Assembly (NCBI RefSeq): GCF_002210345.1
Contig: NZ_MWQI01000001.1
Coordinates: 1-64,000, forward strand
DNA length: 64,000 nt
Direction of reading: 5' to 3'
Origin: Fibrobacter sp. UWB4
Lineage (GTDB): Bacteria > Fibrobacterota > Fibrobacteria > Fibrobacterales > Fibrobacteraceae
Position numbers and translations under genes: made by a program. Below are positions 1 to 64,000 of this stretch, one piece after another; position 1 is the first letter of the stretch; each line of letters begins with the position of its first letter. The notes under the pieces are model-generated. The model did not search any database and was not told the origin of the DNA. It saw only the letters and a list, made by a program, of their open reading frames with translations.

Positions 1-53
1 ATCGCCGATGGTACCTGGCCCTCGGGTCCGGGAGAGTAGGTCGCCGCTGGATT
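1..53 (+). rRNA. 5S ribosomal RNA, 3' end (partial)
   Basis: The first ~53 bases contain the conserved 3' part of bacterial 5S rRNA (GATGGTACC..., then GGGAGAGTAGGTCGCCGC). The gene runs off the left edge, so only the last third or so is present. A strong terminator follows at once, so this is the end of an rRNA operon. The exact 3' base is uncertain by a few nucleotides. Confidence 0.9.
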
Positions 54-56
54 CAC

Positions 57-95
57 GCCCCCTTGGTCGAACAAACGACCGAGGGGGCTTTTTTA
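57..95 (+). terminator. Rho-independent terminator of the rRNA operon
   Basis: A 13-bp GC-rich stem (57-69 with 76-88, one G-T pair) with a six-base loop is followed by a T run. It lies right after the 5S rRNA. Confidence 0.9.
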
Positions 96-150
96 TTTTG
101 TCCTAAATGAACTTTCTGAAAAACATCTTTGTTTTAGCAATTTCTAGCGA

Positions 151-174
151 CTAATAACCAATAACCACTAACTA
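151..174 (+). repeat. Degenerate 7-bp tandem repeat
   Basis: The stretch reads as heptamers CTAATAA / CCAATAA / CCACTAA / CTA. It is one of about a dozen heptad-phased stretches in the window. It lies just upstream of the -10-like hexamer of the GH57-like gene. Confidence 0.6.
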
Positions 175-181
175 AAATTGC

Positions 182-187
182 TATTCT
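182..187 (+). promoter_or_regulatory. Candidate -10 element, leaderless start of GH57-like gene
   Basis: TATTCT is followed by seven bases and then the ATG at 195, with no Shine-Dalgarno between. This is the spacing expected if transcription begins at the start codon. No clear -35 is seen. Confidence 0.4.
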
Positions 188-194
188 TTGTCGC

Positions 195-2051
195 ATGAAT
201 CCTAGAATATCCTTTGTATTGCAGATGTCGCCATCGACCTCGTATGAAAACCTTGAGGCGGTCGCGCGTAACTTGCTCGAAGGATTGAATGTTCTTCTGA
301 ACTCGGAACAGGTAAAGTGCTCCATTTTCTTGGATGGGCCTGTGATCGAGGCGCTTTACAATGTGGCAAAGCCCTTGATGTTCGGCAAAATCCAGAATGC
401 GATTCGCAATGGGGTTCTTGAATTTTTAGGCGGTGGCTATTACGATCCGATGCTGCCGCTTTTCCCGGAAGATTTGCAGATGATGCAGCTGGAACTGCAT
501 CGCAACTACTTGAAGAAGGTTCTTGACGCAGAACCGCAGGGGTATTTCAACTCCTCGCTGGTGTGGGAGCCGGGCATGGCCGATGTGCTGGAGCGTTCTC
601 GTTTTGACTATGCGCTGGTGACGGAATCTGCTGTGCAAGATGCACTTGGTCGATCGACGCCCGTTTCGGGATGGTTTACGCTTGAAGATCGCGGTGCGCT
701 TATCCGCATTGTCCCTGTGTCCGAGACGCTTTCGAAAGCGATTGCCGAAGATAATCTTTCTTGGCGCTCTGTCGCAGAACAGTATTGCCGCGATGGTAAG
801 TCTGCCATTGCGCTTTTAGATATTCCTTCTGAACCGGCTGAGATTATTGATTTCTTTGGACGCTTTGTAGATTTTGTCGAGACAAATGAGGTTCAGACTA
901 GAACCGTCGGTTTTGCGGTTGACCAGCTTGAAACTTGCGGTACGATTAGCTTCCTTGTTTCGGCGGGGCGCAAAATTGGTTTGCCTTCGACTGCACGGAC
1001 TTGCCGCGAACTATTGATTCGTCGTCCAGAAATCAATATGCACCACAAGACTTTCCTGAATTTGTACAGGAGAGCCCGCTGTGTGCTTTCGGGCAAGAAG
1101 TGGCTTGAATTTTGCCATGCGCTTTTGCCGGCAATGGCCCCCCTTTATTTTAGGGACATGTTCAATCGCTCGGGCATGCGTTCCATGATGGTCCGTAAGC
1201 GCTCGAACAAGCTTTTGATTGCGGCATCGCAGATTCTCGACGACCTGACTGGTTTCTCGGGGCTTCGCGTGGATGTGTGCGACTTTTTGCTACGTGGCAA
1301 AAAAGTTCTCTTTTGCGAAAATCCAGAATCGTCTTACTTGCTTGATTGCGGCATCGGCGGAGCGCTCCGGGCTTGGAATTATAAAGGGGCAAAGATTAAC
1401 TTAGTGAATTCCTGGCGTGACGACGGCGAACCTTCGTTTGCGTTTTTGGATTGCCTCCTCCCGAATATGGACTTTACACCGGTCAAGCTGGAGCAGATGC
1501 TCTATGACCGCAAGCACTTGCTTGCCGACCTGTATGACTACCGCATTCTCCGTTCGGAATCCGGCACGGAGATTATGCTTGACGAGGAACAGGGCTTTGT
1601 AAATGAAGAACGCAAGGCTTTGTTCAAAATCAAAAAGGTCTTTACGTTCCAGGGCGACGCTGCCAAGTTTACGGTCTCGTATGCTATCGATAACCTTGCA
1701 TACGTGAACACGAAGGGATATTTCGGGACGATTCTTGAGCTTGGACTTCTGTCTCGGGGTGATGTTAACAAAGTCTGGATTGATGGCAAGAATGTCAAGT
1801 GGAACATGGTCGAGCCGCTTTTGTACCCGGATGGACGGTTGCTGGAAATTCGCGACGAAAAGGGCGGCTGTGTTTTCCGCATGGGCTTTGACCGACCGAC
1901 ATCTATTTTTGTAGGCTCCATCTTTGGGGCGACATCGTCGGCTGCGCCGCAGGCTTTTCAAGGTATTCGCGTGTTCCCGTTCTGGAACGCTCCGTTCAAG
2001 GTGCTTGACCGCAAATCGTTCAAGATTTCAGTGTCAGTGACCAAGAGGTAA
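195..2051 (+). CDS. GH57-like protein, catalytic residues apparently lost
   Basis: A 618-residue protein resembling glycoside hydrolase family 57 4-alpha-glucanotransferases. The N-terminal half has the family's GGGYYDP segment and a VWEP motif near residues 123-126. The C-terminal part (about 370-618) resembles the glucanotransferase-associated beta domain (LLDCGIGGALRAWNYKG, then FLDCLLP). In active enzymes the nucleophile Glu sits three residues before WEP (TERVWEP); here the motif is SSLVWEP, so Ser121 replaces it. The N-terminal HQP motif and the catalytic-Asp region (here LDIPSEPAE) are also not recognisable. I infer a non-catalytic, perhaps carbohydrate-binding, protein. No signal peptide is seen, so it is probably cytoplasmic. 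It starts a cluster with the STAS-domain protein (3-nt gap) and the transglycosylase. No Shine-Dalgarno precedes the ATG. Confidence 0.7.
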   Translation: MNPRISFVLQMSPSTSYENLEAVARNLLEGLNVLLNSEQVKCSIFLDGPVIEALYNVAKPLMFGKIQNAIRNGVLEFLGGGYYDPMLPLFPEDLQMMQLELHRNYLKKVLDAEPQGYFNSSLVWEPGMADVLERSRFDYALVTESAVQDALGRSTPVSGWFTLEDRGALIRIVPVSETLSKAIAEDNLSWRSVAEQYCRDGKSAIALLDIPSEPAEIIDFFGRFVDFVETNEVQTRTVGFAVDQLETCGTISFLVSAGRKIGLPSTARTCRELLIRRPEINMHHKTFLNLYRRARCVLSGKKWLEFCHALLPAMAPLYFRDMFNRSGMRSMMVRKRSNKLLIAASQILDDLTGFSGLRVDVCDFLLRGKKVLFCENPESSYLLDCGIGGALRAWNYKGAKINLVNSWRDDGEPSFAFLDCLLPNMDFTPVKLEQMLYDRKHLLADLYDYRILRSESGTEIMLDEEQGFVNEERKALFKIKKVFTFQGDAAKFTVSYAIDNLAYVNTKGYFGTILELGLLSRGDVNKVWIDGKNVKWNMVEPLLYPDGRLLEIRDEKGGCVFRMGFDRPTSIFVGSIFGATSSAAPQAFQGIRVFPFWNAPFKVLDRKSFKISVSVTKR

Positions 2052-2054
2052 ATT

Positions 2055-2741
2055 GTGCGGGCTGACTTGATTGACATCCAGGTAGAAGATCGCGGCGAAG
2101 AAGTTGAAATTTCGCTGTTTGGCATTCTTGGCGAATACCAGCTTTCGGCTGTTCGTGAAAAGCTAGAAATGCTAGTGCGTGGGCCGGGCGTGTTCTTTTT
2201 TGTGAATCTCCAGAATGTGCGTTTTACGACCGAAGCTTATCGCAGCCTGTTCCTTGAAATTCTGAACTTGATCAAGCAGCAGAAGGCAACTCTCATCTTG
2301 CTGTTCGAGAGTGAAGAGCTGAAAGCTTATTTTGAACGGTACCGCAACATTTTTGAAATTTACAGGAACCGTGAGGATTACCGTAAGTCGGGGATTTCCA
2401 AGCAAGTTCACTTGGTGGGTTTCCACTATGAAAAAAGGTCCATTAGCCTATCTCCTGGCTTTGCGATTTCTGTGGCGCTTTTCCTGATTGGCTGGGCTGT
2501 TACGTTGTTTGTCATCGTCGTTGGGCAAGGGCGTGAGATTTCTGATAAGCAGGCGCAGATAACGGCGCTTGAAAGCCAGAAAGCCCGTTACATCCGCGAA
2601 ATAGACCGACTGGAATCGGCGATTGGCCCGATGCGTAAGCTTGGTGTTGTTCAGGATACGACTTTGCTCAGTTCTTTTGGCGCGATTCAGGACTGGGTCT
2701 CGTATCTAGAATATTTGGAGAAAGATCGGCGTGAAAAGTAG
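2055..2741 (+). CDS. STAS-like domain, one membrane segment and coiled coil; function unknown
   Basis: A 228-residue protein starting at GTG with AGAGG just upstream. Residues 1 to about 115 look like a STAS/anti-sigma-antagonist fold (alternating strands and helices, FVNLQNVRFTTEAYRSLF). One hydrophobic segment follows at about 133-155 (FAISVALFLIGWAVTLFVIVV), then a charged coiled coil to the end. A cytoplasmic STAS domain tethered to the membrane with a periplasmic coiled coil is the likely topology. It begins 3 nt after the GH57-like gene and overlaps the transglycosylase by 11 bp, so the three are probably co-translated. No family name can be given; a scaffold linking the GH57-like protein to the envelope enzyme is only a guess. 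Confidence 0.6.
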   Translation: MRADLIDIQVEDRGEEVEISLFGILGEYQLSAVREKLEMLVRGPGVFFFVNLQNVRFTTEAYRSLFLEILNLIKQQKATLILLFESEELKAYFERYRNIFEIYRNREDYRKSGISKQVHLVGFHYEKRSISLSPGFAISVALFLIGWAVTLFVIVVGQGREISDKQAQITALESQKARYIREIDRLESAIGPMRKLGVVQDTTLLSSFGAIQDWVSYLEYLEKDRREK

Positions 2742-3417
2742 CGTTCGTCTCTCTTCGATGAGCGTTAGCGTTCTGTTTATCATTGGCTTTGCAGTTTTAT
2801 TCTTTTTTGCGAGCGAATGGTATTCAAACCGTGTTAAGCTTGAAAAGATGGCTTATCAGGAGCGCGTCCTTCACAATGACCTAGAACACTTGGAGGTCGT
2901 GGGCAAGTGGACGCTTGATTACGTGAAAATCGAAAAGGCGCTCACGTACATGCTTGGTGACCGCCTGTCCGAAGTGAGCTTTCGCATTTTGGCGGAGCAC
3001 TTGTGGAAGATTTCGCAGTCGTATTCGCTCGATCCTTTGATCATCCTTGCTGTCGTGGCGCAAGAAAGCCGCGGCAACCCGTATGCGCGTGGACGTTTCC
3101 AGACTGGTAAATTCTCGGGCGCACTAGGACTCATGCAGATAAAGCTAGAAACGGCTAAGTCTATAGGTCGTAGATTTGGACTTGTTATCGAAAGCGAGGC
3201 TGACTTGTTGCGCCCTGAAGTAAATGTGGTTGTGGGGTCGGCGTACTTGATTCGCCTTATCGGAAAGTATGGCAATTGGAGGGATGCCCTGGTCGCGTAT
3301 AATCTCGGTCATACGGCCGTTGACAAGCTTCTGGAAAAGAATCTTCCGCTTCCGACTTTTTATTATGAGGGCGTTGTTGCGAAATACAAGGATCTGGTAA
3401 AGCACTGCTCCTTTTAA
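2731..3417 (+). CDS. Membrane-anchored lytic transglycosylase (SLT domain)
   Basis: A 228-residue protein from GTG 2731. An N-terminal membrane anchor (SVSVLFIIGFAVLFFFASEW) precedes a periplasmic SLT/lysozyme-like domain from about residue 85. The domain has the expected catalytic Glu in VVAQESRGNPYA, the GALGLMQI motif and VAYNLG. Such enzymes cleave the MurNAc-GlcNAc bond of peptidoglycan, giving 1,6-anhydro ends. Its start overlaps the upstream STAS-domain gene by 11 bp. Family assignment is firm; the exact transglycosylase subclass (Slt70/MltC/MltE type) is not. Confidence 0.88.
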   Translation: MKSSVRLSSMSVSVLFIIGFAVLFFFASEWYSNRVKLEKMAYQERVLHNDLEHLEVVGKWTLDYVKIEKALTYMLGDRLSEVSFRILAEHLWKISQSYSLDPLIILAVVAQESRGNPYARGRFQTGKFSGALGLMQIKLETAKSIGRRFGLVIESEADLLRPEVNVVVGSAYLIRLIGKYGNWRDALVAYNLGHTAVDKLLEKNLPLPTFYYEGVVAKYKDLVKHCSF

Positions 3418-3475
3418 ATAGCCTTTTGGGAATCAAAAGATAAATCTGAGGCTGTAGGGGCTTAAATCTTTTTTC

Positions 3476-3481
3476 TAAATT
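3476..3481 (+). promoter_or_regulatory. Candidate -10 element, leaderless start of tolC-like gene
   Basis: TAAATT is followed by six bases (CTAGGC) and then GTG 3488. The sequence TTTTCTAAATT recurs upstream of the aminotransferase gene at 13270. No ribosome-binding site fits before the GTG. Confidence 0.45.
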
Positions 3482-3487
3482 CTAGGC

Positions 3488-4852
3488 GTGATAAGGAATG
3501 TCTTTTTTATACTGGCGTTGGCGGGGGTTGCCTTAGCGGGCGATGTCCGTTATGATTGCCTGCGCTTTGTTGAACAGGGGCTTGCGAAAGATCCGCAGGT
3601 AGCCGAGACGAAGTTCGGCTTGGAAAGCAAGACCGATAAAATGCGTTCGCTCAAGGCCGAAGCTATTTTGCCGACTTTGAATGTCTCAATGATGGTCGGG
3701 CCTGCGCCCGGTCTAAAGGAGACCGTAGATAACTGGGGCGATACTGTAGATACGTATGATTTTTCTCGAATGGGGCCTTTTTGGGCTGTTCAGGCAAAAT
3801 TTATCCAGCCGTTAAATTTAGGTCAATACCAGACGGGTAAAAAGGCGCTGGAAGCGGATTTGCAGCAAAAGACGTTCGAGATCGAAAATAAAGTTCTCAA
3901 GAAAGAAGTCGAACTCCAGACTTACTATTACAATTACCTTCTTGCGCTTGAAATGAAGCGCGTTGCAGGCGATGCCCAGAAACAGGTTGACAAGGCGTAC
4001 GATCAGCTCGAAGAAGCTTTAGATGAGGATGAACCGACGGTCTCGCAGACGGACCTGTTGAATCTCAAGGCTAAAATGCATACCGTCAAGGAAGGCGTGA
4101 TTGAAGCGGACCTTGGGATGAAGCGTGTCATGCTCATGATTCGGTTTGTGCTTGGCTTGTCGGAAGAGGATCCGTTTGTGACGGAAGATTCTGTGCTTGC
4201 AATGAGAAAAGAACCGTTGCCGACGGAAGAACAGGTTCGCGAACTCACGATCAAGCATAATCCTGAGCTGAAGCAGCTGGATGCTGGACTAAGGGCCAGA
4301 AAGCTACAGATGGATTTGGCGGAAGCAAGGCTTGCTCCGGAATTCTTTGTCATGGGCGAGTTCGAGTATGTCAAGAGCTGGGCCGGAAACCGCAATGTAT
4401 TGCAGAAAAGCGCTTTTGCCCAGGATGCCGTTAACAAAATTTCAGGGCTTATTGGTATTGGCCTGAGATACCGTTTGAATTTCTGGAAAACATGGGAAGA
4501 ATTCCGCCAGGCGAGAACAGACTATCGCGGTCTTCGCTTGAAAGAAAGCTATGCTACGGATGGGCTTGTTTCGAAGGCTATAGAACAGTATTACCAGGTT
4601 GTTGCCGCCAAGGGAAAGCTCGATGCCTTGCGTGAAAGCTTACGTGCAACGGAAGCGCTTTTGAAAGATGCCGCCATGAAATACGACCTTGATAAATCCC
4701 AGACGGGTGCTCTTGTATCGGCCTATACGCAGAACATAACCATGCAAAAAGATTATTATTTCGCAGTTTGCCGATATAATGTCGAATTTGCCGGATTAGT
4801 GGCAAAGATGGGTTTGTCAATTCGGGAGTATAATTCGTATTTTAATAAGTAA
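3488..4852 (+). CDS. TolC-family outer-membrane efflux protein
   Basis: A 454-residue protein with a signal peptide (residues 1-17, cleavage after ALA). Two repeats of long heptad-rich helices fit the TolC/OEP fold: about 110-225 and 330-450 are coiled-coil-like, separated by strand-rich segments typical of the beta-barrel part (FWAVQAKFIQPLNLG, then GIGLRYRLNFWKTW). TolC-type trimers form the outer-membrane exit channel of efflux or secretion systems. No inner-membrane partner is encoded nearby; the next gene encodes an MlaC-like periplasmic protein, which may hint at lipid traffic. The GTG start gives a clean signal peptide and has a -10-like hexamer six bases upstream. Confidence 0.85.
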   Translation: MIRNVFFILALAGVALAGDVRYDCLRFVEQGLAKDPQVAETKFGLESKTDKMRSLKAEAILPTLNVSMMVGPAPGLKETVDNWGDTVDTYDFSRMGPFWAVQAKFIQPLNLGQYQTGKKALEADLQQKTFEIENKVLKKEVELQTYYYNYLLALEMKRVAGDAQKQVDKAYDQLEEALDEDEPTVSQTDLLNLKAKMHTVKEGVIEADLGMKRVMLMIRFVLGLSEEDPFVTEDSVLAMRKEPLPTEEQVRELTIKHNPELKQLDAGLRARKLQMDLAEARLAPEFFVMGEFEYVKSWAGNRNVLQKSAFAQDAVNKISGLIGIGLRYRLNFWKTWEEFRQARTDYRGLRLKESYATDGLVSKAIEQYYQVVAAKGKLDALRESLRATEALLKDAAMKYDLDKSQTGALVSAYTQNITMQKDYYFAVCRYNVEFAGLVAKMGLSIREYNSYFNK

Positions 4853-4867
4853 ATGAGGAGTATCAAG

Positions 4868-5446
4868 ATGTTTAAGAAAATACTTATTGCCATTGCTTGC
4901 GCGTCTCTTTTAGCTTTTGCTGCGGACGATCCGGTTTCTGTTGTAAAAAGCAAGGACGCAGAATTGCAGAACATCATCAAGAAGTCTAAACGTACCGCGA
5001 AAGAAACGGAACGCGTTAAGAGCTTGTTGAATGATTCCTTTGACTTTGCCCTCTTGGCCAAGAAGTCCTTGGCTGCAAGCGACTGGAAGGCCCAGGACGA
5101 AGCATCCCAGCAGAAGTTCGTGACGGAATTCCAGCGCATGGTCCGCAACTCCAGTGCAAACCGCCTTGAACTTTATCGCGCCGATTCCACGATTTACGAA
5201 CCGGCCAAGATGAAGGGAACGGACGATGCTCGCGTTGTGGCTCACTTGTGGAACAAGGGCAAGGAATCGGTGCTCGAATACAAGATGACACTTGTGAATG
5301 GCAAGTGGAAGGCTTGGGACTTGGTCATCGACGACCTTTCTACGGCCCGCAACTACAAGGAACAGTTCAGCAAGATTCTGAAAGACAAGAGCTTTGCCGA
5401 ATTGATCGACATTATCAGCAAGAAGGCTGACGAAGCCGAAAAGTAA
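4868..5446 (+). CDS. MlaC/Ttg2D-like periplasmic phospholipid-binding protein
   Basis: 192 residues from ATG 4868. An in-frame ATG exists at 4853, but AGGAG (4856-4860) lies between the two, at good spacing for 4868, which also begins a normal signal peptide (MFKKILIAIACASLLAFA). The mature part has the MlaC pattern: helical N-terminus, FDFALLAKKSL, FVTEFQRMVRNSS, VEYKM-type strand and the final WKAWDLVIDDLSTARNYKEQFSKIL block. MlaC shuttles phospholipids between outer- and inner-membrane Mla complexes; no mlaDEF genes lie in the window. It is followed by a TAATG overlap with the DUF2953-like gene, indicating coupling. Confidence 0.85.
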   Translation: MFKKILIAIACASLLAFAADDPVSVVKSKDAELQNIIKKSKRTAKETERVKSLLNDSFDFALLAKKSLAASDWKAQDEASQQKFVTEFQRMVRNSSANRLELYRADSTIYEPAKMKGTDDARVVAHLWNKGKESVLEYKMTLVNGKWKAWDLVIDDLSTARNYKEQFSKILKDKSFAELIDIISKKADEAEK

Positions 5447-6564
5447 TGGGCTTTTTTTCCTGGCTTTTTTGTGCAATTCTCGTTGTAGCGCTTGTGCTAC
5501 TGCTTTTCCCGTTTTCGTTTCGGATTGATTTCGAGGCCGGGGAGCGCGGTGTGCGGGCGCTTTTCTTTTTTTTCAAGAAGAAAATTTACGAGTACGAGAA
5601 GAAGTGGAAGGAAGAAGTCGGCAGTAAGGAGCTGGCGGTTGAAGGAGACGACAAATGCGTAGATCGAGAGTCGCGACCAAGCTCGCTTGGGCATGACCGA
5701 GATCAGCATTTGGGACAAGAGCGAAGCGATTGTCCAAAGACGAGAGACGAGAAACTAGATGCGCCGCCGACTGAAGCGGTTGCGAAAAAGCCTACTGAAA
5801 CACCTAAGACGGAACCGATGGATGCTCCGGCAGGGACTGAATTAGGAATTAAAAATCCTCAGGATTCGTCATTGCGAGCCGAAGACACCCCCGAAAAGCG
5901 AGAGTCGCGACCAAGCGAGCTTGGGCATGACCGAGCCCAAGGGGGTGGGGCTGTGACCCATCCAGTAAAGTCTAGCGCAAGCAGCGAGAGTGCGCATCCT
6001 GTGGAAGTAAAATCTTCGCCTGTAGTTGAAGTTTCTTCTGATGCAAAAGCTGCGGAATCCGAGAAGCCCGATGATGAAAAAAACGCCGAAGATAAAAAGC
6101 CGAAAAAGGAAAAGCGCAAGCTTTCGGACCGTGAATTTTGGACCATCATTTTGACGCCGGATCTTGATGCTAGGGCGTTCAAGTACATTCTGAAAATTTT
6201 GAAGTCGGCGCTTACGCTCTTCCGTGTGCGCTTTAGCGATTGCTTTGTCGAGGGCATCCGCACGGATTACCAGACCATGGGCTATATTGCTGCGGTGAAC
6301 GGATTCTTGAAGGCGTACCCGTACGTTGGCGATTGGGACTTGAGAATGGACTGGTGTAACGAAAAGGAACTCCGCGCAGTTGGCTCGGTTCGCTTGAACA
6401 TTACGTTGCTCCGCATTTTCTGCTTTACTTTGGAAACGCTTGTGCTGGCTGGAATTTTGGCGTTTAGCTTTTGGCGCCGTCGTGCACATGTGATTAAAAC
6501 AAATGAACTCCCGCAACTCGGATTTATCCGCAGGCGGATTCTTGAATTTATTTTGGAGGACTGA
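5446..6564 (+). CDS. DUF2953-like membrane protein with in-frame repeat insertions
   Basis: A 372-residue protein. An N-terminal membrane segment (residues 3-23) is followed by FRIDFEAG..., and the C-terminal part (about 225-345) resembles DUF2953 (TDYQTMGYIAAVNGFL and a strand-rich end). A second hydrophobic segment lies near 325-340. Between about residues 55 and 195 the protein is low complexity, and this part is coded by dispersed repeats: a palindromic element at 5650-5716 (peptide DRESRPSSLGHDRDQHLG), heptad repeat at 5737-5758 and a second palindrome at 5886-5947 (peptide RESRPSELGHDR). The repeats keep the frame. The gene overlaps mlaC and the pseudouridine synthase gene by one base each (TAATG, TGATG). 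Function unknown. Confidence 0.6.
   Translation: MGFFSWLFCAILVVALVLLLFPFSFRIDFEAGERGVRALFFFFKKKIYEYEKKWKEEVGSKELAVEGDDKCVDRESRPSSLGHDRDQHLGQERSDCPKTRDEKLDAPPTEAVAKKPTETPKTEPMDAPAGTELGIKNPQDSSLRAEDTPEKRESRPSELGHDRAQGGGAVTHPVKSSASSESAHPVEVKSSPVVEVSSDAKAAESEKPDDEKNAEDKKPKKEKRKLSDREFWTIILTPDLDARAFKYILKILKSALTLFRVRFSDCFVEGIRTDYQTMGYIAAVNGFLKAYPYVGDWDLRMDWCNEKELRAVGSVRLNITLLRIFCFTLETLVLAGILAFSFWRRRAHVIKTNELPQLGFIRRRILEFILED
5650..5716 (+). repeat. Intragenic palindromic element, copy 1
   Basis: Outer arms CAAATGC and GCATTTG and inner flanks CGAGAGTCGC...ATGACCGAG enclose a small hairpin (CCAAGC-TC-GCTTGG). The same flanks and outer arms occur on the opposite strand at 52896-52960, inside another coding region and in the corresponding reading frame. 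Confidence 0.75.
5886..5947 (+). repeat. Intragenic palindromic element, copy 2
   Basis: The same core flanks (GAGAGTCGC...ATGACCGAG) and central hairpin (CCAAGC-GA-GCTTGG) as copy 1, but with different outer arms that are still complementary (CACCCCC / GGGGGTG). It lies in frame in the same gene. Confidence 0.7.
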
Positions 6565-7268
6565 TGGCTGTTTTGACTTTGGAACGATTGCTTGCTTCGA
6601 TGGGCTTTGGCAGCCGCAAGGATGCGCGTGGGTTAGTGCGCATGGGCCTTGTGGAACTGGATGGCAAGGTTCTCGATGACCCGTTCATGGAATTCAAGAC
6701 GCGTCCGGAATTCATCACGGTGAATGGCGAAGAAACGCCAACGGTCGAAAAATTGTACGTGATGCTTTACAAGCCGACGGATGTGGAATGCAGCCACAAC
6801 GCCCGTGACCACAAGCCTGTGTATGATTTATTGCCAGAACGCTTCACGGCAATGGGCATCCAGTCCGTCGGGCGTTTGGATGCGGATTCTTCGGGACTCT
6901 TGCTGCTTTCGAATCAAGGTGACTTTATCCACAAGGTCGAAAGCCCGAAGAAGGGACTCTGGAAAAAGTATCGCGTGACGCTTGCACGCCCGTTTACAGA
7001 TGCACAGAAGGCGGAACTCTTGGCGGGTGTGATGCTCAAGGACGAAAGACGTCCGGTGCTGGCTCGCGAGATTGAAGTGAACGGAGATGCCGTGGACATC
7101 TCGATTGGCGAGGGACTGTACCACCAGGTTCGCCGCATGTTCGCTGCGGTCGGCAATCACGTCGAGACGCTTGAACGCATTGCGATTGGACCGGTTGTTC
7201 TGGATCGCACATTGGGTGAGGGCGGTTGGCGATTCCTCACCGAAGAAGAAGTCGCTGCACTGTCGTAA
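6564..7268 (+). CDS. RsuA/RluB-family 16S/23S rRNA pseudouridine synthase
   Basis: A 234-residue protein with an N-terminal S4 RNA-binding domain (LERLLASMGFGSRKDARGLV) and a pseudouridine synthase domain. The catalytic motif GRLDADSSGLLLL (Asp near residue 107) and the later YHQVRRMFAAVGNHVETLERI block are diagnostic of the RsuA/RluB/RluE/RluF group, which isomerises specific uridines in rRNA. The substrate site cannot be chosen from sequence alone. The start ATG overlaps the stop of the DUF2953-like gene (TGATG) with GGAGG upstream. Confidence 0.9.
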   Translation: MAVLTLERLLASMGFGSRKDARGLVRMGLVELDGKVLDDPFMEFKTRPEFITVNGEETPTVEKLYVMLYKPTDVECSHNARDHKPVYDLLPERFTAMGIQSVGRLDADSSGLLLLSNQGDFIHKVESPKKGLWKKYRVTLARPFTDAQKAELLAGVMLKDERRPVLAREIEVNGDAVDISIGEGLYHQVRRMFAAVGNHVETLERIAIGPVVLDRTLGEGGWRFLTEEEVAALS

Positions 7269-7270
7269 TA

Positions 7271-7301
7271 AAGGAGATGCCCGCTCAGTGGCGGGCATGA
7301 C
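7271..7301. repeat. REP-like palindrome, copy A
   Basis: AAGGAGATGCCCGC-TCAGTG-GCGGGCATGAC. The core TGCCCGC/GCGGGCA palindrome recurs at 9111, 20972 and, in a variant form, at 24686. It sits just after the pseudouridine synthase stop codon. Confidence 0.75.
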
Positions 7302-7311
7302 AAAGAAAAAG

Positions 7312-7340
7312 AAAAGCCGGCGTTCAAGCCGGCTCTTTCG
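7312..7340. terminator. Bidirectional terminator between rsuA-like and HU genes
   Basis: A 7-bp GC-rich stem AGCCGGC / GCCGGCT with a six-base loop. On the minus strand it is followed by TTTCTTTTTCTTT, so it best serves the leftward HU-like gene; on the plus strand it is followed by CTTTCG. Confidence 0.65.
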
Positions 7341-7384
7341 TATCAGGCGTTTGCGTTGCCTGAGCTAATAGGTTCAAAGTTCAT

Positions 7385-7759
7385 TTAGATGGAATCGTCG
7401 TCGCTACCGACGTGTACGATTTCGTCTTCGGTTTCAAGTTCCGGCTGTACAGAGGCTTCGCCGAGGATGCCTTCGAGCGAATTGATCTTGTCCTTAATGT
7501 CGTTGCTGAACTTGAATGTCGGGACCAGGCGTTCGTCGATGAGGACTGTTTCGCCAGTGCGGGGGTTGCGTGCCGGGCGAGCCTTGCGGGGCTTGCAGGC
7601 GAACGTGCCGAAACCGCGAATTTCAATAGTATTGCCTTCGATAAGCTTCTCGCCGAGGAGGTCGAGGAACTGTTCGACAACAATTTTAATATCATTGCGC
7701 ACAAATCCTGTGGATTTGGCGATTTCCTGAATAAGAGATTGTTTAGTTATATTAGCCAC
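7385..7759 (-). CDS. HU/IHF-family DNA-binding protein with acidic C-terminal tail
   Basis: A 124-residue protein starting at GTG 7759. Residues 1 to about 92 match the HU/IHF fold: MANITKQSLIQEIAKSTGF, the GFGTFACKPRKAR strand and the RNPRTGE motif at the tip of the DNA-embracing arm. HU-type dimers bend and compact DNA. After KDKINSLE there are about 30 extra residues rich in Glu/Asp (ETEDEIVHVGSDDDSI), absent from standard ~90-residue HU. A TATATT hexamer lies six bases before the GTG and no Shine-Dalgarno is present, so the mRNA may be leaderless. It is divergent from the dihydrouridine synthase gene. Confidence 0.88.
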   Translation of the reverse strand: MANITKQSLIQEIAKSTGFVRNDIKIVVEQFLDLLGEKLIEGNTIEIRGFGTFACKPRKARPARNPRTGETVLIDERLVPTFKFSNDIKDKINSLEGILGEASVQPELETEDEIVHVGSDDDSI

Positions 7760-7765
7760 ACACTA

Positions 7766-7771
7766 AATATA
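7766..7771 (-). promoter_or_regulatory. Candidate -10 element, leaderless start of HU gene
   Basis: TATATT on the minus strand is followed by TAGTGT and then GTG 7759. The six-base spacing equals that of four other genes in the window. Confidence 0.5.
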
Positions 7772-7864
7772 AGTTTAACATAGACTTAGAGTGATGGTTG
7801 AAGCGAAATTAAATATCTTTTTCGGGTTCACATTGCGGAATATTTGTGAATAGTTGTGACTTAA

Positions 7865-9088
7865 ATGTTGAAGATTGATAATTTGCCTAAAAAGGTCCGT
7901 TTTAATCTCCGAAACAAGGAGATTTTCCCCAATACGATTCTCAGTCCGATGGATGGAGTGACCGATGCTCCGTTTCGGCGGCTTTGCAGGGTGCTTTCGG
8001 GCGACCGCATGGGACTTTTGGTTTCTGAGTTTGTTCCGACGGATGGCGATGCCGTGTTCAACCCGGATGGACATAAGCAGCTGAAGTTTTTTCCGGAAGA
8101 GCGCCCGTTTGGTGTGCAGATTTTTGGGCGTTTCCCGGACCGTATGGCGGCAGCAGCTGGCAAGATTGCCGAGCGTTATCACCCGGAATTCATCGAAGTG
8201 AATGCGGGGTGTCCGGCGCCGAAGGTGGCGGGCAAGGGGAGCGGTTCTGGACTTTTGCGGGACTTGCCGCGTTTGCAAGAGATTCTGCACGATGTGAAGG
8301 CGGTTTTGGACGCAAAGACGCCGGAGATTCCGCTCACGCTTAAGTGCCGTATTGGCTGGGACGACGATAGCATTAACGTGATGGAAACGCTCAAGATCGC
8401 CGAGGGCGAGGGCGTTGAAATGCTCACGGTTCACGGTCGTACGCGTTTGCAGGGGTATAACGGCCTTGCAAACTGGGACTGGATTGGCAAAGTAGCCGCT
8501 GCGGCGAAGATTCCTGTGATTGGAAATGGCGATGTGAATAGCGTCGAATGCGCACGCGAACGCATCAACACTTACGGCGTTTCGGGCGTGAGCATTGGGC
8601 GCGGGGCGATGCATAACCCGTGGATTTTCGGGCAAATTGCAGATGCATGGGAAGGTCGCGAAAAGCATGTGATAACCGCGCAAGAAGCACTTGATGTGTT
8701 CCCGCTCTATTACAAGTTTAAGATTGAGGATGGGGCGACGGAAATGAATGCGATGGGCCGTATGAAACAGCTCGCCGCGAGACTGTGCAAAGGTTTTTGT
8801 TTAGAAGAGAGACGAGAGACGAGAGACGAGAGAGAAAACCGTTCCGTCATCCTGAACGGAGTGAAGGATCCAGTGCGTTTTGACGGTGTTCAAGAGAGCG
8901 ATAATGTCGCGATGTCGGTGCGGCAGGCGCTTTTGACGTGCCAATCGGCTGCGGAAATGCTCGATCAGGTTGAAAAGCTCAAGGACGGGATTGCCCGTGA
9001 AATGGTCTTTGAGCCGGAACGCCTCGTGAACCTCAACGGCGCCAAAGAAACTGAACTCAAGTTCGGTGATCAATTCAAAGGAAGATAA
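7865..9088 (+). CDS. tRNA-dihydrouridine synthase (DusB-like) with repeat-derived insertion
   Basis: A 407-residue protein with the Dus TIM-barrel signatures: LSPMDGVTDAPFRRL, the catalytic Cys in NAGCPAPKV (Cys116), LKCRIGWDDD, TVHGRTRLQGYNG and GNGDVNS, and SIGRGAMHNPWIF. Dus enzymes reduce uridines in the tRNA D-loop with FMN and NADPH. Typical members have about 330 residues. The excess is largely residues ~313-347, coded by a heptad repeat (8806-8836) and a dispersed repeat (8845-8874) that translates as SVILNGVKDPV, inserted in frame into the C-terminal helical domain. The helical domain resumes afterwards (VAMSVRQALLTCQSAAEML). DusB versus DusA subtype is not certain. Confidence 0.88.
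   Translation: MLKIDNLPKKVRFNLRNKEIFPNTILSPMDGVTDAPFRRLCRVLSGDRMGLLVSEFVPTDGDAVFNPDGHKQLKFFPEERPFGVQIFGRFPDRMAAAAGKIAERYHPEFIEVNAGCPAPKVAGKGSGSGLLRDLPRLQEILHDVKAVLDAKTPEIPLTLKCRIGWDDDSINVMETLKIAEGEGVEMLTVHGRTRLQGYNGLANWDWIGKVAAAAKIPVIGNGDVNSVECARERINTYGVSGVSIGRGAMHNPWIFGQIADAWEGREKHVITAQEALDVFPLYYKFKIEDGATEMNAMGRMKQLAARLCKGFCLEERRETRDERENRSVILNGVKDPVRFDGVQESDNVAMSVRQALLTCQSAAEMLDQVEKLKDGIAREMVFEPERLVNLNGAKETELKFGDQFKGR
8806..8874 (+). repeat. Composite repeat inside dus: heptad array plus TCATCCTGA repeat
   Basis: 8806-8836 is (GAGACGA)n in a 7-bp register. 8845-8874 is CGTCATCCTGA...GGATCCAGT, the reverse complement of the repeat at 13179-13209. Both are normally intergenic and here are translated in frame. 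Confidence 0.75.
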
Positions 9089-9110
9089 TAGCTCAGGTAC
9101 GAGAGGGTGG

Positions 9111-9134
9111 TGCCCGCTCGGTGGCGGGCATGAC
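9111..9134. repeat. REP-like palindrome, copy B
   Basis: TGCCCGC-TCGGTG-GCGGGCA followed by TGAC. The core differs from copy A by one loop base. Confidence 0.75.
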
Positions 9135-9188
9135 AAAGTACGGCTTAACAAGTACTCAAAAAAAATCTCAAAAATTTGCGTTAGTCTA

Positions 9189-9217
9189 TTGACTTTGAGT
9201 CAAAAATTGAGTACATT
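9189..9217 (+). promoter_or_regulatory. Promoter with dyad, leaderless start of TIGR02147 gene 1
   Basis: TTGACT (9189-9194), a 17-bp spacer and TACATT (9212-9217) are followed by six bases and ATG 9224. The -35 is half of a perfect dyad TTGACT-TTG-AGTCAA (9189-9203), a possible operator. Confidence 0.55.
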
Positions 9218-9223
9218 TGGAGT

Positions 9224-10051
9224 ATGGACAAGTTTATTGACATATTCCAGTTTACTCATTTCCGCAAGTACTTGGATGAATACCAGGCGGCACGAATGCA
9301 GACGGACCCTGAATTTACCAGGGCTGGTGCCTGCGCTTTGCTTGGCCTCCCAAAGACTCGCAGTTACTACAACGATATCGTCAAAGGAAAAAAGCTTACC
9401 GGGCGCATGATTCCCAAGTTTGTGGAAGTTCTTGGACTCAACAAGAAAGAGGCCAGATACTTTGAAACGATGGTGAATTTCGATCAGGCGAAAACGACGA
9501 CGGAACGCAATGCGTTTTTTGATGAACTCATCAAGCAGCATCCGGATCCGCACCACATCTTGAACGAAGATGCCTACGAGTATTACAACCACTGGTATAA
9601 TAGTGTGTTGTTTACGGCGTTGGATGTGATGGATGTTTCGGATGATCTTGAACCGATCCAGAAGCGCATTTTCCCGAAGGTCTCCGTGGGAACTTTGAAA
9701 CGTTCGCTTGAATTGCTGGAACGCATTGGCTTTGTGCGCAAGAACGAAGACGGCTTTTGGAAAAGCTCTCGCGATTCGGTGAGTAGCGGTGCCTACAACA
9801 ATAGCGACTTGGTGCGCCAATACCAGTTGCAGTGCTTTGAGCTTTCGAAGCAGGCGCTGCTTGCCGATGACGATAATCCGTCGGACATGGGTACGTTCAC
9901 GTTCAGCGTTTCGGACGATGCGTATAAAGAAATTGCCTTGGAAATTCAGAACTTGAAAGCTAAGGTGCGCAAGATTATTACGCAAGATAAAAAAGAAGCG
10001 ACTGGGGTTCACCAGTTGAATATTCACTTGTTCACAAATTTAAAAAAATAA
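9224..10051 (+). CDS. TIGR02147-family protein (regulator-like), copy 1
   Basis: A 275-residue protein. It aligns over its whole length with the protein at 26221-27060: the shared blocks include FTHFRKYL, LGLPKTRSY, VLGLNKK, YEYYNHWY, QKRIFPK and YQLQCFELSKQAL. I recognise the TIGR02147 paralog family. The N-terminal ~75 residues (tandem helices with ACALLGLPKTRSYYNDIVKGKKL) look like a helix-turn-helix, and a mid-protein segment LKRSLELLERIGFVRKNEDGFWK looks winged-helix-like, so a DNA-binding role is likely but not shown. A lipoprotein gene follows after 17 nt; the same pairing occurs at the second copy. The start is supported by the promoter six bases upstream. Confidence 0.75.
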   Translation: MDKFIDIFQFTHFRKYLDEYQAARMQTDPEFTRAGACALLGLPKTRSYYNDIVKGKKLTGRMIPKFVEVLGLNKKEARYFETMVNFDQAKTTTERNAFFDELIKQHPDPHHILNEDAYEYYNHWYNSVLFTALDVMDVSDDLEPIQKRIFPKVSVGTLKRSLELLERIGFVRKNEDGFWKSSRDSVSSGAYNNSDLVRQYQLQCFELSKQALLADDDNPSDMGTFTFSVSDDAYKEIALEIQNLKAKVRKIITQDKKEATGVHQLNIHLFTNLKK

Positions 10052-10068
10052 ATCGAGGAGGAATAGTT

Positions 10069-11082
10069 ATGATTTCTGATAAAGTTGCAAAGTTGGGCGT
10101 TGCTATGGCGATGCTTGGTCTTGTTGTACTTACGTCCTGTAGTGAAAATGATAACGGTATGGCTTCGTCATATAGCGAAACGCAGACGGGCAAGCCTGTG
10201 ATTCGCTCAGGAATGCCCATTGCTGAATTGGATACGACTTATCTCCGCAAAGTTGTTAACGAAGGTCATGGTTGTGGTTCTCTAGCCAAGAGCGCTGTTA
10301 ATGTGGAATCGGAAGGTGTTGCTGAAGTTGATAGTGCTGAGACTGAGGTTGTCCAATATTTCCGCATTTCCTGTTCGGCTCATGATGATATCTATCTCTA
10401 TATAAAGACAAGAGGTCAGATCGTTGATTCAGAAGGCCAGCCTGTAGTGGGGGCGGTTATTTATGAAAATTATTGTTCTTTTGATGATGAGCGTTGCCAG
10501 CATGTTACCGATAAGGATGGCTATTTCTACATAGATAGTGTGCATTTCCTTACGTATTTGCAAATGGATGATCCTAAGGGTAAATATCTTCCTGATTATG
10601 AATTGATCCAGTTGCGGGCACTTTCTGCGGACTTTAGTCTAGGTGCGAATGTATTTATGGAATTTTCGAAAGCCACGGTTGCAGTCGTTGATGATGATCC
10701 TGTGGCCGATTTGGGAAAAATTGTTGTGGAACCAGTGTACACGGCAAAATTTTATTTGGATTCTCTTTTTGCGACTGAAGTGGATAGTACTTTGGAATAT
10801 GATGAACGCGATAATGAAAGATGGAATGAAACAATGACGAAAAATATTGGGAAAGATGGTGATGGTATTTGCGTCGCCCTGAATGAAGTTGTTGTTCCCT
10901 CAGGTGTTCGGTTTGTTCCATCTTTATTCTATCCTTGCTATAAGGTGACGGAAGAAGACTATAAGAATGGGTATGTCATCTTTTTTGGTCTGCCTGAAGG
11001 CAATTATAGAATTGACATCAATGGATTTGGAAATAGGCATGTTCCTGATTTTATAATTACTGGAGATGGAAGTGTTAAATAA
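10069..11082 (+). CDS. Lipoprotein with carboxypeptidase-regulatory-like domain (paired with TIGR02147)
   Basis: A 337-residue protein with a lipoprotein signal peptide and lipobox (LTSC, Cys about residue 24), preceded by a strong GAGGAGG. From about residue 125 a segment (TRGQIVDSEGQPVVGAVIYENY...DKDGYFYIDSV) matches the carboxypeptidase-regulatory-like beta-sandwich, a CnaB-related fold common in surface proteins. The remainder is acidic, with no recognised catalytic motif. It most likely sits in the outer membrane. It shares no obvious sequence with the lipoprotein of the second cassette beyond the lipobox and that domain. Function unknown. Confidence 0.65.
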   Translation: MISDKVAKLGVAMAMLGLVVLTSCSENDNGMASSYSETQTGKPVIRSGMPIAELDTTYLRKVVNEGHGCGSLAKSAVNVESEGVAEVDSAETEVVQYFRISCSAHDDIYLYIKTRGQIVDSEGQPVVGAVIYENYCSFDDERCQHVTDKDGYFYIDSVHFLTYLQMDDPKGKYLPDYELIQLRALSADFSLGANVFMEFSKATVAVVDDDPVADLGKIVVEPVYTAKFYLDSLFATEVDSTLEYDERDNERWNETMTKNIGKDGDGICVALNEVVVPSGVRFVPSLFYPCYKVTEEDYKNGYVIFFGLPEGNYRIDINGFGNRHVPDFIITGDGSVK

Positions 11083-11095
11083 ATCACGCTTTTTT

Positions 11096-11124
11096 TTGCA
11101 ATTGTTAAAAAAATATTCTATATA
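11096..11124 (+). promoter_or_regulatory. Promoter, leaderless start of HD-GYP gene
   Basis: TTGCAA (11096-11101), a 17-bp spacer and TATATA (11119-11124) are followed by six bases (CAGAAT) and GTG 11131. No ribosome-binding site can fit. Confidence 0.6.
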
Positions 11125-11130
11125 CAGAAT

Positions 11131-13017
11131 GTGAAAACATTCGTTTCTGCCCATAAGCTCGTCCAGATTATTATTCTGATTGTCATCGGCATTGTTGTCA
11201 ACCGACTGCTTGCCGATTTAGCCATCTATTTCAAATTGCCGCTGTACCTGGATAGCGTGGGTACGATTGTCGTGGCTGTGATTGGTGGGTTTAGCCCGGG
11301 CGCGATTGTCGGGTTCTTGACGAACTTCATTGGCGGTTTTGTCGATTCTTCGACGTATTATTACGGCACGATCAATGTGATGATTGCCGTGTGCGCGGGA
11401 ATTGCGGCAAGGCGTGGGGCATTCCACCATGTTTCCCGTTTGCCGATGCTGCTTGGGATGCTGATGATTTTGAGCATCCCCTGCTCGGTGCTTTCGTATT
11501 TCCTTTTTGACTTCAAGATTGCCGAGAATGTGGTGACGCCGATTGCGACGGCTTTGCACGAGGGCGGGCTTCCAGTTTTGTTGTCGCAGATTTTGGCGGA
11601 TTTCTGTACGGAAATCCCGGACAAGTCGATTTCGATTCTTGTGGCTTATGTGCTGATTCACTTGACGCCGCGTTGGTTTGTCAAGGCGTTTGATTCTGTT
11701 TCGGGCCGCTCGCACGAAGACCGTTACCGTTCCAAAAACGAAATCCATACGCTCAAGGCGCAGGTGACGGCGCTCTTGTTTGTGTCGAGCTTTGCGCTTG
11801 CGGTGGTGGCTACGGCGGTCGCTTACAAGACGTATTCCGAAGCTGAAATCCATGAGACGACGCTTTTGGCGGAGTCTGTGAACCGTCTTGTTTCGGACGC
11901 TATCCAGAATGCGGATTCGACGACGCTTCACGAGTACATTCATGAACTCAAGGGAAAGCACCCGCGCATTTTGACGATTACGCCTGGCATGCACGAGACG
12001 GGCAAGTGGGATGTCTCGATTGTCTGTACCGAAGCTCCGAATCCGGTCTGTACCAAGTTCAGTCTTGCGGCAATTCGAATTAGCGTGGTGCTGTTTTGCA
12101 CGAAGATTTTCTCGACGCTGTTTGGACTTTTGCTTGCGATTGTGTTTACGGCCATCTTGATTGCAAACCGCAGGGTGGTTTACCCGATTCACGAAATGAC
12201 GCTTGAAATGGACCATTTTGCCTACGATAGCAGCGAAGGGCGTCGGACGTCGATTGACCAGATCAAGGGCCTTGAAGTGGTTACGGGCAATGAAATTGAG
12301 AATCTGCATTCGGCGATTATCAAGGCGGTCGAAGAAATTGATTTGTACATCAACAAGTCCGAGTACCAGGCGGCCTCGATTGCGGCTCTCCAGACGAACA
12401 TCATTACAGTGCTTGGCGACATGGTGGAAAATCGCGACGAGACGACGGGTGGCCATGTGCGCCGTACGGCGGCTTATGCCGAGCTGATTGCGCGACAGTT
12501 GCAGCGCGATGGCAAGGAACCTGAAATTGACGATGCGTTTGTTTCGACGATCGCTGTGGCGGCTCCGCTCCATGACATCGGCAAAATCAACATTTCTGAT
12601 GTGATTTTGAATAAGCCGGGCAAGCTGACGGACGAAGAATTTGCAGAAATGAAGAAGCACACGGTTTATGGCCGCGATATGCTCGTGCGTGCATCGAAGA
12701 ACTTGGGCGAGACGGCTTACCTCAAGATGGCGAAGGAAATTGCCTACAGCCACCACGAATGGTGGGATGGCTCGCGAGGCTATCCGGAGCGCTTGAAGGG
12801 GAAGGATATTCCGCTTTCGGCTCGCATTATGGCGGTCGCGGATGTGTATGACGCGCTCGTTTCGGAACGCCCGTACAAGAAGGCGTTCTCGGTGGATGAG
12901 GCTTTCCGCATCATTACCGAGGATAGCGGTACGCATTTTGACCCGGAAGTGGTCGATGCTTTCGTGAAAAACCGCGAAACCGTCGAACAGATCATGAAAA
13001 CCAAGTTCGAAGATTGA
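11131..13017 (+). CDS. Membrane HD-GYP protein, predicted c-di-GMP phosphodiesterase
   Basis: A 628-residue protein. Residues 1 to about 190 form five or six membrane segments; LPLYLDSVGTIVVAVIGGFSPGAIVGFLTN resembles the S component of ECF vitamin transporters. A further membrane segment (about 215-232), a short periplasmic region and another membrane segment (~310-330) are followed by a cytoplasmic HD-GYP domain: HDIGK at about 481-485, then HHEWWDG and GYPERLKG near 541-555, and ADVYDAL. HD-GYP enzymes hydrolyse c-di-GMP. The fusion suggests that a small ligand sensed in the membrane controls c-di-GMP breakdown; this is inference. GTG start with a promoter immediately upstream. Confidence 0.85.
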   Translation: MKTFVSAHKLVQIIILIVIGIVVNRLLADLAIYFKLPLYLDSVGTIVVAVIGGFSPGAIVGFLTNFIGGFVDSSTYYYGTINVMIAVCAGIAARRGAFHHVSRLPMLLGMLMILSIPCSVLSYFLFDFKIAENVVTPIATALHEGGLPVLLSQILADFCTEIPDKSISILVAYVLIHLTPRWFVKAFDSVSGRSHEDRYRSKNEIHTLKAQVTALLFVSSFALAVVATAVAYKTYSEAEIHETTLLAESVNRLVSDAIQNADSTTLHEYIHELKGKHPRILTITPGMHETGKWDVSIVCTEAPNPVCTKFSLAAIRISVVLFCTKIFSTLFGLLLAIVFTAILIANRRVVYPIHEMTLEMDHFAYDSSEGRRTSIDQIKGLEVVTGNEIENLHSAIIKAVEEIDLYINKSEYQAASIAALQTNIITVLGDMVENRDETTGGHVRRTAAYAELIARQLQRDGKEPEIDDAFVSTIAVAAPLHDIGKINISDVILNKPGKLTDEEFAEMKKHTVYGRDMLVRASKNLGETAYLKMAKEIAYSHHEWWDGSRGYPERLKGKDIPLSARIMAVADVYDALVSERPYKKAFSVDEAFRIITEDSGTHFDPEVVDAFVKNRETVEQIMKTKFED

Positions 13018-13021
13018 TTTG

Positions 13022-13036
13022 TTACAATAATTGTAA
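13022..13036. repeat. Short perfect dyad TTACAA-TAA-TTGTAA
   Basis: A 6-bp perfect dyad with a 3-base centre, five bases after the HD-GYP stop codon. It lacks a T run and is weak as a terminator; purpose unclear. Confidence 0.4.
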
Positions 13037-13046
13037 AGGTTGATTG

Positions 13047-13209
13047 CGTCATTCTGAGGGCATTGCCCGAAGAAACGAGTGCAAGGCGAATAAAGCAGGG
13101 CTGCTTGCAGGCCTATTTTTGAGCCGAAGCCTCGGACGGAGTTGCCGTCAATCCAGTAATATCTAGTTGTAAAAAATGACTGGATCCTTCACTGTCGTTC
13201 AGGATGACG
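13047..13209. repeat. Dispersed repeat with imperfect terminal inverted repeats
   Basis: The left end CGTCATTCTGAG and the right end TTCAGGATGACG are inverted copies of each other. The right end (13179-13209) is the same repeat as in the dus gene and near 21055 and 47822. It fills most of the 295-bp gap between the HD-GYP and aminotransferase genes. No coding sequence is seen inside. Confidence 0.6.
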
Positions 13210-13269
13210 AAGAATCTTTCATTAACCGCTTTTTTGATGTCCTTTTAATCTTGCGGGAGGACTCTAAAT

Positions 13270-13280
13270 TTTCTAAATTG
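13270..13280 (+). promoter_or_regulatory. Candidate promoter -10 for aminotransferase gene
   Basis: TTTTCTAAATT, identical to the hexamer context before the tolC-like gene. Transcription would start near 13287, giving a leader of about 26 nt that contains AGGA before ATG 13313. Confidence 0.4.
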
Positions 13281-13312
13281 CCCCGCGGAAATTTCAAAAC
13301 AGGACATTGAGA

Positions 13313-14605
13313 ATGAACTACAATCCTCTCGCTCAAGCTTTGAATGCAGAACTCTCCGCTAACGGTTGCTGCGTTCTTGACATGCTCTCTGAACAGGGCA
13401 AGGCCATTTTCTTCCCGCGCAAGGGTATTCTTGGCCAGGGTGCCGAAGCCAAGGGCTCCGACATCAATGCGACTATCGGTACAGCTCTCGAAGATGACGG
13501 CTCTCCGCTCGTTCTGGATTGCGTTCTCAAGTCTCTGAACCTCCCGAAGCAGGCTTTCCTCTATGCACCGAGTTTTGGTAATCCGGACCTCCGCAAGGAA
13601 TGGAAGGCCCAGGTCGTGAAGAAGAACCCGACGCTTGCATCCAAGAACTTCAGCAACCCGGTCGTGACGGCCGCTTTGACGCACGCTATCAGCTGCGCCG
13701 GTTACATGTTCCTTGACAAGGGTGACGAAGTCATTATCCCGGACCTCTACTGGGACAACTACGAACTCGTGTTCGAAAACGCCCGTGGCGCAAAGATCAA
13801 GACTTTCAACACCTTCAAGAACGGTGGTTTTGATACGGAAGCCTTGAAGGCCGCCCTCGCCGAAAGCAAGAGCAACAAGAAAGTCGTTCTCCTCAACTTC
13901 CCGAACAACCCGACTGGTTACACCGCTACCGAAAAGGAAGCTGTCGAAATCGCAAAGATCCTCACGGAATGCGCCGCTGCCGGTAACAAGGTTGTTGCTC
14001 TCCTCGACGATGCTTACTTTGGACTCGTCTATGAAGATGGCGTGACGAAGGAATCCCTCTTCGTGAAGCTCGTGGATGCTCACGAAAACCTCCTCGCCGT
14101 GAAGCTCGATGGCCCGACCAAGGAAGACTATGTTTGGGGCTTCCGCGTTGGCTTTATGTCCTTCGGTTTCAAGGGCGCCACTGAAGCTCAGCTCAAGGCT
14201 CTCGAAGACAAGGCTGCCGGTACGGTTCGTGGCAACATCTCTAATGCACCGTCTATTAGCCAGAAGATTTTGCTCGCTGCTTACCAGAGCGCCGAATACG
14301 CTCAGCAGAAGGCTGAAAAGTATGCAACGCTCAAGAAGCGTTACGACATTATCAAGCAGGTGTTCGCCGCTCATCCGGAATATAACGACGCCTTTGAACA
14401 GATGCCGTGCAACAGCGGTTACTTTATGTGCATCAAGCCGAAGGGCGTTGACGCCGAAGAACTCCGCCAGAAGCTCATCAAGGATTACAGCACGGGCACG
14501 ATCATGCTCTCCGGCCTTATCCGCATTGCATTCAGCGCTGTCCCGACCGAAAAGCTCGGCAAGCTCTTTGAAAATATCTATAATTGCATCATGAAGATGA
14601 AGTAG
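13313..14605 (+). CDS. Class I/II PLP-dependent aminotransferase
   Basis: 430 residues from ATG 13313; a TTG six bases upstream is a less likely start, and AGGA lies eight bases before the ATG. Fold-type I aminotransferase motifs are present: LLNFPNNPTGYT, the LLDDAYFGL segment (Asp binding the PLP nitrogen) and a Lys in LDGPTKEDYVWGFRVGF (about residue 270) that should form the Schiff base. The substrate cannot be read from sequence; aspartate or aromatic aminotransferase activity is plausible. It lies upstream of citrate synthase, separated by a 160-bp repeat-bearing gap, so an operon is not certain. Codon use is strongly biased, like the nuo genes, suggesting high expression. Confidence 0.82.
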   Translation: MNYNPLAQALNAELSANGCCVLDMLSEQGKAIFFPRKGILGQGAEAKGSDINATIGTALEDDGSPLVLDCVLKSLNLPKQAFLYAPSFGNPDLRKEWKAQVVKKNPTLASKNFSNPVVTAALTHAISCAGYMFLDKGDEVIIPDLYWDNYELVFENARGAKIKTFNTFKNGGFDTEALKAALAESKSNKKVVLLNFPNNPTGYTATEKEAVEIAKILTECAAAGNKVVALLDDAYFGLVYEDGVTKESLFVKLVDAHENLLAVKLDGPTKEDYVWGFRVGFMSFGFKGATEAQLKALEDKAAGTVRGNISNAPSISQKILLAAYQSAEYAQQKAEKYATLKKRYDIIKQVFAAHPEYNDAFEQMPCNSGYFMCIKPKGVDAEELRQKLIKDYSTGTIMLSGLIRIAFSAVPTEKLGKLFENIYNCIMKMK

Positions 14606-14617
14606 GCATGGGCAATG

Positions 14618-14758
14618 AGCTATGAGGTCGTGCCTTCGGCACTTTGGGCTAAAGTATGGCACCCATAGGGTGCGATTATAAAACCCGAAGCAACGGAGTT
14701 GCGCCTCAAAGCGAGCCTTGCGAGCGACCTCACAACCCCATACCTCATACCCCTTGGA
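14618..14758. repeat. Repeat-like inverted segment between aminotransferase and citrate synthase
   Basis: ATGAGGTCG near 14620 and CGACCTCA near 14725 form the outer arms of an imperfect inverted repeat, with smaller hairpins between (GTGCC-TTC-GGCAC). No credible coding sequence is present. Confidence 0.4.
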
Positions 14759-14764
14759 GATTCC

Positions 14765-16054
14765 ATGTCCAATAACGCGACCTTAAACTACAACGGAAAA
14801 AGCTTTGAACTCCCCGTCGTTGATGGCACTGAAGGCGAGCACGGTCTCGATATTAGCGCACTCCGCAAGAGTTCAGGCCTTGTCACGCTGGATTACGGTT
14901 ACTTGAACACCGGTAGCACCAAAAGCTCTATCACGTTCGTCGATGGCGAACATGGTGTGCTGCGCTACCGAGGATACTCCATTGAAGATCTTGCAGAAAA
15001 GGCGACTTTCCCGGAAACCGCTTGGCTCCTGATTTACGGTGAACTCCCGAACCAGGAACAGTTGAGCCATTTCCGTACGCTCTTGACGGAAAACGCCTTG
15101 TTGCACGAGAACTTGCTGCACTTCTTCCGTGAAATGCCGCCGGGAGCCCACCCGATGGGTATCCTCTCGTCCGTGGTGAATGCCGTGGGTCTTTTCACGC
15201 CGCGTTTCTACGACGACGAAAACATCGCAAGTGCATTTGAACTCACGACCGCTGGTCTCATTTCCAAGATCCGCACGATTGCCGCATTTGCCTACAAGGC
15301 AAGTATCGGTGAACCGTTCGTGTACCCGGAAGCGGAACGTAGCTACTGCAGCAACTTCCTCAACATGATGTTCAGCAGTAAGGCTCGCCCGTACCACCCG
15401 GATCCGATCATGGAAAAGGCGCTCAACACGCTTCTCATTGTCCATGCGGACCACGAACAAAACTGCTCCACTTCGACCGTTCGTATGGTGGGCAGCTCTC
15501 AGGCTAACCTTTACGCTAGCATTTGCGCCGGCATTTGTGCTTTGTGGGGACCGCTCCACGGTGGTGCAAACCAGGCTGTGCTTGAAACGCTCCTCCGCAT
15601 CCAGCAGAGCGGCATGACGATTGAACAGGTAATGGCAAAGGCTAAGGACAAGAACGATCCGTTCCGTCTTTCTGGCTTTGGTCACCGTGTTTACAAGAGC
15701 TATGACCCGCGCGCCAAGGTGCTTAAGAAGCTCATGTACCAGGTCTTTGAACGCGAACATGTGCACGATCCGCTTTTGGATGTGGCTATCAAGCTCGAAG
15801 AAGCCGCCCTCAAGGACGATTACTTCGTTGAACGTAAGCTGTACCCGAATGTGGACTTCTACTCTGGCATTCTCTACCGCGCAATGGGCATCCCGACGAA
15901 CATGCTTACGGTGATGTTCGCGATTGGCCGCTTGCCGGGCTGGATTGCCCACTGGAAGGAAATGCACGACGATCCGCAGAGCAAGATCAACCGTCCGCGC
16001 CAGATTTACATTGGCAAGAACGAACGCCCGTGGATTGATAGAGATAAACGATAA
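14765..16054 (+). CDS. gltA: Citrate synthase
   Basis: 429 residues from ATG 14765, chosen because TTGGAG precedes it and the upstream in-frame extension is repeat sequence. It condenses oxaloacetate and acetyl-CoA to citrate. Diagnostic motifs are HADHEQNCSTSTVRMVGSS, GPLHGGANQAVLE (catalytic His) and GFGHRVYKSYDPRA (catalytic His and Asp region), and the C-terminal RP.QIYIG block typical of the large bacterial (type II, hexameric) form. Length is normal for that form (about 430). A strong terminator follows. Codon use is that of a highly expressed gene. Confidence 0.95.
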   Translation: MSNNATLNYNGKSFELPVVDGTEGEHGLDISALRKSSGLVTLDYGYLNTGSTKSSITFVDGEHGVLRYRGYSIEDLAEKATFPETAWLLIYGELPNQEQLSHFRTLLTENALLHENLLHFFREMPPGAHPMGILSSVVNAVGLFTPRFYDDENIASAFELTTAGLISKIRTIAAFAYKASIGEPFVYPEAERSYCSNFLNMMFSSKARPYHPDPIMEKALNTLLIVHADHEQNCSTSTVRMVGSSQANLYASICAGICALWGPLHGGANQAVLETLLRIQQSGMTIEQVMAKAKDKNDPFRLSGFGHRVYKSYDPRAKVLKKLMYQVFEREHVHDPLLDVAIKLEEAALKDDYFVERKLYPNVDFYSGILYRAMGIPTNMLTVMFAIGRLPGWIAHWKEMHDDPQSKINRPRQIYIGKNERPWIDRDKR

Positions 16055-16061
16055 TTTGAAA

Positions 16062-16093
16062 AAAAGCTCTCGGGATTGACCGAGAGCTTTTTG
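16062..16093. terminator. Bidirectional terminator between gltA and the FIST gene
   Basis: A 12-bp perfect stem AAAAGCTCTCGG / CCGAGAGCTTTT with a six-base loop and A/T runs on both sides. It serves the two convergent genes. Confidence 0.9.
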
Positions 16094-16097
16094 CTAT

Positions 16098-18482
16098 TTA
16101 AATCACTTTGGGACGGCCGGTACGCATGTTCATTAATGTATCGACAATCTCGTTCCAGTGTTCGAGTGTGACTTTGCCGATGGCGGGGTCGTACATTATG
16201 CCCAGATTCTTTTCGATTTCATTGCGGCAGTAATTGAGCGACATGGCGTCACGGTAAATTCGCTTGCTCGTCATGGCGTCTATCGAGTCTGCAATGGCTA
16301 CTATGCGGGCGCCTATCGGGATGCTTTCGCCCTTGAGACCTTCCGGGTAGCCGCGACCGTCATAGCGTTCATGGTGGTGTAAGACGATCTGCACCAGTTC
16401 TTGTGTATAGTTTGATTGCAGTAGAATCTTTGCGCCAATGACCGGATGCTGCTTGATGATTTCGAACTCTTCGTCGGTGAGCTTTTCAGGCTTTTCAAGG
16501 ATGTAGTCGCTGATTCCCATTTTACCAATATCGTGCAATTGCGCCGCATGCGTAATCAACGATATGGAACTTTCCGAAAGCCCTAAGGAACGGGCGATCA
16601 GTTCCGAGAACGCCTTCACTCGTTCGGAGTGGTCTGCCGTAAAGGGATCCTTTGCTTCCACGATTGAAATCAGGCAAGAAACTAGATCCCTGAGGCTCTG
16701 ATTGTCGCTGTTTTTTACGGGCTTGTGGTAACGCACTTTGTCGCGGTACATGTTCAAGTCGGCTTCCATTTTCCAGTCACTAATGGACTTGCGCGTTCCG
16801 GAATCGTTATGCAGGCGACTTTTGCCGACCGCTATCGACAAATGGTACAGCGCCTTTTTGTTGTATTCCTTGATATTGTTCTGTAAAGCGGAATACAGGT
16901 GGAAATGCAAGTCCAGCGGAGCATGTGTGATTACTGCAAATTCATCGCCTCCGATTCTAAAACAGTTACCGCTCGCGCCGTATGCTTTTTTGATGGCGTT
17001 GGCCGCAGCTTTGATCAGTTCGTCGCCTGCTTGGTGGCCAAAAGTGTCATTTGCGTATTTGAGACCGTTCACGTCCATCAAGAACATGGTCCATAAGTTC
17101 TTTTGGGTGTTTTCCTGGCTAATCGTTGATAAAAGCGAATCGAATGCGAGTCTGTTTTCAAGACCTGTCAAGCTGTCTGTCGTAGCGACATCTTGCAGGT
17201 GCTCGTTCATTATGCGTAACCTGCTGTTTATCTGTTCCAGTTCAAACGAGGTCTCGCGAATGAACGTGGCCATGCGGGCGGCAAGTGGCAAACGTGTGGT
17301 TCTTTTTGTGGAAATGATTTCGCTTTTGGCGTGTTCTCGTTTCGTGATCGGGCCTTCGCGCATCGATGCTATGACGAGCGTGATGTTATGCTGGTTCAAA
17401 TGCCCTTTTTCGCGCAAAAATTCTCCATGCGAGAAAAATCCTGTGTTAGAGGCGATTCCCTTAAACGATGCTAGTTCAAAAGTTGGATCGTGTTGCGACC
17501 AGAAAGCCTTTCTTGCGGCGCAGGAAAATATGTGTAGGACTTCAGGGGCGAAATGTTCTGCGTTTTCGCTTTCTGCCTTGATTTTTTCAATGATCAACTG
17601 CGGCTCGCCATACGACAGGCGGACAATCGAGCCTTCGTCAATATCCGAAGACATGGTGAGCGATCCGTCCGGATTGCTTGCTCCTGCGGAACGCACGATA
17701 GAAATTCCGTTATGTTCATAGAGCATCGGGAACTCAAGCGCATTGTAGATGAAGTTCTTGTCGTTTTGGATGTTCAGGTACTTGTTGTACACTTCGTAGG
17801 CGGGGATGCCGCTCAACTCGTAGAGGACGTTTCCTTGGGAACGGGTGACGTGGAAGTTGCGGCCGATAGGCTTCCAACCGCTGATCTTGCGAGATTCAAC
17901 ATGAAAATCCTTACCGCCGTAGAACACGACTAAAAGGCCTGTCTTGCTATATCCACCTACTGAGGAAAATATACAGGAATTGGGGCTTGTGATGTCGGGG
18001 GAGCAGACGATGCCTCCAAAAATCTGGATGTCCGGAGCCAAGGCGTCAAGACCTTCACAGAGAAGCGTCGTCGAAAACGGCGGTATGCAGTGGTAGATTT
18101 CGATGGCTTTTACCCAGGGGGTTCGCAGTGTCTCTTCTGCAATTTCGTGGGCGATGTCGCTAATTGATTTTTTGGAAAAGTCGTACTGATAAATTTGGAA
18201 TTTTGTAGTCGGTCTTTCGATTATGATGGCGGATATTGAAATTTCACTGGCTTTTTCGCAATCTACTATGTTTCCGCTAGTGGAGCCTCCAAACCATGGC
18301 GCATTTGGGAAAACGCGTTCCAGGATATTCCAGATGGGTTTCAGTTTTTCGGGATTCTGCTCTTCGGAATGAATCTGGAAAAATACGGTTGGTGAACCGT
18401 TTTCTTTGCTCCAGTTGCTAAACTGGGCTAGCTCCCTTTCAAAAGAGACAGCGTCGTTAAACGCGAAAATCCTATTTTTCAT
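16098..18482 (-). CDS. FIST sensor - GGDEF - HD-GYP protein
   Basis: A 794-residue protein without membrane segments. Residues 1 to about 385 look like FIST_N plus FIST_C sensory domains (WFGGSTSGNIVDC, LLCEGLDALAPDIQIFGG, FSCAARKAFW), which are thought to bind small ligands such as amino acids. A GGDEF domain follows (ATTDSLTGLENRLAF; intact RIGGDEF near residue 510), then an HD-GYP domain (HDIGK near 649; HHERYDGRGYPEGLKG near 705). Both catalytic signatures look intact, so it could both make and degrade c-di-GMP. It is probably transcribed alone: upstream is an AT-rich promoter region, and the start has GAAGGGG eleven bases before it. Convergent with gltA. Confidence 0.87.
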   Translation of the reverse strand: MKNRIFAFNDAVSFERELAQFSNWSKENGSPTVFFQIHSEEQNPEKLKPIWNILERVFPNAPWFGGSTSGNIVDCEKASEISISAIIIERPTTKFQIYQYDFSKKSISDIAHEIAEETLRTPWVKAIEIYHCIPPFSTTLLCEGLDALAPDIQIFGGIVCSPDITSPNSCIFSSVGGYSKTGLLVVFYGGKDFHVESRKISGWKPIGRNFHVTRSQGNVLYELSGIPAYEVYNKYLNIQNDKNFIYNALEFPMLYEHNGISIVRSAGASNPDGSLTMSSDIDEGSIVRLSYGEPQLIIEKIKAESENAEHFAPEVLHIFSCAARKAFWSQHDPTFELASFKGIASNTGFFSHGEFLREKGHLNQHNITLVIASMREGPITKREHAKSEIISTKRTTRLPLAARMATFIRETSFELEQINSRLRIMNEHLQDVATTDSLTGLENRLAFDSLLSTISQENTQKNLWTMFLMDVNGLKYANDTFGHQAGDELIKAAANAIKKAYGASGNCFRIGGDEFAVITHAPLDLHFHLYSALQNNIKEYNKKALYHLSIAVGKSRLHNDSGTRKSISDWKMEADLNMYRDKVRYHKPVKNSDNQSLRDLVSCLISIVEAKDPFTADHSERVKAFSELIARSLGLSESSISLITHAAQLHDIGKMGISDYILEKPEKLTDEEFEIIKQHPVIGAKILLQSNYTQELVQIVLHHHERYDGRGYPEGLKGESIPIGARIVAIADSIDAMTSKRIYRDAMSLNYCRNEIEKNLGIMYDPAIGKVTLEHWNEIVDTLMNMRTGRPKVI

Positions 18483-18590
18483 TTCGCTTTTCCCCTTCTT
18501 GTTACGCCTATGTGTAAACTGTCTTTAATAATATATCATTATCTAGACAGAATGTGACTGGGAAAAATTGAAATATGTGGATTTTGGGGG

Positions 18591-19685
18591 TTAGTTCTTA
18601 TTTGACATTCGCTCGTACACCCACATTTGTGCTTCTAACGCTCCGATTGATTCCGCTGTTTTAGCGATGATGTCAATTATGTGGGCTGCGTTTAAATCGA
18701 TATGTGCTGAAAGAATTGTATCTATTAGGTTGTCGATGGATGTAACTCCGACATACATTCCTTTATCGGCGTATTTTTTACGGGCGTTGTCAAAGTAAGT
18801 TGGAGGTTGAGATGCGAATGACGATTGTCGCCCGGCAACAAACATTAGACTCTTTGCATGTGCCTTGTAAGCGGTTTCTGCGGCATGGTCAACATCGGAG
18901 GATGAAAACGGTTTGTCTTTCAATTCTGTTGCTATAAAAGGCAAATCATTTCGGAATACGTCAAGATCGCTAAATTGTCTTTTGGATGATCCCGATTGGT
19001 TTACGGGATGGGCTGAAATTTTGTATTCGTCATCCGAATATTGCAAATGGTATAGAGCTGTCGTTACAATGACAAGAGCGGCTCCGCCAAATCCCTTATC
19101 CAGTAATTCGCTCATGAATTCACGAACGCGGAAAACGCTCATGTTTCTAGAATTTTCTTGAATTAAAGATTGCTGTATGTCGCGAGCTGCTTTTGCATCA
19201 AGCAACATTGAAACGATGTAATCGATACATTTGCGAGCTTCAAGGCTATCTTGAACTTTGGGTAAATTGTCACATAGTTGTTCTAGCGCTTTTGTTGGAT
19301 CTCCACCAGCGGCGGCGTTAGATTTGTCCAATCGTAAAAAGCGTCCTGGTTTATTTACTAAAGGATCGCTATTTGCTCCGTCTAGTACATTTCCCAAAAT
19401 ATTTTTCTGAAAAGGATAAACAACTTTTGATGCTAGAGATCTAGCGTCATATGCGCCAATTGATGTATCGCCAGCTTGTAAAGACAAAATGTCAATTTGG
19501 GGATCAATGGCCTTGGCAAGCAAAGCGGTAAACATAATATAACGGTATGTCAAACAGTTCTTACCGTTCATTACGAAATCAATAGTATCCTTGATGGGAC
19601 AATTTACTATAGGCATGTTTGAACATGCTTTATATGATTCGTGAAGTAATTTTGTCGCTACAGATTTATCTATGTCAATGGCCAT
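18591..19685 (-). CDS. SacI-family type II restriction endonuclease
   Basis: 364 residues from ATG 19685, which overlaps the methyltransferase stop by one base (TAATG); a longer reading from 19700 is possible but less likely. I recognise the SacI restriction endonuclease family from the N-terminal pattern LTYRYIMFTALLAKA, then SLQAGDTSIGAYDARSLASKVVYPFQ, FLGN/ILGN, and NKPGRF. It would cut unmodified DNA, possibly at GAGCTC. A PD-(D/E)XK-like site cannot be assigned with confidence; FIATELKDKPFSSSD (E-x-K) is a candidate. Adjacent C5 methyltransferase strengthens the call. GC content is clearly below that of the neighbouring core genes, consistent with horizontal transfer. Confidence 0.8.
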   Translation of the reverse strand: MAIDIDKSVATKLLHESYKACSNMPIVNCPIKDTIDFVMNGKNCLTYRYIMFTALLAKAIDPQIDILSLQAGDTSIGAYDARSLASKVVYPFQKNILGNVLDGANSDPLVNKPGRFLRLDKSNAAAGGDPTKALEQLCDNLPKVQDSLEARKCIDYIVSMLLDAKAARDIQQSLIQENSRNMSVFRVREFMSELLDKGFGGAALVIVTTALYHLQYSDDEYKISAHPVNQSGSSKRQFSDLDVFRNDLPFIATELKDKPFSSSDVDHAAETAYKAHAKSLMFVAGRQSSFASQPPTYFDNARKKYADKGMYVGVTSIDNLIDTILSAHIDLNAAHIIDIIAKTAESIGALEAQMWVYERMSNKN

Positions 19686-20770
19686 TAGCGTTCTCCCCAA
19701 TACGCATCATACACGGATTTTGCTACAGCTTCTGCAAAACGGCATGGGACCGCGTTTCCTATCTGTTTGTATTGCTTGGTTTTTCGGCCACTGAATTTAT
19801 AGCCGATGGGGAATGTTTGTATTGCCGCACATTCTTTTATTGTTAATCTGCGGATCGTAGCCGGGATTTTGATTTTCGAGGGTTCTGCTTTTCCGTTGAT
19901 TAAATCTGTATGGTATTGCTTGAACCAGTTGGGAATACTTGCGTTATGTAATGCGATTTCATCAACAATAGGTGTCTTGTTCCCGCCCATAGATGCTGGA
20001 AGTGTTGGGGCTATGTCGTCCAGGTCAATTGGGCGACCCGCACCATTGACTAACATTCCTGCGTAAGGAGAACGTCGCATAACAGGATTTTTTGCAAGAG
20101 ATACATTTGCCGTACATGTTTGTGGATTATCTTTTTCTCCAAATATTCCAGCGGATAAGATAACTTCACGAGCTGTTTGTGGTTTTGCTTTGTATGCGGT
20201 TAATTTTTTATAGAACTGATCTACGGCCCCGACATCTTTCCGGACGCCGATAAAGATAACTCGATCTCGTTTTTCTGGAACACCGTATTCTGAAGTATGG
20301 TGAACTCTAAATGATACCTCGTAACCGAGATTTTCCCCTTTCTTTACAATACCTTTACGAACATTTTCCCATTTGTCTAGCAAGCCAAGTGCGGCTACGT
20401 TTTCCATAACGAATACTTTAGGGCGCGTTTTCCCTACGGCTTCCATAAATAGCCAGACCATTTGGGATCGTTCGTCGTTAGGATCCATTTTACCTGCGAC
20501 AGAAAAACCTTGACAAGGGGGACCGCCGAAAAGAACATCAATATCTTTGAATTTGTCTAAATCAGTAATGTGGTCTTTAATATCCCCTTCCACCATTACA
20601 TGAGATTTTGAAGGACGGTTAAGCCGCCATGCTTCTGCTGCGTCATGGTCAAATTCGTTTGCAAAAACGGAGTTGAATCCGGCTAATTCAAAGCCGACAT
20701 CTAAGCCTCCTGCTCCCGAAAACAAGCTGATTGCGGTCAATTCTTTGTCAATCTTTTGACTTTTTTTCAT
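19685..20770 (-). CDS. DNA (cytosine-5-)-methyltransferase of the R-M pair
   Basis: A 361-residue C5 methyltransferase. Motif I is SLFSGAGGLDVGFELAG, motif IV is FGGPPCQGFSVAG with the catalytic Cys near residue 83, motif VI is VFVMENVAAL, motif VIII is KRDRVIFIGVRK, and motifs IX/X are in the C-terminal RRLTIKECAAIQTFP and KQIGNAVP. It methylates cytosine C5 within the site cut by the partner endonuclease. A TATATT hexamer and a 14-bp inverted repeat (20785-20823) lie just upstream. The start is ATG 20770, with AAAAGG only one or two bases before it, so the leader is very short. Confidence 0.93.
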   Translation of the reverse strand: MKKSQKIDKELTAISLFSGAGGLDVGFELAGFNSVFANEFDHDAAEAWRLNRPSKSHVMVEGDIKDHITDLDKFKDIDVLFGGPPCQGFSVAGKMDPNDERSQMVWLFMEAVGKTRPKVFVMENVAALGLLDKWENVRKGIVKKGENLGYEVSFRVHHTSEYGVPEKRDRVIFIGVRKDVGAVDQFYKKLTAYKAKPQTAREVILSAGIFGEKDNPQTCTANVSLAKNPVMRRSPYAGMLVNGAGRPIDLDDIAPTLPASMGGNKTPIVDEIALHNASIPNWFKQYHTDLINGKAEPSKIKIPATIRRLTIKECAAIQTFPIGYKFSGRKTKQYKQIGNAVPCRFAEAVAKSVYDAYWGER

Positions 20771-20784
20771 ACCTTTTCAAATAT

Positions 20785-20823
20785 AAAAAATAGAAATGTC
20801 AGTGAGTGTCATTTCTATTTTTT
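20785..20823. repeat. Perfect 14-bp inverted repeat upstream of the methyltransferase gene
   Basis: AAAAAATAGAAATG (20785-20798) and CATTTCTATTTTTT (20810-20823) are perfect inverted copies around an 11-base centre. It overlaps the likely promoter of the R-M genes, so an operator is possible; on the plus strand it would also resemble a terminator. Confidence 0.55.
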
Positions 20824-20881
20824 GTTCAGATTCTCAATAAATAGGTCTCTTGCTATTGATGCTTTGGAGCGGGTGCTTGAA

Positions 20882-20923
20882 GCCGGGCGTTGCGGGCTGG
20901 CGCCTGAAGCCCGCTCGAAGGGG
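20882..20923. repeat. Dispersed repeat GCCGGGCGTTGCGGGCTGG, copy 1
   Basis: A 42-base stretch matching 27171-27212 with about two mismatches. The inner GCGGGCT/AGCCCGC pair makes a hairpin. It is part of a 470-bp gene-free region (20824-21296) filled by several repeats. Confidence 0.7.
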
Positions 20924-20971
20924 TAGCGTAAGACTTGGCGAGTGATGTGTTTGTGTTGTTTTAGAGGGAGG

Positions 20972-20995
20972 TGCCCGCTCGGTGGCGGGCATGAC
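20972..20995. repeat. REP-like palindrome, copy C
   Basis: TGCCCGC-TCGGTG-GCGGGCA followed by TGAC, identical in the core to copy B at 9111. Confidence 0.75.
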
Positions 20996-21054
20996 ATGTT
21001 TAGAGCCAAGGCTGGAGCGAGGGGGAGTCGTCCCCCGTCTTATACCGAGACTTG

Positions 21055-21140
21055 ACTGGATCCTGCTCCTTCGAACCTAAGAATTGTAAGGTAATAAATT
21101 ACCAACAATTCTATATCGTCGCTGGCTCCTCAGGATGACG
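21055..21140. repeat. TCATCCTGA-type repeat interrupted by a perfect hairpin
   Basis: The ends ACTGGATCC and TCAGGATGACG match the repeat at 13179-13209. In the middle lies a nested hairpin: AGAATTGT...ACAATTCT (21080-21112) enclosing GGTAAT-AA-ATTACC. Confidence 0.6.
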
Positions 21141-21144
21141 GGTG

Positions 21145-21177
21145 GCTAATGACCATTGACCGATGACTAAAAACTAG
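21145..21177 (+). repeat. Degenerate 7-bp tandem repeat
   Basis: GCTAATG / ACCATTG / ACCGATG / ACTAAAA / ACTAG in a 7-base register, upstream of the branched-chain aminotransferase gene. Confidence 0.6.
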
Positions 21178-21224
21178 CGGTCATTTTTTCACTTTTTTTT
21201 GTACAAGGGATGCCAAAAGGGCGT

Positions 21225-21232
21225 TTATAATT
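21225..21232 (+). promoter_or_regulatory. Candidate -10 for ilvE
   Basis: TTTATAAT about 65 bases before the ilvE start. No -35 at normal spacing is clear. Confidence 0.3.
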
Positions 21233-21296
21233 GTATTTTTCAAGCGGTACCGAATGATACCTTTAAATATGCACATTTGCAAAAAAGGTTAATACT

Positions 21297-22331
21297 ATGC
21301 AAGTTGATTTGAAAAATGTCGATTGGAAGACGCTCCCCTTCGGTTATTACGATACCGATTACAATGTCCGCTGCTACTACCGCAATGGTGAATGGGGCAA
21401 GATTGAAGTATCTTCTTCCAAGGACATCAGCATCCATATGGCCGCTACTTGCTTGCATTACGGCCAGGAAGGTTTTGAAGGCCTCAAGGCTTACACGGGC
21501 AAGGATGGTAAGGTCCGTATTTTCCGCGTCGAAGAAAATGCTAAGCGTATGCAGAATACGGCCAACCGCATTTTGATGGCTGTTCCGCCGGTTGAACTTT
21601 TCCGCGAAATGGTCCACACTGTGGTGAAATTGAACAAGCGCTTTGTTCCGCCTTATGGTTATGGCGCAACGCTCTACATCCGTCCGCTCCTGATTGGTAT
21701 GAGTCCGGAAGTGGGTGTGAAGCCTGCTGATGAATATTTGCTTATGATGTTTGTGACTCCGGTGGGTCCGTACTTCAAGGACGGGTTCAAGCCGGTGGAT
21801 ATGATGATCAGCCGCAACTACGACCGCGCTGCTCCGCAGGGTACGGGTACGGTGAAGGTCGGCGGTAACTACGCTGCAAGCCTTCAGTCCCTTGCTGAAG
21901 CCAAGAAGCTCGGTTACTCCAGCACGATTTATCTCGATGCAAAGGAAAAGAAGTATATCGACGAATGCGGTCCGGCAAACTTCTTCGGCATCAAGGGCAA
22001 GACCTACGTGACCCCGAAGTCCGAATCCATCTTGCCGTCTATTACGAACAAGAGCTTGCAGCAGTTGGCTGAATACCTCGGCTACACTGTGGAACGTCGC
22101 CAGGTTCCGTTTGAAGAACTTGCTGAATTCAGCGAAACGGCTGAATGCGGTACGGCTGCCGTGATCACCCCGATCAAGAAGATTGTGGATCCGGTCGCAG
22201 GCAAGGAATTCACTTACGGTGACGGCAAGAATCCGGGTCCGGTCTGCACGGAACTTTTCAACAAGTACACGGCTATCCAGTTCGGTGAAGCTGAAGATCC
22301 GTTCGGCTGGACTGAAGTTGTTGATCTTTAA
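21297..22331 (+). CDS. ilvE: Branched-chain amino-acid aminotransferase
   Basis: A 344-residue fold-type IV aminotransferase that interconverts leucine, isoleucine and valine with their 2-keto acids. The PLP-binding Lys187 is in GTVKVGGNYAAS; other family blocks are LHYGQEGFEGLKAY, LYIRPLLIGM, DECGPANFFGI and ETAECGTAAVITPI. Length and spacing match the larger (type II, mitochondrial-like) BCAT group. The ATG at 21297 has AAAAAGG upstream. A terminator follows at once and the next gene has its own leader, so it is probably monocistronic. Codon use indicates high expression. Confidence 0.95.
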   Translation: MQVDLKNVDWKTLPFGYYDTDYNVRCYYRNGEWGKIEVSSSKDISIHMAATCLHYGQEGFEGLKAYTGKDGKVRIFRVEENAKRMQNTANRILMAVPPVELFREMVHTVVKLNKRFVPPYGYGATLYIRPLLIGMSPEVGVKPADEYLLMMFVTPVGPYFKDGFKPVDMMISRNYDRAAPQGTGTVKVGGNYAASLQSLAEAKKLGYSSTIYLDAKEKKYIDECGPANFFGIKGKTYVTPKSESILPSITNKSLQQLAEYLGYTVERRQVPFEELAEFSETAECGTAAVITPIKKIVDPVAGKEFTYGDGKNPGPVCTELFNKYTAIQFGEAEDPFGWTEVVDL

Positions 22332-22350
22332 TTGATCGAATCTTTTCGAG

Positions 22351-22382
22351 AATCCCGTGGCGTGTGCTGCGGGATTTTTTTT
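22351..22382 (+). terminator. Terminator of ilvE
   Basis: Stem AATCCCG (22351-22357) with CGGGATT (22370-22376), followed by a T run. Confidence 0.85.
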
Positions 22383-22416
22383 GTACATTATAGATCCATT
22401 TTTAAAGGAGAAAATT

Positions 22417-23097
22417 ATGCGTTTTTTCAAATCGACGAACGTCTTGCTTCTGTTGCTTTCGGTACTGTTGTTGGTGTCTACTGCAAATGCCGGTAAGAAA
22501 GGCCTTGGAACTCTTATCGGTGCTGGCGTTGGTGCTGTTACGGGTGCTGTTGCCGAAAAGAAAATTAAAGAAGCTATGGAAAAGGACACCTATACCGGAG
22601 ATGGCTTTGTTCTTACGGAACAGGGGATTCTCTTAAAGCTCGATGAGGGTGACGTTTTCTTGAATATAAAGAAAATGACTGATTTGGAAATTCTGAAAGA
22701 AGTCATTAAAACGACAAACCGCGTTGACGTGACCAAAAAGGCGGAATGGGGCGATCTTCAAGGTCGTGTTCCTGTTTGTGCAGATGATTCGTCTTGCGCA
22801 ACGATTATAGTTGATGTTGCTAAGGAAAAGATTCTTTCTGTTCGCTTGGCATTTAGCGATGATCCTTCTGATACGTTTGATTTGATTGCCTATCAAGCAA
22901 CAGAACCGGGAGTTGGAGCTTATGTTTGGAATTTTATCATAAACAACCCTATTCTTGTTGGCATTATCTTGTTTGGCCTGATTGGCTTTATTTGGGATCA
23001 TAGACCAAGTAAAAAGAAGAAAGCGGCTGAACAAAACGAAGCTGTTGCAGAAGCCTCTGCTGAGGTGGAAAATAAGGATAATAACGAACAGGTTTAA
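22417..23097 (+). CDS. Exported/membrane protein with glycine zipper, function unknown
   Basis: 226 residues from ATG 22417, chosen because AAAGGAG lies eight bases upstream; a longer reading frame reaches back into the ilvE terminator. A signal peptide or anchor (residues 5-25) is followed by a glycine-zipper-like stretch (GLGTLIGAGVGAVTGAVAEK), a soluble middle domain with two cysteines (VCADDSSCA), a second hydrophobic segment (NNPILVGIILFGLIGFIW, about 186-205) and a Lys/Glu-rich tail. I recognise no family beyond the zipper. It is flanked by terminators on both sides and so is transcribed alone. Confidence 0.6.
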   Translation: MRFFKSTNVLLLLLSVLLLVSTANAGKKGLGTLIGAGVGAVTGAVAEKKIKEAMEKDTYTGDGFVLTEQGILLKLDEGDVFLNIKKMTDLEILKEVIKTTNRVDVTKKAEWGDLQGRVPVCADDSSCATIIVDVAKEKILSVRLAFSDDPSDTFDLIAYQATEPGVGAYVWNFIINNPILVGIILFGLIGFIWDHRPSKKKKAAEQNEAVAEASAEVENKDNNEQV

Positions 23098-23116
23098 AAT
23101 CGCTTTTTAGAATAAC

Positions 23117-23147
23117 AAAAAGCCCGAGTTTATCTCGGGCTTTTTGC
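23117..23147. terminator. Bidirectional terminator
   Basis: A 12-bp stem AAAAAGCCCGAG / CTCGGGCTTTTT with a short loop, after the gene ending at 23097 and before the convergent flavoprotein gene. Confidence 0.9.
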
Positions 23148-23205
23148 TTAGATGCGCAGGTGCGTGACAAGTGTGTGGATTGCCGCGCTGCGCTCGCAAT
23201 GACGA

Positions 23206-23240
23206 TTCTAATGACTATTGACCAATAGCTGTCGACTATT
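23206..23240 (+). repeat. Degenerate 7-bp tandem repeat overlapping a stop codon
   Basis: TCTAATG / ACTATTG / ACCAATA / GCTGTCG / ACTATTT. The TAG stop of the leftward flavoprotein gene lies in its last unit. Confidence 0.55.
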
Positions 23241-24423
23241 TGAACGTGAGGAACTTGTAGAGCATTTTCGCGGAGAGAACGGGCGTTTGCAAGAAGGCGC
23301 GCTTTTTGCAGCCGTGCTTTGCGAAGTTCTGGAGGACCTTGTAGAGTTCTGTCTGTTCTTCCTTGTTGACGTTCAGGAGGAATCTGCGGAACTTGTATTC
23401 AAAGTCGTGCATGCGACCAAAGTAATCGTAGCAGCGCTTTTCGTACGTCTTGAGGAATTCCTTGCTCAAGTTGCCGCATTCGAGGCCCTCGTGGACGGTC
23501 TGGGCACAGAACCGTCCGGCGCGCATGGCGGCCGCGATGCCGCCACCTGTAAGCGGGTTCGTGTGATGGGCGGCGTCGCCAACGAGGGCAAAGCGGTCGA
23601 GTGTGTAATCCTTGAGAACGCTCGAAACGGGGATCGCACCTCCGACAACATGATTGATTTTTGCACCCGGGAAGAGCTTGTACAGCCATTCCATCGTGAT
23701 GTCCAAGACGTTTGATCCGTGATTGCTCGAAATCAAAAATCCGGCGCCGAAGTTCGTGACGTTGGATTTGACTTTCGGGAAACTCCAGATGTAACCGTCG
23801 TTGATAAAGTCGTGGCCTTGCCAGAATGTGAGGTAGTCCGGCTTGGTGAGGATGCCTTGCACTTGGATATCGACGCCGGTGCAGGTGAATCCGGGCTTTT
23901 GGAGGCAATCGAGTCCGACTTGGCGCCCGATGCGGCTTTCGACGCCGTCTGCGGCAATGACCATCTTGGCGCGGACTTCTTCAGTCGAATCGCCGGCGCC
24001 ATCGCCGAGCTTCACGCGCACGAGGCGGGTTCCGCTTTCGACATCTCCGACAAATTCTGCACGGGCGCGAGTGACGAGTTCAACGCCGTCGTTTGCGGCG
24101 AGGTGGGCGAGCCACGGGTCGAACTTTTCGCGGTTGAGCATGATGCCCGTGCCTTTCTGCGAAAGGTCGATGTTCACGCCGTTCGGGCCGTAAATATAAA
24201 GTCCGTTGATAATTGTTTCGATGCAATCTTCGTCAATCGGGCCGTAAGTCTGCAAGTCCGAAAGCTTGGTACTTGCTTCGCCGCAGCGCACAGGGTAACC
24301 AATCTTCTCGCGTTTTTCGAGAAGGAGAACCTTGTGGCCTGCACGGGAAAGATTTCTGGCGGCAACGCTTCCGCCGGGACCTGCGCCAATGACGACGACA
24401 TCGTATTCGTTATTACAGAACAT
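23236..24423 (-). CDS. Geranylgeranyl-reductase-family FAD oxidoreductase
   Basis: A 395-residue flavoprotein. The Rossmann FAD site is at the N-terminus (VVVIGAGPGGSVAARNLSRAG, residues ~10-30), followed by the GGR-type PVRCGEA motif, MVIAADGVESRIGRQ and FALVGDAAHHTNPLTGGGIAAAMRAG. This family saturates isoprenoid double bonds (chlorophyll, archaeal lipids, menaquinone side chains) using FAD and usually reduced ferredoxin. A two-cluster ferredoxin gene lies directly upstream and overlaps it by 11 bp, so the pair is probably one redox unit. The substrate in this organism is unknown; a menaquinone tail is an inference. Confidence 0.85.
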   Translation of the reverse strand: MFCNNEYDVVVIGAGPGGSVAARNLSRAGHKVLLLEKREKIGYPVRCGEASTKLSDLQTYGPIDEDCIETIINGLYIYGPNGVNIDLSQKGTGIMLNREKFDPWLAHLAANDGVELVTRARAEFVGDVESGTRLVRVKLGDGAGDSTEEVRAKMVIAADGVESRIGRQVGLDCLQKPGFTCTGVDIQVQGILTKPDYLTFWQGHDFINDGYIWSFPKVKSNVTNFGAGFLISSNHGSNVLDITMEWLYKLFPGAKINHVVGGAIPVSSVLKDYTLDRFALVGDAAHHTNPLTGGGIAAAMRAGRFCAQTVHEGLECGNLSKEFLKTYEKRCYDYFGRMHDFEYKFRRFLLNVNKEEQTELYKVLQNFAKHGCKKRAFLQTPVLSAKMLYKFLTFK

Positions 24424-24607
24424 CGTTCAACTCCTGAATTTTGAGGGCGCCTGCGGGGCATGCTTTTGCGCAGAGACCGCACTTGATGCATTTTTCCTGA
24501 TCAATTTGCAAATCTAGACCGTACATGTCTAGCGCCATCTTGGGGCAAACGCCGACGCAGCCGGCGCATTCCAGGCAAACACCTCTATCGTGAACGAGAA
24601 CTTTCAT
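24413..24607 (-). CDS. 2[4Fe-4S] ferredoxin, partner of the GGR-like flavoprotein
   Basis: A 64-residue protein with two CxxCxxCxxxCP-type cluster motifs: CLECAGCVGVCP and CIKCGLCAKACP. It should carry two [4Fe-4S] clusters and act as a low-potential electron donor. It overlaps the flavoprotein gene by 11 bp, so the two are probably co-translated. No Shine-Dalgarno is present; a TATATT hexamer ends seven bases before the ATG, suggesting a leaderless message. Confidence 0.93.
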   Translation of the reverse strand: MKVLVHDRGVCLECAGCVGVCPKMALDMYGLDLQIDQEKCIKCGLCAKACPAGALKIQELNDVL

Positions 24608-24614
24608 AAGCGAG

Positions 24615-24620
24615 AATATA
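24615..24620 (-). promoter_or_regulatory. Candidate -10 element, leaderless start of ferredoxin gene
   Basis: TATATT on the minus strand, then CTCGCTT and ATG 24607. The -35 position falls inside a heptad repeat. Confidence 0.5.
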
Positions 24621-24627
24621 TAAAAAT

Positions 24628-24657
24628 AGTTATTAGTTATTAGTTACTAGTTGCTAG
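24628..24657 (-). repeat. Degenerate 7-bp tandem repeat upstream of ferredoxin
   Basis: On the plus strand GTTATTA / GTTATTA / GTTACTA / GTTGCTA, perfect 7-base phasing with drifting third and fourth bases. On the sense strand of the ferredoxin gene it reads CTAATAAC, as upstream of the GH57-like gene. Confidence 0.7.
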
Positions 24658-24680
24658 AAAAAATCGTATTTCGTTAGAAA

Positions 24681-24710
24681 AGGAGATGCCCCGCCGGAGC
24701 GGGGCATGAC
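24681..24710. repeat. REP-like palindrome, copy D (variant)
   Basis: AGGAGATGCCCCGC-CGGA-GCGGGGCATGAC. It keeps the GGAGATGCCC...GGGCATGAC frame of copy A, but the stem has changed on both arms in a compensating way. A heptad stretch (TTTCGTC/TCTCGTC) follows at 24740-24759. Confidence 0.75.
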
Positions 24711-24760
24711 ATCTTTCGTCTGTAGCCACATCGTGGCGTTCTTTCGTCTCTCGTCTGCTA

Positions 24761-26224
24761 TTACTTCTGCATTATGTAGAATGCGGAGAGCCAGGCGTGG
24801 AGGCGTTCCCAGCCCTCGTCATCTGCTTGCGCGATGGAGTTCGGGCCGAGCGAGAAAACGGTCAAGTCTTCGAGCTTGTGTTTTCCGACGGTGAATCCTG
24901 GAAAGTTGATGAAGGCATTTTGCATGTTGCTATCTTCGACAATCTTTCCGTCTACGGCGATGACGAGGTGGTTCAGCTTGACAAACATCGCAATATGGTG
25001 GCGCTTGCCGTCTAGAACCTTATGGCAGGACGAATCCTTGATAACAAAAAAGCCATTTTTGTACGTCGTGTCGGTAGAGTATCTCTTGTAGAAGTTGGCG
25101 CAGAGCTCTTCGTAATCATCACCGGTTCTCATACGGTAGATGACATCGTTCTTTTCTTGGGACTTGAGGAAAATGGAGTCGATGTTTTCGATCGTGCTTC
25201 CATCTTTTTGAATCCAGAAACTGATGCCAAAACTGTTGCTGTAACCGTTGATGTTGTCGTTGTAGCCGTTTTCGGAGACGCTCAAGTCCGCTTCTGTCTC
25301 GGCGTAAGCCTTGGCAACTTGCATCGGGGGGAGGCTTGAATCGCTGGATGCAACTGTGAACTTGTATGTGCCGACATCGAAATTCGGGATGACGGTCAGG
25401 TAACCGTCATCGTTGCCAGAAACCTTGTAGAGCGCAAGCGTGTCGCCGTCCTTGTTCAAGAGAACCGGGTTCTTGAGGTCTGTGCTGAGCGAAACCGGAA
25501 CGATCACAGAATCGAGAGTCTTTTTGCCATTGAGCTTTTTAGCTGCGGTCAGGGCTTCTTCCGGCACGGTGACTGTGACTATAGTCGAAGAGACTTCGAG
25601 CTTTTCGCCGGGAACAAAGTCCCACTTGACGTTTCGCGTCGAGGTGTCGCAACCGGCGCCTCGGATGAGGATGATGTTCGTGAATTCTGCAGGCGGAATT
25701 TCATCGAGCTTGACGATTCCCGACTTGAGGTCGCTTTCGCTGACTGCGGTGCAGTTGAGCGTACCTGTGATGCAGAGCGTGTCGCCTTTGTCGAGGTCAT
25801 ACGTGTTGAGATCGAGTTCAAGGCTTGCATTCTCTTCGAGCTTTGCTTCGGGGACGTTGAGCGTCTGCAGGTCGGTCTTGGAGTCTTCGACGGTGAGCGT
25901 GATGTAGGCGGACTGCGTGTGTTCCGTGTTGCTGATCTGCAAGGCGTAGTCGCCAGCGGGGATGCTGTCAATCGTGTACTTGCCGTCTTCGTCTGTCGTG
26001 TCGGTCTTGATGGGGGCCATGCGGGCGGCAATGTGCGTTGCCGAAATCAGGTCCACCCTTGCGCTTGTAGCGGGCGTTCCGTTTTCGTTGATGATGATGC
26101 CTGCGATGGTCGTGCCGGATTCAGTTTCTGTGAGTACGCCGGCGTGGTTTTCGTCGGAGCAAGCCGAGAAAATCGATGCGAGGGCAAAAACCCCTGCTAT
26201 ATTAATAATCTTAAAGTTCATCAT
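24761..26224 (-). CDS. Lipoprotein with carboxypeptidase-regulatory and LamG-like domains (paired with TIGR02147)
   Basis: A 487-residue protein with a lipoprotein signal (lipobox FSAC, Cys about residue 22). Residues about 40-115 form a carboxypeptidase-regulatory-like domain (TIAGIIINENGTPATSARVDL...DEDGKYTIDSIPAGDYALQI). The C-terminal ~180 residues (FGISFWIQKDGS, KRHHIAMFVKLNHLVIAVDGKIV, FTVGKHKLEDLTVF) resemble a LamG/concanavalin-like sandwich, a fold often used for carbohydrate binding. It is probably an outer-membrane surface lipoprotein. Its ATG overlaps the TIGR02147 stop by four bases (ATGA), so it is translationally coupled to that gene. Confidence 0.72.
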   Translation of the reverse strand: MMNFKIINIAGVFALASIFSACSDENHAGVLTETESGTTIAGIIINENGTPATSARVDLISATHIAARMAPIKTDTTDEDGKYTIDSIPAGDYALQISNTEHTQSAYITLTVEDSKTDLQTLNVPEAKLEENASLELDLNTYDLDKGDTLCITGTLNCTAVSESDLKSGIVKLDEIPPAEFTNIILIRGAGCDTSTRNVKWDFVPGEKLEVSSTIVTVTVPEEALTAAKKLNGKKTLDSVIVPVSLSTDLKNPVLLNKDGDTLALYKVSGNDDGYLTVIPNFDVGTYKFTVASSDSSLPPMQVAKAYAETEADLSVSENGYNDNINGYSNSFGISFWIQKDGSTIENIDSIFLKSQEKNDVIYRMRTGDDYEELCANFYKRYSTDTTYKNGFFVIKDSSCHKVLDGKRHHIAMFVKLNHLVIAVDGKIVEDSNMQNAFINFPGFTVGKHKLEDLTVFSLGPNSIAQADDEGWERLHAWLSAFYIMQK

Positions 26225-27060
26225 GCTTTAACCTCCGGATCGAGGTTAGAGAACAGGTGCAAGTTCATCTGGTAAACACCGCTTGCTTTTTCGTTATCTT
26301 CGCTGATGATGCGTCTTGCCTTGGCCTTGAATTCCTGGAGTTCGGATTCAAGTTTCTTGTAGGCGTTGTTCGAGATGCTGAAGGTGAGCGTGCTCATGAC
26401 GGTCGGCATCTTGGGGCGCGTGATGAGCGCCTGCTTCGAAAGCTCAAAACATTGCAACTGGTACTGCTTGATGAGTTCTGCGTTGTTGTATGGACCACTG
26501 GAAATGGATTCCTTGGTCGGCTTCCAAAAACCCGCTTCGTTCTTGCGGGCGAGTCCCAGCTTTTCCAAAAGGGATAGCGAGTCCTTGAGCTTCCCTAGTG
26601 GAATTTTCGGGAAGATTCTCTTTTGTACGGGGGTCAAGTCGTCTGTAACGTCCATAGCATCAAGAATAGCAAACATAGCGCTATGGTACCAGTGGTTATA
26701 GTATTCGTAGGTGTTCGAATCGAGGATATGCTGCGGATTGGGGTGCAGGTGCAAAAGTTCTTCCATGGCTGCGCTGCGGGCGGTTTCGGTTTTTGCCTGG
26801 TCGAGCTTCACCATGGTCTCGAAGTACTTTGCGGCTTTCTTGTTGAGGCCGAGGACTTCGATGAACTTGGCTGTCATGCGGGGGCTGACCTTTTTCCCTC
26901 TGAGAACATCGGCAAAGTAGCTGCGCGTCTTGGGGAGGCCGAGCATATTGCAGATTCCGGTACGGGTGAATTCCGGGTCGGACTGGACTCTGGCCGCCTG
27001 GTATTCTTCCAAGTACTTGCGGAAGTGCGTAAACTGGTAAATGTCGATATAGTTTTCCAC
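26221..27060 (-). CDS. TIGR02147-family protein (regulator-like), copy 2
   Basis: 279 residues from GTG 27060. The frame is open upstream to 27207, but that part is repeat sequence; GTG 27060 gives an N-terminus (ENYIDIYQFTHFRKYL) that matches copy 1 (DKFIDIFQFTHFRKYL), and a TATATT hexamer sits six bases before it. The proteins are similar from end to end, with the same putative helix-turn-helix (NMLGLPKTRSYFADVLRGKKV) and winged-helix-like block (LKDSLSLLEKLGLARKNEAGFWK). The downstream lipoprotein overlaps by four bases. The role is unproven; DNA binding is an inference. Confidence 0.75.
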   Translation of the reverse strand: MENYIDIYQFTHFRKYLEEYQAARVQSDPEFTRTGICNMLGLPKTRSYFADVLRGKKVSPRMTAKFIEVLGLNKKAAKYFETMVKLDQAKTETARSAAMEELLHLHPNPQHILDSNTYEYYNHWYHSAMFAILDAMDVTDDLTPVQKRIFPKIPLGKLKDSLSLLEKLGLARKNEAGFWKPTKESISSGPYNNAELIKQYQLQCFELSKQALITRPKMPTVMSTLTFSISNNAYKKLESELQEFKAKARRIISEDNEKASGVYQMNLHLFSNLDPEVKA

Positions 27061-27066
27061 GAGTCT

Positions 27067-27072
27067 AATATA
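27067..27072 (-). promoter_or_regulatory. Candidate -10 element, leaderless start of TIGR02147 copy 2
   Basis: TATATT on the minus strand, then AGACTC and GTG 27060: the same six-base spacing as at copy 1 (TACATT, TGGAGT, ATG). Confidence 0.5.
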
Positions 27073-27170
27073 ATATTTATGAGAACTAAGGTGAGAACAT
27101 TTTTTGAGAAATAGCATTAAAATGTGATGTATGTCTGCTTGATAGTTTCTTACTTTTTTGTTACGATAAA

Positions 27171-27212
27171 GCCGGGCGTTGCGGGCTGGCGTCTGAAGCC
27201 CGCTCAAAGGGG
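27171..27212. repeat. Dispersed repeat GCCGGGCGTTGCGGGCTGG, copy 2
   Basis: Matches 20882-20923 with about two mismatches. It begins a gene-free stretch (27061-27578, about 520 bp) made almost wholly of repeats and ending in the nuo promoter. Confidence 0.7.
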
Positions 27213-27250
27213 GAGCAAAAGACGAGGCTTTTGCGAGGGGGACGCTTCCC

Positions 27251-27537
27251 CCAACTACCCACCAACTACTATCTACTGCCTACTTGTAAATTCGCTACGC
27301 TCATTTACCAAATACTAGGCTCGGAAATGTCGGTGCGAGCACCGCCGCTTCTCTCGCCTTACGTATTTGTCCTACTTCCAGCTTCCTGCTGTCTACCTCC
27401 TATTGCTTACTTCCTACCGCCTACTTCTTACTTTTTTATTGCATTTTAAAAATGGGCGTGTCCGGTGCGAAAAAACAGCTTTTTCCTAAAGCTTCAACCG
27501 CTTACTTCTTACTTCCTACTTCCTACTTTCTACTATT
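27251..27537 (+). repeat. Three heptad-repeat blocks upstream of nuoB
   Basis: 27251-27286, 27370-27433 and 27500-27537 are each phased at 7 bp, with units such as CTACTTC, CTACCGC, TTACTTC and TCCTACT. Between them are small hairpins, e.g. GTAAAT...ATTTAC near 27285-27308 and CGGTG-CGAG-CACCG near 27336. No reading frame here resembles nuoA. Confidence 0.65.
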
Positions 27538-27544
27538 AAATTTC

Positions 27545-27550
27545 TATCTT
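27545..27550 (+). promoter_or_regulatory. Candidate -10 of the nuo operon
   Basis: TATCTT; transcription would start near 27557, leaving a ~22-nt leader that carries GAGG (27567-27570) at good spacing to ATG 27579. Confidence 0.35.
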
Positions 27551-27578
27551 TAGGCGCGAATTTTATGAGGTAACTCCT

Positions 27579-28214
27579 ATGGGTAATGAGGCAGAAAAGC
27601 CGAATATCATTACGTCCTCGCTTGATTTTTTGGTCAACTGGGGGCGTTCTAATTCACTGTGGCCGTTCCCTTACGGTACGGCTTGTTGTGCAATCGAATT
27701 CATGAGTACGGAAGTGGGTCGTTATGACCTTTCACGTATCGGTTCTGAATACGTGCGTTTTACGCCGCGTCAGTCCGATGTGCTGCTTGTTGCAGGTACG
27801 ATCACTTACAAGCAGGCTCCGATCTTAAAGCGCATCTATGAGCAGATGGCTGAACCTCGCTGGGTCATTGCCATGGGTGCATGCGCAAGCTCTGGCGGTT
27901 TCTATGACTGCTACTGCACGGTCCCTGGTATCGACCACATTATCCCGGTGGATGTGTATATCGGTGGTTGCCCTCCGCGTCCGGAAGCTTTCTTCGATGC
28001 CATGTTTGACTTGCAGAAGAAAGTCAAGGATGAATCCTTCATGAAACAGCGCGCCGAAAGCATCAAGGACCAGCTTGAAATGATCAAGGCAAAGACTGCC
28101 GAAGCAAAGCGCGACATTGCCGCTTGCGCCCACGAAAAAATCGTGGACATCAAGGACTTCATGAAAGAAAAGCAAGAAAATCTTGTAAAGAAAGCCCAGT
28201 TCTGGAAGGAGTAG
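27579..28214 (+). CDS. nuoB: NADH-quinone oxidoreductase subunit B
   Basis: A 211-residue subunit that holds cluster N2, the last iron-sulfur centre before quinone. The ligands are visible: adjacent Cys35-Cys36 (GTACCAIEF), Cys102 (GACASSGG) and Cys131 (IGGCPPRPE). After the usual end (about residue 155) there is a ~55-residue charged helical tail (SFMKQRAESIKDQLEMIKAK and onward) that is not part of standard NuoB. It is the first gene of the operon; no nuoA precedes it. The next gene starts after four bases. Confidence 0.96.
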   Translation: MGNEAEKPNIITSSLDFLVNWGRSNSLWPFPYGTACCAIEFMSTEVGRYDLSRIGSEYVRFTPRQSDVLLVAGTITYKQAPILKRIYEQMAEPRWVIAMGACASSGGFYDCYCTVPGIDHIIPVDVYIGGCPPRPEAFFDAMFDLQKKVKDESFMKQRAESIKDQLEMIKAKTAEAKRDIAACAHEKIVDIKDFMKEKQENLVKKAQFWKE

Positions 28215-28218
28215 AAGA

Positions 28219-28821
28219 ATGACTGTTGAAGAAATCTTCGCCGCCCTTGAAGGAAAGTTTGACGTCAAGCGCGAACCGCTCGACAAGTGGGGTATCACGG
28301 CAGTCGTTGCTGCTCCCTATCTGCATAACGTAGTCCAGTTCCTCAAGGAAGAAGCCGGCATCAAGTTCGATATGCTCGTGGACATTGCCGGTATCGACTA
28401 CTTGACTTACCCGAATCACGAAGGCCCTCGCTTTGCGGTCTCTTATGCTTTCAAGAGCATGAAGAATCCGGGTGCCCGCATCCGTCTTAAGGTGCTGGTG
28501 TCCGAAGAAAGCCTCAAGGTCCCGACGATTAGCGACCTCTATGCCAATGCCAACTGGTACGAACGCGAAGTCTATGACCAGTTCGGTGTGATTTTCGAAG
28601 GTCATCCGGACCTCCGCCGCCTGTTGAACCACGTTGAATTTGTTGGCCATCCGCTCCGCAAGGATTACCCGGCCCAGAAGCGCCAGTGGCTCTCGACAAA
28701 CGACTACCTGCTTCCGGAACTCGAAAAGCGTCTCGAAGAACTTGGCTACAAGGTCATCCAGCGCTCTAAGGAAGTGGAAACGAACGACAATGAATTTTTG
28801 GAAGGGAGTATCAAGGCATGA
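28219..28821 (+). CDS. nuoC: NADH-quinone oxidoreductase subunit C
   Basis: A 200-residue peripheral-arm subunit (30 kDa subunit homolog). The signature YEREVYDQFGVIFEGHPDLRRLL followed by HPLRKDYP is clear. In some bacteria NuoC and NuoD are fused; here they are separate, with a 4-bp ATGA overlap to nuoD. GGAG precedes the start. Confidence 0.95.
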   Translation: MTVEEIFAALEGKFDVKREPLDKWGITAVVAAPYLHNVVQFLKEEAGIKFDMLVDIAGIDYLTYPNHEGPRFAVSYAFKSMKNPGARIRLKVLVSEESLKVPTISDLYANANWYEREVYDQFGVIFEGHPDLRRLLNHVEFVGHPLRKDYPAQKRQWLSTNDYLLPELEKRLEELGYKVIQRSKEVETNDNEFLEGSIKA

Positions 28822-30011
28822 TCGTATTAGATCCGAATGGCGAAAAGCTGAATTTGATGCCCTTGAACGTTGGGCCTAGCCACCCGGCAACTCACGGTTG
28901 CTTGCGATTCTTGACCGCTATGGATGGTGAAACCATCGTGGCATCCGTCGAAGAAATCGGCTACCTGCACCGCGGGTTCGAAAAAATGGTCGAACGCGGC
29001 ACTTGGCAGCAAGTTGTCCCGTACACGGACCGCTTGAACTACTGCTCTGCTATCATGAACAACATTGCGTTCTGCCGTGCAGTCGAAAACATGTTCGGTG
29101 TTGAAATCCCGGAACGTTCCAAGGTCCTCCGCGTGATCGTGAACGAACTTTCCCGTATCAATGACCACTTTGTGTGCGTCGCTGCTGCGTTCCAGGACTT
29201 GGGCGGTACGACTCCGTTCATGTACGCCTTCAACCCGCGTGAAGAAATCATGTGCATCTGGGAAAAGCTCACAGGTGCACGCCTTACGAACAGCTTTGCT
29301 CGCATTGGCGGTCTCTACCGCGATAGCTACGAAGGTTTTGAACAGGACGTTCTCGCAGCCCTCAATTCTACCGAAAAGGCTTTGAAGGACTTGCACGCCT
29401 GCTTGGACAGAAACCGCATCTTCCTCGACCGTACGGTGGGCATCGGCAAGATTTCTGCCGAAAAGGCCATTAGCTACGGCTGGACCGGTCCGTGCCTCCG
29501 CGCATCCGGTGTTGCTTCTGACCTCCGCAAGGACGAACCGTATTACGATTACGAAACCTACGACTGGGAAGTCGTGGTCGGCACTCAGGGCGACTGCAAC
29601 GACCGTCTGCAGGTTCGTTTGGCTGAAATTGAAGAATCCGTGAAGATTGTGCGCCAGGCTTTGAAGCGCCTCGCTCCGGGTCCGGTCGATATCGTCGATC
29701 CGCGTATCCGCGTACCGGCTCACAAGCTCGCTTACCAGGATATGGAAGGCCTTATCGGTCGCTTCAAGAGCGTTTACGAAGGCATCCGCGTTCCGGAAGG
29801 CGAATACTACTGCGGGAGCGAATGCGCTAACGGTGAACTTGGCTTCACGATTATTTCTGACGGCTCTGGCCATCCGTACCGCATCAAGGTGCGTCCGCCT
29901 TGCCTTACGCAGTTTGCTGCATTCCATGAACTCGTCGAAGGCGGTCTCTTGGCTGACTCCATGGCCGTGCTTTCGGGTCTCAACATTATTGCTGGAGAAC
30001 TTGACCGATGA
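28818..30011 (+). CDS. nuoD: NADH-quinone oxidoreductase subunit D
   Basis: A 397-residue 49-kDa-type subunit that forms the quinone site with NuoB. Hallmarks are NVGPSHPATHGCLRF, EEIGYLHRGFEKMVE, DRLNYCSAIMNNIAF and the C-terminal SGLNIIAGELDR. It is homologous to the large subunit of NiFe hydrogenases but lacks their nickel-binding cysteine pairs. Overlaps nuoC and nuoE by four bases each. Confidence 0.96.
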   Translation: MIVLDPNGEKLNLMPLNVGPSHPATHGCLRFLTAMDGETIVASVEEIGYLHRGFEKMVERGTWQQVVPYTDRLNYCSAIMNNIAFCRAVENMFGVEIPERSKVLRVIVNELSRINDHFVCVAAAFQDLGGTTPFMYAFNPREEIMCIWEKLTGARLTNSFARIGGLYRDSYEGFEQDVLAALNSTEKALKDLHACLDRNRIFLDRTVGIGKISAEKAISYGWTGPCLRASGVASDLRKDEPYYDYETYDWEVVVGTQGDCNDRLQVRLAEIEESVKIVRQALKRLAPGPVDIVDPRIRVPAHKLAYQDMEGLIGRFKSVYEGIRVPEGEYYCGSECANGELGFTIISDGSGHPYRIKVRPPCLTQFAAFHELVEGGLLADSMAVLSGLNIIAGELDR

Positions 30012-31069
30012 GAGAACATATTACTGGCGCTGTCCAATTTGTCTCGAACAATCATTTGAAGTTCGACCGTCCGGCGCAGCCGATTGATGCTTTGCCGGAT
30101 CCGGGCCAGAAGTTTGGCTATGTGAACAAGCCTGTGCCGCAGCCGCCTACGGCTGAAGTGCTCGCCAAGCTCAATACGCCTGAAATCAAGGAACGCTGCG
30201 CTGATTTGCTCAGCCGCTATCCGGTCGGTCAGGCAGCACTTCTCGAAGTGCTTTGGCTCGTGCAGGGCGTGTTTGGCTGGGTGCCGCGTGAAGGTATCCG
30301 CTGGGCTGCTAATGTCTGCGGTTGCGCTCCGGCTCATGCTCTTGGCGTTGCTACGTTCTACACGATGTACAACCACGCTCCGAAGGGCAAGTTCCTCTTG
30401 CAGTTCTGCCGTAACATCAGCTGCACGATCAAGGGCGCTCCGAGCCTTATCGCTTATGTGGAACATGCTTTGAACATCAAGACGGGCGAAACGACTCCGG
30501 ATGGTCTCTTTACGATCCTCCAGGTGGAATGCCTCGGTTCTTGCGGCAACGGCCCGATGATGCTCGTGAACGACGACTTCGCTACAGACGCTGATGGCGA
30601 CGTGCTCACGATGAAGCCGGGTACAAAGCTTACGACCGACAGCATCGACCGCATCCTCAAGTGGTGCTATGCTCATGAAAATAACATCCCGAAGCACGAT
30701 GTGCTCGGCGGTACGGTGAAGGGCCACTGCGGTCATCCGGGCGCTCCGGGTGCTATTGCAAAGCCGCAGGTAGCTGACTACGCTCCTCCTTCTCCGGTTT
30801 TGAATGTCAAGTCCGAAGCTGACGAAACGGGTGCTACCCTCACTTGGAAGGGCGCTCCGGAATTCACGAAGATTGTCGTCGAAAAGAAGAATGGCAATGA
30901 CTGGGTCGCTGTGGGCGAGCCGGGCGTGAAGGACAAGGCTTTTGTGGACCCGAACGGAAAGGTCGGCGACGAATACCGTATGATTGCGACCTCCGGTGAA
31001 CGTGTTGCTAAACCCTCGGCTGTTGCTGTGACCAAGCAGAAGCCCGCACCGGAACAAAAGGCGGTTTAA
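30008..31069 (+). CDS. nuoE: NADH-quinone oxidoreductase subunit E with C-terminal FN3-like domain
   Basis: 353 residues, about twice the usual length. Residues ~55-225 are the thioredoxin-like NuoE domain with the [2Fe-2S] (N1a) ligands in CRNISC (Cys133, Cys138) and CLGSCG (Cys175, Cys179). A linker with HCGHPGAPG follows. Residues ~259-345 look like a fibronectin type III domain: PPSPVLNVKSEADETGATLTW (one residue more than I quote as motif: key features are PxP, the LTW strand, KIVVEKK, DEYRMIATSG and PSAVAVT). A short Lys/Pro/Ala tail ends the protein. The reading frame is intact and the codon use is uniform. It overlaps nuoD by four bases; nuoF follows after two. Confidence 0.9.
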   Translation: MREHITGAVQFVSNNHLKFDRPAQPIDALPDPGQKFGYVNKPVPQPPTAEVLAKLNTPEIKERCADLLSRYPVGQAALLEVLWLVQGVFGWVPREGIRWAANVCGCAPAHALGVATFYTMYNHAPKGKFLLQFCRNISCTIKGAPSLIAYVEHALNIKTGETTPDGLFTILQVECLGSCGNGPMMLVNDDFATDADGDVLTMKPGTKLTTDSIDRILKWCYAHENNIPKHDVLGGTVKGHCGHPGAPGAIAKPQVADYAPPSPVLNVKSEADETGATLTWKGAPEFTKIVVEKKNGNDWVAVGEPGVKDKAFVDPNGKVGDEYRMIATSGERVAKPSAVAVTKQKPAPEQKAV

Positions 31070-31071
31070 TT

Positions 31072-32379
31072 ATGGCTGAATGTGTAAAAGTTTGTACGCA
31101 GAATTTTGGCAAGGGCGCCCAGGACATCGAAGTCTATAAGAAGCTGGGTGGCTACTCCAACATTTCTGAACGCTTGTTCAACATGAGCCAGTTTGAGCTC
31201 ATCGATTACGTGCAACGTTCTAACCTCCGCGGACGCGGTGGTGCAGGCTTCCCGACTGGCATGAAGTGGAGCTTTGTGCCGCGTGGTACGGGCAAGCCGG
31301 TTTACATTGTCGTAAACGCTGACGAAGGCGAAGGCGGTACCTTTAAGGACCACTTCCTCATGCTCGAAGATCCGCACCGCTTGATCGAAGGCCTTATCAT
31401 TGCCGCTTGGGCTCTTGGCTCTCGCGCAGCCTACATCTACTGCCGTGGCGAATTCCTCCCGTGCATCGAAGCCTTGAACAAGGCTTTGAACCAGGCTTAC
31501 GCTGCTGGCTACCTCGGCGAAAACATTTGCGGCACGAAGTTCAGCTTTGATATCTTTGTGCATCGCGGTGCTGGCGCCTACATTTGCGGTGAAGAAACTG
31601 CTCTTATTAACTCTCTTGAAGGCCAGAAGGGCCAGCCGCGCTTGAAGCCGCCGTTCCCGGCTGTTTGCGGTGCCTGGAAGTCCCCGACTTGCGTGAACAA
31701 CGTCGAAACCATCATGTCGCTTCCGTGGATTTTGAGCCACGACCCGAGCGACTACGCCAAGATGGGTACGCCGCGCGCCGGTGGTACGAAGGTGTTCTGC
31801 ATTTCCGGTGACGTGAAGAACCCGGGCGTGTACGAAGCTCCTCTCGGCACTCCGATGATGACTATGATTAACGATTACGCCGGTGGCGTTGTGGGTGGCA
31901 AGCTCAAGGCTGTGCTCCCGGGCGGTTCCTCTTGCGCTCCCTTGACTGCAGAAGAAGCTGCAGTCGCCACGATGGACTACGAATGCCTCGCCTCGATGAA
32001 GACGATGTTCGGTTCTGGCGCTATGATCGTGATTAACGATACGCACAACATGGCAGACCTCTTGAATTGCCTCGGCAACTTCTACAGCCATGAATCTTGC
32101 GGCCAGTGCACGCCGTGCCGTGAAGGTACAGGTCTCTTGCACCGCATCTTGAACCAGATGGTGGCCGGCAACGGTCATGATGGCGATGTGGAACTCATGC
32201 AGAGCCTTTCTAGCGGATTTGGTGGCGTGACTATTTGCCCGCTCTCCATTTCTTTGGGTGGCCCGGTCTCGAGCTACACTGCAAAGTTCCGTGCGGACTT
32301 TGACGAATATATCGCTAAGAACCCCGAACACGCAAAACCGCGTATTCAAGAAACAAGTCGTCCTGGAATTTTCTGGTAA
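31072..32379 (+). CDS. nuoF: NADH-quinone oxidoreductase subunit F
   Basis: A 435-residue NADH- and FMN-binding subunit holding cluster N3. Motifs: RGRGGAGFPTGMKWSF (NADH site), NADEGEGGTFKDH (FMN region; the common sequence is GEPGTFKDR, so a Pro is Gly here), GAGAYICGEETAL and the cluster ligands ESCGQCTPCREG (about 342-353) plus Cys near 388 (TICPL). Electrons enter complex I here. Two bases separate it from nuoE. Confidence 0.96.
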   Translation: MAECVKVCTQNFGKGAQDIEVYKKLGGYSNISERLFNMSQFELIDYVQRSNLRGRGGAGFPTGMKWSFVPRGTGKPVYIVVNADEGEGGTFKDHFLMLEDPHRLIEGLIIAAWALGSRAAYIYCRGEFLPCIEALNKALNQAYAAGYLGENICGTKFSFDIFVHRGAGAYICGEETALINSLEGQKGQPRLKPPFPAVCGAWKSPTCVNNVETIMSLPWILSHDPSDYAKMGTPRAGGTKVFCISGDVKNPGVYEAPLGTPMMTMINDYAGGVVGGKLKAVLPGGSSCAPLTAEEAAVATMDYECLASMKTMFGSGAMIVINDTHNMADLLNCLGNFYSHESCGQCTPCREGTGLLHRILNQMVAGNGHDGDVELMQSLSSGFGGVTICPLSISLGGPVSSYTAKFRADFDEYIAKNPEHAKPRIQETSRPGIFW

Positions 32380-32383
32380 TAAT

Positions 32384-33970
32384 ATGAGTAACTACTACAA
32401 TATGCCGAAACTCCCGACCGAAGCAAGCCCGAAGGTGGAAATCTTCGTGGATGACAAGGCCGTGATGGTTCCTGGCGATACCAACCTCCTCGAAGCCCTG
32501 AAGGCTGTCGGGATTGAAACTCCTCACGTATGTTATCATCCGTATTTGCCGGTGTCGGGTAACTGCCGTCAGTGCCTGGTAGAGCAGGAAGGCCCGCGTG
32601 GTCGTATGCTCGTGATTTCGTGCTATACTCCTGTGACTCCGGGTATGAAGATTTATACCCCGGCATCCAGCGCCCGCGTGAAGAACGCCCGCAAGGCCAC
32701 ACAGGAATTCATGCTGGTGAACCACCCGCTCGATTGCCCGATTTGCGACAAGGCCGGTGAATGCACCTTGCAGGAAAACTACATGGAAGCAGGCCAGAAC
32801 GAAGGCCGCCTCCGTCCGGAATACGGCAAGAATTACCACGGCAATCCGGAACATCAGTTCATTGATGCGAAGGGTCAGCTCCGTGGCGGTAAGCATGTGG
32901 ACATCGGTCCGCGCATTTTGCTCGACGAAGAACGTTGCGTGCAGTGCGACCGTTGCGTACGCTTTATGCGTAGCATCGCGAAGGACGAACAGCTCCAGCT
33001 TGCTGGCCGTGCCGACCATACTTACATTACTACCTTCCCGGGCGAAAAGCTCGACCACGAATACGACCTCTGTGTCACGGACGTATGCCCGACGGGCGCC
33101 ATGACGGCAAAGTACTTCCGCTTCCAGAAGCGCGTTTGGCTCCTTGCCCACACGCCGACGATTTCGATGGACGACTCCCTCGGTGCAAACATCTGGCTTG
33201 ATCATGCTGATGGCCGCATCTATCGCGTGATGCCGCGTTGCAACCCGGAAGTGAACCGCAGCTGGCTCTCCAATACGAGCCGTCTCGCTTTCCAGCAGTT
33301 CGACAAGAACCGCTTGCCGGCAATCGACGCTTCTGCACTCCAGCTGGTTGGCGGTAAGGTCGCCCTCGTTGCTGGTGGCGCTTGCACGAACGAAGACCTC
33401 GCCGCTCTCAAGATGCTTAAGGAAGCTCTCGGTGACCGCGCTGAACTCTTCGGTGGTTCCCTCCTCAAGGTGAACGCTCCGGACGGTATCGCCAAGAGCG
33501 GTGACCCGGTGGCAAACCGCGCAGGCATGCAGCTCATGGGCTTTGCAGACGTTGCAGAACTCATCAAGCGCGCAGGCGAATTCAGCAACCTCATCACGGT
33601 GAACGCAGACCTCTACGGCGAAGACGCTGCTGCTAAGGCTCTCGACAAGATTTCGAACCGCATCGCCCTTTCTGCCTTTGATGACGCTACCGCCAAGAAG
33701 GCCAAGGTCGCTTTCGGTATCCGTCACTGGAGCGAAGTCCAGGGCACGATGGTCAACAGCCTGAACATCTTGCAGAAGCTCTCTGCTGCTCCGACTTGCC
33801 CGGATGAAAAGCTTGCCCCGGCTTACGAAGTGATTTCCGCACTTGCCGGTAACAAGTTCAATTCGGCTTGCGAAGCTTTCAAGAAGGCTCGTGAATACGT
33901 GCCGGCCTTTGCCGACATTACCTATGATGCCATCAAGAGCACAGGAAAGCTCCTGGGAGGTAACGCATAA
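32384..33970 (+). CDS. nuoG: NADH-quinone oxidoreductase subunit G, short form
   Basis: 528 residues from ATG 32384 (four bases after the nuoF stop); an upstream in-frame extension lies inside nuoF. The N-terminal third carries the ferredoxin-like domains: CYHPYLPVSGNCRQC (2Fe-2S, N1b), the HPLDCPICDKAGEC ligands (N5) and CVQCDRCVRF with CVTDVCP (N4). The molybdopterin-oxidoreductase-like part is short: typical NuoG has 700-900 residues, so roughly 200-350 are missing from the C-terminal region. The stop overlaps nuoH by one base. No frameshift is evident. Confidence 0.93.
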   Translation: MSNYYNMPKLPTEASPKVEIFVDDKAVMVPGDTNLLEALKAVGIETPHVCYHPYLPVSGNCRQCLVEQEGPRGRMLVISCYTPVTPGMKIYTPASSARVKNARKATQEFMLVNHPLDCPICDKAGECTLQENYMEAGQNEGRLRPEYGKNYHGNPEHQFIDAKGQLRGGKHVDIGPRILLDEERCVQCDRCVRFMRSIAKDEQLQLAGRADHTYITTFPGEKLDHEYDLCVTDVCPTGAMTAKYFRFQKRVWLLAHTPTISMDDSLGANIWLDHADGRIYRVMPRCNPEVNRSWLSNTSRLAFQQFDKNRLPAIDASALQLVGGKVALVAGGACTNEDLAALKMLKEALGDRAELFGGSLLKVNAPDGIAKSGDPVANRAGMQLMGFADVAELIKRAGEFSNLITVNADLYGEDAAAKALDKISNRIALSAFDDATAKKAKVAFGIRHWSEVQGTMVNSLNILQKLSAAPTCPDEKLAPAYEVISALAGNKFNSACEAFKKAREYVPAFADITYDAIKSTGKLLGGNA

Positions 33971-35325
33971 TGGATATTATCGAATCCAAAACCTGGATTG
34001 AATGGGCAATCACGATTGCGAAGTTCGCATTCTGCTTCGTGCCTGTCCTTTACATCCTTCTTTTAATCCCGATGGAACGTCGTGGCGCTGGCTTTATGCA
34101 AGACCGTCAGGGCCCGAACCGCTCCTATATCAAGATCCCGTACTTCGGCAAGATCCGTTTGCTCGGTTACGTGCAGAACATGTGCGACGGTACGAAGCTC
34201 TTCTTCAAGGAAATGTTCGCTCCGGCTGGCGTGAACAAGCTTCTGTACTACGTGGCTCCGGCCATCCCGTTCGCCATCGTGTTCCTCTCCCCGTGCGTGA
34301 TCCCGTGGTTTGGACCGATGATCTTTGACTGGGGTGGCGAAACGGTGCGCATTGCAGGTTCCATCATCGATTCCGATGTGGGCGTGCTCTTGCTCTTCGG
34401 TTTCTCCTCGATCTCGGCTTACGGTGCCATGCTCGCTGGTTGGGCTTCCAAGTCCAAGTACAGCTTCTTGGGCGCTCTCCGTACGAGCTCCATGACCATC
34501 AGCTACGAAGTCTGCCTCGGACTTTCGCTCATGGGCATTTTGCTCCTCGCCGGTTCTTTCAACCTCACGGACATTGTGCAGTGGCAGGAAAATCACGTGT
34601 GGGGCATCGTTGCCCAGCCGGTCGCATTCTTCTGCTTCCTCATTGCAAGCATTGCTGAAACGGGCCGTGCTCCGTTCGACGTCGCTGAAGGTGAACCTGA
34701 ACTCGTCGCCGGTTACCATACGGAATATGGCGCTATGCAGTTCGGTCTCTTCTACATGGGCGAATACTCGCACATCTGCATCAACAGCTTCCTCATTGCA
34801 ACACTGTTCCTCGGCGGTTATGCAGTTCCGTTCGTGACGACCGAAACGATGCAGGAACACATGGGTGGCTCCCTTGCCATTCTCTGTGGCGTGCTCGCCT
34901 TTATCGCTCTCGCTTTCCTCCACATGATTTACCGCTATTCCAGAAAGCTCAAGGCTACAAACCTTACGCACCGCTTTGAAGTCCTTAAGGAATACAAGCT
35001 TTACAAGATTGTGGCTTGGGTCGCTGCCGCTGCATTTATTGCTCTCGGTGTTGCCGCCTGGTTCTTCTACAATCCTGAAAACTTCGTGGTGAATGGCCTC
35101 GCTGTCGGTAGCTTTGCAACCGCAGTCGGTACGGCGCTCATCCACTTGCTCGTTCTTGTGGCAAAGAGCCTCATCTTCTGCTGGGTCTGGATTTGGGTCC
35201 GCTGGACGCTCCCGCGCTTCCGCTATGACCACGTGATGCACCTCGGCTGGAAGATTATCTTGAATATCGCCCTCATCAACCTCGTGGTGACTGCGGTCAT
35301 TGCAAAACTTTTAGGGGGTAACTAA
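33970..35325 (+). CDS. nuoH: NADH-quinone oxidoreductase subunit H
   Basis: A 451-residue membrane subunit next to the quinone site; typical NuoH has about 320-350. The conserved ERRGAGFMQDRQGPNR and AETGRAPFDVAEGEPELVAGYHTEY loops are present. The extra ~90 residues lie after the conserved loop, between the penultimate membrane helices, and add hydrophobic segments (KIVAWVAAAAFIALGVAAWFFY). TAATG overlap with both neighbours. Confidence 0.94.
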   Translation: MDIIESKTWIEWAITIAKFAFCFVPVLYILLLIPMERRGAGFMQDRQGPNRSYIKIPYFGKIRLLGYVQNMCDGTKLFFKEMFAPAGVNKLLYYVAPAIPFAIVFLSPCVIPWFGPMIFDWGGETVRIAGSIIDSDVGVLLLFGFSSISAYGAMLAGWASKSKYSFLGALRTSSMTISYEVCLGLSLMGILLLAGSFNLTDIVQWQENHVWGIVAQPVAFFCFLIASIAETGRAPFDVAEGEPELVAGYHTEYGAMQFGLFYMGEYSHICINSFLIATLFLGGYAVPFVTTETMQEHMGGSLAILCGVLAFIALAFLHMIYRYSRKLKATNLTHRFEVLKEYKLYKIVAWVAAAAFIALGVAAWFFYNPENFVVNGLAVGSFATAVGTALIHLLVLVAKSLIFCWVWIWVRWTLPRFRYDHVMHLGWKIILNIALINLVVTAVIAKLLGGN

Positions 35326-35891
35326 TGCGCGTTATTAAGCAAAAACCGATGACCGTCATTGAACGCCTTTACATTTTCGAGGCGATTCGCGGTCTGTGGA
35401 CAACCCTTAAGCATGCGGCTCGTGGCTTGTTCCGCTATGAAGAACTTCCGACGATTTCTTATCCGGAAGGTCAGCCCGAAATCCGCAATACCTACCGTGC
35501 CAAGCACCGCTTGATGCTTCGCCCGGATGGTACGCCTCGCTGTGTCGCCTGCGGCATGTGCGCTGCGGCTTGCCCTGCCCACTGCATCTTCATCGAAGCA
35601 ACGCAGAGCGATGACCCGCGTATCGAAAAGCGCGTGATGCGCTTTGACATCGACCACTTGACTTGCGTGTTCTGCGGCCTTTGCGCAGAAGCTTGCCCGG
35701 TCGATGCCCTCCGCATGGATACGAAGCAAATCATTTTCGAACACCGTTCCCGCGAAGACTTCGTGGCACACCTTTACGATCTCACCAACTGGGATCCGAA
35801 GGATTACCCGAATGACGAACAGAGCCAGATGGCTCCGGGCGGTACAAAGAATGCCGAGGCCCGCAAGGTCTGGGGCATGGAGGTAAAATAA
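35325..35891 (+). CDS. nuoI: NADH-quinone oxidoreductase subunit I
   Basis: A 188-residue ferredoxin-like subunit with two [4Fe-4S] motifs (CVACGMCAAACP and CVFCGLCAEACP) for clusters N6a and N6b. The helical N-terminal part anchors it to the membrane arm. TAATG overlaps on both sides. Confidence 0.96.
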   Translation: MRVIKQKPMTVIERLYIFEAIRGLWTTLKHAARGLFRYEELPTISYPEGQPEIRNTYRAKHRLMLRPDGTPRCVACGMCAAACPAHCIFIEATQSDDPRIEKRVMRFDIDHLTCVFCGLCAEACPVDALRMDTKQIIFEHRSREDFVAHLYDLTNWDPKDYPNDEQSQMAPGGTKNAEARKVWGMEVK

Positions 35892-36433
35892 TGCTCGCTT
35901 TGATTTATTTCATTGTCCTCGCAATTATCGCAGTCGGCAGTGCCGTTTGCGTGCTCCTCTCTAGGCATCCGCTCTATGGCGCCCTTTCGTTGGTCGTCTC
36001 GATGGTGTCTCTTGCCGGTATTTACGGCCTTCTCGGAAGCCCGTTCCTCGGCGTGGTCCAGATTATGGTCTATGCCGGAGCCATCATGATGCTCCTGACG
36101 TTTGTCATCATGGTCTTGAACGGCGCTCGCGATTCCCATACGCCGATGTTCGACAAGGTTTCGCTCTTTGTGATTCCTGCCGTCATCGTGCTTGCCGGTC
36201 TCGTGGGCTTTGCACTTGTCCGCTCTCCGATTGCATTCGATGCAGCGACGATTTGCGGTTCTGTGGCAATCACTTCCAAGACTCTCTTTGATGTAGCTCA
36301 GAGCGGCCCTGGTTACTTCGTGCTTTTCGAAGTCCTCGGTGTGCTTCTGCTTTCTGCCATGGGTGCCGCAGTGCTTCTCGCCAAGAAGCGCCTTGGTTCT
36401 GTGGAATCCGAAAAAACGGAGGATAAACACTAA
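35891..36433 (+). CDS. nuoJ: NADH-quinone oxidoreductase subunit J
   Basis: A 180-residue membrane subunit with five predicted helices. The helix containing VYAGAIMMLLTFVIMVLN is the conserved ND6-like segment with its pi-bulge. The C-terminal tail is short and charged. TAATG overlaps with nuoI and nuoK. Confidence 0.94.
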   Translation: MLALIYFIVLAIIAVGSAVCVLLSRHPLYGALSLVVSMVSLAGIYGLLGSPFLGVVQIMVYAGAIMMLLTFVIMVLNGARDSHTPMFDKVSLFVIPAVIVLAGLVGFALVRSPIAFDAATICGSVAITSKTLFDVAQSGPGYFVLFEVLGVLLLSAMGAAVLLAKKRLGSVESEKTEDKH

Positions 36434-36747
36434 TGGAACTCCAAGCTATATATGTTCAGATCTTGGCCCTGGTCATTTTCGCCATCGGCCTCATGGTCGC
36501 GGTCTCTCGCCGCAATGTGTTCTTTGTGCTGATGGGCGTTGAACTTGCCCTGAACGCCGTGAACCTCTCCTTCGTGGGCTTTGCAAAGACGCTCCCTGCG
36601 GAGGCAAGCATTGTGGGCCAGGTGGTTCCGCTGTTTTCCATCGCAGTCGCTGCCGCTGAAGCTTGCGTCGGCCTTGCCATGGTCATTCTCATTTTCCGCA
36701 ACCGTGAAAGCGTTGACGCCGACACGTATTCTAACATGAAGGGGTAA
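36433..36747 (+). CDS. nuoK: NADH-quinone oxidoreductase subunit K
   Basis: A 104-residue, three-helix membrane subunit (ND4L homolog). The conserved glutamates are seen in MGVELALNAVNL and AAAEACVGLAMVI, which line the proton path. Normal length; six bases before nuoL. Confidence 0.95.
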   Translation: MELQAIYVQILALVIFAIGLMVAVSRRNVFFVLMGVELALNAVNLSFVGFAKTLPAEASIVGQVVPLFSIAVAAAEACVGLAMVILIFRNRESVDADTYSNMKG

Positions 36748-36753
36748 TAAGCA

Positions 36754-38748
36754 ATGATTTCTCTTGGTTTGATACCTCTCTTCCCGCTGTTGGGATGCAT
36801 TATTCTCGGTGCTATCGCCGTCATTTCTTCGGACAGCAAGAAGGGCCCTGCTGAAGGTTTCGTTGGAGCACTCGCAGTCCTCTTCCCGGCGCTCTCCTTT
36901 GCTGGTGTTGCCCTCCTTTCGCTCAACATGCCGGAAGGTGGCGTACGTGAAACGCTCTGCAACTGGATCGACATTCCGATGTTCCGCGTGGATATCGGAT
37001 TCCTGTTCGATGGTCTTTCCCGCATCATGCTCCTGTTCGTGACGGGCATCGGCTCCCTCATCGCTCTCTACTCGATCGGTTACATGCACGGCGACCGCGG
37101 CTTTGCCCGTTACTTCGCCTACATCAACCTCTTCTTGTTCAGCATGATCGTGCTCGTGCTCTCGGACAACTTGCTCCTCACGTTCCTCGGTTGGGAAGGC
37201 GTGGGCCTCTGCTCCTACCTCCTCATCGGTTTCTGGAACAAGGACCTGAACAACTGCAAGGCTGCTAACAAGGCCTTCATCGTGAACCGCGTGGGCGATA
37301 TCGGCTTCTTGCTCGGTATGCTCTGCCTCGTGACGATCGGTGGCTCTGCTATCCTCAACTACGATGTGCTCTCGAACTTCATCAGCATGGTCATCAGCGG
37401 TAATCACGTTGAATTGGTCATCCCGGTTCTCTCTATTGCTGGAATCCTCTTCTTCATCGGTTGCACGGGTAAGTCTGCTCAGATTCCGCTCCTTACCTGG
37501 CTCCCGGATGCTATGGCGGGTCCGACTCCGGTTTCTGCCTTGATCCATGCCGCAACGATGGTGACCTCCGGTGTCTATTTGCTCGCCCGTCTCGGCAGCA
37601 TGTTTGCCCTCCTCCCGGTTGTGCTCGACATTATCGTGGTGGTCGGTATGCTCACTGCTTTCTGGGCTGCTGTTGCTGGCCTTTTCCAGAACGACATCAA
37701 GAAGGTGCTTGCTTACTCTACCATTAGCCAGCTCGGTTACATGTTCATGGCTTCTGGTGTTTGCGCCTTTGATGCTTCTATCTTCCACGTGTTTACGCAC
37801 GCCTTCTTCAAGGCGGCTCTCTTCCTTGGCGCTGGTGCCGTGATTCACGCTCTCTCGGGCGAACAGGACATGCGCAAGATGGGTGGCCTTTTGAAGAAGA
37901 CTCCGGTGACTGCCTGCGTGATGATCTTTGCGTTCCTCGCGATTGTCGGCTTCCCGGGCTTCTCCGGTTTCTGGTCCAAGGACTTGATTCTTGAACGCCT
38001 GTTCATGAACTGCTCGATGTTCATTCCGGGCTTCACCATCTTTGGTGCCGAAGTGCCTAACATTCCGCTGAACGGTGTTGTTTACGGTGTTGGCCTTGCA
38101 ACGGCTGTGATTACGGCTGTCTACATGGGTCGCCTCATTATCCTTACGTTCTTCGGTAGCTACCGTGGATCCAAGGAAAGTGAAGAACACATCCACGAAG
38201 CTCCGGCTGTCATGCTTATCCCGATGGTGATTCTCGCTTTCGGTGCCGTGTTTGCCGGTTACCTCTGGGCCGATTCCATCGGCATCAAGTTCTTTGCCGA
38301 AACGCTCGCTCCGGTCGTTGGCGCCGCCCAGGCTTACAACACCCCGGCAGTCCTGGCCCACGTGAACCCGGTTGTCTTTGCCGCTCTCGGTACGGTGGCG
38401 GCTCTTCTCGGTATGTTCATCGCTTACAAGATTTACGCCAATGCCCGTATCCCGGCTGCCAAGGGTAGCTCCGCTCCTGAAGGTGGCAAGGCTACGTGGA
38501 CATTCCTGTTCGATTACATCCACAAGTACGTGGGTATCATCCCGGTTAACGTGCTTGCATGGATCTGCGATGTCGTTGTCGACAAGATTCTTGCTGCTGC
38601 CCAGTGGACGATTGGTGCAATCGCAACGATTCTCGGTGACGGTGCCGCCTCGTTCCAGGTGCGCAAGGTCCGCGTCCAGATCGCCCTTAGCATTGTGGGC
38701 TTGGTCGCGCTTGTGGCTATTGTTCTTTTGACTGGAGGTTCTCTCTAA
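36754..38748 (+). CDS. nuoL: NADH-quinone oxidoreductase subunit L
   Basis: A 664-residue antiporter-like subunit (ND5 homolog) with about 16 helices and the long lateral helix at the C-terminus. Motifs: FLGWEGVGLCSYLLIGFW (key Glu), TGKSAQIPLLTWLPDAMAGPTPVSALIHAATMV (quoted in two parts: key Lys and His residues) and AFFKAALFLGAGAVIH. It pumps protons at the far end of the membrane arm. It overlaps nuoM by one base. Confidence 0.96.
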   Translation: MISLGLIPLFPLLGCIILGAIAVISSDSKKGPAEGFVGALAVLFPALSFAGVALLSLNMPEGGVRETLCNWIDIPMFRVDIGFLFDGLSRIMLLFVTGIGSLIALYSIGYMHGDRGFARYFAYINLFLFSMIVLVLSDNLLLTFLGWEGVGLCSYLLIGFWNKDLNNCKAANKAFIVNRVGDIGFLLGMLCLVTIGGSAILNYDVLSNFISMVISGNHVELVIPVLSIAGILFFIGCTGKSAQIPLLTWLPDAMAGPTPVSALIHAATMVTSGVYLLARLGSMFALLPVVLDIIVVVGMLTAFWAAVAGLFQNDIKKVLAYSTISQLGYMFMASGVCAFDASIFHVFTHAFFKAALFLGAGAVIHALSGEQDMRKMGGLLKKTPVTACVMIFAFLAIVGFPGFSGFWSKDLILERLFMNCSMFIPGFTIFGAEVPNIPLNGVVYGVGLATAVITAVYMGRLIILTFFGSYRGSKESEEHIHEAPAVMLIPMVILAFGAVFAGYLWADSIGIKFFAETLAPVVGAAQAYNTPAVLAHVNPVVFAALGTVAALLGMFIAYKIYANARIPAAKGSSAPEGGKATWTFLFDYIHKYVGIIPVNVLAWICDVVVDKILAAAQWTIGAIATILGDGAASFQVRKVRVQIALSIVGLVALVAIVLLTGGSL

Positions 38749-40391
38749 TGCTGTTACATCTCCTTGTCCTCGCCCCGTTCGTTGCCGCCATCCTCATGGT
38801 GATGACGTCCAAGGAAGACTCCAAGTCTTCTTCCCGCCTTGCCATTCTGATGGGCATTGGCTTTACCGCCATGTCTGTCGCCTTGATTGCAGGCGGTAGC
38901 GTTTCGACGGAAGCTATTGAATGGTTCCAGATTCCTGGTTGCAAGGGACCTGTCTACTACTACCTGACGAGTCACGGACTGGCCTCCTGGATGGTGTTCC
39001 TCTCCAGCGGTCTTTCTCTCGTGTCCTTGATTTCTGCTCGTGGAATCACTTGCAGAAGCTATCGCAACTTCGCTATTGGCATCTTCTCCTTGATGGGCGC
39101 CATGAACGGCACCTTCCTTGCTGCTGATGCTGTGCTCTTCTTCTTCTTCTTCGAAGCCATGGTGATTCCGGCTGCGGTTCTCATCGCTGGTTTCGGTGGC
39201 AAGGACAGAATGAAGGCTGCGATGACGTTTGCAATCTACACGCTGGTCGGTTCTGCTCCGATGATGGTCGCTCTCTGGTACATCTTGACGGTTGCCGATA
39301 ACTCGACGCTCATCTCGCTTGCTATTGCTGTCCAGGGCCTCCCGGAAGCAACCCAGAACGTGCTTCTCGTGTGCTTCCTCCTCGCATTCCTCGTGAAGAC
39401 TCCGATTTTCCCGTTCCACGGCTGGCAGGCGATCACTTACGCCGAAGCTCCGGCTCCGCTCTCTGCAATCCTCACGGGTGCAATGAGTAAGGCTGGCGTG
39501 TTTGGCTTTATCGTCTGGATCCTCCCGATTTTCCCGCTTTCGATGAGCGCTGTTTCCTGCATGATGTGGCTTGGCCTCTTCACGGCTGTTTATGGCGCTC
39601 TCATGGCTCTCCGCGCAACGGATGGCAAGAAGCTCCTCGCTTTCAGCTCCATGGGCCATTTGGGCCTCGCTGTGGCTGGCGTGTTCAGCCTCTCCGAAGC
39701 AATGCTCCCGGCTGTGCTTGTGTTGCTCGTCGCTCACGGCATTTCGGCTGGCGCTCAGTTCTACCTCATGGGTATTGCAGAACGCATGGTGGGTACGCGC
39801 GAACTTGATAAGCTTGGCGGTCTTTCTTCCAAGAATCCGGTGTTCAGTACGCTCTTCGGCTTTGCTGGCGTGATGGCTCTTGCGGTTCCTGGTACGGCTG
39901 GCTTCGTCGGTGAATTCTCCGTGCTCCTCACTCTGTGGGACATGGGGCCGCTCCCGGCTCTCGTGGCTGGTTTCACCTTGATCCTCTCCGCTGCATACAT
40001 GCTCCGCTTCATCCAGAAGGTCATCTTCGGGAAGGCTGCCCGTGAATACGAAGAAGGCCGTCGCACGATGCCGCTCGAAGGCGTAAGCATCGCTGTGATG
40101 CTCTTGCTCCTCCTCGTGTTCGGTTTCCACCCGGCTTACGTGACGGATTCCCTCAACGAAGCTGACGTGAACGAAGACCCGGCTGCAGCCCAGGTGCTGA
40201 ACAGTGCCGCTCTCAATAACGGCGAAGCTCCGATGACGGCCGAAGAAATCCACCAGCTGGATTCGACGCTTGCCGCTGCCGGCTTCAAGGATGACGAACG
40301 CGCTTCGATCATCGCTCAGATGAAGGGCGAAAACGCTTCCGGTGATGCAAAATCTGAAAATTCTGTGAAGGAGGCTTCCGATGCTAAGTAA
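38748..40391 (+). CDS. nuoM: NADH-quinone oxidoreductase subunit M
   Basis: A 547-residue antiporter-like subunit (ND4 homolog). The conserved FFFFEAMVIPAAVLI Glu helix, KTPIFPFHGWQ and AYAEAPAPLSAIL-like loop, and SSMGHLGLA segment are present. After the last helix (YVTD) it has a ~75-residue soluble acidic tail (DVNEDPAAAQVL to the end) that is not typical. Overlaps nuoN by 11 bases. Confidence 0.95.
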   Translation: MLLHLLVLAPFVAAILMVMTSKEDSKSSSRLAILMGIGFTAMSVALIAGGSVSTEAIEWFQIPGCKGPVYYYLTSHGLASWMVFLSSGLSLVSLISARGITCRSYRNFAIGIFSLMGAMNGTFLAADAVLFFFFFEAMVIPAAVLIAGFGGKDRMKAAMTFAIYTLVGSAPMMVALWYILTVADNSTLISLAIAVQGLPEATQNVLLVCFLLAFLVKTPIFPFHGWQAITYAEAPAPLSAILTGAMSKAGVFGFIVWILPIFPLSMSAVSCMMWLGLFTAVYGALMALRATDGKKLLAFSSMGHLGLAVAGVFSLSEAMLPAVLVLLVAHGISAGAQFYLMGIAERMVGTRELDKLGGLSSKNPVFSTLFGFAGVMALAVPGTAGFVGEFSVLLTLWDMGPLPALVAGFTLILSAAYMLRFIQKVIFGKAAREYEEGRRTMPLEGVSIAVMLLLLLVFGFHPAYVTDSLNEADVNEDPAAAQVLNSAALNNGEAPMTAEEIHQLDSTLAAAGFKDDERASIIAQMKGENASGDAKSENSVKEASDAK

Positions 40392-41865
40392 TCTTGTTTA
40401 TCTCTTGCCGGTGATCTTCGTGGTCTTGGGCGGCATGGTGGCTCTCGCTGCTGAACCGTTCTTGCGCGACGAAAACAAGCACAAGGTTCTTCCTTGGGTG
40501 GCCGCTTTCTTTATTGCTCTTGGCGTTGTTGCTTTGTACTACGCAAAGACCGAAGCTCTCTTGAACCTTTACGCGATGGATCCGGTTCGCCGCGTGCTCT
40601 GCATGGCTATCCTCCTCTGCGGTTTCCTCGGCATTTCGGGCCTCCAGTGGACTCTTGGTCGTGAACAGTTCAAGGGCGGTGAAGCTTATGGCCTCATGAT
40701 GCTTGCTACTAGCGGTGCCATGCTCATGACTCAGGCTATCGACTTTGTTGCCTTGTTCATTGCCATGGAACTCACGAGCTTCCCGATTTACGCTCTCGTG
40801 GGCATCCGCCGTAAGGACGTGAATGCAAACGAAGGCGTGTTCAAGTACTTCGTCTCTGGTGCTGTTTTCAGCGCTATCTTCCTCTACGGTGTTTCGCTGA
40901 TTTACGGTGCAACGGGTTCGACGCATTTCTGCGGTCACGTGCTCGAAGGCCGCATGCCCATTTACAGTGTCGGTATGCTCTTTGTGATTGCTGGCCTCCT
41001 TTTCAAGGCTGGTGCTGCTCCGCTCCACTTCTGGGTGGCTGACGTCTATACGGGCGCCTCTGTCGCCGTGACGGGCTTTATGGCTGCAGTTGTGAAGGTC
41101 GGTGCTCTTGCTGCTCTCGGCTCTGTCTGGGTTGGCGTTCTCGTGACACGCTCCGGTGCCGAAGCTGTTTGGAACCTCGCCGAAAAGGTGACTGTCGCAA
41201 ATCCGTCCAAGTCGCTTTTCTACGTGGTCTTGGTCGTGGCTCTCCTCTCCATGGTGATTGGTGCATTTAGCGGCCTTGCTCAGAAGTCTGTGCGTCGCAT
41301 CTTGGCTTTCTCTGCCGTGATGAACGCAGGCTTTATTGTGATTGGCCTCTTGGTCCCGAATTACCTCGGCAAGGGCGAAATCCAGATGGGCCCGATGTTC
41401 TACTTCCTCATCACTTACGCCATTGCCTCTGCGGGCGCCTTGACGGGCATTGCCTACATGTCGGGCAAGGATGATTGCAAGGAAAATCTCGAAGACCTCC
41501 AGGGTGCAGGCCGTCGCCGTCCGTTTGTGGCTCTTGGCGTTGCCGTGTGCCTTGCTTCTCTCGCTGGCCTTCCGCCGGTTGCTGGTTTCCTCGCCAAGTT
41601 CACGCTGTTCACCGAAGCCTTCAATGCTGACCTCGGCTGGCTTGCCGCTGTTGGCTTTGGCCTCTCCTTGGTGGCTGCAGTTTACTACCTCCGCATTGCC
41701 TACGTGCTCTTTGCCCCGGCAAAGGACGACAAGTGCTGCGGTGGTGACCATATCTGCTGCAAGGCAAACTACGCATACGTTTACTTGCTCCGCTTTGCTG
41801 TTGCCGTGTCCGCTATCGCTCTCCTCGTGATTAGCGTCCGCCCGGCTCTTGCTTTGATCGGCTAG
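40381..41865 (+). CDS. nuoN: NADH-quinone oxidoreductase subunit N
   Basis: A 494-residue antiporter-like subunit (ND2 homolog), last of the operon. The Glu helix (ALFIAMELTSFPIYAL), the KAGAAPLHFWVADVYTGA loop and GLPPVAGFLAKF are present. A short loop before the last helix holds four cysteines in two pairs (DDKCCGGDHICCKAN, about residues 452-466), unusual for NuoN. A terminator follows 28 bases after the stop. Confidence 0.95.
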   Translation: MLSNLVYLLPVIFVVLGGMVALAAEPFLRDENKHKVLPWVAAFFIALGVVALYYAKTEALLNLYAMDPVRRVLCMAILLCGFLGISGLQWTLGREQFKGGEAYGLMMLATSGAMLMTQAIDFVALFIAMELTSFPIYALVGIRRKDVNANEGVFKYFVSGAVFSAIFLYGVSLIYGATGSTHFCGHVLEGRMPIYSVGMLFVIAGLLFKAGAAPLHFWVADVYTGASVAVTGFMAAVVKVGALAALGSVWVGVLVTRSGAEAVWNLAEKVTVANPSKSLFYVVLVVALLSMVIGAFSGLAQKSVRRILAFSAVMNAGFIVIGLLVPNYLGKGEIQMGPMFYFLITYAIASAGALTGIAYMSGKDDCKENLEDLQGAGRRRPFVALGVAVCLASLAGLPPVAGFLAKFTLFTEAFNADLGWLAAVGFGLSLVAAVYYLRIAYVLFAPAKDDKCCGGDHICCKANYAYVYLLRFAVAVSAIALLVISVRPALALIG

Positions 41866-41893
41866 TAAATCACCATTACCAAATTGAAAAACG

Positions 41894-41923
41894 TCCCGGC
41901 TGAAAAAGTCGGGATTTTTTTTT
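41894..41923 (+). terminator. Terminator of the nuo operon
   Basis: Stem TCCCGGC / GTCGGGA (one G-T pair) with a seven-base loop, followed by a run of ten T. Confidence 0.85.
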
Positions 41924-41934
41924 GTGGCTTTATT

Positions 41935-41997
41935 TGGTACACCGATTAGTGGACCACCGAATGGTGAACTATTTGGTACACTAAGTGGTGAACTTTT
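41935..41997 (+). promoter_or_regulatory. Five TGGnnnAC boxes phased at 12 bp, upstream of ATPase gene
   Basis: Octamers TGGTACAC (41935), TGGACCAC (41950), TGGTGAAC (41962), TGGTACAC (41974) and TGGTGAAC (41986). The last four start exactly 12 bases apart. They end just before an AT-rich -10 region (TATATATATTATAG, 42004 on). They look like iterated binding sites. Confidence 0.6.
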
Positions 41998-42031
41998 AAA
42001 AAATTATATATATTATAGCTAGAGGTTTACT

Positions 42032-43156
42032 ATGGCTGATGCTTTTATATATGGAGCCTCCGTAGAGGGAGATAACTTTACGGATCGTGAAGAGGAAACA
42101 AAAAGGCTTAAGGCTAATTTTGAGCATGGCGTTAATACCTTGCTTATTTCGAACCGACGGATTGGCAAGACGTCCTTGGTTCGTCATGTCAAAAATTTGG
42201 TCAATAAGAAAAAGGTATCTGTTGTTTACCTCGATATTTTTGATTGTCGTAGTGAATACGACTTCTATAATAAACTTGCGGCTGCAGTACTTCAGCAGAC
42301 TTCGTCTAAACTGGATTTGTTCTTGCAAAATGTCAAGACTTTTCTTGGACGTGTATCTCCAAGAATTACCCTTAGTCCAGACCCTACAGCGGATTTTTCC
42401 GTTTCGTTAGGGATTACGCCAAAGGAATATGCACCCGAACAGATTTTGCAATTGGCTGAAATTATTGCAAAAAAACAAGAAAAGCATATTGTTGTTTGCA
42501 TAGATGAATTCCAACAAATAGGTGAATTTCCTGAGTCTGTGACTGTTCAAAAAAGACTTCGTAGCGTGTGGCAGTTGCAGCAAAATGTTTCTTACTGCTT
42601 ATTTGGTAGCAAAAAACATTTAATGACCAACATCTTTCAGAATAAAAGCATGCCTTTTTTTCAGTTTGGTGATGCTATCTATCTTGGCGTTATTCCAGTA
42701 AAGAAATGGGTGCCGTTTATTTGTAAAAAGTTTAAACAGCAAGGGCTTGTCATTAATGAAGAATTAGCGGCTCGTATATGTAATGAAGTTGAAGGATATT
42801 CCTCTTATGTACAGCAACTGGCGTGGCTTGTGATGCTAAAAACAGAAAAGGAAGTAACTTCTAAAATTGTAGATATCGCTGTTACGGAGCTTATTTCTCA
42901 AAACGCGGCTTTGTTTATGCAGCAGACTGAGGGATTGACAAGCTATCAAATGAATATGCTTCGAGCTCTTGCAAGCGGAGTCCATAAGGAATTTACATCA
43001 AAGAATGTTATGGATGAATTTCGCTTGGGAACAAAATCAAACATTACTAAAGTAAAGAAAATTCTCATTGATCGAGATTTGATTGAAATGCGGGAATCTG
43101 GATTATTTATAAGCGATCCTGTATTTCAAATGTGGTTTAAAAGGTTCTGCTTGTGA
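42032..43156 (+). CDS. STAND-type/archaeal-ATPase-family AAA protein
   Basis: A 374-residue P-loop ATPase. Walker A is ISNRRIGKTSLV (about residues 40-51; the usual first Gly is Asn), Walker B is HIVVCIDEFQQIGEF (near 150-160), and a sensor-like FGSKKHLM follows. The C-terminal third (LTSYQMNMLRALASG..., FTSKNVMDEFRLGTKSNITKVKKILIDRDLIE) looks like a winged-helix domain. This organisation matches the archaeal ATPase (PF01637-like) family, whose biological role is mostly unknown. AGAGG precedes ATG 42032. The gene is markedly AT-rich compared with its neighbours, suggesting transfer. A damaged copy of its 3' end lies 160 bp downstream. Confidence 0.78.
   Translation: MADAFIYGASVEGDNFTDREEETKRLKANFEHGVNTLLISNRRIGKTSLVRHVKNLVNKKKVSVVYLDIFDCRSEYDFYNKLAAAVLQQTSSKLDLFLQNVKTFLGRVSPRITLSPDPTADFSVSLGITPKEYAPEQILQLAEIIAKKQEKHIVVCIDEFQQIGEFPESVTVQKRLRSVWQLQQNVSYCLFGSKKHLMTNIFQNKSMPFFQFGDAIYLGVIPVKKWVPFICKKFKQQGLVINEELAARICNEVEGYSSYVQQLAWLVMLKTEKEVTSKIVDIAVTELISQNAALFMQQTEGLTSYQMNMLRALASGVHKEFTSKNVMDEFRLGTKSNITKVKKILIDRDLIEMRESGLFISDPVFQMWFKRFCL
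43123..43155 (+). repeat. Direct repeat, copy 1 (3' end of ATPase gene)
   Basis: 33 bases ending the ATPase gene (codes FQMWFKRFCL). They match 43284-43316 at 29 of 33 positions. Confidence 0.65.
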
Positions 43157-43283
43157 TTTCTTTTTGAATTTTTGGCTTGCAAAATTTTTTCAAACAGCAT
43201 TCCCGTCCAATCCAATGCTTGGCTTTTTTGGAGCGGCATTACTATCTATTGCTCTTTGGTTAATTATAGTATTAGTTAGGAAA

Positions 43284-43316
43284 ATTTCAAATATGGTTTA
43301 AATGGTTTTGCTTGTA
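43284..43316 (+). pseudogene. Remnant of a second ATPase gene copy (3' end)
   Basis: 29 of 33 bases equal the 3' end of the ATPase gene; the matching frame would read FQIWFKWFCL. The rest of the copy is not visible. The 130 bp between the copies hold only a short frame (43215-43301, MLGFFGAALLSIALWLIIVL...) coding a possible 28-residue membrane peptide with no ribosome-binding site. Confidence 0.45.
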
Positions 43317-43357
43317 TTTTTCTACTTTTCCAAGCGTAGATAAAAAAAGGAATTATT

Positions 43358-43849
43358 ATGGACAAAATTTATCGTTCTGGTATTGGTTTTGACGTTCACA
43401 AGCTGGTGGAAGGCCGCAAGTGCATTATCGGCGGCGTGGACATCCCGTACGAAAAGGGCTTGCTCGGCCACAGCGATGCTGACGTGCTTTTGCATGCGAT
43501 TAGCGATGCTTTGCTCGGCGCTGCAGGCCTCGGCGACATCGGCACGTACTTCCCGGATACGGACCCGGCATTCAAGGGCGCTGACAGCTTGGAACTTTTG
43601 CGCAAGGTCGGCGAAGAAGTTAAGAAGGCTGGCTACGAAATCATCAACATCGATAGCATTGTGATGTGCGAACGCCCGAAGGTGAACCCGCACAAGGAAC
43701 AAATGAAGGCAAACATTGCCCGTGTGCTCGGCCTCGACGTAAAGCAGATTGGCATCAAGGGCACGACGACCGAAAAACTCGGCTTTACTGGCCGCGGCGA
43801 AGGTATCGCAAGCCAGGCCGTTGCGATGGTTGCAACGAAGGCTCAGTAG
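43358..43849 (+). CDS. ispF: 2-C-methyl-D-erythritol 2,4-cyclodiphosphate synthase
   Basis: A 163-residue enzyme of the non-mevalonate isoprenoid pathway; it cyclises CDP-methylerythritol 2-phosphate. The metal site is in IGFDVHKL (Asp, His) with a third ligand in the [10 protein letters not shown] segment; [18 protein letters not shown] and the C-terminal [20 protein letters not shown] are diagnostic. Length is normal (about 160). AAAGGA precedes ATG 43358. A terminator follows, so it is probably transcribed alone. Confidence 0.96.
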
Positions 43850-43896
43850 TAGTCCGCTGGTGTCAAACTAAATTTCCTACTAAAAATGTAAGCTTC

Positions 43897-43932
43897 CCCC
43901 CTTTGACGAATCAGAGGGGGATTTCTATTTTT
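43897..43932 (+). terminator. Terminator of ispF
   Basis: A 10-bp stem CCCCCTTTGA / TCAGAGGGGG (one G-T pair), tetraloop CGAA, followed by ATTTCTATTTTTT. Confidence 0.9.
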
Positions 43933-44020
43933 TACATAGTTCTAAAAAACAGAAACAACTACGTCTCGAATCCGGACTAGCTGAAAGGCAGCGACGATGA
44001 CCCCGGTAAGAGGCGCTTTT

Positions 44021-44036
44021 ATAGGATTGACCTATG
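44021..44036 (+). promoter_or_regulatory. Small hairpin covering the start codon of the Na/Pi symporter gene
   Basis: ATAGG (44021-44025) pairs with CCTAT (44031-44035), enclosing ATTGA; the ATG is 44034-44036. It could mask both AGG and the start. Upstream (43940-44012) is GC-rich with another small hairpin (GCTG-AAAGG-CAGC), but I recognise no riboswitch. Confidence 0.3.
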
Positions 44037-45743
44037 ACTCTTATGATTCTCAAGATGATCGGTTGCCTCGCTCTCCTTATGTTTGGCATGAAGACGATGA
44101 GTGAAGGCTTGCAGAAACTTACTGGTGGACACCTCCGTACTGTTCTTGGAACTATGACCAAGCATAGGCTTGGTGGACTTCTTACGGGTACTGCCGTTAC
44201 TGCTGCTGTGCAGTCTTCGACTGCGACTACCGTCATGACTGTTAGTTTTGTGAACGCTGGCTTGCTTACTCTTAGGCAGGCCATTCCTGTTATTATGGGC
44301 GCAAATATCGGTACGACGGCAACGGCGTGGCTCATGTCCATCTTCGGATTCCAGTTCAACATGAGCAGCGTGGTGTGGCCCTTCTTTGCGCTTGGCATTG
44401 TGCTTACTTACGTCCGCAAGAATAGTGTCAAGAGCTTTGGCGAATTTGTGTTCGGCTTCTCGTTTATGTTCCTCGGGCTTACGACACTCCGTGAAAACGC
44501 TGTGGCGATGGACCTCTCGCATAACCAGACGATTATTGATTTCTTTGCCTCGACGGGCGGCTACGGCATCTGGAGCACGCTTTTGTTCTTGCTTTTGGGC
44601 GGCATCCTTACGATGTGTGTGCAGTCTTCGGCGGCCATCATGGCGATTACGCTTATCCTCTGCTCTAGCGGCGTGCTCCCGATTTACCAGGGCATTGCGC
44701 TTGTGATGGGCGAAAACATCGGTACGACGGTCACTTCGAACTTGGCTGCACTTTCGGCAAGTACGCAGGCTAGGCGCGCGGCTTTGGCGCACATGCTCTT
44801 CAACATTTTCGGTGTGGTGTGGGTGCTGATTTTGTTCCACCCGTTTGTGAACATGGTTTGCCATTTTGTTGGCTTTGACCCGAATTTTGTGCCTCAGACA
44901 CAAGAAGAAATCGCTCAGGCAGGCATTCGCGTGACATACGCACTTTCCGGATTCCATACCGCATTCAACCTTTGCAACGTGCTGCTCCTCATCTGGTTCA
45001 TTAAGCCGATGGAGACGCTCATCTGCAAGATCATCAAGGAAAAGGAAGATGGCGAAGACTTCCGCATCAAGTTTATCAGCGGTGGCCTCATGAGTACGGC
45101 AGAACTTTCTCTCTTTGAAGCTCGCAAGGAAATCAACGTCTTTGCAGAACGCACTCTCAAGATGTTCCGATTCTTGCCGGACCTCCTCAAGATGAAAAAT
45201 GAAGAGGACTTTGTAAAGCTGTTTGCCCGCATCGAAAAGTACGAAGGTATCAGCGACAGGTTTGAAATTGAAATTGGTGAATACTTGAACAAGGTCAGCG
45301 GCGGTCGCTTGAGTATCGAAAGTAAGACGATGTTGCAATGCATGCAGAAGGAGATATCTGAAATCGAAAGTATCGGCGATGCTTGCTACAACATGGCTCG
45401 CGCCATCAACCGCAAGTTCCATCTTGAGGAAGATTTTACCGAGGAACAGTACAGCCGCATAGAAAACATGATGAAACTTTGCGACCAGGCGCTAGTGCAG
45501 ATGGTGGATGTTATCGAGGACAAGCCGCATACGAAGGCTTCGAATACGATGACGCTTGAATTTGAAATCAACGATTACCGCAAGATGCTCAAGGACTTGA
45601 ATATCGAAGATATCAATGCGCAGCGCTACAGCTACCAGATTGGCGTGCATTACATGGATGTGGTGAACGACTGCGAAAAGCTGGGGGACTACGTGGTGAA
45701 CGTCGTCGAAGCGCACGTGAATCACAGATTGCTCGGAAAGTAA
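44034..45743 (+). CDS. Na+/phosphate cotransporter family protein (NptA/PNaS type) with PhoU-like C-terminus
   Basis: A 569-residue protein. The membrane part (about 1-330) contains the two inverted QSS repeats of the family: VQSSTATTVM with GANIGTTATA, and VQSSAAIMAI with GENIGTTVTS. Residues ~345-569 are helical and PhoU-like (LFEARKEINVFAERTLKMFRFL; GDACYNMARAINRKFH; YMDVVNDCEKLGDYVVNVVEAH). Such proteins import phosphate with sodium or act as regulators of phosphate exit. The PhoU part may gate transport. The start ATG 44034 has only AGG upstream. A hairpin terminator follows. Confidence 0.88.
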   Translation: MTLMILKMIGCLALLMFGMKTMSEGLQKLTGGHLRTVLGTMTKHRLGGLLTGTAVTAAVQSSTATTVMTVSFVNAGLLTLRQAIPVIMGANIGTTATAWLMSIFGFQFNMSSVVWPFFALGIVLTYVRKNSVKSFGEFVFGFSFMFLGLTTLRENAVAMDLSHNQTIIDFFASTGGYGIWSTLLFLLLGGILTMCVQSSAAIMAITLILCSSGVLPIYQGIALVMGENIGTTVTSNLAALSASTQARRAALAHMLFNIFGVVWVLILFHPFVNMVCHFVGFDPNFVPQTQEEIAQAGIRVTYALSGFHTAFNLCNVLLLIWFIKPMETLICKIIKEKEDGEDFRIKFISGGLMSTAELSLFEARKEINVFAERTLKMFRFLPDLLKMKNEEDFVKLFARIEKYEGISDRFEIEIGEYLNKVSGGRLSIESKTMLQCMQKEISEIESIGDACYNMARAINRKFHLEEDFTEEQYSRIENMMKLCDQALVQMVDVIEDKPHTKASNTMTLEFEINDYRKMLKDLNIEDINAQRYSYQIGVHYMDVVNDCEKLGDYVVNVVEAHVNHRLLGK

Positions 45744-45751
45744 TCGGAATG

Positions 45752-45777
45752 GAGCCGCAGGGAATGCGGCTCTTTCA
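45752..45777 (+). terminator. Terminator of the Na/Pi symporter gene
   Basis: Stem GAGCCGCA / TGCGGCTC with a five-base loop, followed by TTTC; the T run is short. Confidence 0.6.
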
Positions 45778-45843
45778 ATATTTTTATATTTGTAATTTAG
45801 TAGGTGACCTTGGCCTTTTTAGGGGCGAAAAAAGGAGGGCTAT

Positions 45844-47757
45844 ATGAAAAAAATCATGGCGTTGGCTTTTGCCTTGTTCTTTGCGGTAGCAAATGCCGCT
45901 GAAACTTACGTAGCTTCGGAAAAGATCACGCAACAGGTTCTGTCAGGGGAACTTTCCCAGACCGTGTATGCTGGCGATGAAATTAAGCCGGTTACGATTC
46001 TATATGAAAATACTGGCCTTGGCGAAGATGCTGTACCAGAATATTCATCGACGAACTTTTTGGAAAATTTTGGATTGTCGAAAAGGTGGGTGGGCTCTAG
46101 ATGTGAAATTGCGGGAGAGATGAGAGATGATATTCCCGCTGGTAAGTACAATGCATTTATCGTCGTCCAGGACAATGAAGGCAAGTTCGCTGAGACTGAG
46201 TTCGAGTTCACTGTGCTGGAAAAAGAAGAAACGTTGTCTTTAAAATGGAATAAAAGTAGCGGTGACGTGAATCAGGAAGTCACTGCGGGTAAGTCTATTA
46301 CACCTATCGTTTTCGATTACGAGGGATTAACAAGTTATAGCGTGAGTGGACTCCCGTCTGGACTTGTAAAGAATATTGATGAAAAAAAACATAAAATCAT
46401 GATTGTCGGCTCTGTAAATAGCGATGTAATGTCTGGTGATTATGAATACAAAGTCACTGTTAAGAACGACCAAGGCGATGAAAAGAGCATGTCGGGAACG
46501 ATTGTTGTGAAAAGTGGCAAGGCTCGCACATCAATAAAACTTCTTAGTGAAAAAGCAAGACAGGAAGTCCTGGCGGGCAATGAGATTGAGCCTGTCGTGT
46601 TCGAGTTTGCAAATGTTCATGTCGATGAAAGTTTATCTTCATTTAAGTTCGAAGGATCGTTAAAAGGATCGTTTGCGTATAGTGTAGAAGGAAATAAGCT
46701 CACGTGCAGTGGAACTGTCGATGAGAATTTGAAGGGTGGATTATACACGATAAGAATTATTGCAATTGGTGAAAATAACAATGATACCGCTTTTGCAAAC
46801 GTTGATGTGATTCATAAGTCTGTAGAGACGAAGGTATATGTCATTGAAAATGAAACGCAGTCGCTGACTGCCGGCGATTCTATCAAGCCGATTGTTTTCA
46901 AGGTAGAACATGGCTCTAATTGTGAGCTTACGAATTTTCCGGGTGGTTACGGGCTTAAAAAAGATGGTAATACGGTGACTATTACAGGGTTGGTTGAAGA
47001 AAATGCTAAGGGCCCGTATGAAGTTGTGCTTACAGTCACTGGTGCCGACAACAATGCGAGTGCAAAGGCGACGATTAATGTAGCAGCTGGGGTTATGTCG
47101 TTCGATGTTATTGAAGGTAGCGATAATCAAACGGTTGTTGCTGGCCAAGAGATTGTTCCGATAGTTTATCAGTACAACCATGTGCAAAACATTGATGGTA
47201 AGGGTATCCCCCAAAATTTGAAGGTGGAACAAGATAAAGAAAAGAAGCAAGTTAAGATTTATGGTGCTGTGGATTCTAAATCGGCAACCCATGAATATAC
47301 TTATTCGTTTGAATTGACGGATTATTATGGAGAAACAAAGACAGTAACGGGCAAGATTAATGTTGTGCGTGAATTGAGCAGCTCTAGCGTTGCGGCATCT
47401 TCGAGCTCAGAGGCGACATCTTCAAGTTCCGCGAAGTCTTCGTCTAGCTCTGCAAAGCAGTCCAGCTCTAGCGAAAAGGCCGAATCCTCTTCGAGCGAAA
47501 AGACTACTAAGATTGTGACTGTGGCGATGAACAGCGTGAAGTTTGGCTATGCAAACAATGCGCTGACGGTTGCGGTGCCCACATCTTCGATGGTGCATGT
47601 GCAAGTGTTCGACTTGACCGGTCATCTGGTCGAAACGTTTGCGGAATCTGTGAATGGCACAAAGAGCATTAGTCTCGCTCATTTGAACCGTGGCAATTAC
47701 CTTGTACGAGTCGAAAGCGATAGCCAAATGCGTACGGCAAAGATTGCTGTGAAGTAA
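45844..47757 (+). CDS. Secreted five-repeat protein with Ser linker and T9SS-like C-terminal domain
   Basis: A 637-residue protein with a signal peptide (residues 1-18, ANA/AE). Five repeats of roughly 97 residues each begin with a motif like Q-V-AG-I-P-V: SQTVYAGDEIKPV (about 38), NQEVTAGKSITPI (142), RQEVLAGNEIEPV (239), TQSLTAGDSIKPI (338) and NQTVVAGQEIVPI (428); each is probably an Ig-like beta sandwich. A ~45-residue serine-rich linker (about 515-560) is followed by a ~75-residue C-terminal domain (VQVFDLTGHLVETF, GNYLVRVES, TAKIAVK) resembling type IX secretion sorting domains. It is predicted to be a surface or secreted protein of unknown binding target. GGAGG precedes ATG. Confidence 0.78.
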   Translation: MKKIMALAFALFFAVANAAETYVASEKITQQVLSGELSQTVYAGDEIKPVTILYENTGLGEDAVPEYSSTNFLENFGLSKRWVGSRCEIAGEMRDDIPAGKYNAFIVVQDNEGKFAETEFEFTVLEKEETLSLKWNKSSGDVNQEVTAGKSITPIVFDYEGLTSYSVSGLPSGLVKNIDEKKHKIMIVGSVNSDVMSGDYEYKVTVKNDQGDEKSMSGTIVVKSGKARTSIKLLSEKARQEVLAGNEIEPVVFEFANVHVDESLSSFKFEGSLKGSFAYSVEGNKLTCSGTVDENLKGGLYTIRIIAIGENNNDTAFANVDVIHKSVETKVYVIENETQSLTAGDSIKPIVFKVEHGSNCELTNFPGGYGLKKDGNTVTITGLVEENAKGPYEVVLTVTGADNNASAKATINVAAGVMSFDVIEGSDNQTVVAGQEIVPIVYQYNHVQNIDGKGIPQNLKVEQDKEKKQVKIYGAVDSKSATHEYTYSFELTDYYGETKTVTGKINVVRELSSSSVAASSSSEATSSSSAKSSSSSAKQSSSSEKAESSSSEKTTKIVTVAMNSVKFGYANNALTVAVPTSSMVHVQVFDLTGHLVETFAESVNGTKSISLAHLNRGNYLVRVESDSQMRTAKIAVK

Positions 47758-47776
47758 AAAAAGCTTGAGTATGTGT

Positions 47777-47806
47777 AAAAAGGCTCCGCAGTAGCGGAGT
47801 CTTTTT
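47777..47806 (+). terminator. Terminator after the five-repeat protein gene
   Basis: Stem AAAAAGGCTCCGC / GCGGAGTCTTTTT with loop AGTA (one G-T pair). Confidence 0.85.
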
Positions 47807-47821
47807 ACATGCGAGACTTGG

Positions 47822-47859
47822 ACTGGATTCTTCGCGGCTATTCGCCACTCAGAATGACG
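47822..47859. repeat. TCATTCTGA-type dispersed repeat
   Basis: ACTGGATTCTTCG...CTCAGAATGACG, matching the ends of the repeat at 13047-13209. Confidence 0.6.
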
Positions 47860-47966
47860 TAGAAGCCGAGAGTAGCGAGAATGCTTGCATTCTCATTACC
47901 GAGGCGCCCCAGTCAAGCCTTGAAAAGGAATGACGTAGAAGCCGAGAGTAGCGAGAATGCTTGCAT
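47852..47966 (+). repeat. Two perfect 39-bp direct repeats
   Basis: 47852-47890 and 47928-47966 are identical (GAATGACGTAGAAGCCGAG...), offset by 76 bp. They overlap the end of the previous repeat. Confidence 0.8.
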
Positions 47967-47976
47967 AATAGTCGAA

Positions 47977-48067
47977 GTTAGAAGCGAGTATAGCAAGGCC
48001 GCAGACCCCGAAGCCGTATATAAATACGGCGAGTGGGTCGAGAACGTCGCTAGACGACGCTTCTAAC
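47977..48067. repeat. Large nested inverted repeat between convergent genes
   Basis: Outer arms GTTAGAAGCG (47977) and CGCTTCTAAC (48058) are perfect over 10 bp. Inside, GACCC/GGGTC and GCCGTA/TACGGC pair as well, and GTCG-CTAGA-CGAC makes a side hairpin. It ends five bases before the XPB gene's stop codon. Confidence 0.75.
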
Positions 48068-48071
48068 GAGA

Positions 48072-49847
48072 CTATGCTCTTGCGGCGAGTTCCTCGGGCG
48101 ACCTCATGAGAATATCCCAGTCGCCACGCTTGATGATTTTGTAGGCATAGCCCTGTTCCGTGAGGAACAGCTGGCGGTTCATGGCGAATTCCTGTTCCTT
48201 GGAGTCCTGCGTCACGATGCTGTAGAAGTGGGCGGCGCCGCCGTCGCTCTTCGGGCGCAACACGCGGCCGAGGCGCTGGGCTTCTTCCTGGCGGCTTCCG
48301 AACGTACCCGAAATCTGGATAAGCACGTTGGCGTCCGGCAAGTCGATAGCGAAGTTACCGACCTTAGAGACCATGAGGTTCTTCTGTGCGCCCGAACGGA
48401 ATGCACCGTAAAGCTTTTCGCGTTCCTTGTTCGGAGTCTTGCCCGTAATCAGCGGAATCTGGAGGTCTTCGGAGAGCGCTTCGAGCTGGTCGATGTACTG
48501 GCCGATGATGAGTACGCGGTCGTCCGGCTTGCTGAAGTACTTGAGCAGGCGTTCGACGATGTCTGTCTTTTCGGGGTTCGTGCTCGCAAGCGTAATTTTG
48601 TCGCGCACCGGAGCAAGAGCGTACTTCATCTTGAGTTCCGGATCCATCGGGATGCGGATTTCGTTACAGTCGGCAGTTGCAATCCAGCCCTGGGCTTCCA
48701 AGATGCGCCACGGGATATCGAACTTCTTGGGGCCAATCAAGCTGAACACTTCGGTTTCCTTGTGGTCTTCACGGACGAGCGTTGCCGTAAGGCCCAGGCG
48801 GCGGGTGGCCTGCATTTCGGTACTCAGGCGGAACACCGGAGCCGGGAGCAAGTGCACTTCGTCGTAAATCATGAGGCCCCACTTTTCCTGGCTGAAAAGC
48901 GGGAAGTTTGCAAGTTCCTTCTTGACCTCTTCTTCGGTCATTTCCGGTTCCTTGCCTTCCTTGTTTTCGTCGCCCTTCTTGGCGCGCTTGCGTTGCGTCA
49001 AGATCTGGTAGGTGGCAACCGTCACCGGGCCGATTTCTTTCACTTCGCCAGAGTATTCCTTGACCTGGTCGAGCGTGAGATTCGTCTTGTCGCAGATTTC
49101 GCGGATCCACTGGCGGGATGACGAGATGTTCGGTGTCAAAATCAACGTCTTAGTTTGTACTAAGGCCATTGTGGCAAGGCCAATCACAGTCTTACCGGAA
49201 CCGCAAGGTAGAACGATCACGCCGGAACCGCCCTTTTCGCTACCGCTGGCGTAGAACACCTGTGCGGCATCCTTCTGGTAATCGCGGAGCTTGAACGGTT
49301 TGCCTGAAACGGTTGTTTCGCGGAGCTGGATGGGGAGCGGGTCGCCAACGGTGTAACCGGCCAAGTCTTCGACCGGGAAACCTGCGTTGGTGAGGACCAT
49401 CTTCAGGTGGCCGCGGCGTTCGGGGTCAACAACAACATGCGTATCGTCGATGTATTCGATGATGAACGGTTCCACGTCCTTCAACTTGCAAATTTCGAGG
49501 AACATTAATTTGTCATCAGATTCCATCGTCAAGCGTCCGTCTTCTTTTTTGAGACGAAGCAAGCCGTAACGAGCCATGTAGTCTTCGATTTCCGTGACGA
49601 CCGTCGGCGGAATGGGGTAGCGGCTCTGGCTCTCGAGTCTTTCGAGGACTTCGGGTGCGCGGAGGCCTGTTGCGGCAGCGTTCCACAAGCTCAAATGAGA
49701 AATCTTGTAAGTGTGCAGGTGCTCTGGGCTTTTGACAAGCTCTGTAAAAGGAGCGATTGCATCACGTGCGGTAGTGTAATTAGGATTATCGACCTCGACC
49801 ATAATTTCGAGGTTACTTTGTACAATAATTGCGCCATTCGGATTCAT
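48072..49847 (-). CDS. XPB/Ssl2-type DNA repair helicase
   Basis: A 591-residue superfamily 2 helicase resembling bacterial XPB. An N-terminal damage-recognition-like region (about 1-180) precedes the helicase core: Walker A VLPCGSGKTVIG near residue 215, the DEVH box IYDEVHLLPAPVF near 325, RRLGLTATLVREDHKE (motif III) and the second RecA domain ending in the arginine-finger motif EEAQRLGRVLRPK. XPB unwinds DNA 3' to 5' in repair. The ATG at 49847 has no Shine-Dalgarno; a TAAATT hexamer ends nine bases upstream, giving at most a very short leader. Confidence 0.9.
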   Translation of the reverse strand: MNPNGAIIVQSNLEIMVEVDNPNYTTARDAIAPFTELVKSPEHLHTYKISHLSLWNAAATGLRAPEVLERLESQSRYPIPPTVVTEIEDYMARYGLLRLKKEDGRLTMESDDKLMFLEICKLKDVEPFIIEYIDDTHVVVDPERRGHLKMVLTNAGFPVEDLAGYTVGDPLPIQLRETTVSGKPFKLRDYQKDAAQVFYASGSEKGGSGVIVLPCGSGKTVIGLATMALVQTKTLILTPNISSSRQWIREICDKTNLTLDQVKEYSGEVKEIGPVTVATYQILTQRKRAKKGDENKEGKEPEMTEEEVKKELANFPLFSQEKWGLMIYDEVHLLPAPVFRLSTEMQATRRLGLTATLVREDHKETEVFSLIGPKKFDIPWRILEAQGWIATADCNEIRIPMDPELKMKYALAPVRDKITLASTNPEKTDIVERLLKYFSKPDDRVLIIGQYIDQLEALSEDLQIPLITGKTPNKEREKLYGAFRSGAQKNLMVSKVGNFAIDLPDANVLIQISGTFGSRQEEAQRLGRVLRPKSDGGAAHFYSIVTQDSKEQEFAMNRQLFLTEQGYAYKIIKRGDWDILMRSPEELAARA

Positions 49848-49911
49848 AGAGTGCCAAATTTAGTTATTTAGGGCGGGTTTCGCAAGTCGTACGTTTTTGC
49901 TGAAAATCTTA

Positions 49912-49944
49912 CAAAAAAACTCCCCGGACTTGTATCCGAGGAGT
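49912..49944 (-). terminator. Terminator of tRNA-Thr
   Basis: On the minus strand ACTCCTCGGA - TACAAG - TCCGGGGAGT followed by seven T. Confidence 0.85.
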
Positions 49945-49950
49945 CTTTCG

Positions 49951-50023
49951 AGCCGCCCAGCAGATTTGAACTGCCGACCTGCTGATTACGAATCAGCTGC
50001 TCTACCAGCTGAGCTAGAGCGGC
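49951..50023 (-). tRNA. tRNA-Thr (anticodon CGT)
   Basis: On the minus strand a 73-nt cloverleaf: acceptor stem GCCGCTC with GGGCGGC, D arm GCTC-AGCTGGTA-GAGC, anticodon stem GCTGA/TCAGC with loop TTCGTAA (anticodon CGT, reads ACG), and T arm GCAG-TTCAAAT-CTGC. CCA is not encoded. A terminator follows, so it is transcribed leftwards, toward the XPB gene. Confidence 0.95.
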
Positions 50024-50136
50024 GAGCGAAGACAAAGATAGTAAAACAATGATTTCTTGTCAAGATTTACTGACAACCTTTATTTTTTTTTCTATGATTG
50101 GTTTACGAGAAAATTTTAAACATGGAAGCTTAACAT

Positions 50137-50823
50137 ATGGCTAACGAATCTAATAACAATAATTCTGAACTTAAAGCATTCTTTATCCAGCACGGTACGA
50201 AGATCGTTGTGGCGTTCGTCGTTCTCTTTGCTGTTATCGCTGGCATCGTCCAGTATAAGGAAGCTCGCAAGGTTGCCGCTGCCGAACAGAGCGAACTCAT
50301 CGGTATGGGCCTTACTTACCTCTATGCAGGTGAAAAGGATAGCGCCCTTGTTGAATTCGAAAGCAAGATCGCTTCTGGCAAGCTCGAAGGCCTTGCCCTT
50401 GCAAAGGCTTCGCTCCTCGCTGGTAACATCAAGTTCGAAAAGAAGGACTTTGATGGCGCTGCACTTCTCTTCCAGACGTCTTTGGACAATGCCGGTTCTG
50501 TGGCTCTCGTGCGTTCCGCTGCCATGCATGGTCTTGCCGCTGTGAAGATGGAAAAGGGTGACTTCTCCGCTGCTGCAAACTTCCTCGAAAAGTACATTGC
50601 TGAATTCGGTAAGCGTTCTGGCGACAAGGAAGACCGCTACCAGAAGGACGAACCGGCTGACGAGGTCCCGATGGTTGCAGATGCCATGTGGAAGCTCACG
50701 CTCGTGTACCAGCAGCTCGGTGCAAGCGACAAGGCTAAGACTACTGCAGAACGTCTTCTCCAGATTTATGGCGACAACCGCGCCTTTGCTGACAAGGCCC
50801 GCAAGTTCCTCGCCGCTCTCTAA
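50137..50823 (+). CDS. Membrane-anchored TPR protein (YfgM-like)
   Basis: A 228-residue protein. Residues 1-18 are cytoplasmic and polar, one membrane helix follows (ATKIVVAFVVLFAVIAGIVQY region, about 20-40), and the rest is helical with TPR-like pairs (LLAGNIKFEKKDFDGAALLF; VYQQLGASDKAKTTAERLL). This architecture matches YfgM-type ancillary SecYEG proteins that hand substrates to periplasmic chaperones, though the sequence match is general rather than specific. GGAAG precedes ATG 50137. A terminator follows. Confidence 0.68.
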   Translation: MANESNNNNSELKAFFIQHGTKIVVAFVVLFAVIAGIVQYKEARKVAAAEQSELIGMGLTYLYAGEKDSALVEFESKIASGKLEGLALAKASLLAGNIKFEKKDFDGAALLFQTSLDNAGSVALVRSAAMHGLAAVKMEKGDFSAAANFLEKYIAEFGKRSGDKEDRYQKDEPADEVPMVADAMWKLTLVYQQLGASDKAKTTAERLLQIYGDNRAFADKARKFLAAL

Positions 50824-50847
50824 TCGCTCATTTTTCCAGAATTTAAG

Positions 50848-50878
50848 TCCGTCTCCTTATTGGGGACGGATTTTTTTT
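50848..50878 (+). terminator. Terminator of the TPR protein gene
   Basis: Stem TCCGTCTCC / GGGGACGGA (one G-T pair) followed by eight T. Confidence 0.88.
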
Positions 50879-51003
50879 ATGGAGGTGTTTGTAGAAAATT
50901 TCTTTTAGTTAAGGCGAGAATTATTCTTTAATAAGAGAAAAAAAGAAATCGTTTAGAGAATAAAGCGTCGGCCAAGGTATTGTCTTCGCAGTAGCGTGCA
51001 AAA

Positions 51004-51070
51004 CGAGAGTCGCGGGCGACTGCTTGCAGGCGCACATGACCGAGTGAAGCCGCTGACGCCGTAGGCGTCA
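51004..51070. repeat. Intergenic relative of the palindromic element
   Basis: 51004-51044 has the flanks CGAGAGTCGC...CATGACCGAG of the intragenic elements around a different centre. A perfect hairpin TGACGCC-GTA-GGCGTCA follows at about 51053-51069. This fills much of the 300-bp gap between 50879 and 51185; no gene is visible there. Confidence 0.6.
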
Positions 51071-51185
51071 ACTCCGAGCTGGGGCCCCGCCCGCATGAAG
51101 TTCTTCTTAAAAATCTATTTACAATCAATGACTTTTTAAAAAAGTATATTGATTTTATACACAACCTAAAATGGGAGGGTGAGCC

Positions 51186-51464
51186 ATGAAAAAACTTTTC
51201 TTGGTAATCTTAATGGCTTTGCCATTTTCTTTAACCGCATGCGGAGATTCCGTGGATAAGATCACGAACGATATGGTGCGTGATGCCATTAAGTGCGAAA
51301 CGAAGGAATATGACAAGGCTAAATGCGACCAGCTTACAATTGTGTACAAGGAACGCAAGGGCAAGTTCACTGCGGAAGAGCAAAAAGAAGTTGAAAAAAG
51401 AGTCTTCACGAAGTTCTTTGAAGAGATGGCTCTTGTGAAAGACAAGGCCAAAAAGAAGAAATAG
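51186..51464 (+). CDS. Small lipoprotein, function unknown
   Basis: A 92-residue protein with a lipoprotein signal and lipobox (LTAC, Cys about residue 19), preceded by GGGAGGG. The mature part is charged and helical, with two cysteines (IKCETKEYDKAKCDQ) and a Lys-rich C-terminus (KDKAKKKK). I recognise no family. It is convergent with the rhomboid gene, ten bases away. Confidence 0.65.
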   Translation: MKKLFLVILMALPFSLTACGDSVDKITNDMVRDAIKCETKEYDKAKCDQLTIVYKERKGKFTAEEQKEVEKRVFTKFFEEMALVKDKAKKKK

Positions 51465-51473
51465 TCTAGCGGC

Positions 51474-52502
51474 TTAAAGGGCTAATGCCCAGCCGGTTAT
51501 AAACAAGGCGTAGTAGGCGACAATCCAGAAAATGTCTGCTGCGACAGTTGGCGCTCCCCAGCGGAGCGTCTTCTTTTTTGGGATGAATCCGCAAAGGATG
51601 CCTGCGATAAAGCCGTACAGGTGGCCGAGGATGTCGGCGTTTTCGCCGAGACCGAGGAACACGGCGAGCGAGGCCGCGCCGCAGAGCGGCGCAAAGCGAC
51701 GGAGCAGGCCGTGCGTTTCGCGCGGCATGAGACGGAACTCGATGACGGCGAGGCAACCGATGGTTGCAAATACGAAGCCGGAAAAGCCGAGCGAACGGAA
51801 GCTTGTCTGCACTGTGAGCGCAACGAAGAAGTTGGCAACAGCGCTTGCGACTGCTAGGAACGGTACAAGCTTTGCAAGCGGAATGCGGTAGTGCAAAAGG
51901 CTCAGCGCCAAGAATCCCGAGACGAGGTTGCTGGCGAGGTGTCGGCTGTCGGCGTGGAGCGTCATGGCGGTAATCGTGCGCCACCATTCTCCACGCAGAA
52001 TCTTGGAGGCGTCGGCAATGCCTGCGTTGTGCATCTGGATTGCGATGTCGGAGAAGTCCAACAGCGTACAGGCTATGGGAACGGCTAGCACCCAGAGCGG
52101 GTGTAGCGTGAACTTTAGCGGGAGCGGCGGGTTTTCGTCACGGGGCGGATTTTCACGATGGTAAAGGCGAATTTGAAATTGCGCCACGCGGCGCTTTTCG
52201 GGTTCTACAAAAATCTGGAACGGGCCTTCTTCGGAGTGCTCGATGCGGTGCGAGATCCCCTGCGACAAGAGCACGAGACTCTCGTCGCGGATTTGCCTAA
52301 AACCGCCTTCGCTGATGCGGACGTCGGGCGGGATTTGTTGCTGTTCTTCGGACGGCGCGGATGGCATGGCGCTTTGTTCAATTGCGGGTTGCTCTGTGCT
52401 TTGTGCCGTCGGGAATGGTGCGGACTCTTGATTTGCGGAAGCTGTATGCAATTCTTCGGCGGATGGCCGGCGGCGAATCATGGGCGACATAAAACGGGGC
52501 AT
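51474..52502 (-). CDS. Rhomboid-family intramembrane serine protease
   Basis: 342 residues from ATG 52502, chosen because CGGAG lies seven bases upstream; longer readings run into the preceding gene. The N-terminal ~150 residues are cytoplasmic and carry no recognised domain. The rest has about six membrane helices with the rhomboid motifs: TLHADSRHLASNL (His-Asn region), the catalytic Ser in LGFSGFVFATIG and the catalytic His in DILGHLYGFIAG. Rhomboids cleave substrates within the membrane. It is the last gene of the leftward operon that begins with bamD. Confidence 0.88.
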   Translation of the reverse strand: MPRFMSPMIRRRPSAEELHTASANQESAPFPTAQSTEQPAIEQSAMPSAPSEEQQQIPPDVRISEGGFRQIRDESLVLLSQGISHRIEHSEEGPFQIFVEPEKRRVAQFQIRLYHRENPPRDENPPLPLKFTLHPLWVLAVPIACTLLDFSDIAIQMHNAGIADASKILRGEWWRTITAMTLHADSRHLASNLVSGFLALSLLHYRIPLAKLVPFLAVASAVANFFVALTVQTSFRSLGFSGFVFATIGCLAVIEFRLMPRETHGLLRRFAPLCGAASLAVFLGLGENADILGHLYGFIAGILCGFIPKKKTLRWGAPTVAADIFWIVAYYALFITGWALAL

Positions 52503-52516
52503 GATGATTCTCCGTG

Positions 52517-54214
52517 TTACTGGATGCGGGCCGCAGAGGTAAGCGCAAATTTGCGGGTTGCCGTTTCGCATTCGGCGCGGACGTAGGCGAAACCGAGCGT
52601 TGCAACGGGGATGTCGGCGTGGTCGGGAGCCGCAACGAGACTTCCAATCATGACTTCTTCTTCGGGGGCGAGCTTGCCGTTTGGCTGTATGCGGCGCCCG
52701 TAAATGCGGATGTAGCGGAAACCGCCGCCAGTCTCTTTGTTGCTGCGGGCATGGAACGTGATACCGTTATCGTCGCGCTCCCACCAGAGGGCGGGACCGT
52801 CTGTGATGTAACAGTTGTCAGCGGCGAAAGCTGCGTTTATGTCGGCAAGGGTGAGCGGGAATTCTTGTTTTGCGTTACTTCCGACTTGGATTGATCCCAA
52901 ATGCTGATCTCGGTCATATCCATGCAAGCATGGATGCGACTCTCGATCTTCGCATTTGTCCGACTTCCGACTTCCTACTTTAATTACCGTGCGGACATTT
53001 CCGAATGTATGCGCGCGGGTGTGCTTGAGCGAGATGAGCGGCAGGTTTACGGCGGTCATGCTGTTCAAGTCGCCGTGGGCATCGTTTCCGCCGATGGGGA
53101 GTAGATAATTGCCTTTGCTTAATTCATTTATCCAAAATTCCCGGCCGAGCTTGAAACCTTCGTCGCGGATGCCGTTCCAGAATTGCAGCCCGCGAATCGA
53201 GTGCTTGTTTTTCAGTTGCAGATCTTCGGGCTTCCAGTAACCGCGGCGGAATACGAACTTTTCCAGGAGTCCCATTTGCTGGAACGGGTGTGCGGCAAAG
53301 CAGTGCGCTTCGGTCATGTTCAAAATTTGCTTGATGCTGCGCGTCGGTCTGTTTTCGAGCCAGTAGCGGCCGCAGTCGCCGAGTCCCGGGAGGTAACCTT
53401 CGGGGGCGAGGACAGTCATGTGCACGTTTTCGCCTTTGCTGTTCCCGGCAGATACTTCTTCGCCGGCGAGCATGAGCGGCATGTCGCCTCCGTTTTCGTC
53501 TTTCTTTGGAAGTGCCGCAATCTCTTCGCGAAGCTTTTGGAATCTAGGCACTGGCGAGTCGGCTTCTTTGGTGTAGTCCTCTTGTGTGAATGCAAAATCG
53601 TAAGCGTGGTCAGTGCAGTTCACAAAGTCGAGTCCGACAGCCTTGGCGGCAAGCTGCAACACTTCGGGCGTGGCGCCGTATTCCACATGGTCAGCGGAGT
53701 AGTGCGTGTGGCAGTGCATTTCGCCTGCGGCGTATCCGGGGGCGATAGGCGGCATCTCGTTCAAGATCTTGAAACGGAGCGGGACGGGTTTAAGTCTCGG
53801 CAGGTTCCAGCGCTCAAAAGTCTGTGTCTTGCCGTTGCGTTCTACGGTCAGCTTGCAGTGCGCTTCATATGCACCTGCCGGGATTTTTCCGAGCGCAATC
53901 GGAATGAATTTCATCTGCTCGCGGACCTCAATATTCAAGTCTTTGCAAATGACGATGTCCGGCTGTGGCACGTCTTGTGTTTGCTGCGCATCTTGTACCC
54001 GCGCTTTTAAAACGATTTCCGCATTTTTAATCGTTGTCGGGAAACGGTCGGCATCGCGCACGACAATCCAGAGGTAGGGTTCTACCCTTGGCACGAACTG
54101 GAATGGCGCATCGAAAATGATTTCGGGCCACGGCTTGTAAAGGAGCGACCAGGGTAGCTTGAACTTAAAATGCGTTTCGGCATAACGCAATTTTTCCCCC
54201 GGCCAAAAACTCAT
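52517..54214 (-). CDS. CehA/McbA-like PHP-domain metallohydrolase with repeat-derived insertion
   Basis: A 565-residue protein. The N-terminal ~170 residues are strand-rich. The PHP-type hydrolase domain starts at GEMHCHTHYSADHVEYG (metal-binding HxH), with NCTDHAYD, LMLAGEEVS, HCFAAHPFQ and LLPIGGNDAHGD supplying the other ligands. No signal peptide is seen. Residues ~410-446 (KVGSRKSDKCEDRES...YDRDQHLG) are coded by a heptad repeat plus the same palindromic element found in the DUF2953-like gene, inserted in frame, probably in a surface loop. Its ATG overlaps the stop of the upstream gene (TGATG). Substrate unknown. Confidence 0.8.
   Translation of the reverse strand: MSFWPGEKLRYAETHFKFKLPWSLLYKPWPEIIFDAPFQFVPRVEPYLWIVVRDADRFPTTIKNAEIVLKARVQDAQQTQDVPQPDIVICKDLNIEVREQMKFIPIALGKIPAGAYEAHCKLTVERNGKTQTFERWNLPRLKPVPLRFKILNEMPPIAPGYAAGEMHCHTHYSADHVEYGATPEVLQLAAKAVGLDFVNCTDHAYDFAFTQEDYTKEADSPVPRFQKLREEIAALPKKDENGGDMPLMLAGEEVSAGNSKGENVHMTVLAPEGYLPGLGDCGRYWLENRPTRSIKQILNMTEAHCFAAHPFQQMGLLEKFVFRRGYWKPEDLQLKNKHSIRGLQFWNGIRDEGFKLGREFWINELSKGNYLLPIGGNDAHGDLNSMTAVNLPLISLKHTRAHTFGNVRTVIKVGSRKSDKCEDRESHPCLHGYDRDQHLGSIQVGSNAKQEFPLTLADINAAFAADNCYITDGPALWWERDDNGITFHARSNKETGGGFRYIRIYGRRIQPNGKLAPEEEVMIGSLVAAPDHADIPVATLGFAYVRAECETATRKFALTSAARIQ
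52896..52982 (-). repeat. Intragenic palindromic element plus heptad repeat in PHP hydrolase gene
   Basis: On the minus strand GTAGGAA / GTCGGAA / GTCGGAC heptads lead into CAAATGC...GATCGAGAGTCGC, a perfect hairpin ATCCATGC-TT-GCATGGAT, then ATGACCGAGATCAGCATTTGGGA. Flanks equal those at 5650-5716; the hairpin differs on both arms. Confidence 0.8.
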
Positions 54215-55410
54215 CAGTCACCTTTTGATTTTACGTTTGCTGGATCCGCGCTCTTTTGAGGCGCGTCTTGAGGTGCGGGCGCATTTTCTGGCGCACTCGA
54301 AGCTGCATTTTCCAGCTGTTTTGCCGGCGCACTCGAAGCTGGCGCAGTTCCGATGGAGTCTTTTACGGAAGTTTTCGGCGAATCTGCAATTCCTGCGGAA
54401 TCCTGAGCTGCGCCCGTATCGATTTTCGCGGAGTCTTGTGTAGCAGATAAAGAGCCTTGTGCAGCAGAAGAATCTTGCACGGCGGATGAATCTTGGACTA
54501 CGCCCGTATCAGTCTTTGCACTGTCCTGAACATCGACCTTCACAGAATCTTTTTTCGTATCGTCGATAAATTTGACTTTAGGCTTCTTGCCTTCGCCGTC
54601 GTCATCGTCGTCGTCATCGTCCTTGGGCTTTGGCTTATTCCAGAGTCCAAATGTTCCTCTGATTTGCAATTGTATCCCACCCAGGTTCCAATTTGCTTTT
54701 TCGTCAGGACCGTTCGGAACGATCTGGGAGAATTTTTTGTTCGACTTTACAGAAATGGAACTGAACCCGATATCCCCATATAGCTTGAAGTCTTTCCAGC
54801 TTGCAAAGAGATAGCCCACGCTTACGCCAAAACCGGCTCCGAAAAGCGATCTTTCTGCGGCGAGGTAACCCCAGGTTGTATAAATTTCGGTTCCCGGCAG
54901 CATCCAGTACCAGCGTACGGAAACGCTGAAAAGTCCGCCGTCGCTGAGCGTGATGAAATTTTTGGGGAGCGCAAAGCGGTATTCGAGGAAAAACGGAATG
55001 CCTTGCAGCGTGTACTCGTAACTGTGCGTGTGGCTTTTGCGGTCGGTCAGGACGACGGATTCATTGTCGTAAATAAAACCGATGCCGGCGCTGATGAAGT
55101 GGTCTTCTTTAGGCTGCCACTGGATCCCTGCGGTAATCGGGAAGCAGAAATTGACTTTCTGGAAATCCTGCTTGGCGACATTCAGCGATTCGGCACTGCT
55201 GACGGCTGTTTCCTTGAAACCTTTGTAGATGGTGTCGATGGCGTTCTGGAAATATTCGCGCTCGCTAAAGCTTATGAATGAAATAGACGGCTGCACAAAT
55301 ACGGACAGAATGGAATTGTCATGATCCAGCTTGTCTTCACTTGCGGCAAAGGCCGTTGCCGAGAACAGCAACGCCATGGAGAGCGAAATTATATTTCTGG
55401 ATTTGAACAT
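54214..55410 (-). CDS. Outer-membrane beta-barrel-like protein with low-complexity tail
   Basis: A 398-residue protein with a signal peptide (ends AFA/AS near residue 22). Residues ~30-255 alternate short amphipathic strands ending in aromatic residues (ITAGIQWQPKEDHFISAGIGF, FSVSVRWYWMLPG, AGFGVSVGYLFAS), as in outer-membrane barrels. An acidic run (DDDDDDDD, about 266) separates this from a ~120-residue tail of Ala/Ser/Asp/Gln repeats (VQDSSAVQDSSAAQ; DTGAAQDSAG) and Pro/Ala. It lies between bamD and the PHP hydrolase gene in one operon. No specific family is recognised. Confidence 0.65.
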   Translation of the reverse strand: MFKSRNIISLSMALLFSATAFAASEDKLDHDNSILSVFVQPSISFISFSEREYFQNAIDTIYKGFKETAVSSAESLNVAKQDFQKVNFCFPITAGIQWQPKEDHFISAGIGFIYDNESVVLTDRKSHTHSYEYTLQGIPFFLEYRFALPKNFITLSDGGLFSVSVRWYWMLPGTEIYTTWGYLAAERSLFGAGFGVSVGYLFASWKDFKLYGDIGFSSISVKSNKKFSQIVPNGPDEKANWNLGGIQLQIRGTFGLWNKPKPKDDDDDDDDGEGKKPKVKFIDDTKKDSVKVDVQDSAKTDTGVVQDSSAVQDSSAAQGSLSATQDSAKIDTGAAQDSAGIADSPKTSVKDSIGTAPASSAPAKQLENAASSAPENAPAPQDAPQKSADPANVKSKGD

Positions 55411-55421
55411 TTTCCGATTGC

Positions 55422-56303
55422 CTAGTTAGCCAGGTTCTTTTCTTCTTTCTGGAGACGTTTCTTTTCGGATTCTTTTTTCAGGCGCTTTTCGTAAGATTCT
55501 TCTGCTTTGGCAATCTTTTCTTCCGCCTTTTTCACGCGCTTCTGAACGTCTGCGTTGTCGCTAGATTCTTCTTTAGCAATGGCGAGATACTGCCTTGCCG
55601 ATTCGAACTGGTCCAGGTCGGTGTAGGCGTCCGAAATGAGGAAGAGCGTTTCTTGACGGCGCTTGGCGTTAGGATATGTTTCCAAAAATTCCTTGAAGTA
55701 AATCACGGCGGCCTGCGGTTTTTCCATGCGCAAATAGAGGCGGCCTGTCTGGAATTCCTTTTCGGCAACGCGGTCTACGAGGAGGTTGTAGTAGTAGTTG
55801 ACGGAGTCGCGGAGCGGGGTACTCGGGTGGTTTGCGAGATAGCGTTCGAAGTCCTTCATGGCGGTTGTCGTGTTCGATTCGTCACGGTCAATCTTGTAAT
55901 CCATGTTGAAGGACGAAACCGCTTTGCGGTATTCAGCCGTTTCTGCAAACGGAGAACCCGGGAAGTTTACGATGAAGCTTCCGTATTCGCCGCGAGCTTC
56001 AATCCACTGCTCCAGGTTGAAGTGGCTTTCGGCGAGCAGGAACTGAGCCTGTTCCATGTAGCCCGACCCTGCACAGGTAGAAAGAATTCCTTCGAGCTTT
56101 TCGATGGAACGTCCATACTTTTTGGCTTTGTAGAGTTCCTCGGCCTCGTTATAGCGCTTTTGGCACCAGTCCGTGTGGGTCATTTTAGATGTGGAGGTTG
56201 TTGAACAACCCATCATAGTTGCCATATAAAGGAAAAGAGGAACGAACAGGGTACTCTTGAAAACTTTTTTCATTTTTTTTCTTTGGTTAATTCTAACTTT
56301 CAC
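55422..56303 (-). CDS. bamD: Outer-membrane assembly lipoprotein BamD
   Basis: A lipoprotein (lipobox MGC; Cys at residue 33 of the long form) with TPR repeats: YNEAEELYKAKKYGRSIEKLEGIL, AQFLLAESHFNLEQWIEA, YGSFIVNFPGSP and YRKAVSSF match BamD, part of the BAM machine that inserts outer-membrane proteins. The C-terminus is a Lys/Glu coiled coil. Two starts compete: GTG 56303, five bases after a TACTTT hexamer as in leaderless genes, and ATG 56273, which gives a signal peptide of normal length (MKKVFKSTLFVPLFLYMATMMGC, Cys 23). I keep the longer coordinates but cannot decide. Divergent from lptF by 34 bases. Confidence 0.85.
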   Translation of the reverse strand: MKVRINQRKKMKKVFKSTLFVPLFLYMATMMGCSTTSTSKMTHTDWCQKRYNEAEELYKAKKYGRSIEKLEGILSTCAGSGYMEQAQFLLAESHFNLEQWIEARGEYGSFIVNFPGSPFAETAEYRKAVSSFNMDYKIDRDESNTTTAMKDFERYLANHPSTPLRDSVNYYYNLLVDRVAEKEFQTGRLYLRMEKPQAAVIYFKEFLETYPNAKRRQETLFLISDAYTDLDQFESARQYLAIAKEESSDNADVQKRVKKAEEKIAKAEESYEKRLKKESEKKRLQKEEKNLAN

Positions 56304-56337
56304 GCTGTAAAGTAGAAAAAAACGACTCTAGAGAAAA

Positions 56338-57777
56338 ATGATTTTAGTTCGCTATGTCTTGAAAGAGCTGATAGGTCCTTTTTTGGCTTCGCTCTTTGGC
56401 ATTACTTTTTTGTTTGTAGTTGACTTTTTGGTCAAAATCTTGGACAATGTGTTGTCCAAGGGCTTGCCGACATCTACGGTTCTTGAAATTTTTGCGCTGA
56501 ACTTGGCGTGGATGCTTTCGCTTTCGATTCCGATGGCAGTCCTTGTTGCAAGTCTCATGACTTTTGGCCGTATGTCTGGCGATCAGGAAATCACTGCGGT
56601 CAAGGCGGCGGGCGTATCTCCGTTGTCGCTCATGCGTCCGGTCCTGCTTGTTGCGCTTTTGCTTTCTGTATTGATGGTCGTGTTCAATAACTGGGTGCTT
56701 CCTGAAGCAAATCACAGGTCCGTGGAACTGATGAATGCCGTTTCTCGCAAGAAACCGCACGTGTTTATCGATGCCGGGCGCCTTATTACGCAGTTCCCGG
56801 GAGTGCAGCTCTGGGTGAACCGCATTGATCCTGTTTCGGGAACGCTGTATGGAATCCAGATTTTTGAAATGGAAAAGAAGGGCGCTCCGCGCATTGTCTA
56901 TGCCGATAGTGCTTCCATGGACTATGTGGACAATGGCGCTACGCTAATGCTTCGTCTCCGCAGTGGAGAGACGCATCTCGTCGATCCTGATGATGCGGAT
57001 AAGTATTTCCGCATCCGGTTCTTCTCGCAGGATTTGGCGATGCAGAACGTCGATGACCGCCTTGAACGCCGTAGCAGGAGTTACAGGAGTGACCGTGAAA
57101 TGCCGGTCGAAATGATGTGGGATGTGGTGAAGGATGCTCGTGAAAAGTATGACACCGCAGCGGTCCAGGCTAAGACCCGCCGCCTGCCGACGCTTCTTCG
57201 CATTCGCGATTTCGTAAGCGGCGATAGCATTGTTCCTGTTGATGCAAAAAGTGTTCCGATGCTGGATTCTGTGCAGTTTATGCAGGGACTTCGTAAAGTC
57301 CGCATTCAGGAAACGTCTTCGCTCCGCGCGACGGAACGTGCCTGGAACCGGATGGATGGCGAACTCAAGCGTGAAGCGCAGTACATGGTTGAAATCCATA
57401 AAAAGTTCAGTACCGCGTTTGCATGCTTCATATTCGTCTTGATTGGCGCTCCTCTTGGAATCATGGCGCGCAAGGGCGGCATTGGCACTGGTATCCTCTA
57501 TAGCCTTGCGTTTTTTGTCATTTACTGGATTTGCCTTATCGGTGGCGAAAACCTTGCTGATCGTCTTGTGGTCTCTCCTGAACTTGCCATGTGGATTTCC
57601 AATATCATCATTGGCGTATTCGGCATTTTCCTCACGCGGGCGATGGTTCGTGACCGCTTCACGGGCAATTCTAAGGTTTTGCGCTTCTTTAGGATCGTTG
57701 GCCGCTATACGGGCATTACCCAGTGTATCAGGGCGGCTTGTTGGTTGTTCGGTAAACTCAAGAAGAGGTTCGGATGA
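56338..57777 (+). CDS. lptF: LPS export permease LptF (YjgP/YjgQ family)
   Basis: A 479-residue permease with three N-terminal helices (YVLKELIGPFLASLFGITFLFVVDFLVKIL and onward in parts), a periplasmic beta-jellyroll (about 130-330) and three C-terminal helices (STAFACFIFVLIGAPLGIMARKGG). It forms, with LptG and LptB, the ABC transporter that lifts LPS from the inner membrane. The jellyroll is longer than in E. coli LptF (366 residues). Its stop overlaps lptG by four bases (ATGA). LptF and LptG can be confused; order suggests this assignment. Confidence 0.87.
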   Translation: MILVRYVLKELIGPFLASLFGITFLFVVDFLVKILDNVLSKGLPTSTVLEIFALNLAWMLSLSIPMAVLVASLMTFGRMSGDQEITAVKAAGVSPLSLMRPVLLVALLLSVLMVVFNNWVLPEANHRSVELMNAVSRKKPHVFIDAGRLITQFPGVQLWVNRIDPVSGTLYGIQIFEMEKKGAPRIVYADSASMDYVDNGATLMLRLRSGETHLVDPDDADKYFRIRFFSQDLAMQNVDDRLERRSRSYRSDREMPVEMMWDVVKDAREKYDTAAVQAKTRRLPTLLRIRDFVSGDSIVPVDAKSVPMLDSVQFMQGLRKVRIQETSSLRATERAWNRMDGELKREAQYMVEIHKKFSTAFACFIFVLIGAPLGIMARKGGIGTGILYSLAFFVIYWICLIGGENLADRLVVSPELAMWISNIIIGVFGIFLTRAMVRDRFTGNSKVLRFFRIVGRYTGITQCIRAACWLFGKLKKRFG

Positions 57778-58874
57778 AATTTTCTAGATACCTTGTCTGG
57801 AATTTCCTGAAGATGTTCCTCATCGTGGTGTGCGGGGCTATTCTCATATTTGTCGTAATTGACTTTGTCGGTAACATCAAGACGTGGCTTGCCCGTGACA
57901 TGAAGTCGGTGAGCGATTATTACTTGAGCTATCTTCCGTATATCTTGTACTTGATTACTCCGGTAGCCTTGTTTATTGCGGTTCTTGCCTCGGTGGGCAA
58001 TATGGCGCGTCATCTCGAAATGAGTGCCATGCAGAGTTCCGGGCAAAGCCCGTTCAAGACTCTTCTCCCGATATTCTTCCTGGGCGTCCTCATGTCGATT
58101 GGTTCGTACGAAATGAGCGAACACTGGCTGCCGGATGCAAACCACAAGCGTTTTGAAATCATGGAAACCAATGCCCAAAAACGTAAGAACCCGCGCATCA
58201 AGGAAAAGCAGGACTTCACGTTTATTGATAGCGAAAAGAATAGCTGGTATTTTAAGCATTATTCAGGCAAAAGTAAAATTGGCCGTGATGTTGTCCTCCT
58301 GGTCCGCGATCGAGGACGCTTGGTTGAACGTTACGATGTCCGTATTATCCGCTGGATTGACCAGGATTCTGTTGCTGGTACGGGGTACTGGAAATTTGAA
58401 AGCGGCTTCCAGCGCATTTTCAAGAAGGATGGCTCTGTCGAAGTCGTTCCTATCCGTCAGAAAAACATGAAGGGGAGGGTGTCTACTCACCCGAATGACT
58501 TGATCAACGAACGCCAGCTTGCCGACGAGATGGATTCCAAGATGGTCAAGGCTCGAATCAATGTGTTGCGACGATCCGGTGAAGATACCCGCGCCATGGA
58601 AACGGCCCTCCAGTTTAAGTATTCCGCTCACTGGATGAACTTGATTGTCCTTTTGATCGGGGCGGCCCTTTGTCACCGGTATAGCCGTTCTGGAGGGCTG
58701 TCGCAGAAATTTGGTGTTGGCCTGTTGCTTGTTTTTAGCTATTATATTTTGGAGAGAATCGGGCTTAAAATGGGTGAAAATGGGGCTTTGTCGCCGTTCT
58801 GGGCGGCGTGGAACAGTCACTTCATTTATGCGAGTCTCGCGTTTGTCATGCTATATCGATCGTTCCGCTTGTAG
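57774..58874 (+). CDS. lptG: LPS export permease LptG (YjgP/YjgQ family)
   Basis: A 366-residue permease, normal length for the family. N-terminal segment RYLVWNFLKMFLIVVCGAILIFVVIDFVGNI (family pattern; parts quoted), MSAMQSSGQSPFKTLLP loop typical of YjgP/YjgQ, a periplasmic jellyroll (about 110-265) and three C-terminal helices. Partner of LptF in the LptB2FG transporter; lptB is not in the window. Overlaps lptF by four bases and is followed nine bases later by the diguanylate cyclase gene. Confidence 0.87.
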   Translation: MKFSRYLVWNFLKMFLIVVCGAILIFVVIDFVGNIKTWLARDMKSVSDYYLSYLPYILYLITPVALFIAVLASVGNMARHLEMSAMQSSGQSPFKTLLPIFFLGVLMSIGSYEMSEHWLPDANHKRFEIMETNAQKRKNPRIKEKQDFTFIDSEKNSWYFKHYSGKSKIGRDVVLLVRDRGRLVERYDVRIIRWIDQDSVAGTGYWKFESGFQRIFKKDGSVEVVPIRQKNMKGRVSTHPNDLINERQLADEMDSKMVKARINVLRRSGEDTRAMETALQFKYSAHWMNLIVLLIGAALCHRYSRSGGLSQKFGVGLLLVFSYYILERIGLKMGENGALSPFWAAWNSHFIYASLAFVMLYRSFRL

Positions 58875-58883
58875 AGGGTTTAA

Positions 58884-60695
58884 ATGTCCGTATCTGAAAT
58901 ATTGTTTGTAGTTGCTGGTGCATTGTTGGGGCTTGCTTTTCAGGGGGGCATGTTCCTTTTCCTTATTCCGTTTGCGGTAGTTGCGTTTTCACTTGCGGTC
59001 ATGAACCGCCCGAACAGTCCGAATACATCCGTGATTCCTGTTATTAAGAGGGACAAGCGTTCAACGGCTCTTACGCCGGTTGTTTCTCCGGATATCCGCA
59101 ATGAATTTACGAATGACGTAAAGCTGGAGACGAATGAACCCAATTCTTCGCTCCGTGTGAATCAAATCTGGTCCCGTGCGAATTCGGATGTCGATAAAAC
59201 ATTCGGTGATATTTTGCGTTGCCTTAGGCTGCTTATGCCTGATGCGAACACGTTCACGATTTTTACGAATGGCGGAAGCCCAAACGAATTTCGCTTAAGG
59301 GCGTTCCAGAGCGATGTCCAGAATTTTATTGATTCGAGCGCAAAGATTACCGAGAATACCGGCATCCTGAGTCAGCTTTTGCGCCCAGGCGTTTCCCGTA
59401 TTCTGGAAGGGGACCTGCTTGTCAGTAAGCGACTCCCGTATTACATCGAAAATAGAAGGATTCGCTCGCTGATTGGCGTTCCGCTGCTTGATCGAGACGA
59501 ACGTCGTCTGGGGGCGATTCTCGTGGATTCCCTGCGCCCGAATGCATTTAAGGAACCCGAAGCCCAGGCGCTCACGTTCATGTCCCATGTGATGTACATG
59601 CTGAGCTTTAAGAGCTTTGTTTCGGCACAGAACTATATTGAACAGCAGCAGTTCAGTGTGCTTTACCGTTACCAGCGCAAGTTCTTCCAGACGATGACGG
59701 TGAAGGACATTTATAAACAAATGTTTGAATACGTCAAGGAGAACATGCCGTTTGACCGCTTGACGATTCTTGCGCTCGACAACCCGAAGGAATGTTCCGG
59801 GCGAGTTGTTTATTGCGTCGGTATGGATTCTGAACAGTTTGTCGATAAGAAATTTACGTTGTCCGACAAGGGCATCTTTGTGCTTGCACTTATGAGGAAC
59901 CGCCCTGTGTTCCGATCGTTCACTTCGGGCTATGCCGATTACGTGCCGCGCTTGAACGATTCCGAAAAGCGCAACATGGAACTGCGCCAGTTGTTTGTAA
60001 TGCCTGTCGCTTCGGAACCTGATGCGAAGACTGCTGAACTTGCCATTTGCCTTGAAAGCCGCTATACGAACCGCTATCAGGATCACGAAAAGAAGCTGCT
60101 CAAGGCGTTTGCCGGTGTTGCCGGTTTTGCTTATGCCCGTGCTCGCCAGGTCGAAAAGGACAAGGACCTTGCCACGCGTGACGGCCTTACGGGACTCATG
60201 AACCACCGTTCTCTGCAAGAAGCGCTCCGCACGGAAAAGGTACGCGCCGACCGCAAGAAGTACAACATCGGCGTGTTGATGATGGACATCGACCATTTCA
60301 AGAGCGTGAACGATACTTACGGTCACCCGGTTGGCGATGAAGTCATCAAGGGAATTGCAACGGCAATCAGCGGTGAAATCCGCAAGGAAATTGACGTCGT
60401 GGCGCGCTACGGCGGTGAAGAATTTGTGGTGGCTCTCGTCGATACGACTCCGGAAGGCATGATTGAAACGGCTGAACGCATCCGCAAGGCGGTGGGCAAG
60501 CTCGAATTCAACGTGCATTTGACGGACCCGCTCCGCGTGACGGTAAGTATTGGCGCCTTCCTAGTGAAACCGGAATTCTCGGACATGAAGAAGGCCGTGA
60601 ACAATGCTGACCAGGCTCTCTACAAGGCGAAGGATGGCGGCCGTAACCAGGTTGTCCGTTTTGAAACCGTAGAAACTGGAACGGTGGGAGATTAG
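58884..60695 (+). CDS. Diguanylate cyclase with N-terminal membrane anchor and GAF-like domains
   Basis: A 603-residue protein. Residues 1-35 form one or two membrane segments (LFVVAGALLGLAFQGGMFLFLI). Two GAF-like regions follow: about 95-235 (SRILEGDLL, RRIRSLIGVPLLDRDERRLGAIL) and about 260-425. The C-terminal GGDEF domain has RDGLTGLMNHRSLQ, MMDIDHFKSVNDTYGH and an intact GGEEF near residue 510. It should make c-di-GMP from GTP. It follows lptG by nine bases and may be co-transcribed with lptFG. Its sensory ligand is unknown. Confidence 0.9.
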   Translation: MSVSEILFVVAGALLGLAFQGGMFLFLIPFAVVAFSLAVMNRPNSPNTSVIPVIKRDKRSTALTPVVSPDIRNEFTNDVKLETNEPNSSLRVNQIWSRANSDVDKTFGDILRCLRLLMPDANTFTIFTNGGSPNEFRLRAFQSDVQNFIDSSAKITENTGILSQLLRPGVSRILEGDLLVSKRLPYYIENRRIRSLIGVPLLDRDERRLGAILVDSLRPNAFKEPEAQALTFMSHVMYMLSFKSFVSAQNYIEQQQFSVLYRYQRKFFQTMTVKDIYKQMFEYVKENMPFDRLTILALDNPKECSGRVVYCVGMDSEQFVDKKFTLSDKGIFVLALMRNRPVFRSFTSGYADYVPRLNDSEKRNMELRQLFVMPVASEPDAKTAELAICLESRYTNRYQDHEKKLLKAFAGVAGFAYARARQVEKDKDLATRDGLTGLMNHRSLQEALRTEKVRADRKKYNIGVLMMDIDHFKSVNDTYGHPVGDEVIKGIATAISGEIRKEIDVVARYGGEEFVVALVDTTPEGMIETAERIRKAVGKLEFNVHLTDPLRVTVSIGAFLVKPEFSDMKKAVNNADQALYKAKDGGRNQVVRFETVETGTVGD

Positions 60696-60722
60696 TAGAC
60701 GGTAGGCAGTAGACAGTAGGAA
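60694..60722 (-). repeat. Degenerate 7-bp tandem repeat
   Basis: GTAGACG / GTAGGCA / GTAGACA / GTAGGAA, overlapping the stop codon of the cyclase gene. It is the inverse orientation of the array at 60797-60856. Confidence 0.65.
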
Positions 60723-60796
60723 GGGTTGCAAAATGAAAAAGTCTTTTCTTACTTGACGAATTTAGACGCAAAAACGTCGTTGCTCACTTACTGCCA

Positions 60797-60856
60797 AACA
60801 TCTAACCATCAACCACTAACCACTTCCTACTTCCTACTTCTAACTTCCTACTAACC
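60797..60856 (+). repeat. Long 7-bp tandem repeat upstream of the symporter
   Basis: CATCTAA / CCATCAA / CCACTAA / CCACTTC / CTACTTC / CTACTTC / TAACTTC / CTACTAA: eight units in perfect 7-base register, running up to the start codon at 60858. Confidence 0.75.
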
Positions 60857-60857
60857 T

Positions 60858-62357
60858 ATGTTCACTGCTCTCGATTGGTTTGTCTTATTTGCTTACTTGC
60901 TCCTCTCACTTGCCATTGGCTTGTGGGTTTCCCGTGGCAACAAGAACCTCAAGGAATACATGTTCGGCGGCGGCTCGATGCCGTGGGTGGCCGTGGGCAT
61001 TAGCCTTATCGCGACTTCCGTGAGCGCGACGACGTTCCTTGGTGCGCCTGCCGATGTCTTCGGCGACGACATGACTTTTTTGATGTTCCAGATCGGAGCC
61101 TTGCTTAGCATTGTGGTCGTGGGCTTTGTGTTTATCCCGAGGTTCCGCACGTCGGGCATTTCGAGCGCTTATGAACTTTTCGAAGTGCGTTTCGGGAGCC
61201 GCTCGGTGCGCCGTTTGGCTGCAGTCTTTTACTGCTTGCATCTGCTCCTCCGCACAGGCATTTTGCTTTACGCGCCCTCGCTAGTGCTTGCGCAGATTTT
61301 GCACATCGACTTGAAATTGGCCATTATCGTCTCGGCGGCGATTGCAATTTTCTACACGTGGTTTGGCGGCATCAAGGCGGTCATCTGGACCGACGTGATG
61401 CAGTTCTGCGTGTTCTTTGGCGGTGGCGTTCTCGTGCTCTTGATTATTGCAAGTCAAGTGGGCGGCTTTGGAGAAATGGCGACACTCGCAAGCGAAGCGG
61501 GCAAGACGCGTTGGTGGAATCCGTCGATGGACATTTCCGATGCGCGTACGCTTATTTCGGCTGGCTTTGCATATGCAATTCTTGAAATTGCGATTCGCGG
61601 TTGCGACCAGCAGTTTGTACAGCGCTACCTCAGCTGCAAGGACGTGAAGGCGGCGAACCGTTCAAGCGTGCTTTCGATGGTGCTTGGCTGCGCGGTCTCG
61701 ATTCTCTTTTACTGGGTGGGTGCAGCACTCTTTGTGTTTTACAAAAAGGCTCAAGTCGCAACGCTCCCGGAAGGTCTCGGGCAGAATGACGTGTTCCCGT
61801 ACTTTATCGTAAATGCGCTCCCGTCTGGAGTGACGGGCTTGATTGTCGCTGCCATTTGCGCGGCGGCGATGAGCAGCCTTTCGGGCGCCATCAATTCTCT
61901 CAGCAATACGTCTGAACGCGACTTTCTCGGCTGGGACGAATCTACGGGAATGGGCGGGCTTAAACGCGCGAAAATCTGGACGGCTGTCTGGGGTGTACTC
62001 GGCGTGTTCTTTGCTCTCTTTGCCGCGACACAGCAGGGGAGCCTTCTCAAGAACGCCCTCTTCTTTACAGGACTTTTCACAGGGCCGCTTCTTGGCATGT
62101 TCCTCCTCGCGTTCTTTGCAGACAAGATTTTTGGAACGGCAGAAAAAGCGTTACGCGCCTGGGTTGTGATTGTCGCCGTCCTTTGCGGTATGGCTAGCCT
62201 CGTCTTGATCCAGGGAATCCCTGCGTTTGGCGTGAAAGCAGTCTTCGATGGCATCTTTAGCTGGCCGTGGATGCCTTTCATCAGCATGACCACGACGATT
62301 GTCGTAGCGATTGTCGTGAACTTCGTGGCTAATCTTGTTTGCGCAAACCGCCTTTAA
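60858..62357 (+). CDS. Sodium:solute symporter family protein (SSS)
   Basis: A 499-residue protein with about 13 membrane helices in the SSS fold. Family blocks include YMFGGGSMPWVAVGISLIATSVSATTFLG, YELFEVRFGSRSVRRLAAVFY, AIFYTWFGGIKAVIWTDVMQF, RGCDQQFVQRYLSCKD and AAICAAAMSSLSGAINSLSN (each quoted only as a family landmark). It imports an organic solute with sodium; the substrate cannot be told. No Shine-Dalgarno precedes ATG 60858, where the heptad array ends directly. Confidence 0.88.
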   Translation: MFTALDWFVLFAYLLLSLAIGLWVSRGNKNLKEYMFGGGSMPWVAVGISLIATSVSATTFLGAPADVFGDDMTFLMFQIGALLSIVVVGFVFIPRFRTSGISSAYELFEVRFGSRSVRRLAAVFYCLHLLLRTGILLYAPSLVLAQILHIDLKLAIIVSAAIAIFYTWFGGIKAVIWTDVMQFCVFFGGGVLVLLIIASQVGGFGEMATLASEAGKTRWWNPSMDISDARTLISAGFAYAILEIAIRGCDQQFVQRYLSCKDVKAANRSSVLSMVLGCAVSILFYWVGAALFVFYKKAQVATLPEGLGQNDVFPYFIVNALPSGVTGLIVAAICAAAMSSLSGAINSLSNTSERDFLGWDESTGMGGLKRAKIWTAVWGVLGVFFALFAATQQGSLLKNALFFTGLFTGPLLGMFLLAFFADKIFGTAEKALRAWVVIVAVLCGMASLVLIQGIPAFGVKAVFDGIFSWPWMPFISMTTTIVVAIVVNFVANLVCANRL

Positions 62358-62469
62358 TTTTGCGTTTTCTTGCTAAGGGGTGCTGGCGTTCGCTATCACA
62401 ACAGTTTTTCGTTATTATAACAGGAAAATGATTGGGAATTATGGCTCCTCTTATGAATGGTAGGGCAGA

Positions 62470-63039
62470 ATGTTTATAAAAAAATTGTTTTTACTTCTTG
62501 TTGTTTTGTTATTTTGGGGCTGCTATCATCAATGTAAAAGCCGCAGATTTGTTGCTGATGATCCGTGGATTAAAATTGCTGAAAATTGGGAGGTCGGTTT
62601 TTCGGTATTCAATTGGGATCCTTGCGAGAACGGTGATTATTTTGAATGTGCTACAGTATTTCATCTGGAACAAAATTTTTTAGATAAAGATTCTTTGAAA
62701 AATATGTCTATACATATAGATTCATTATATCTTGAAGTTGGTGATAGAGTGTATAAACGTATAAATGAAAATAAAAACTTTGATCGAGCCATTCGTGCGA
62801 ATGAAAACAACCCGCCATATTTACAGCTATACATTAATTCATTAAGTATTGTTAGTCGGGATTCTGTGAAAACAGGAAAAGAATGGCCGTTAATCCCCCG
62901 AAAAATAAAAAAGGTGATTGCAACTGCTTATGTTTCGTTCAAGTATCCTGATGACGATCGTGTTGAATCAATGATGATAAAGAAAGAGCTTCACGAAAAA
63001 AATGAGTCTGTTTATGTTGATGGGTGCATGATGCATTGA
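62470..63039 (+). CDS. Lipoprotein of a tandem family, copy 1
   Basis: A 189-residue protein with a short lipoprotein signal (lipobox FWGC, Cys 18). The mature protein has the segments KIAENWEVGF, LDKDSLKNMSIHIDSLYLEV, KTGKEWPLIPRKIKK and AYVSFKYPDDDRVE, all repeated in the next gene. No known family is recognised. GC content is low (well below that of the nuo genes). TAGGGCAG precedes the ATG. Confidence 0.65.
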   Translation: MFIKKLFLLLVVLLFWGCYHQCKSRRFVADDPWIKIAENWEVGFSVFNWDPCENGDYFECATVFHLEQNFLDKDSLKNMSIHIDSLYLEVGDRVYKRINENKNFDRAIRANENNPPYLQLYINSLSIVSRDSVKTGKEWPLIPRKIKKVIATAYVSFKYPDDDRVESMMIKKELHEKNESVYVDGCMMH

Positions 63040-63067
63040 TTAAGATTTTGTGGTGAAAAGTTTTAAA

Positions 63068-63643
63068 ATGTTTATAATGAATACGAAAAAATTTATTTTT
63101 ATTGTTTTTATCCTGCTGTTATCAGGGTGCTATTGTAAAACTCGTTTTTTCGAGGCTGATACTACATGGACTACCATTGCTGAAAAATGGAAGGTCGGTT
63201 TTCTTGTCAAAGATACGGAAAAATGTGGTAACTCAGATCGTTGTTTTTGTTCTGTTGTGTTTCGCATTGATGAAAAATATTTAGAGAAAGATTCTCTAAA
63301 AAATATGTCTATTCACATAGATTCTCTGTATTTAGCTGTTGATAATGAAATATACAAGCGTTTAAATACTCAAGTTGAGTTCAAACGGGCGTTGAGGCAA
63401 AATGAAATGAATCCTCCTGAGTTACGTGATTACATGGTTTCTTTGGATATCGTTAATTGGGATACTGTAAAAACTGGAGATGAATGGCCTTTAATTCCAA
63501 GGAATATTAAAAATATAACGGTGACCGCTTATGTTTCGTTTAGGTATCCTGATGATGACCGTGTGGAAACATTTGAGGTAAAAAAGGTACTTCATGAAGA
63601 AAATGAGGTTAATTGGATTCGTTGGTGGCTGTTTGTTCATTGA
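63068..63643 (+). CDS. Lipoprotein of a tandem family, copy 2
   Basis: 191 residues from ATG 63068, chosen because it aligns with the start of copy 1 (MFI...); the frame is open to GTG 63050 and a later ATG at 63077 is also possible. The lipobox is LSGC. It shares with copy 1 TIAEKWKVGF, LEKDSLKNMSIHIDSLYLAV, KTGDEWPLIPRNIKN and AYVSFRYPDDDRVE. No Shine-Dalgarno is evident. Function unknown. Confidence 0.62.
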   Translation: MFIMNTKKFIFIVFILLLSGCYCKTRFFEADTTWTTIAEKWKVGFLVKDTEKCGNSDRCFCSVVFRIDEKYLEKDSLKNMSIHIDSLYLAVDNEIYKRLNTQVEFKRALRQNEMNPPELRDYMVSLDIVNWDTVKTGDEWPLIPRNIKNITVTAYVSFRYPDDDRVETFEVKKVLHEENEVNWIRWWLFVH

Positions 63644-63736
63644 TAGTTTTTTGAGTATATTAAATTTTAATAATGGATAAAACTATCAGAGAATAAAAAT
63701 TTTCCAATTGCATAGGTGTTCGTTATCGAGGTTTGC

Positions 63737-64000
63737 ATGGTAAGGTTTTTCTTGTTTGCAACATTTTGTCTAGTACTTTGCTGCTGTTATAGGAATATTG
63801 ATGGCTATCGTGTAAATGCGTTTCATAATTACGAGAATCTTTGGGAACATCCTGTTGATTTAGATTCTGATGAAGAACAAATTATAGATGTTCCTTTTGT
63901 CAAGTTTGGCTATTATTTTTCATTATGTTTTGATCGTGAACGGGAAAATCCTGTAACTTTGCCTGATAGCGAATTATATCTTGAACATGATTCACTTGAA
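63737..64000 (+). CDS. Lipoprotein of a tandem family, copy 3 (partial, cut by window end)
   Basis: An open frame from ATG 63737 runs off the right edge (88 residues seen). It begins MVRFFLFATFCLVLCCCYRN, a lipoprotein-like signal, and has VKFGYYFSLCF and SELYLEHDSLE, which match the VGF and LEKDSLK regions of copies 1 and 2. Similarity is lower than between copies 1 and 2. Confidence 0.6.
   Translation, partial: MVRFFLFATFCLVLCCCYRNIDGYRVNAFHNYENLWEHPVDLDSDEEQIIDVPFVKFGYYFSLCFDRERENPVTLPDSELYLEHDSLE

Follow-up and report, generated by a model that had tools for sequence, protein, structure and literature searches.

The window analysed here is the whole 64,000-nucleotide stretch from Fibrobacter sp. 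UWB4, and an open reading frame near its start contains two palindromic repeats. The gene encodes a membrane protein with a variable linker and has orthologs in 26 of 26 Fibrobacter genomes; no Pfam family scored above cut-off, leaving the DUF2953 identity proposed in a first-pass annotation without Pfam support. Direct reading of the sequence confirmed the claim of that annotation that both palindromes are real and share one frame, in which they are translated as RESRPSSLGHDR and RESRPSELGHDR. Copy 1 comprises CAAATGC (5652-5658), CGAGAGTCGCGACCAAGCTCGCTTGGGCATGACCGAG (5665-5701) and GCATTTG (5706-5712), and copy 2 comprises CACCCCC (5886-5892), CGAGAGTCGCGACCAAGCGAGCTTGGGCATGACCGAG (5899-5935) and GGGGGTG (5941-5947), with ends that resemble those of CGTC-REPs as defined by PMC3733652. 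Two further copies that had been placed near 51004 and 52896 were both present. The features of the window are as follows.

5446-6564, forward strand: open reading frame for the membrane protein with variable linker, host gene of two in-frame copies.
5651-5735, forward strand: copy 1, class A; core 5665-5701 between outer arms CAAATGC/GCATTTG, with GGACAAGAGCGAAGCGATTGTCC as second hairpin at 5713-5735.
5867-5966, forward strand: copy 2, class B; starts with CGTCATTGCGAG and ends with ATCCAGT, with core 5899-5935 between outer arms CACCCCC/GGGGGTG and GGGCTGTGACCC as second hairpin.
8845-8874, forward strand: CGTC-REP-like repeat CGTCATCCTGAACGGAGTGAAGGATCCAGT that has no core, read in frame (VILNGVKDPV) within dus, the gene next door; included as related context.
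27306-27370, reverse strand: class A copy, core 27320-27356, in which xy has covaried (GAAGC..ATTTC).
47853-47966, forward strand: copy of class IV (AATGAC), core 47867-47903, in which xy is TA/TA.
50965-51097, forward strand: class C unit GCGTCGGCC..CCCGCATG, core 51004-51044; intergenic, with near-identical copies at other sites in the genome.
52895-52959, reverse strand: class A copy in frame in a PHP-type protein, core 52909-52945; gene 52517-54214, reverse strand.

The dus gene (tRNA-dihydrouridine synthase, 7865-9088) contained in-frame (GACGAGA)n heptads together with the CGTC-REP-like repeat at 8813-8874, giving ERRETRDERENRSVILNGVKDPV. A partial second copy (47929-47966) lay right behind the class IV element and adjoined a GTCATTCTGAG..ATCCAGT repeat (47822, minus strand).

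The core has the form CGAG-N-G-xy-GC-[stem-CTTG loop-stem]-AT-y'x'-C-CGAG, and its two CGAG motifs face each other as C-G, G.A, A.G and G-C. From the outside inward, the hairpin consists of an outer stem, one to three covarying pairs, CGAG/CGAG, one bulged base, a G-C pair, two covarying pairs, a step of G.T plus C.A (or T-A), a stem free to vary and a tip of the CTTG type, and is usually followed by a second short hairpin. The invariant residues (CGAG, G..GC, AT and CGAG) are mainly the mispaired positions. The xy dinucleotide was found as TC/GA, TT/AA, AT/AT, AA/TT, CC/GG, TA/TA and CA/TG; the GTC/GAC motif, previously taken as fixed, is therefore one of several covarying forms. Both the size and the variability of the element exceed what had been claimed.

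Pairing was counted over 97 non-redundant copies. Watson-Crick pairs made up 296 of 336 inner-stem positions in 18-nt hairpins (shuffled mean 171, maximum 203), 281 of 297 in 22-nt hairpins (shuffled mean 160, maximum 200) and 174 of 194 xy positions (shuffled mean 83, maximum 103). For 49 copies aligned without gaps, covariation scored 0.499, compared to at most 0.113 when the partners were slid by 1-3 columns, and both sides had changed in 13 of 17 pairs. The tandem G.A was retained in 105 of 113 copies, with a closing pair of G-C in 94 and A-T in 11. The Watson-Crick parts thus covary while the mispaired parts are retained, and this retention of non-Watson-Crick pairs amid changing neighbours, together with the covariation, supports the selection on a fold that had been suggested from the two copies in the host gene.

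Pairing could also be kept up without any selection. DNA template switching (quasipalindrome correction) is known to create and maintain hairpins that show compensatory changes (PMC8794818), the copies would then spread by gene conversion or ordinary recombination, and the shuffling of inner hairpins and outer arms among copies (L015 versus L020) agrees with such a passive origin. However, template switching would mend mismatches, yet the tandem G.A and the G.T step have survived between helices that vary, and the sequence-fixed positions are mainly mispaired ones; we therefore consider this explanation unlikely. The retention of mispairs suggests that the mispaired motif is what is recognised.

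The strand that folds is probably the one carrying CGAG, because its G.A pairs would be C.T mismatches on the other strand: among 633 inner-stem pairs, the mismatches on the CGAG strand were G.A or A.G in 47 cases, G.T in 2, A.C in 2 and C.T in 3. Tandem G.A pairs and CUUG-type tips are classical RNA motifs. A hairpin that works in transcripts, as a 3' UTR stabiliser, a terminator-like element or a protein-binding site, would place selection on the RNA fold and make mobility incidental. These motifs favour such a role, and copy 1 folds strongly as RNA (z -5.2). Among 107 intergenic copies, placed with a simple gene finder, 43 lay between convergent genes, an excess that is also compatible with an RNA role in 3' ends. 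Against it, G.T (G.U), a frequent pair in structured RNAs, was nearly absent from the inner stems, both orientations were used (in codirectional gaps 26 copies on the strand of the genes and 17 on the other, and 21 copies in divergent gaps) with no strong bias relative to genes, and Rfam gave no match at gathering score other than tRNA in the window and 14 element loci. REPs thought to be transcribed often have G.T pairs, and in GTAG REPs these are taken as a sign of transcription (PMC3733652). Folding energies favoured neither DNA nor RNA and, for copy 2, neither strand. On balance the evidence leans towards a fold that acts as DNA, and we regard the RNA-level explanation as a minority one that still deserves some weight. 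No replication-strand bias was found (60 leading, 48 lagging), which runs against a lagging-strand model of single-strand transposition, as that model predicts a bias.

The repeat is abundant. The pattern CGAGNGTC-N10-40-ATGACCGAG gave 31 matches in the 3.58-Mb genome of the strain, compared to 0 for the reversed pattern, and a wider covarying core pattern with two positions free matched 6 sites of the window, xy being complementary in every one, and none in the reversed window. A genome-wide covariance-model search, a check proposed with the first-pass annotation, raised the count to about 116 copies (model R1), a lower bound as 150 of some 1,300 candidates were scored. Another diverged class A copy (CGAATGAAGC..) at C1:1039746 of the same genome (L141) fell outside the list of the model, and the copy count is for this reason also a lower bound. 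The covariance model found 8-120 copies per genome in 18 other Fibrobacter genomes and 0 in 12 genomes from the same order or class. In a sample of the phylum, copies were present in 67 of 67 Fibrobacter genomes and in 11 genomes of five related genera, with none outside the family Fibrobacteraceae; within this sample the repeats are restricted to that family. Carriage by phages was considered and set aside, the pattern matches in IMG/VR (32 + 9) having unpaired stems and looking like chance. A literature search, incomplete in its coverage, found no description of the Fibrobacter repeats.

Several outer classes surround the core. Class A has CAAATGC/GCATTTG arms and a second hairpin, often flanked by 7-bp repeats. 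Class B is made up of CGTCAT..GAAGAC, CAACTC/GAGTT, GGGGCTTGCCCC and ATCCAGT, and 26 of 33 copies kept both ends, GTCAT and ATCCA. Class C is represented by about a dozen near-identical copies with differing flanks, and the class IV core is preceded by AATGAC. The outer arms of copies 1 and 2 do differ, as had been noticed, but they look unrelated because one belongs to class A and the other to class B, and they are not a single arm pair that has drifted. Element parts recombine, since L015 and L020 have the inner hairpin in common and not the outer arms. Insertion of the core into pre-existing hairpins was rejected as a candidate, no coreless class A or B arms being seen in the sequence stretches examined (438 kb, a biased sample).

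Comparison with relatives showed empty sites at 47853, 50990 and 52895. The 47853 site was empty in relatives L186-L188 and filled in L190, and the class C site was empty in relatives L186 and L235. At the site of the copy in the PHP-type gene, the nearest relative was without it and others had different inserts. Comparison of host-gene orthologs, which the first-pass annotation had also put forward as a check, showed that the nearest ones (G013, G001) were without both inserts, and the G018 ortholog had a core copy of its own (RESRPTESGMTE) elsewhere in the linker. Four genomes, from two genera, carry a class A unit of about 150 bp in surroundings that are unrelated. Two signs expected of a mobile element were thus observed, orthologous sites filled in some genomes and empty in others and a single unit at unrelated flanks. 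The fast evolution of linkers and flanks has left the junctions too diverged for clean borders, and no target-site duplication was seen at them. At the 3' end of a sodium/solute symporter-like gene (L263, L066 and L067, near position 1500), the C-terminal coding end was duplicated around an element, with QVDKTRLSDIKL and a stop before it and FDQVEHTRLSTLKLD and a stop after it, and the unit was near-identical in three species though the flanking codons differed.

Copies were mostly intergenic, with some in frame within genes. In the genome of the strain in-frame copies were found in TruB, GluQ-RS, an EF-G-like GTPase, an SNF2 helicase and the PHP protein, and in relatives in MnmE, CoaBC, an RlmL-like methylase and GluQ-RS; the SNF2 and PHP labels come from reading of the sequence and the other host proteins have Pfam matches. 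Housekeeping enzymes gain 30-50 amino acids per insert. All seven clear intragenic copies of this genome detected by nucleotide search lay on the gene strand (7/7, a small sample); a same-frame bias among class A copies found via protein similarity reflects ascertainment and was left unused. In TruB the 48-residue insert separates residues whose counterparts in the Mycobacterium tuberculosis enzyme lie eight positions from each other (1sgv 91-99). Among about 20 other Fibrobacter TruB sequences the same loop was short in some and held other repeat-derived peptides in about ten, such as VILSEAERSRRIQCG, VIASEAKQSI and DERRETRDER, whose repeat origin was assigned by reading. Between WDGEVV and the next helix of TruB (L319-L343), about half of the Fibrobacter species examined had a differing repeat-derived insert. 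The PHP loop (L186-L252; window 52860-52975) contained different repeats by species, including long (DERRETR)n expansions. In GluQ-RS (glutamyl-Q tRNA(Asp) synthetase; L313 and L316), two species had different element classes at the same site. Judged from these sequences, some protein loops are insertion hotspots in which the repeat differs from species to species.

Repeated insertion in the same TruB and PHP loops across species might mean that the inserts are retained as domesticated segments for the useful peptides they add. The inserted peptides, however, are not the same from one species to the next (class A, class B, heptad repeats, CGTC-REP-like), there are almost none in the nearest relatives, and disorder is predicted for the PHP insert (pLDDT < 50 at 416-451 in a low-confidence AlphaFold model), which makes such retention very improbable.

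We propose, with a probability of roughly 0.6, that the repeats form one family, specific to the Fibrobacteraceae, of small palindromic elements that are mobile but non-autonomous. A protein acting in trans would recognise the mispaired motif, handle the folded strand with CGAG (probably in the form of single-stranded DNA) and spread copies. Genic copies would persist because they are in frame and sit in surface loops that tolerate extra residues, and the outer classes (A, B, C, IV and others) may be host repeats into or with which the same core was combined.

A search that covered Y1 transposases identified no mobilising gene. Short palindromes in high copy number and in clusters recall REP/RAYT systems or IS200-derived MITEs moved by a Y1 (HUH) transposase, and the genome of the strain does have two IS200-like TnpA genes. 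Its own IS200, however, is 719 bp long with unrelated ends, and no core occurred in the 18-20 kb examined around either copy. Y1 transposases were present in only 7 of 26 Fibrobacter genomes, with none in the high-copy genomes G005, G018 and G013. A RAYT-type system is unlikely because Y1 is absent from most Fibrobacter genomes and the IS200 ends are unrelated, and movement by a Y1 enzyme in either form is hardly to be expected. Within the mobile-element explanation, we tentatively suggest that the mispaired core could be the recognition site for a non-Y1 hairpin-mobilising enzyme of the Fibrobacteraceae that spreads single-stranded hairpins, among them those placed in frame in surface loops of housekeeping enzymes such as tRNA-modification enzymes, and perhaps moves CGTC-REPs too, a proposal that we hold as possible though doubtful.

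In their way of working the repeats most likely resemble the Rickettsia palindromic elements and the CGTC-REPs. The Rickettsia elements are likewise palindromic repeats found both between genes and in frame in the open reading frames of housekeeping enzymes. The likeness suggested from the two copies holds at this level, in the in-frame insertion, the several palindromic families and the TruB copies; in-frame insertion is seen in TruB, GluQ-RS, MnmE, CoaBC, the EF-G-like, PHP and SNF2 proteins and the window gene. TruB is hit in Rickettsia conorii and also carries a copy in Fibrobacter. According to PMC3733652, RPE-1 lies in TruB of R. conorii, and in other bacteria, too, TruB genes are reported to carry REPs and RPE-1. 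The resemblance is one of mode of action; Fibrobacter belongs to another phylum, and its core is an invariant tandem G.A / G.T inside covarying stems.

CGTC-REPs comprise CGTC-1 to CGTC-4, including dRS3, RPE-4 and RPE-6, and are defined by a CGTC/TGTC tag, AT first stem pairs, a CCA tail, an 8-9 bp stem and a 4-5 nt loop; like the Fibrobacter repeats, they show compensating stem variants and copies inside open reading frames, and no dedicated transposase is known for them (PMC3733652). Fibrobacter is absent from that paper. Fibrobacter class B keeps the corresponding GTCAT..ATCCA ends, whereas the core and classes A, C and IV are without the CGTC tag and the core hairpin, with 17 possible pairs plus outer arms, is longer. 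With GTAG REPs and REPINs associated with RAYT (TnpA-REP) the Fibrobacter repeats share more than 100 short, clustered and mostly intergenic palindromes, but they have neither the invariant GTAG foot nor a RAYT. Like MITEs (NEMIS, RUP, ERIC and others) they are non-autonomous, hairpin-forming and repeated; unlike them, they have ends that do not resemble the IS200 of the genome, the element compared, and no target duplication was seen at their diverged junctions. As a whole, the Fibrobacter family is not a CGTC-REP, a GTAG REP or an IS200 MITE.

Rickettsia is the best-known case of palindromes within protein reading frames, and they are now seen in a free-living rumen lineage with more than 100 copies per genome and many species that can be compared, in which covariation is sufficient to define the recognised positions. 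The recurrent inserts in the TruB loop, in a gene that is also hit in Rickettsia and other bacteria, make the mover of CGTC-type palindromes directly testable. The family also accounts for the odd peptides RESRPxxLGHDR, VILSEAERS and DERRETRDER that annotation pipelines will meet in many Fibrobacter proteins.
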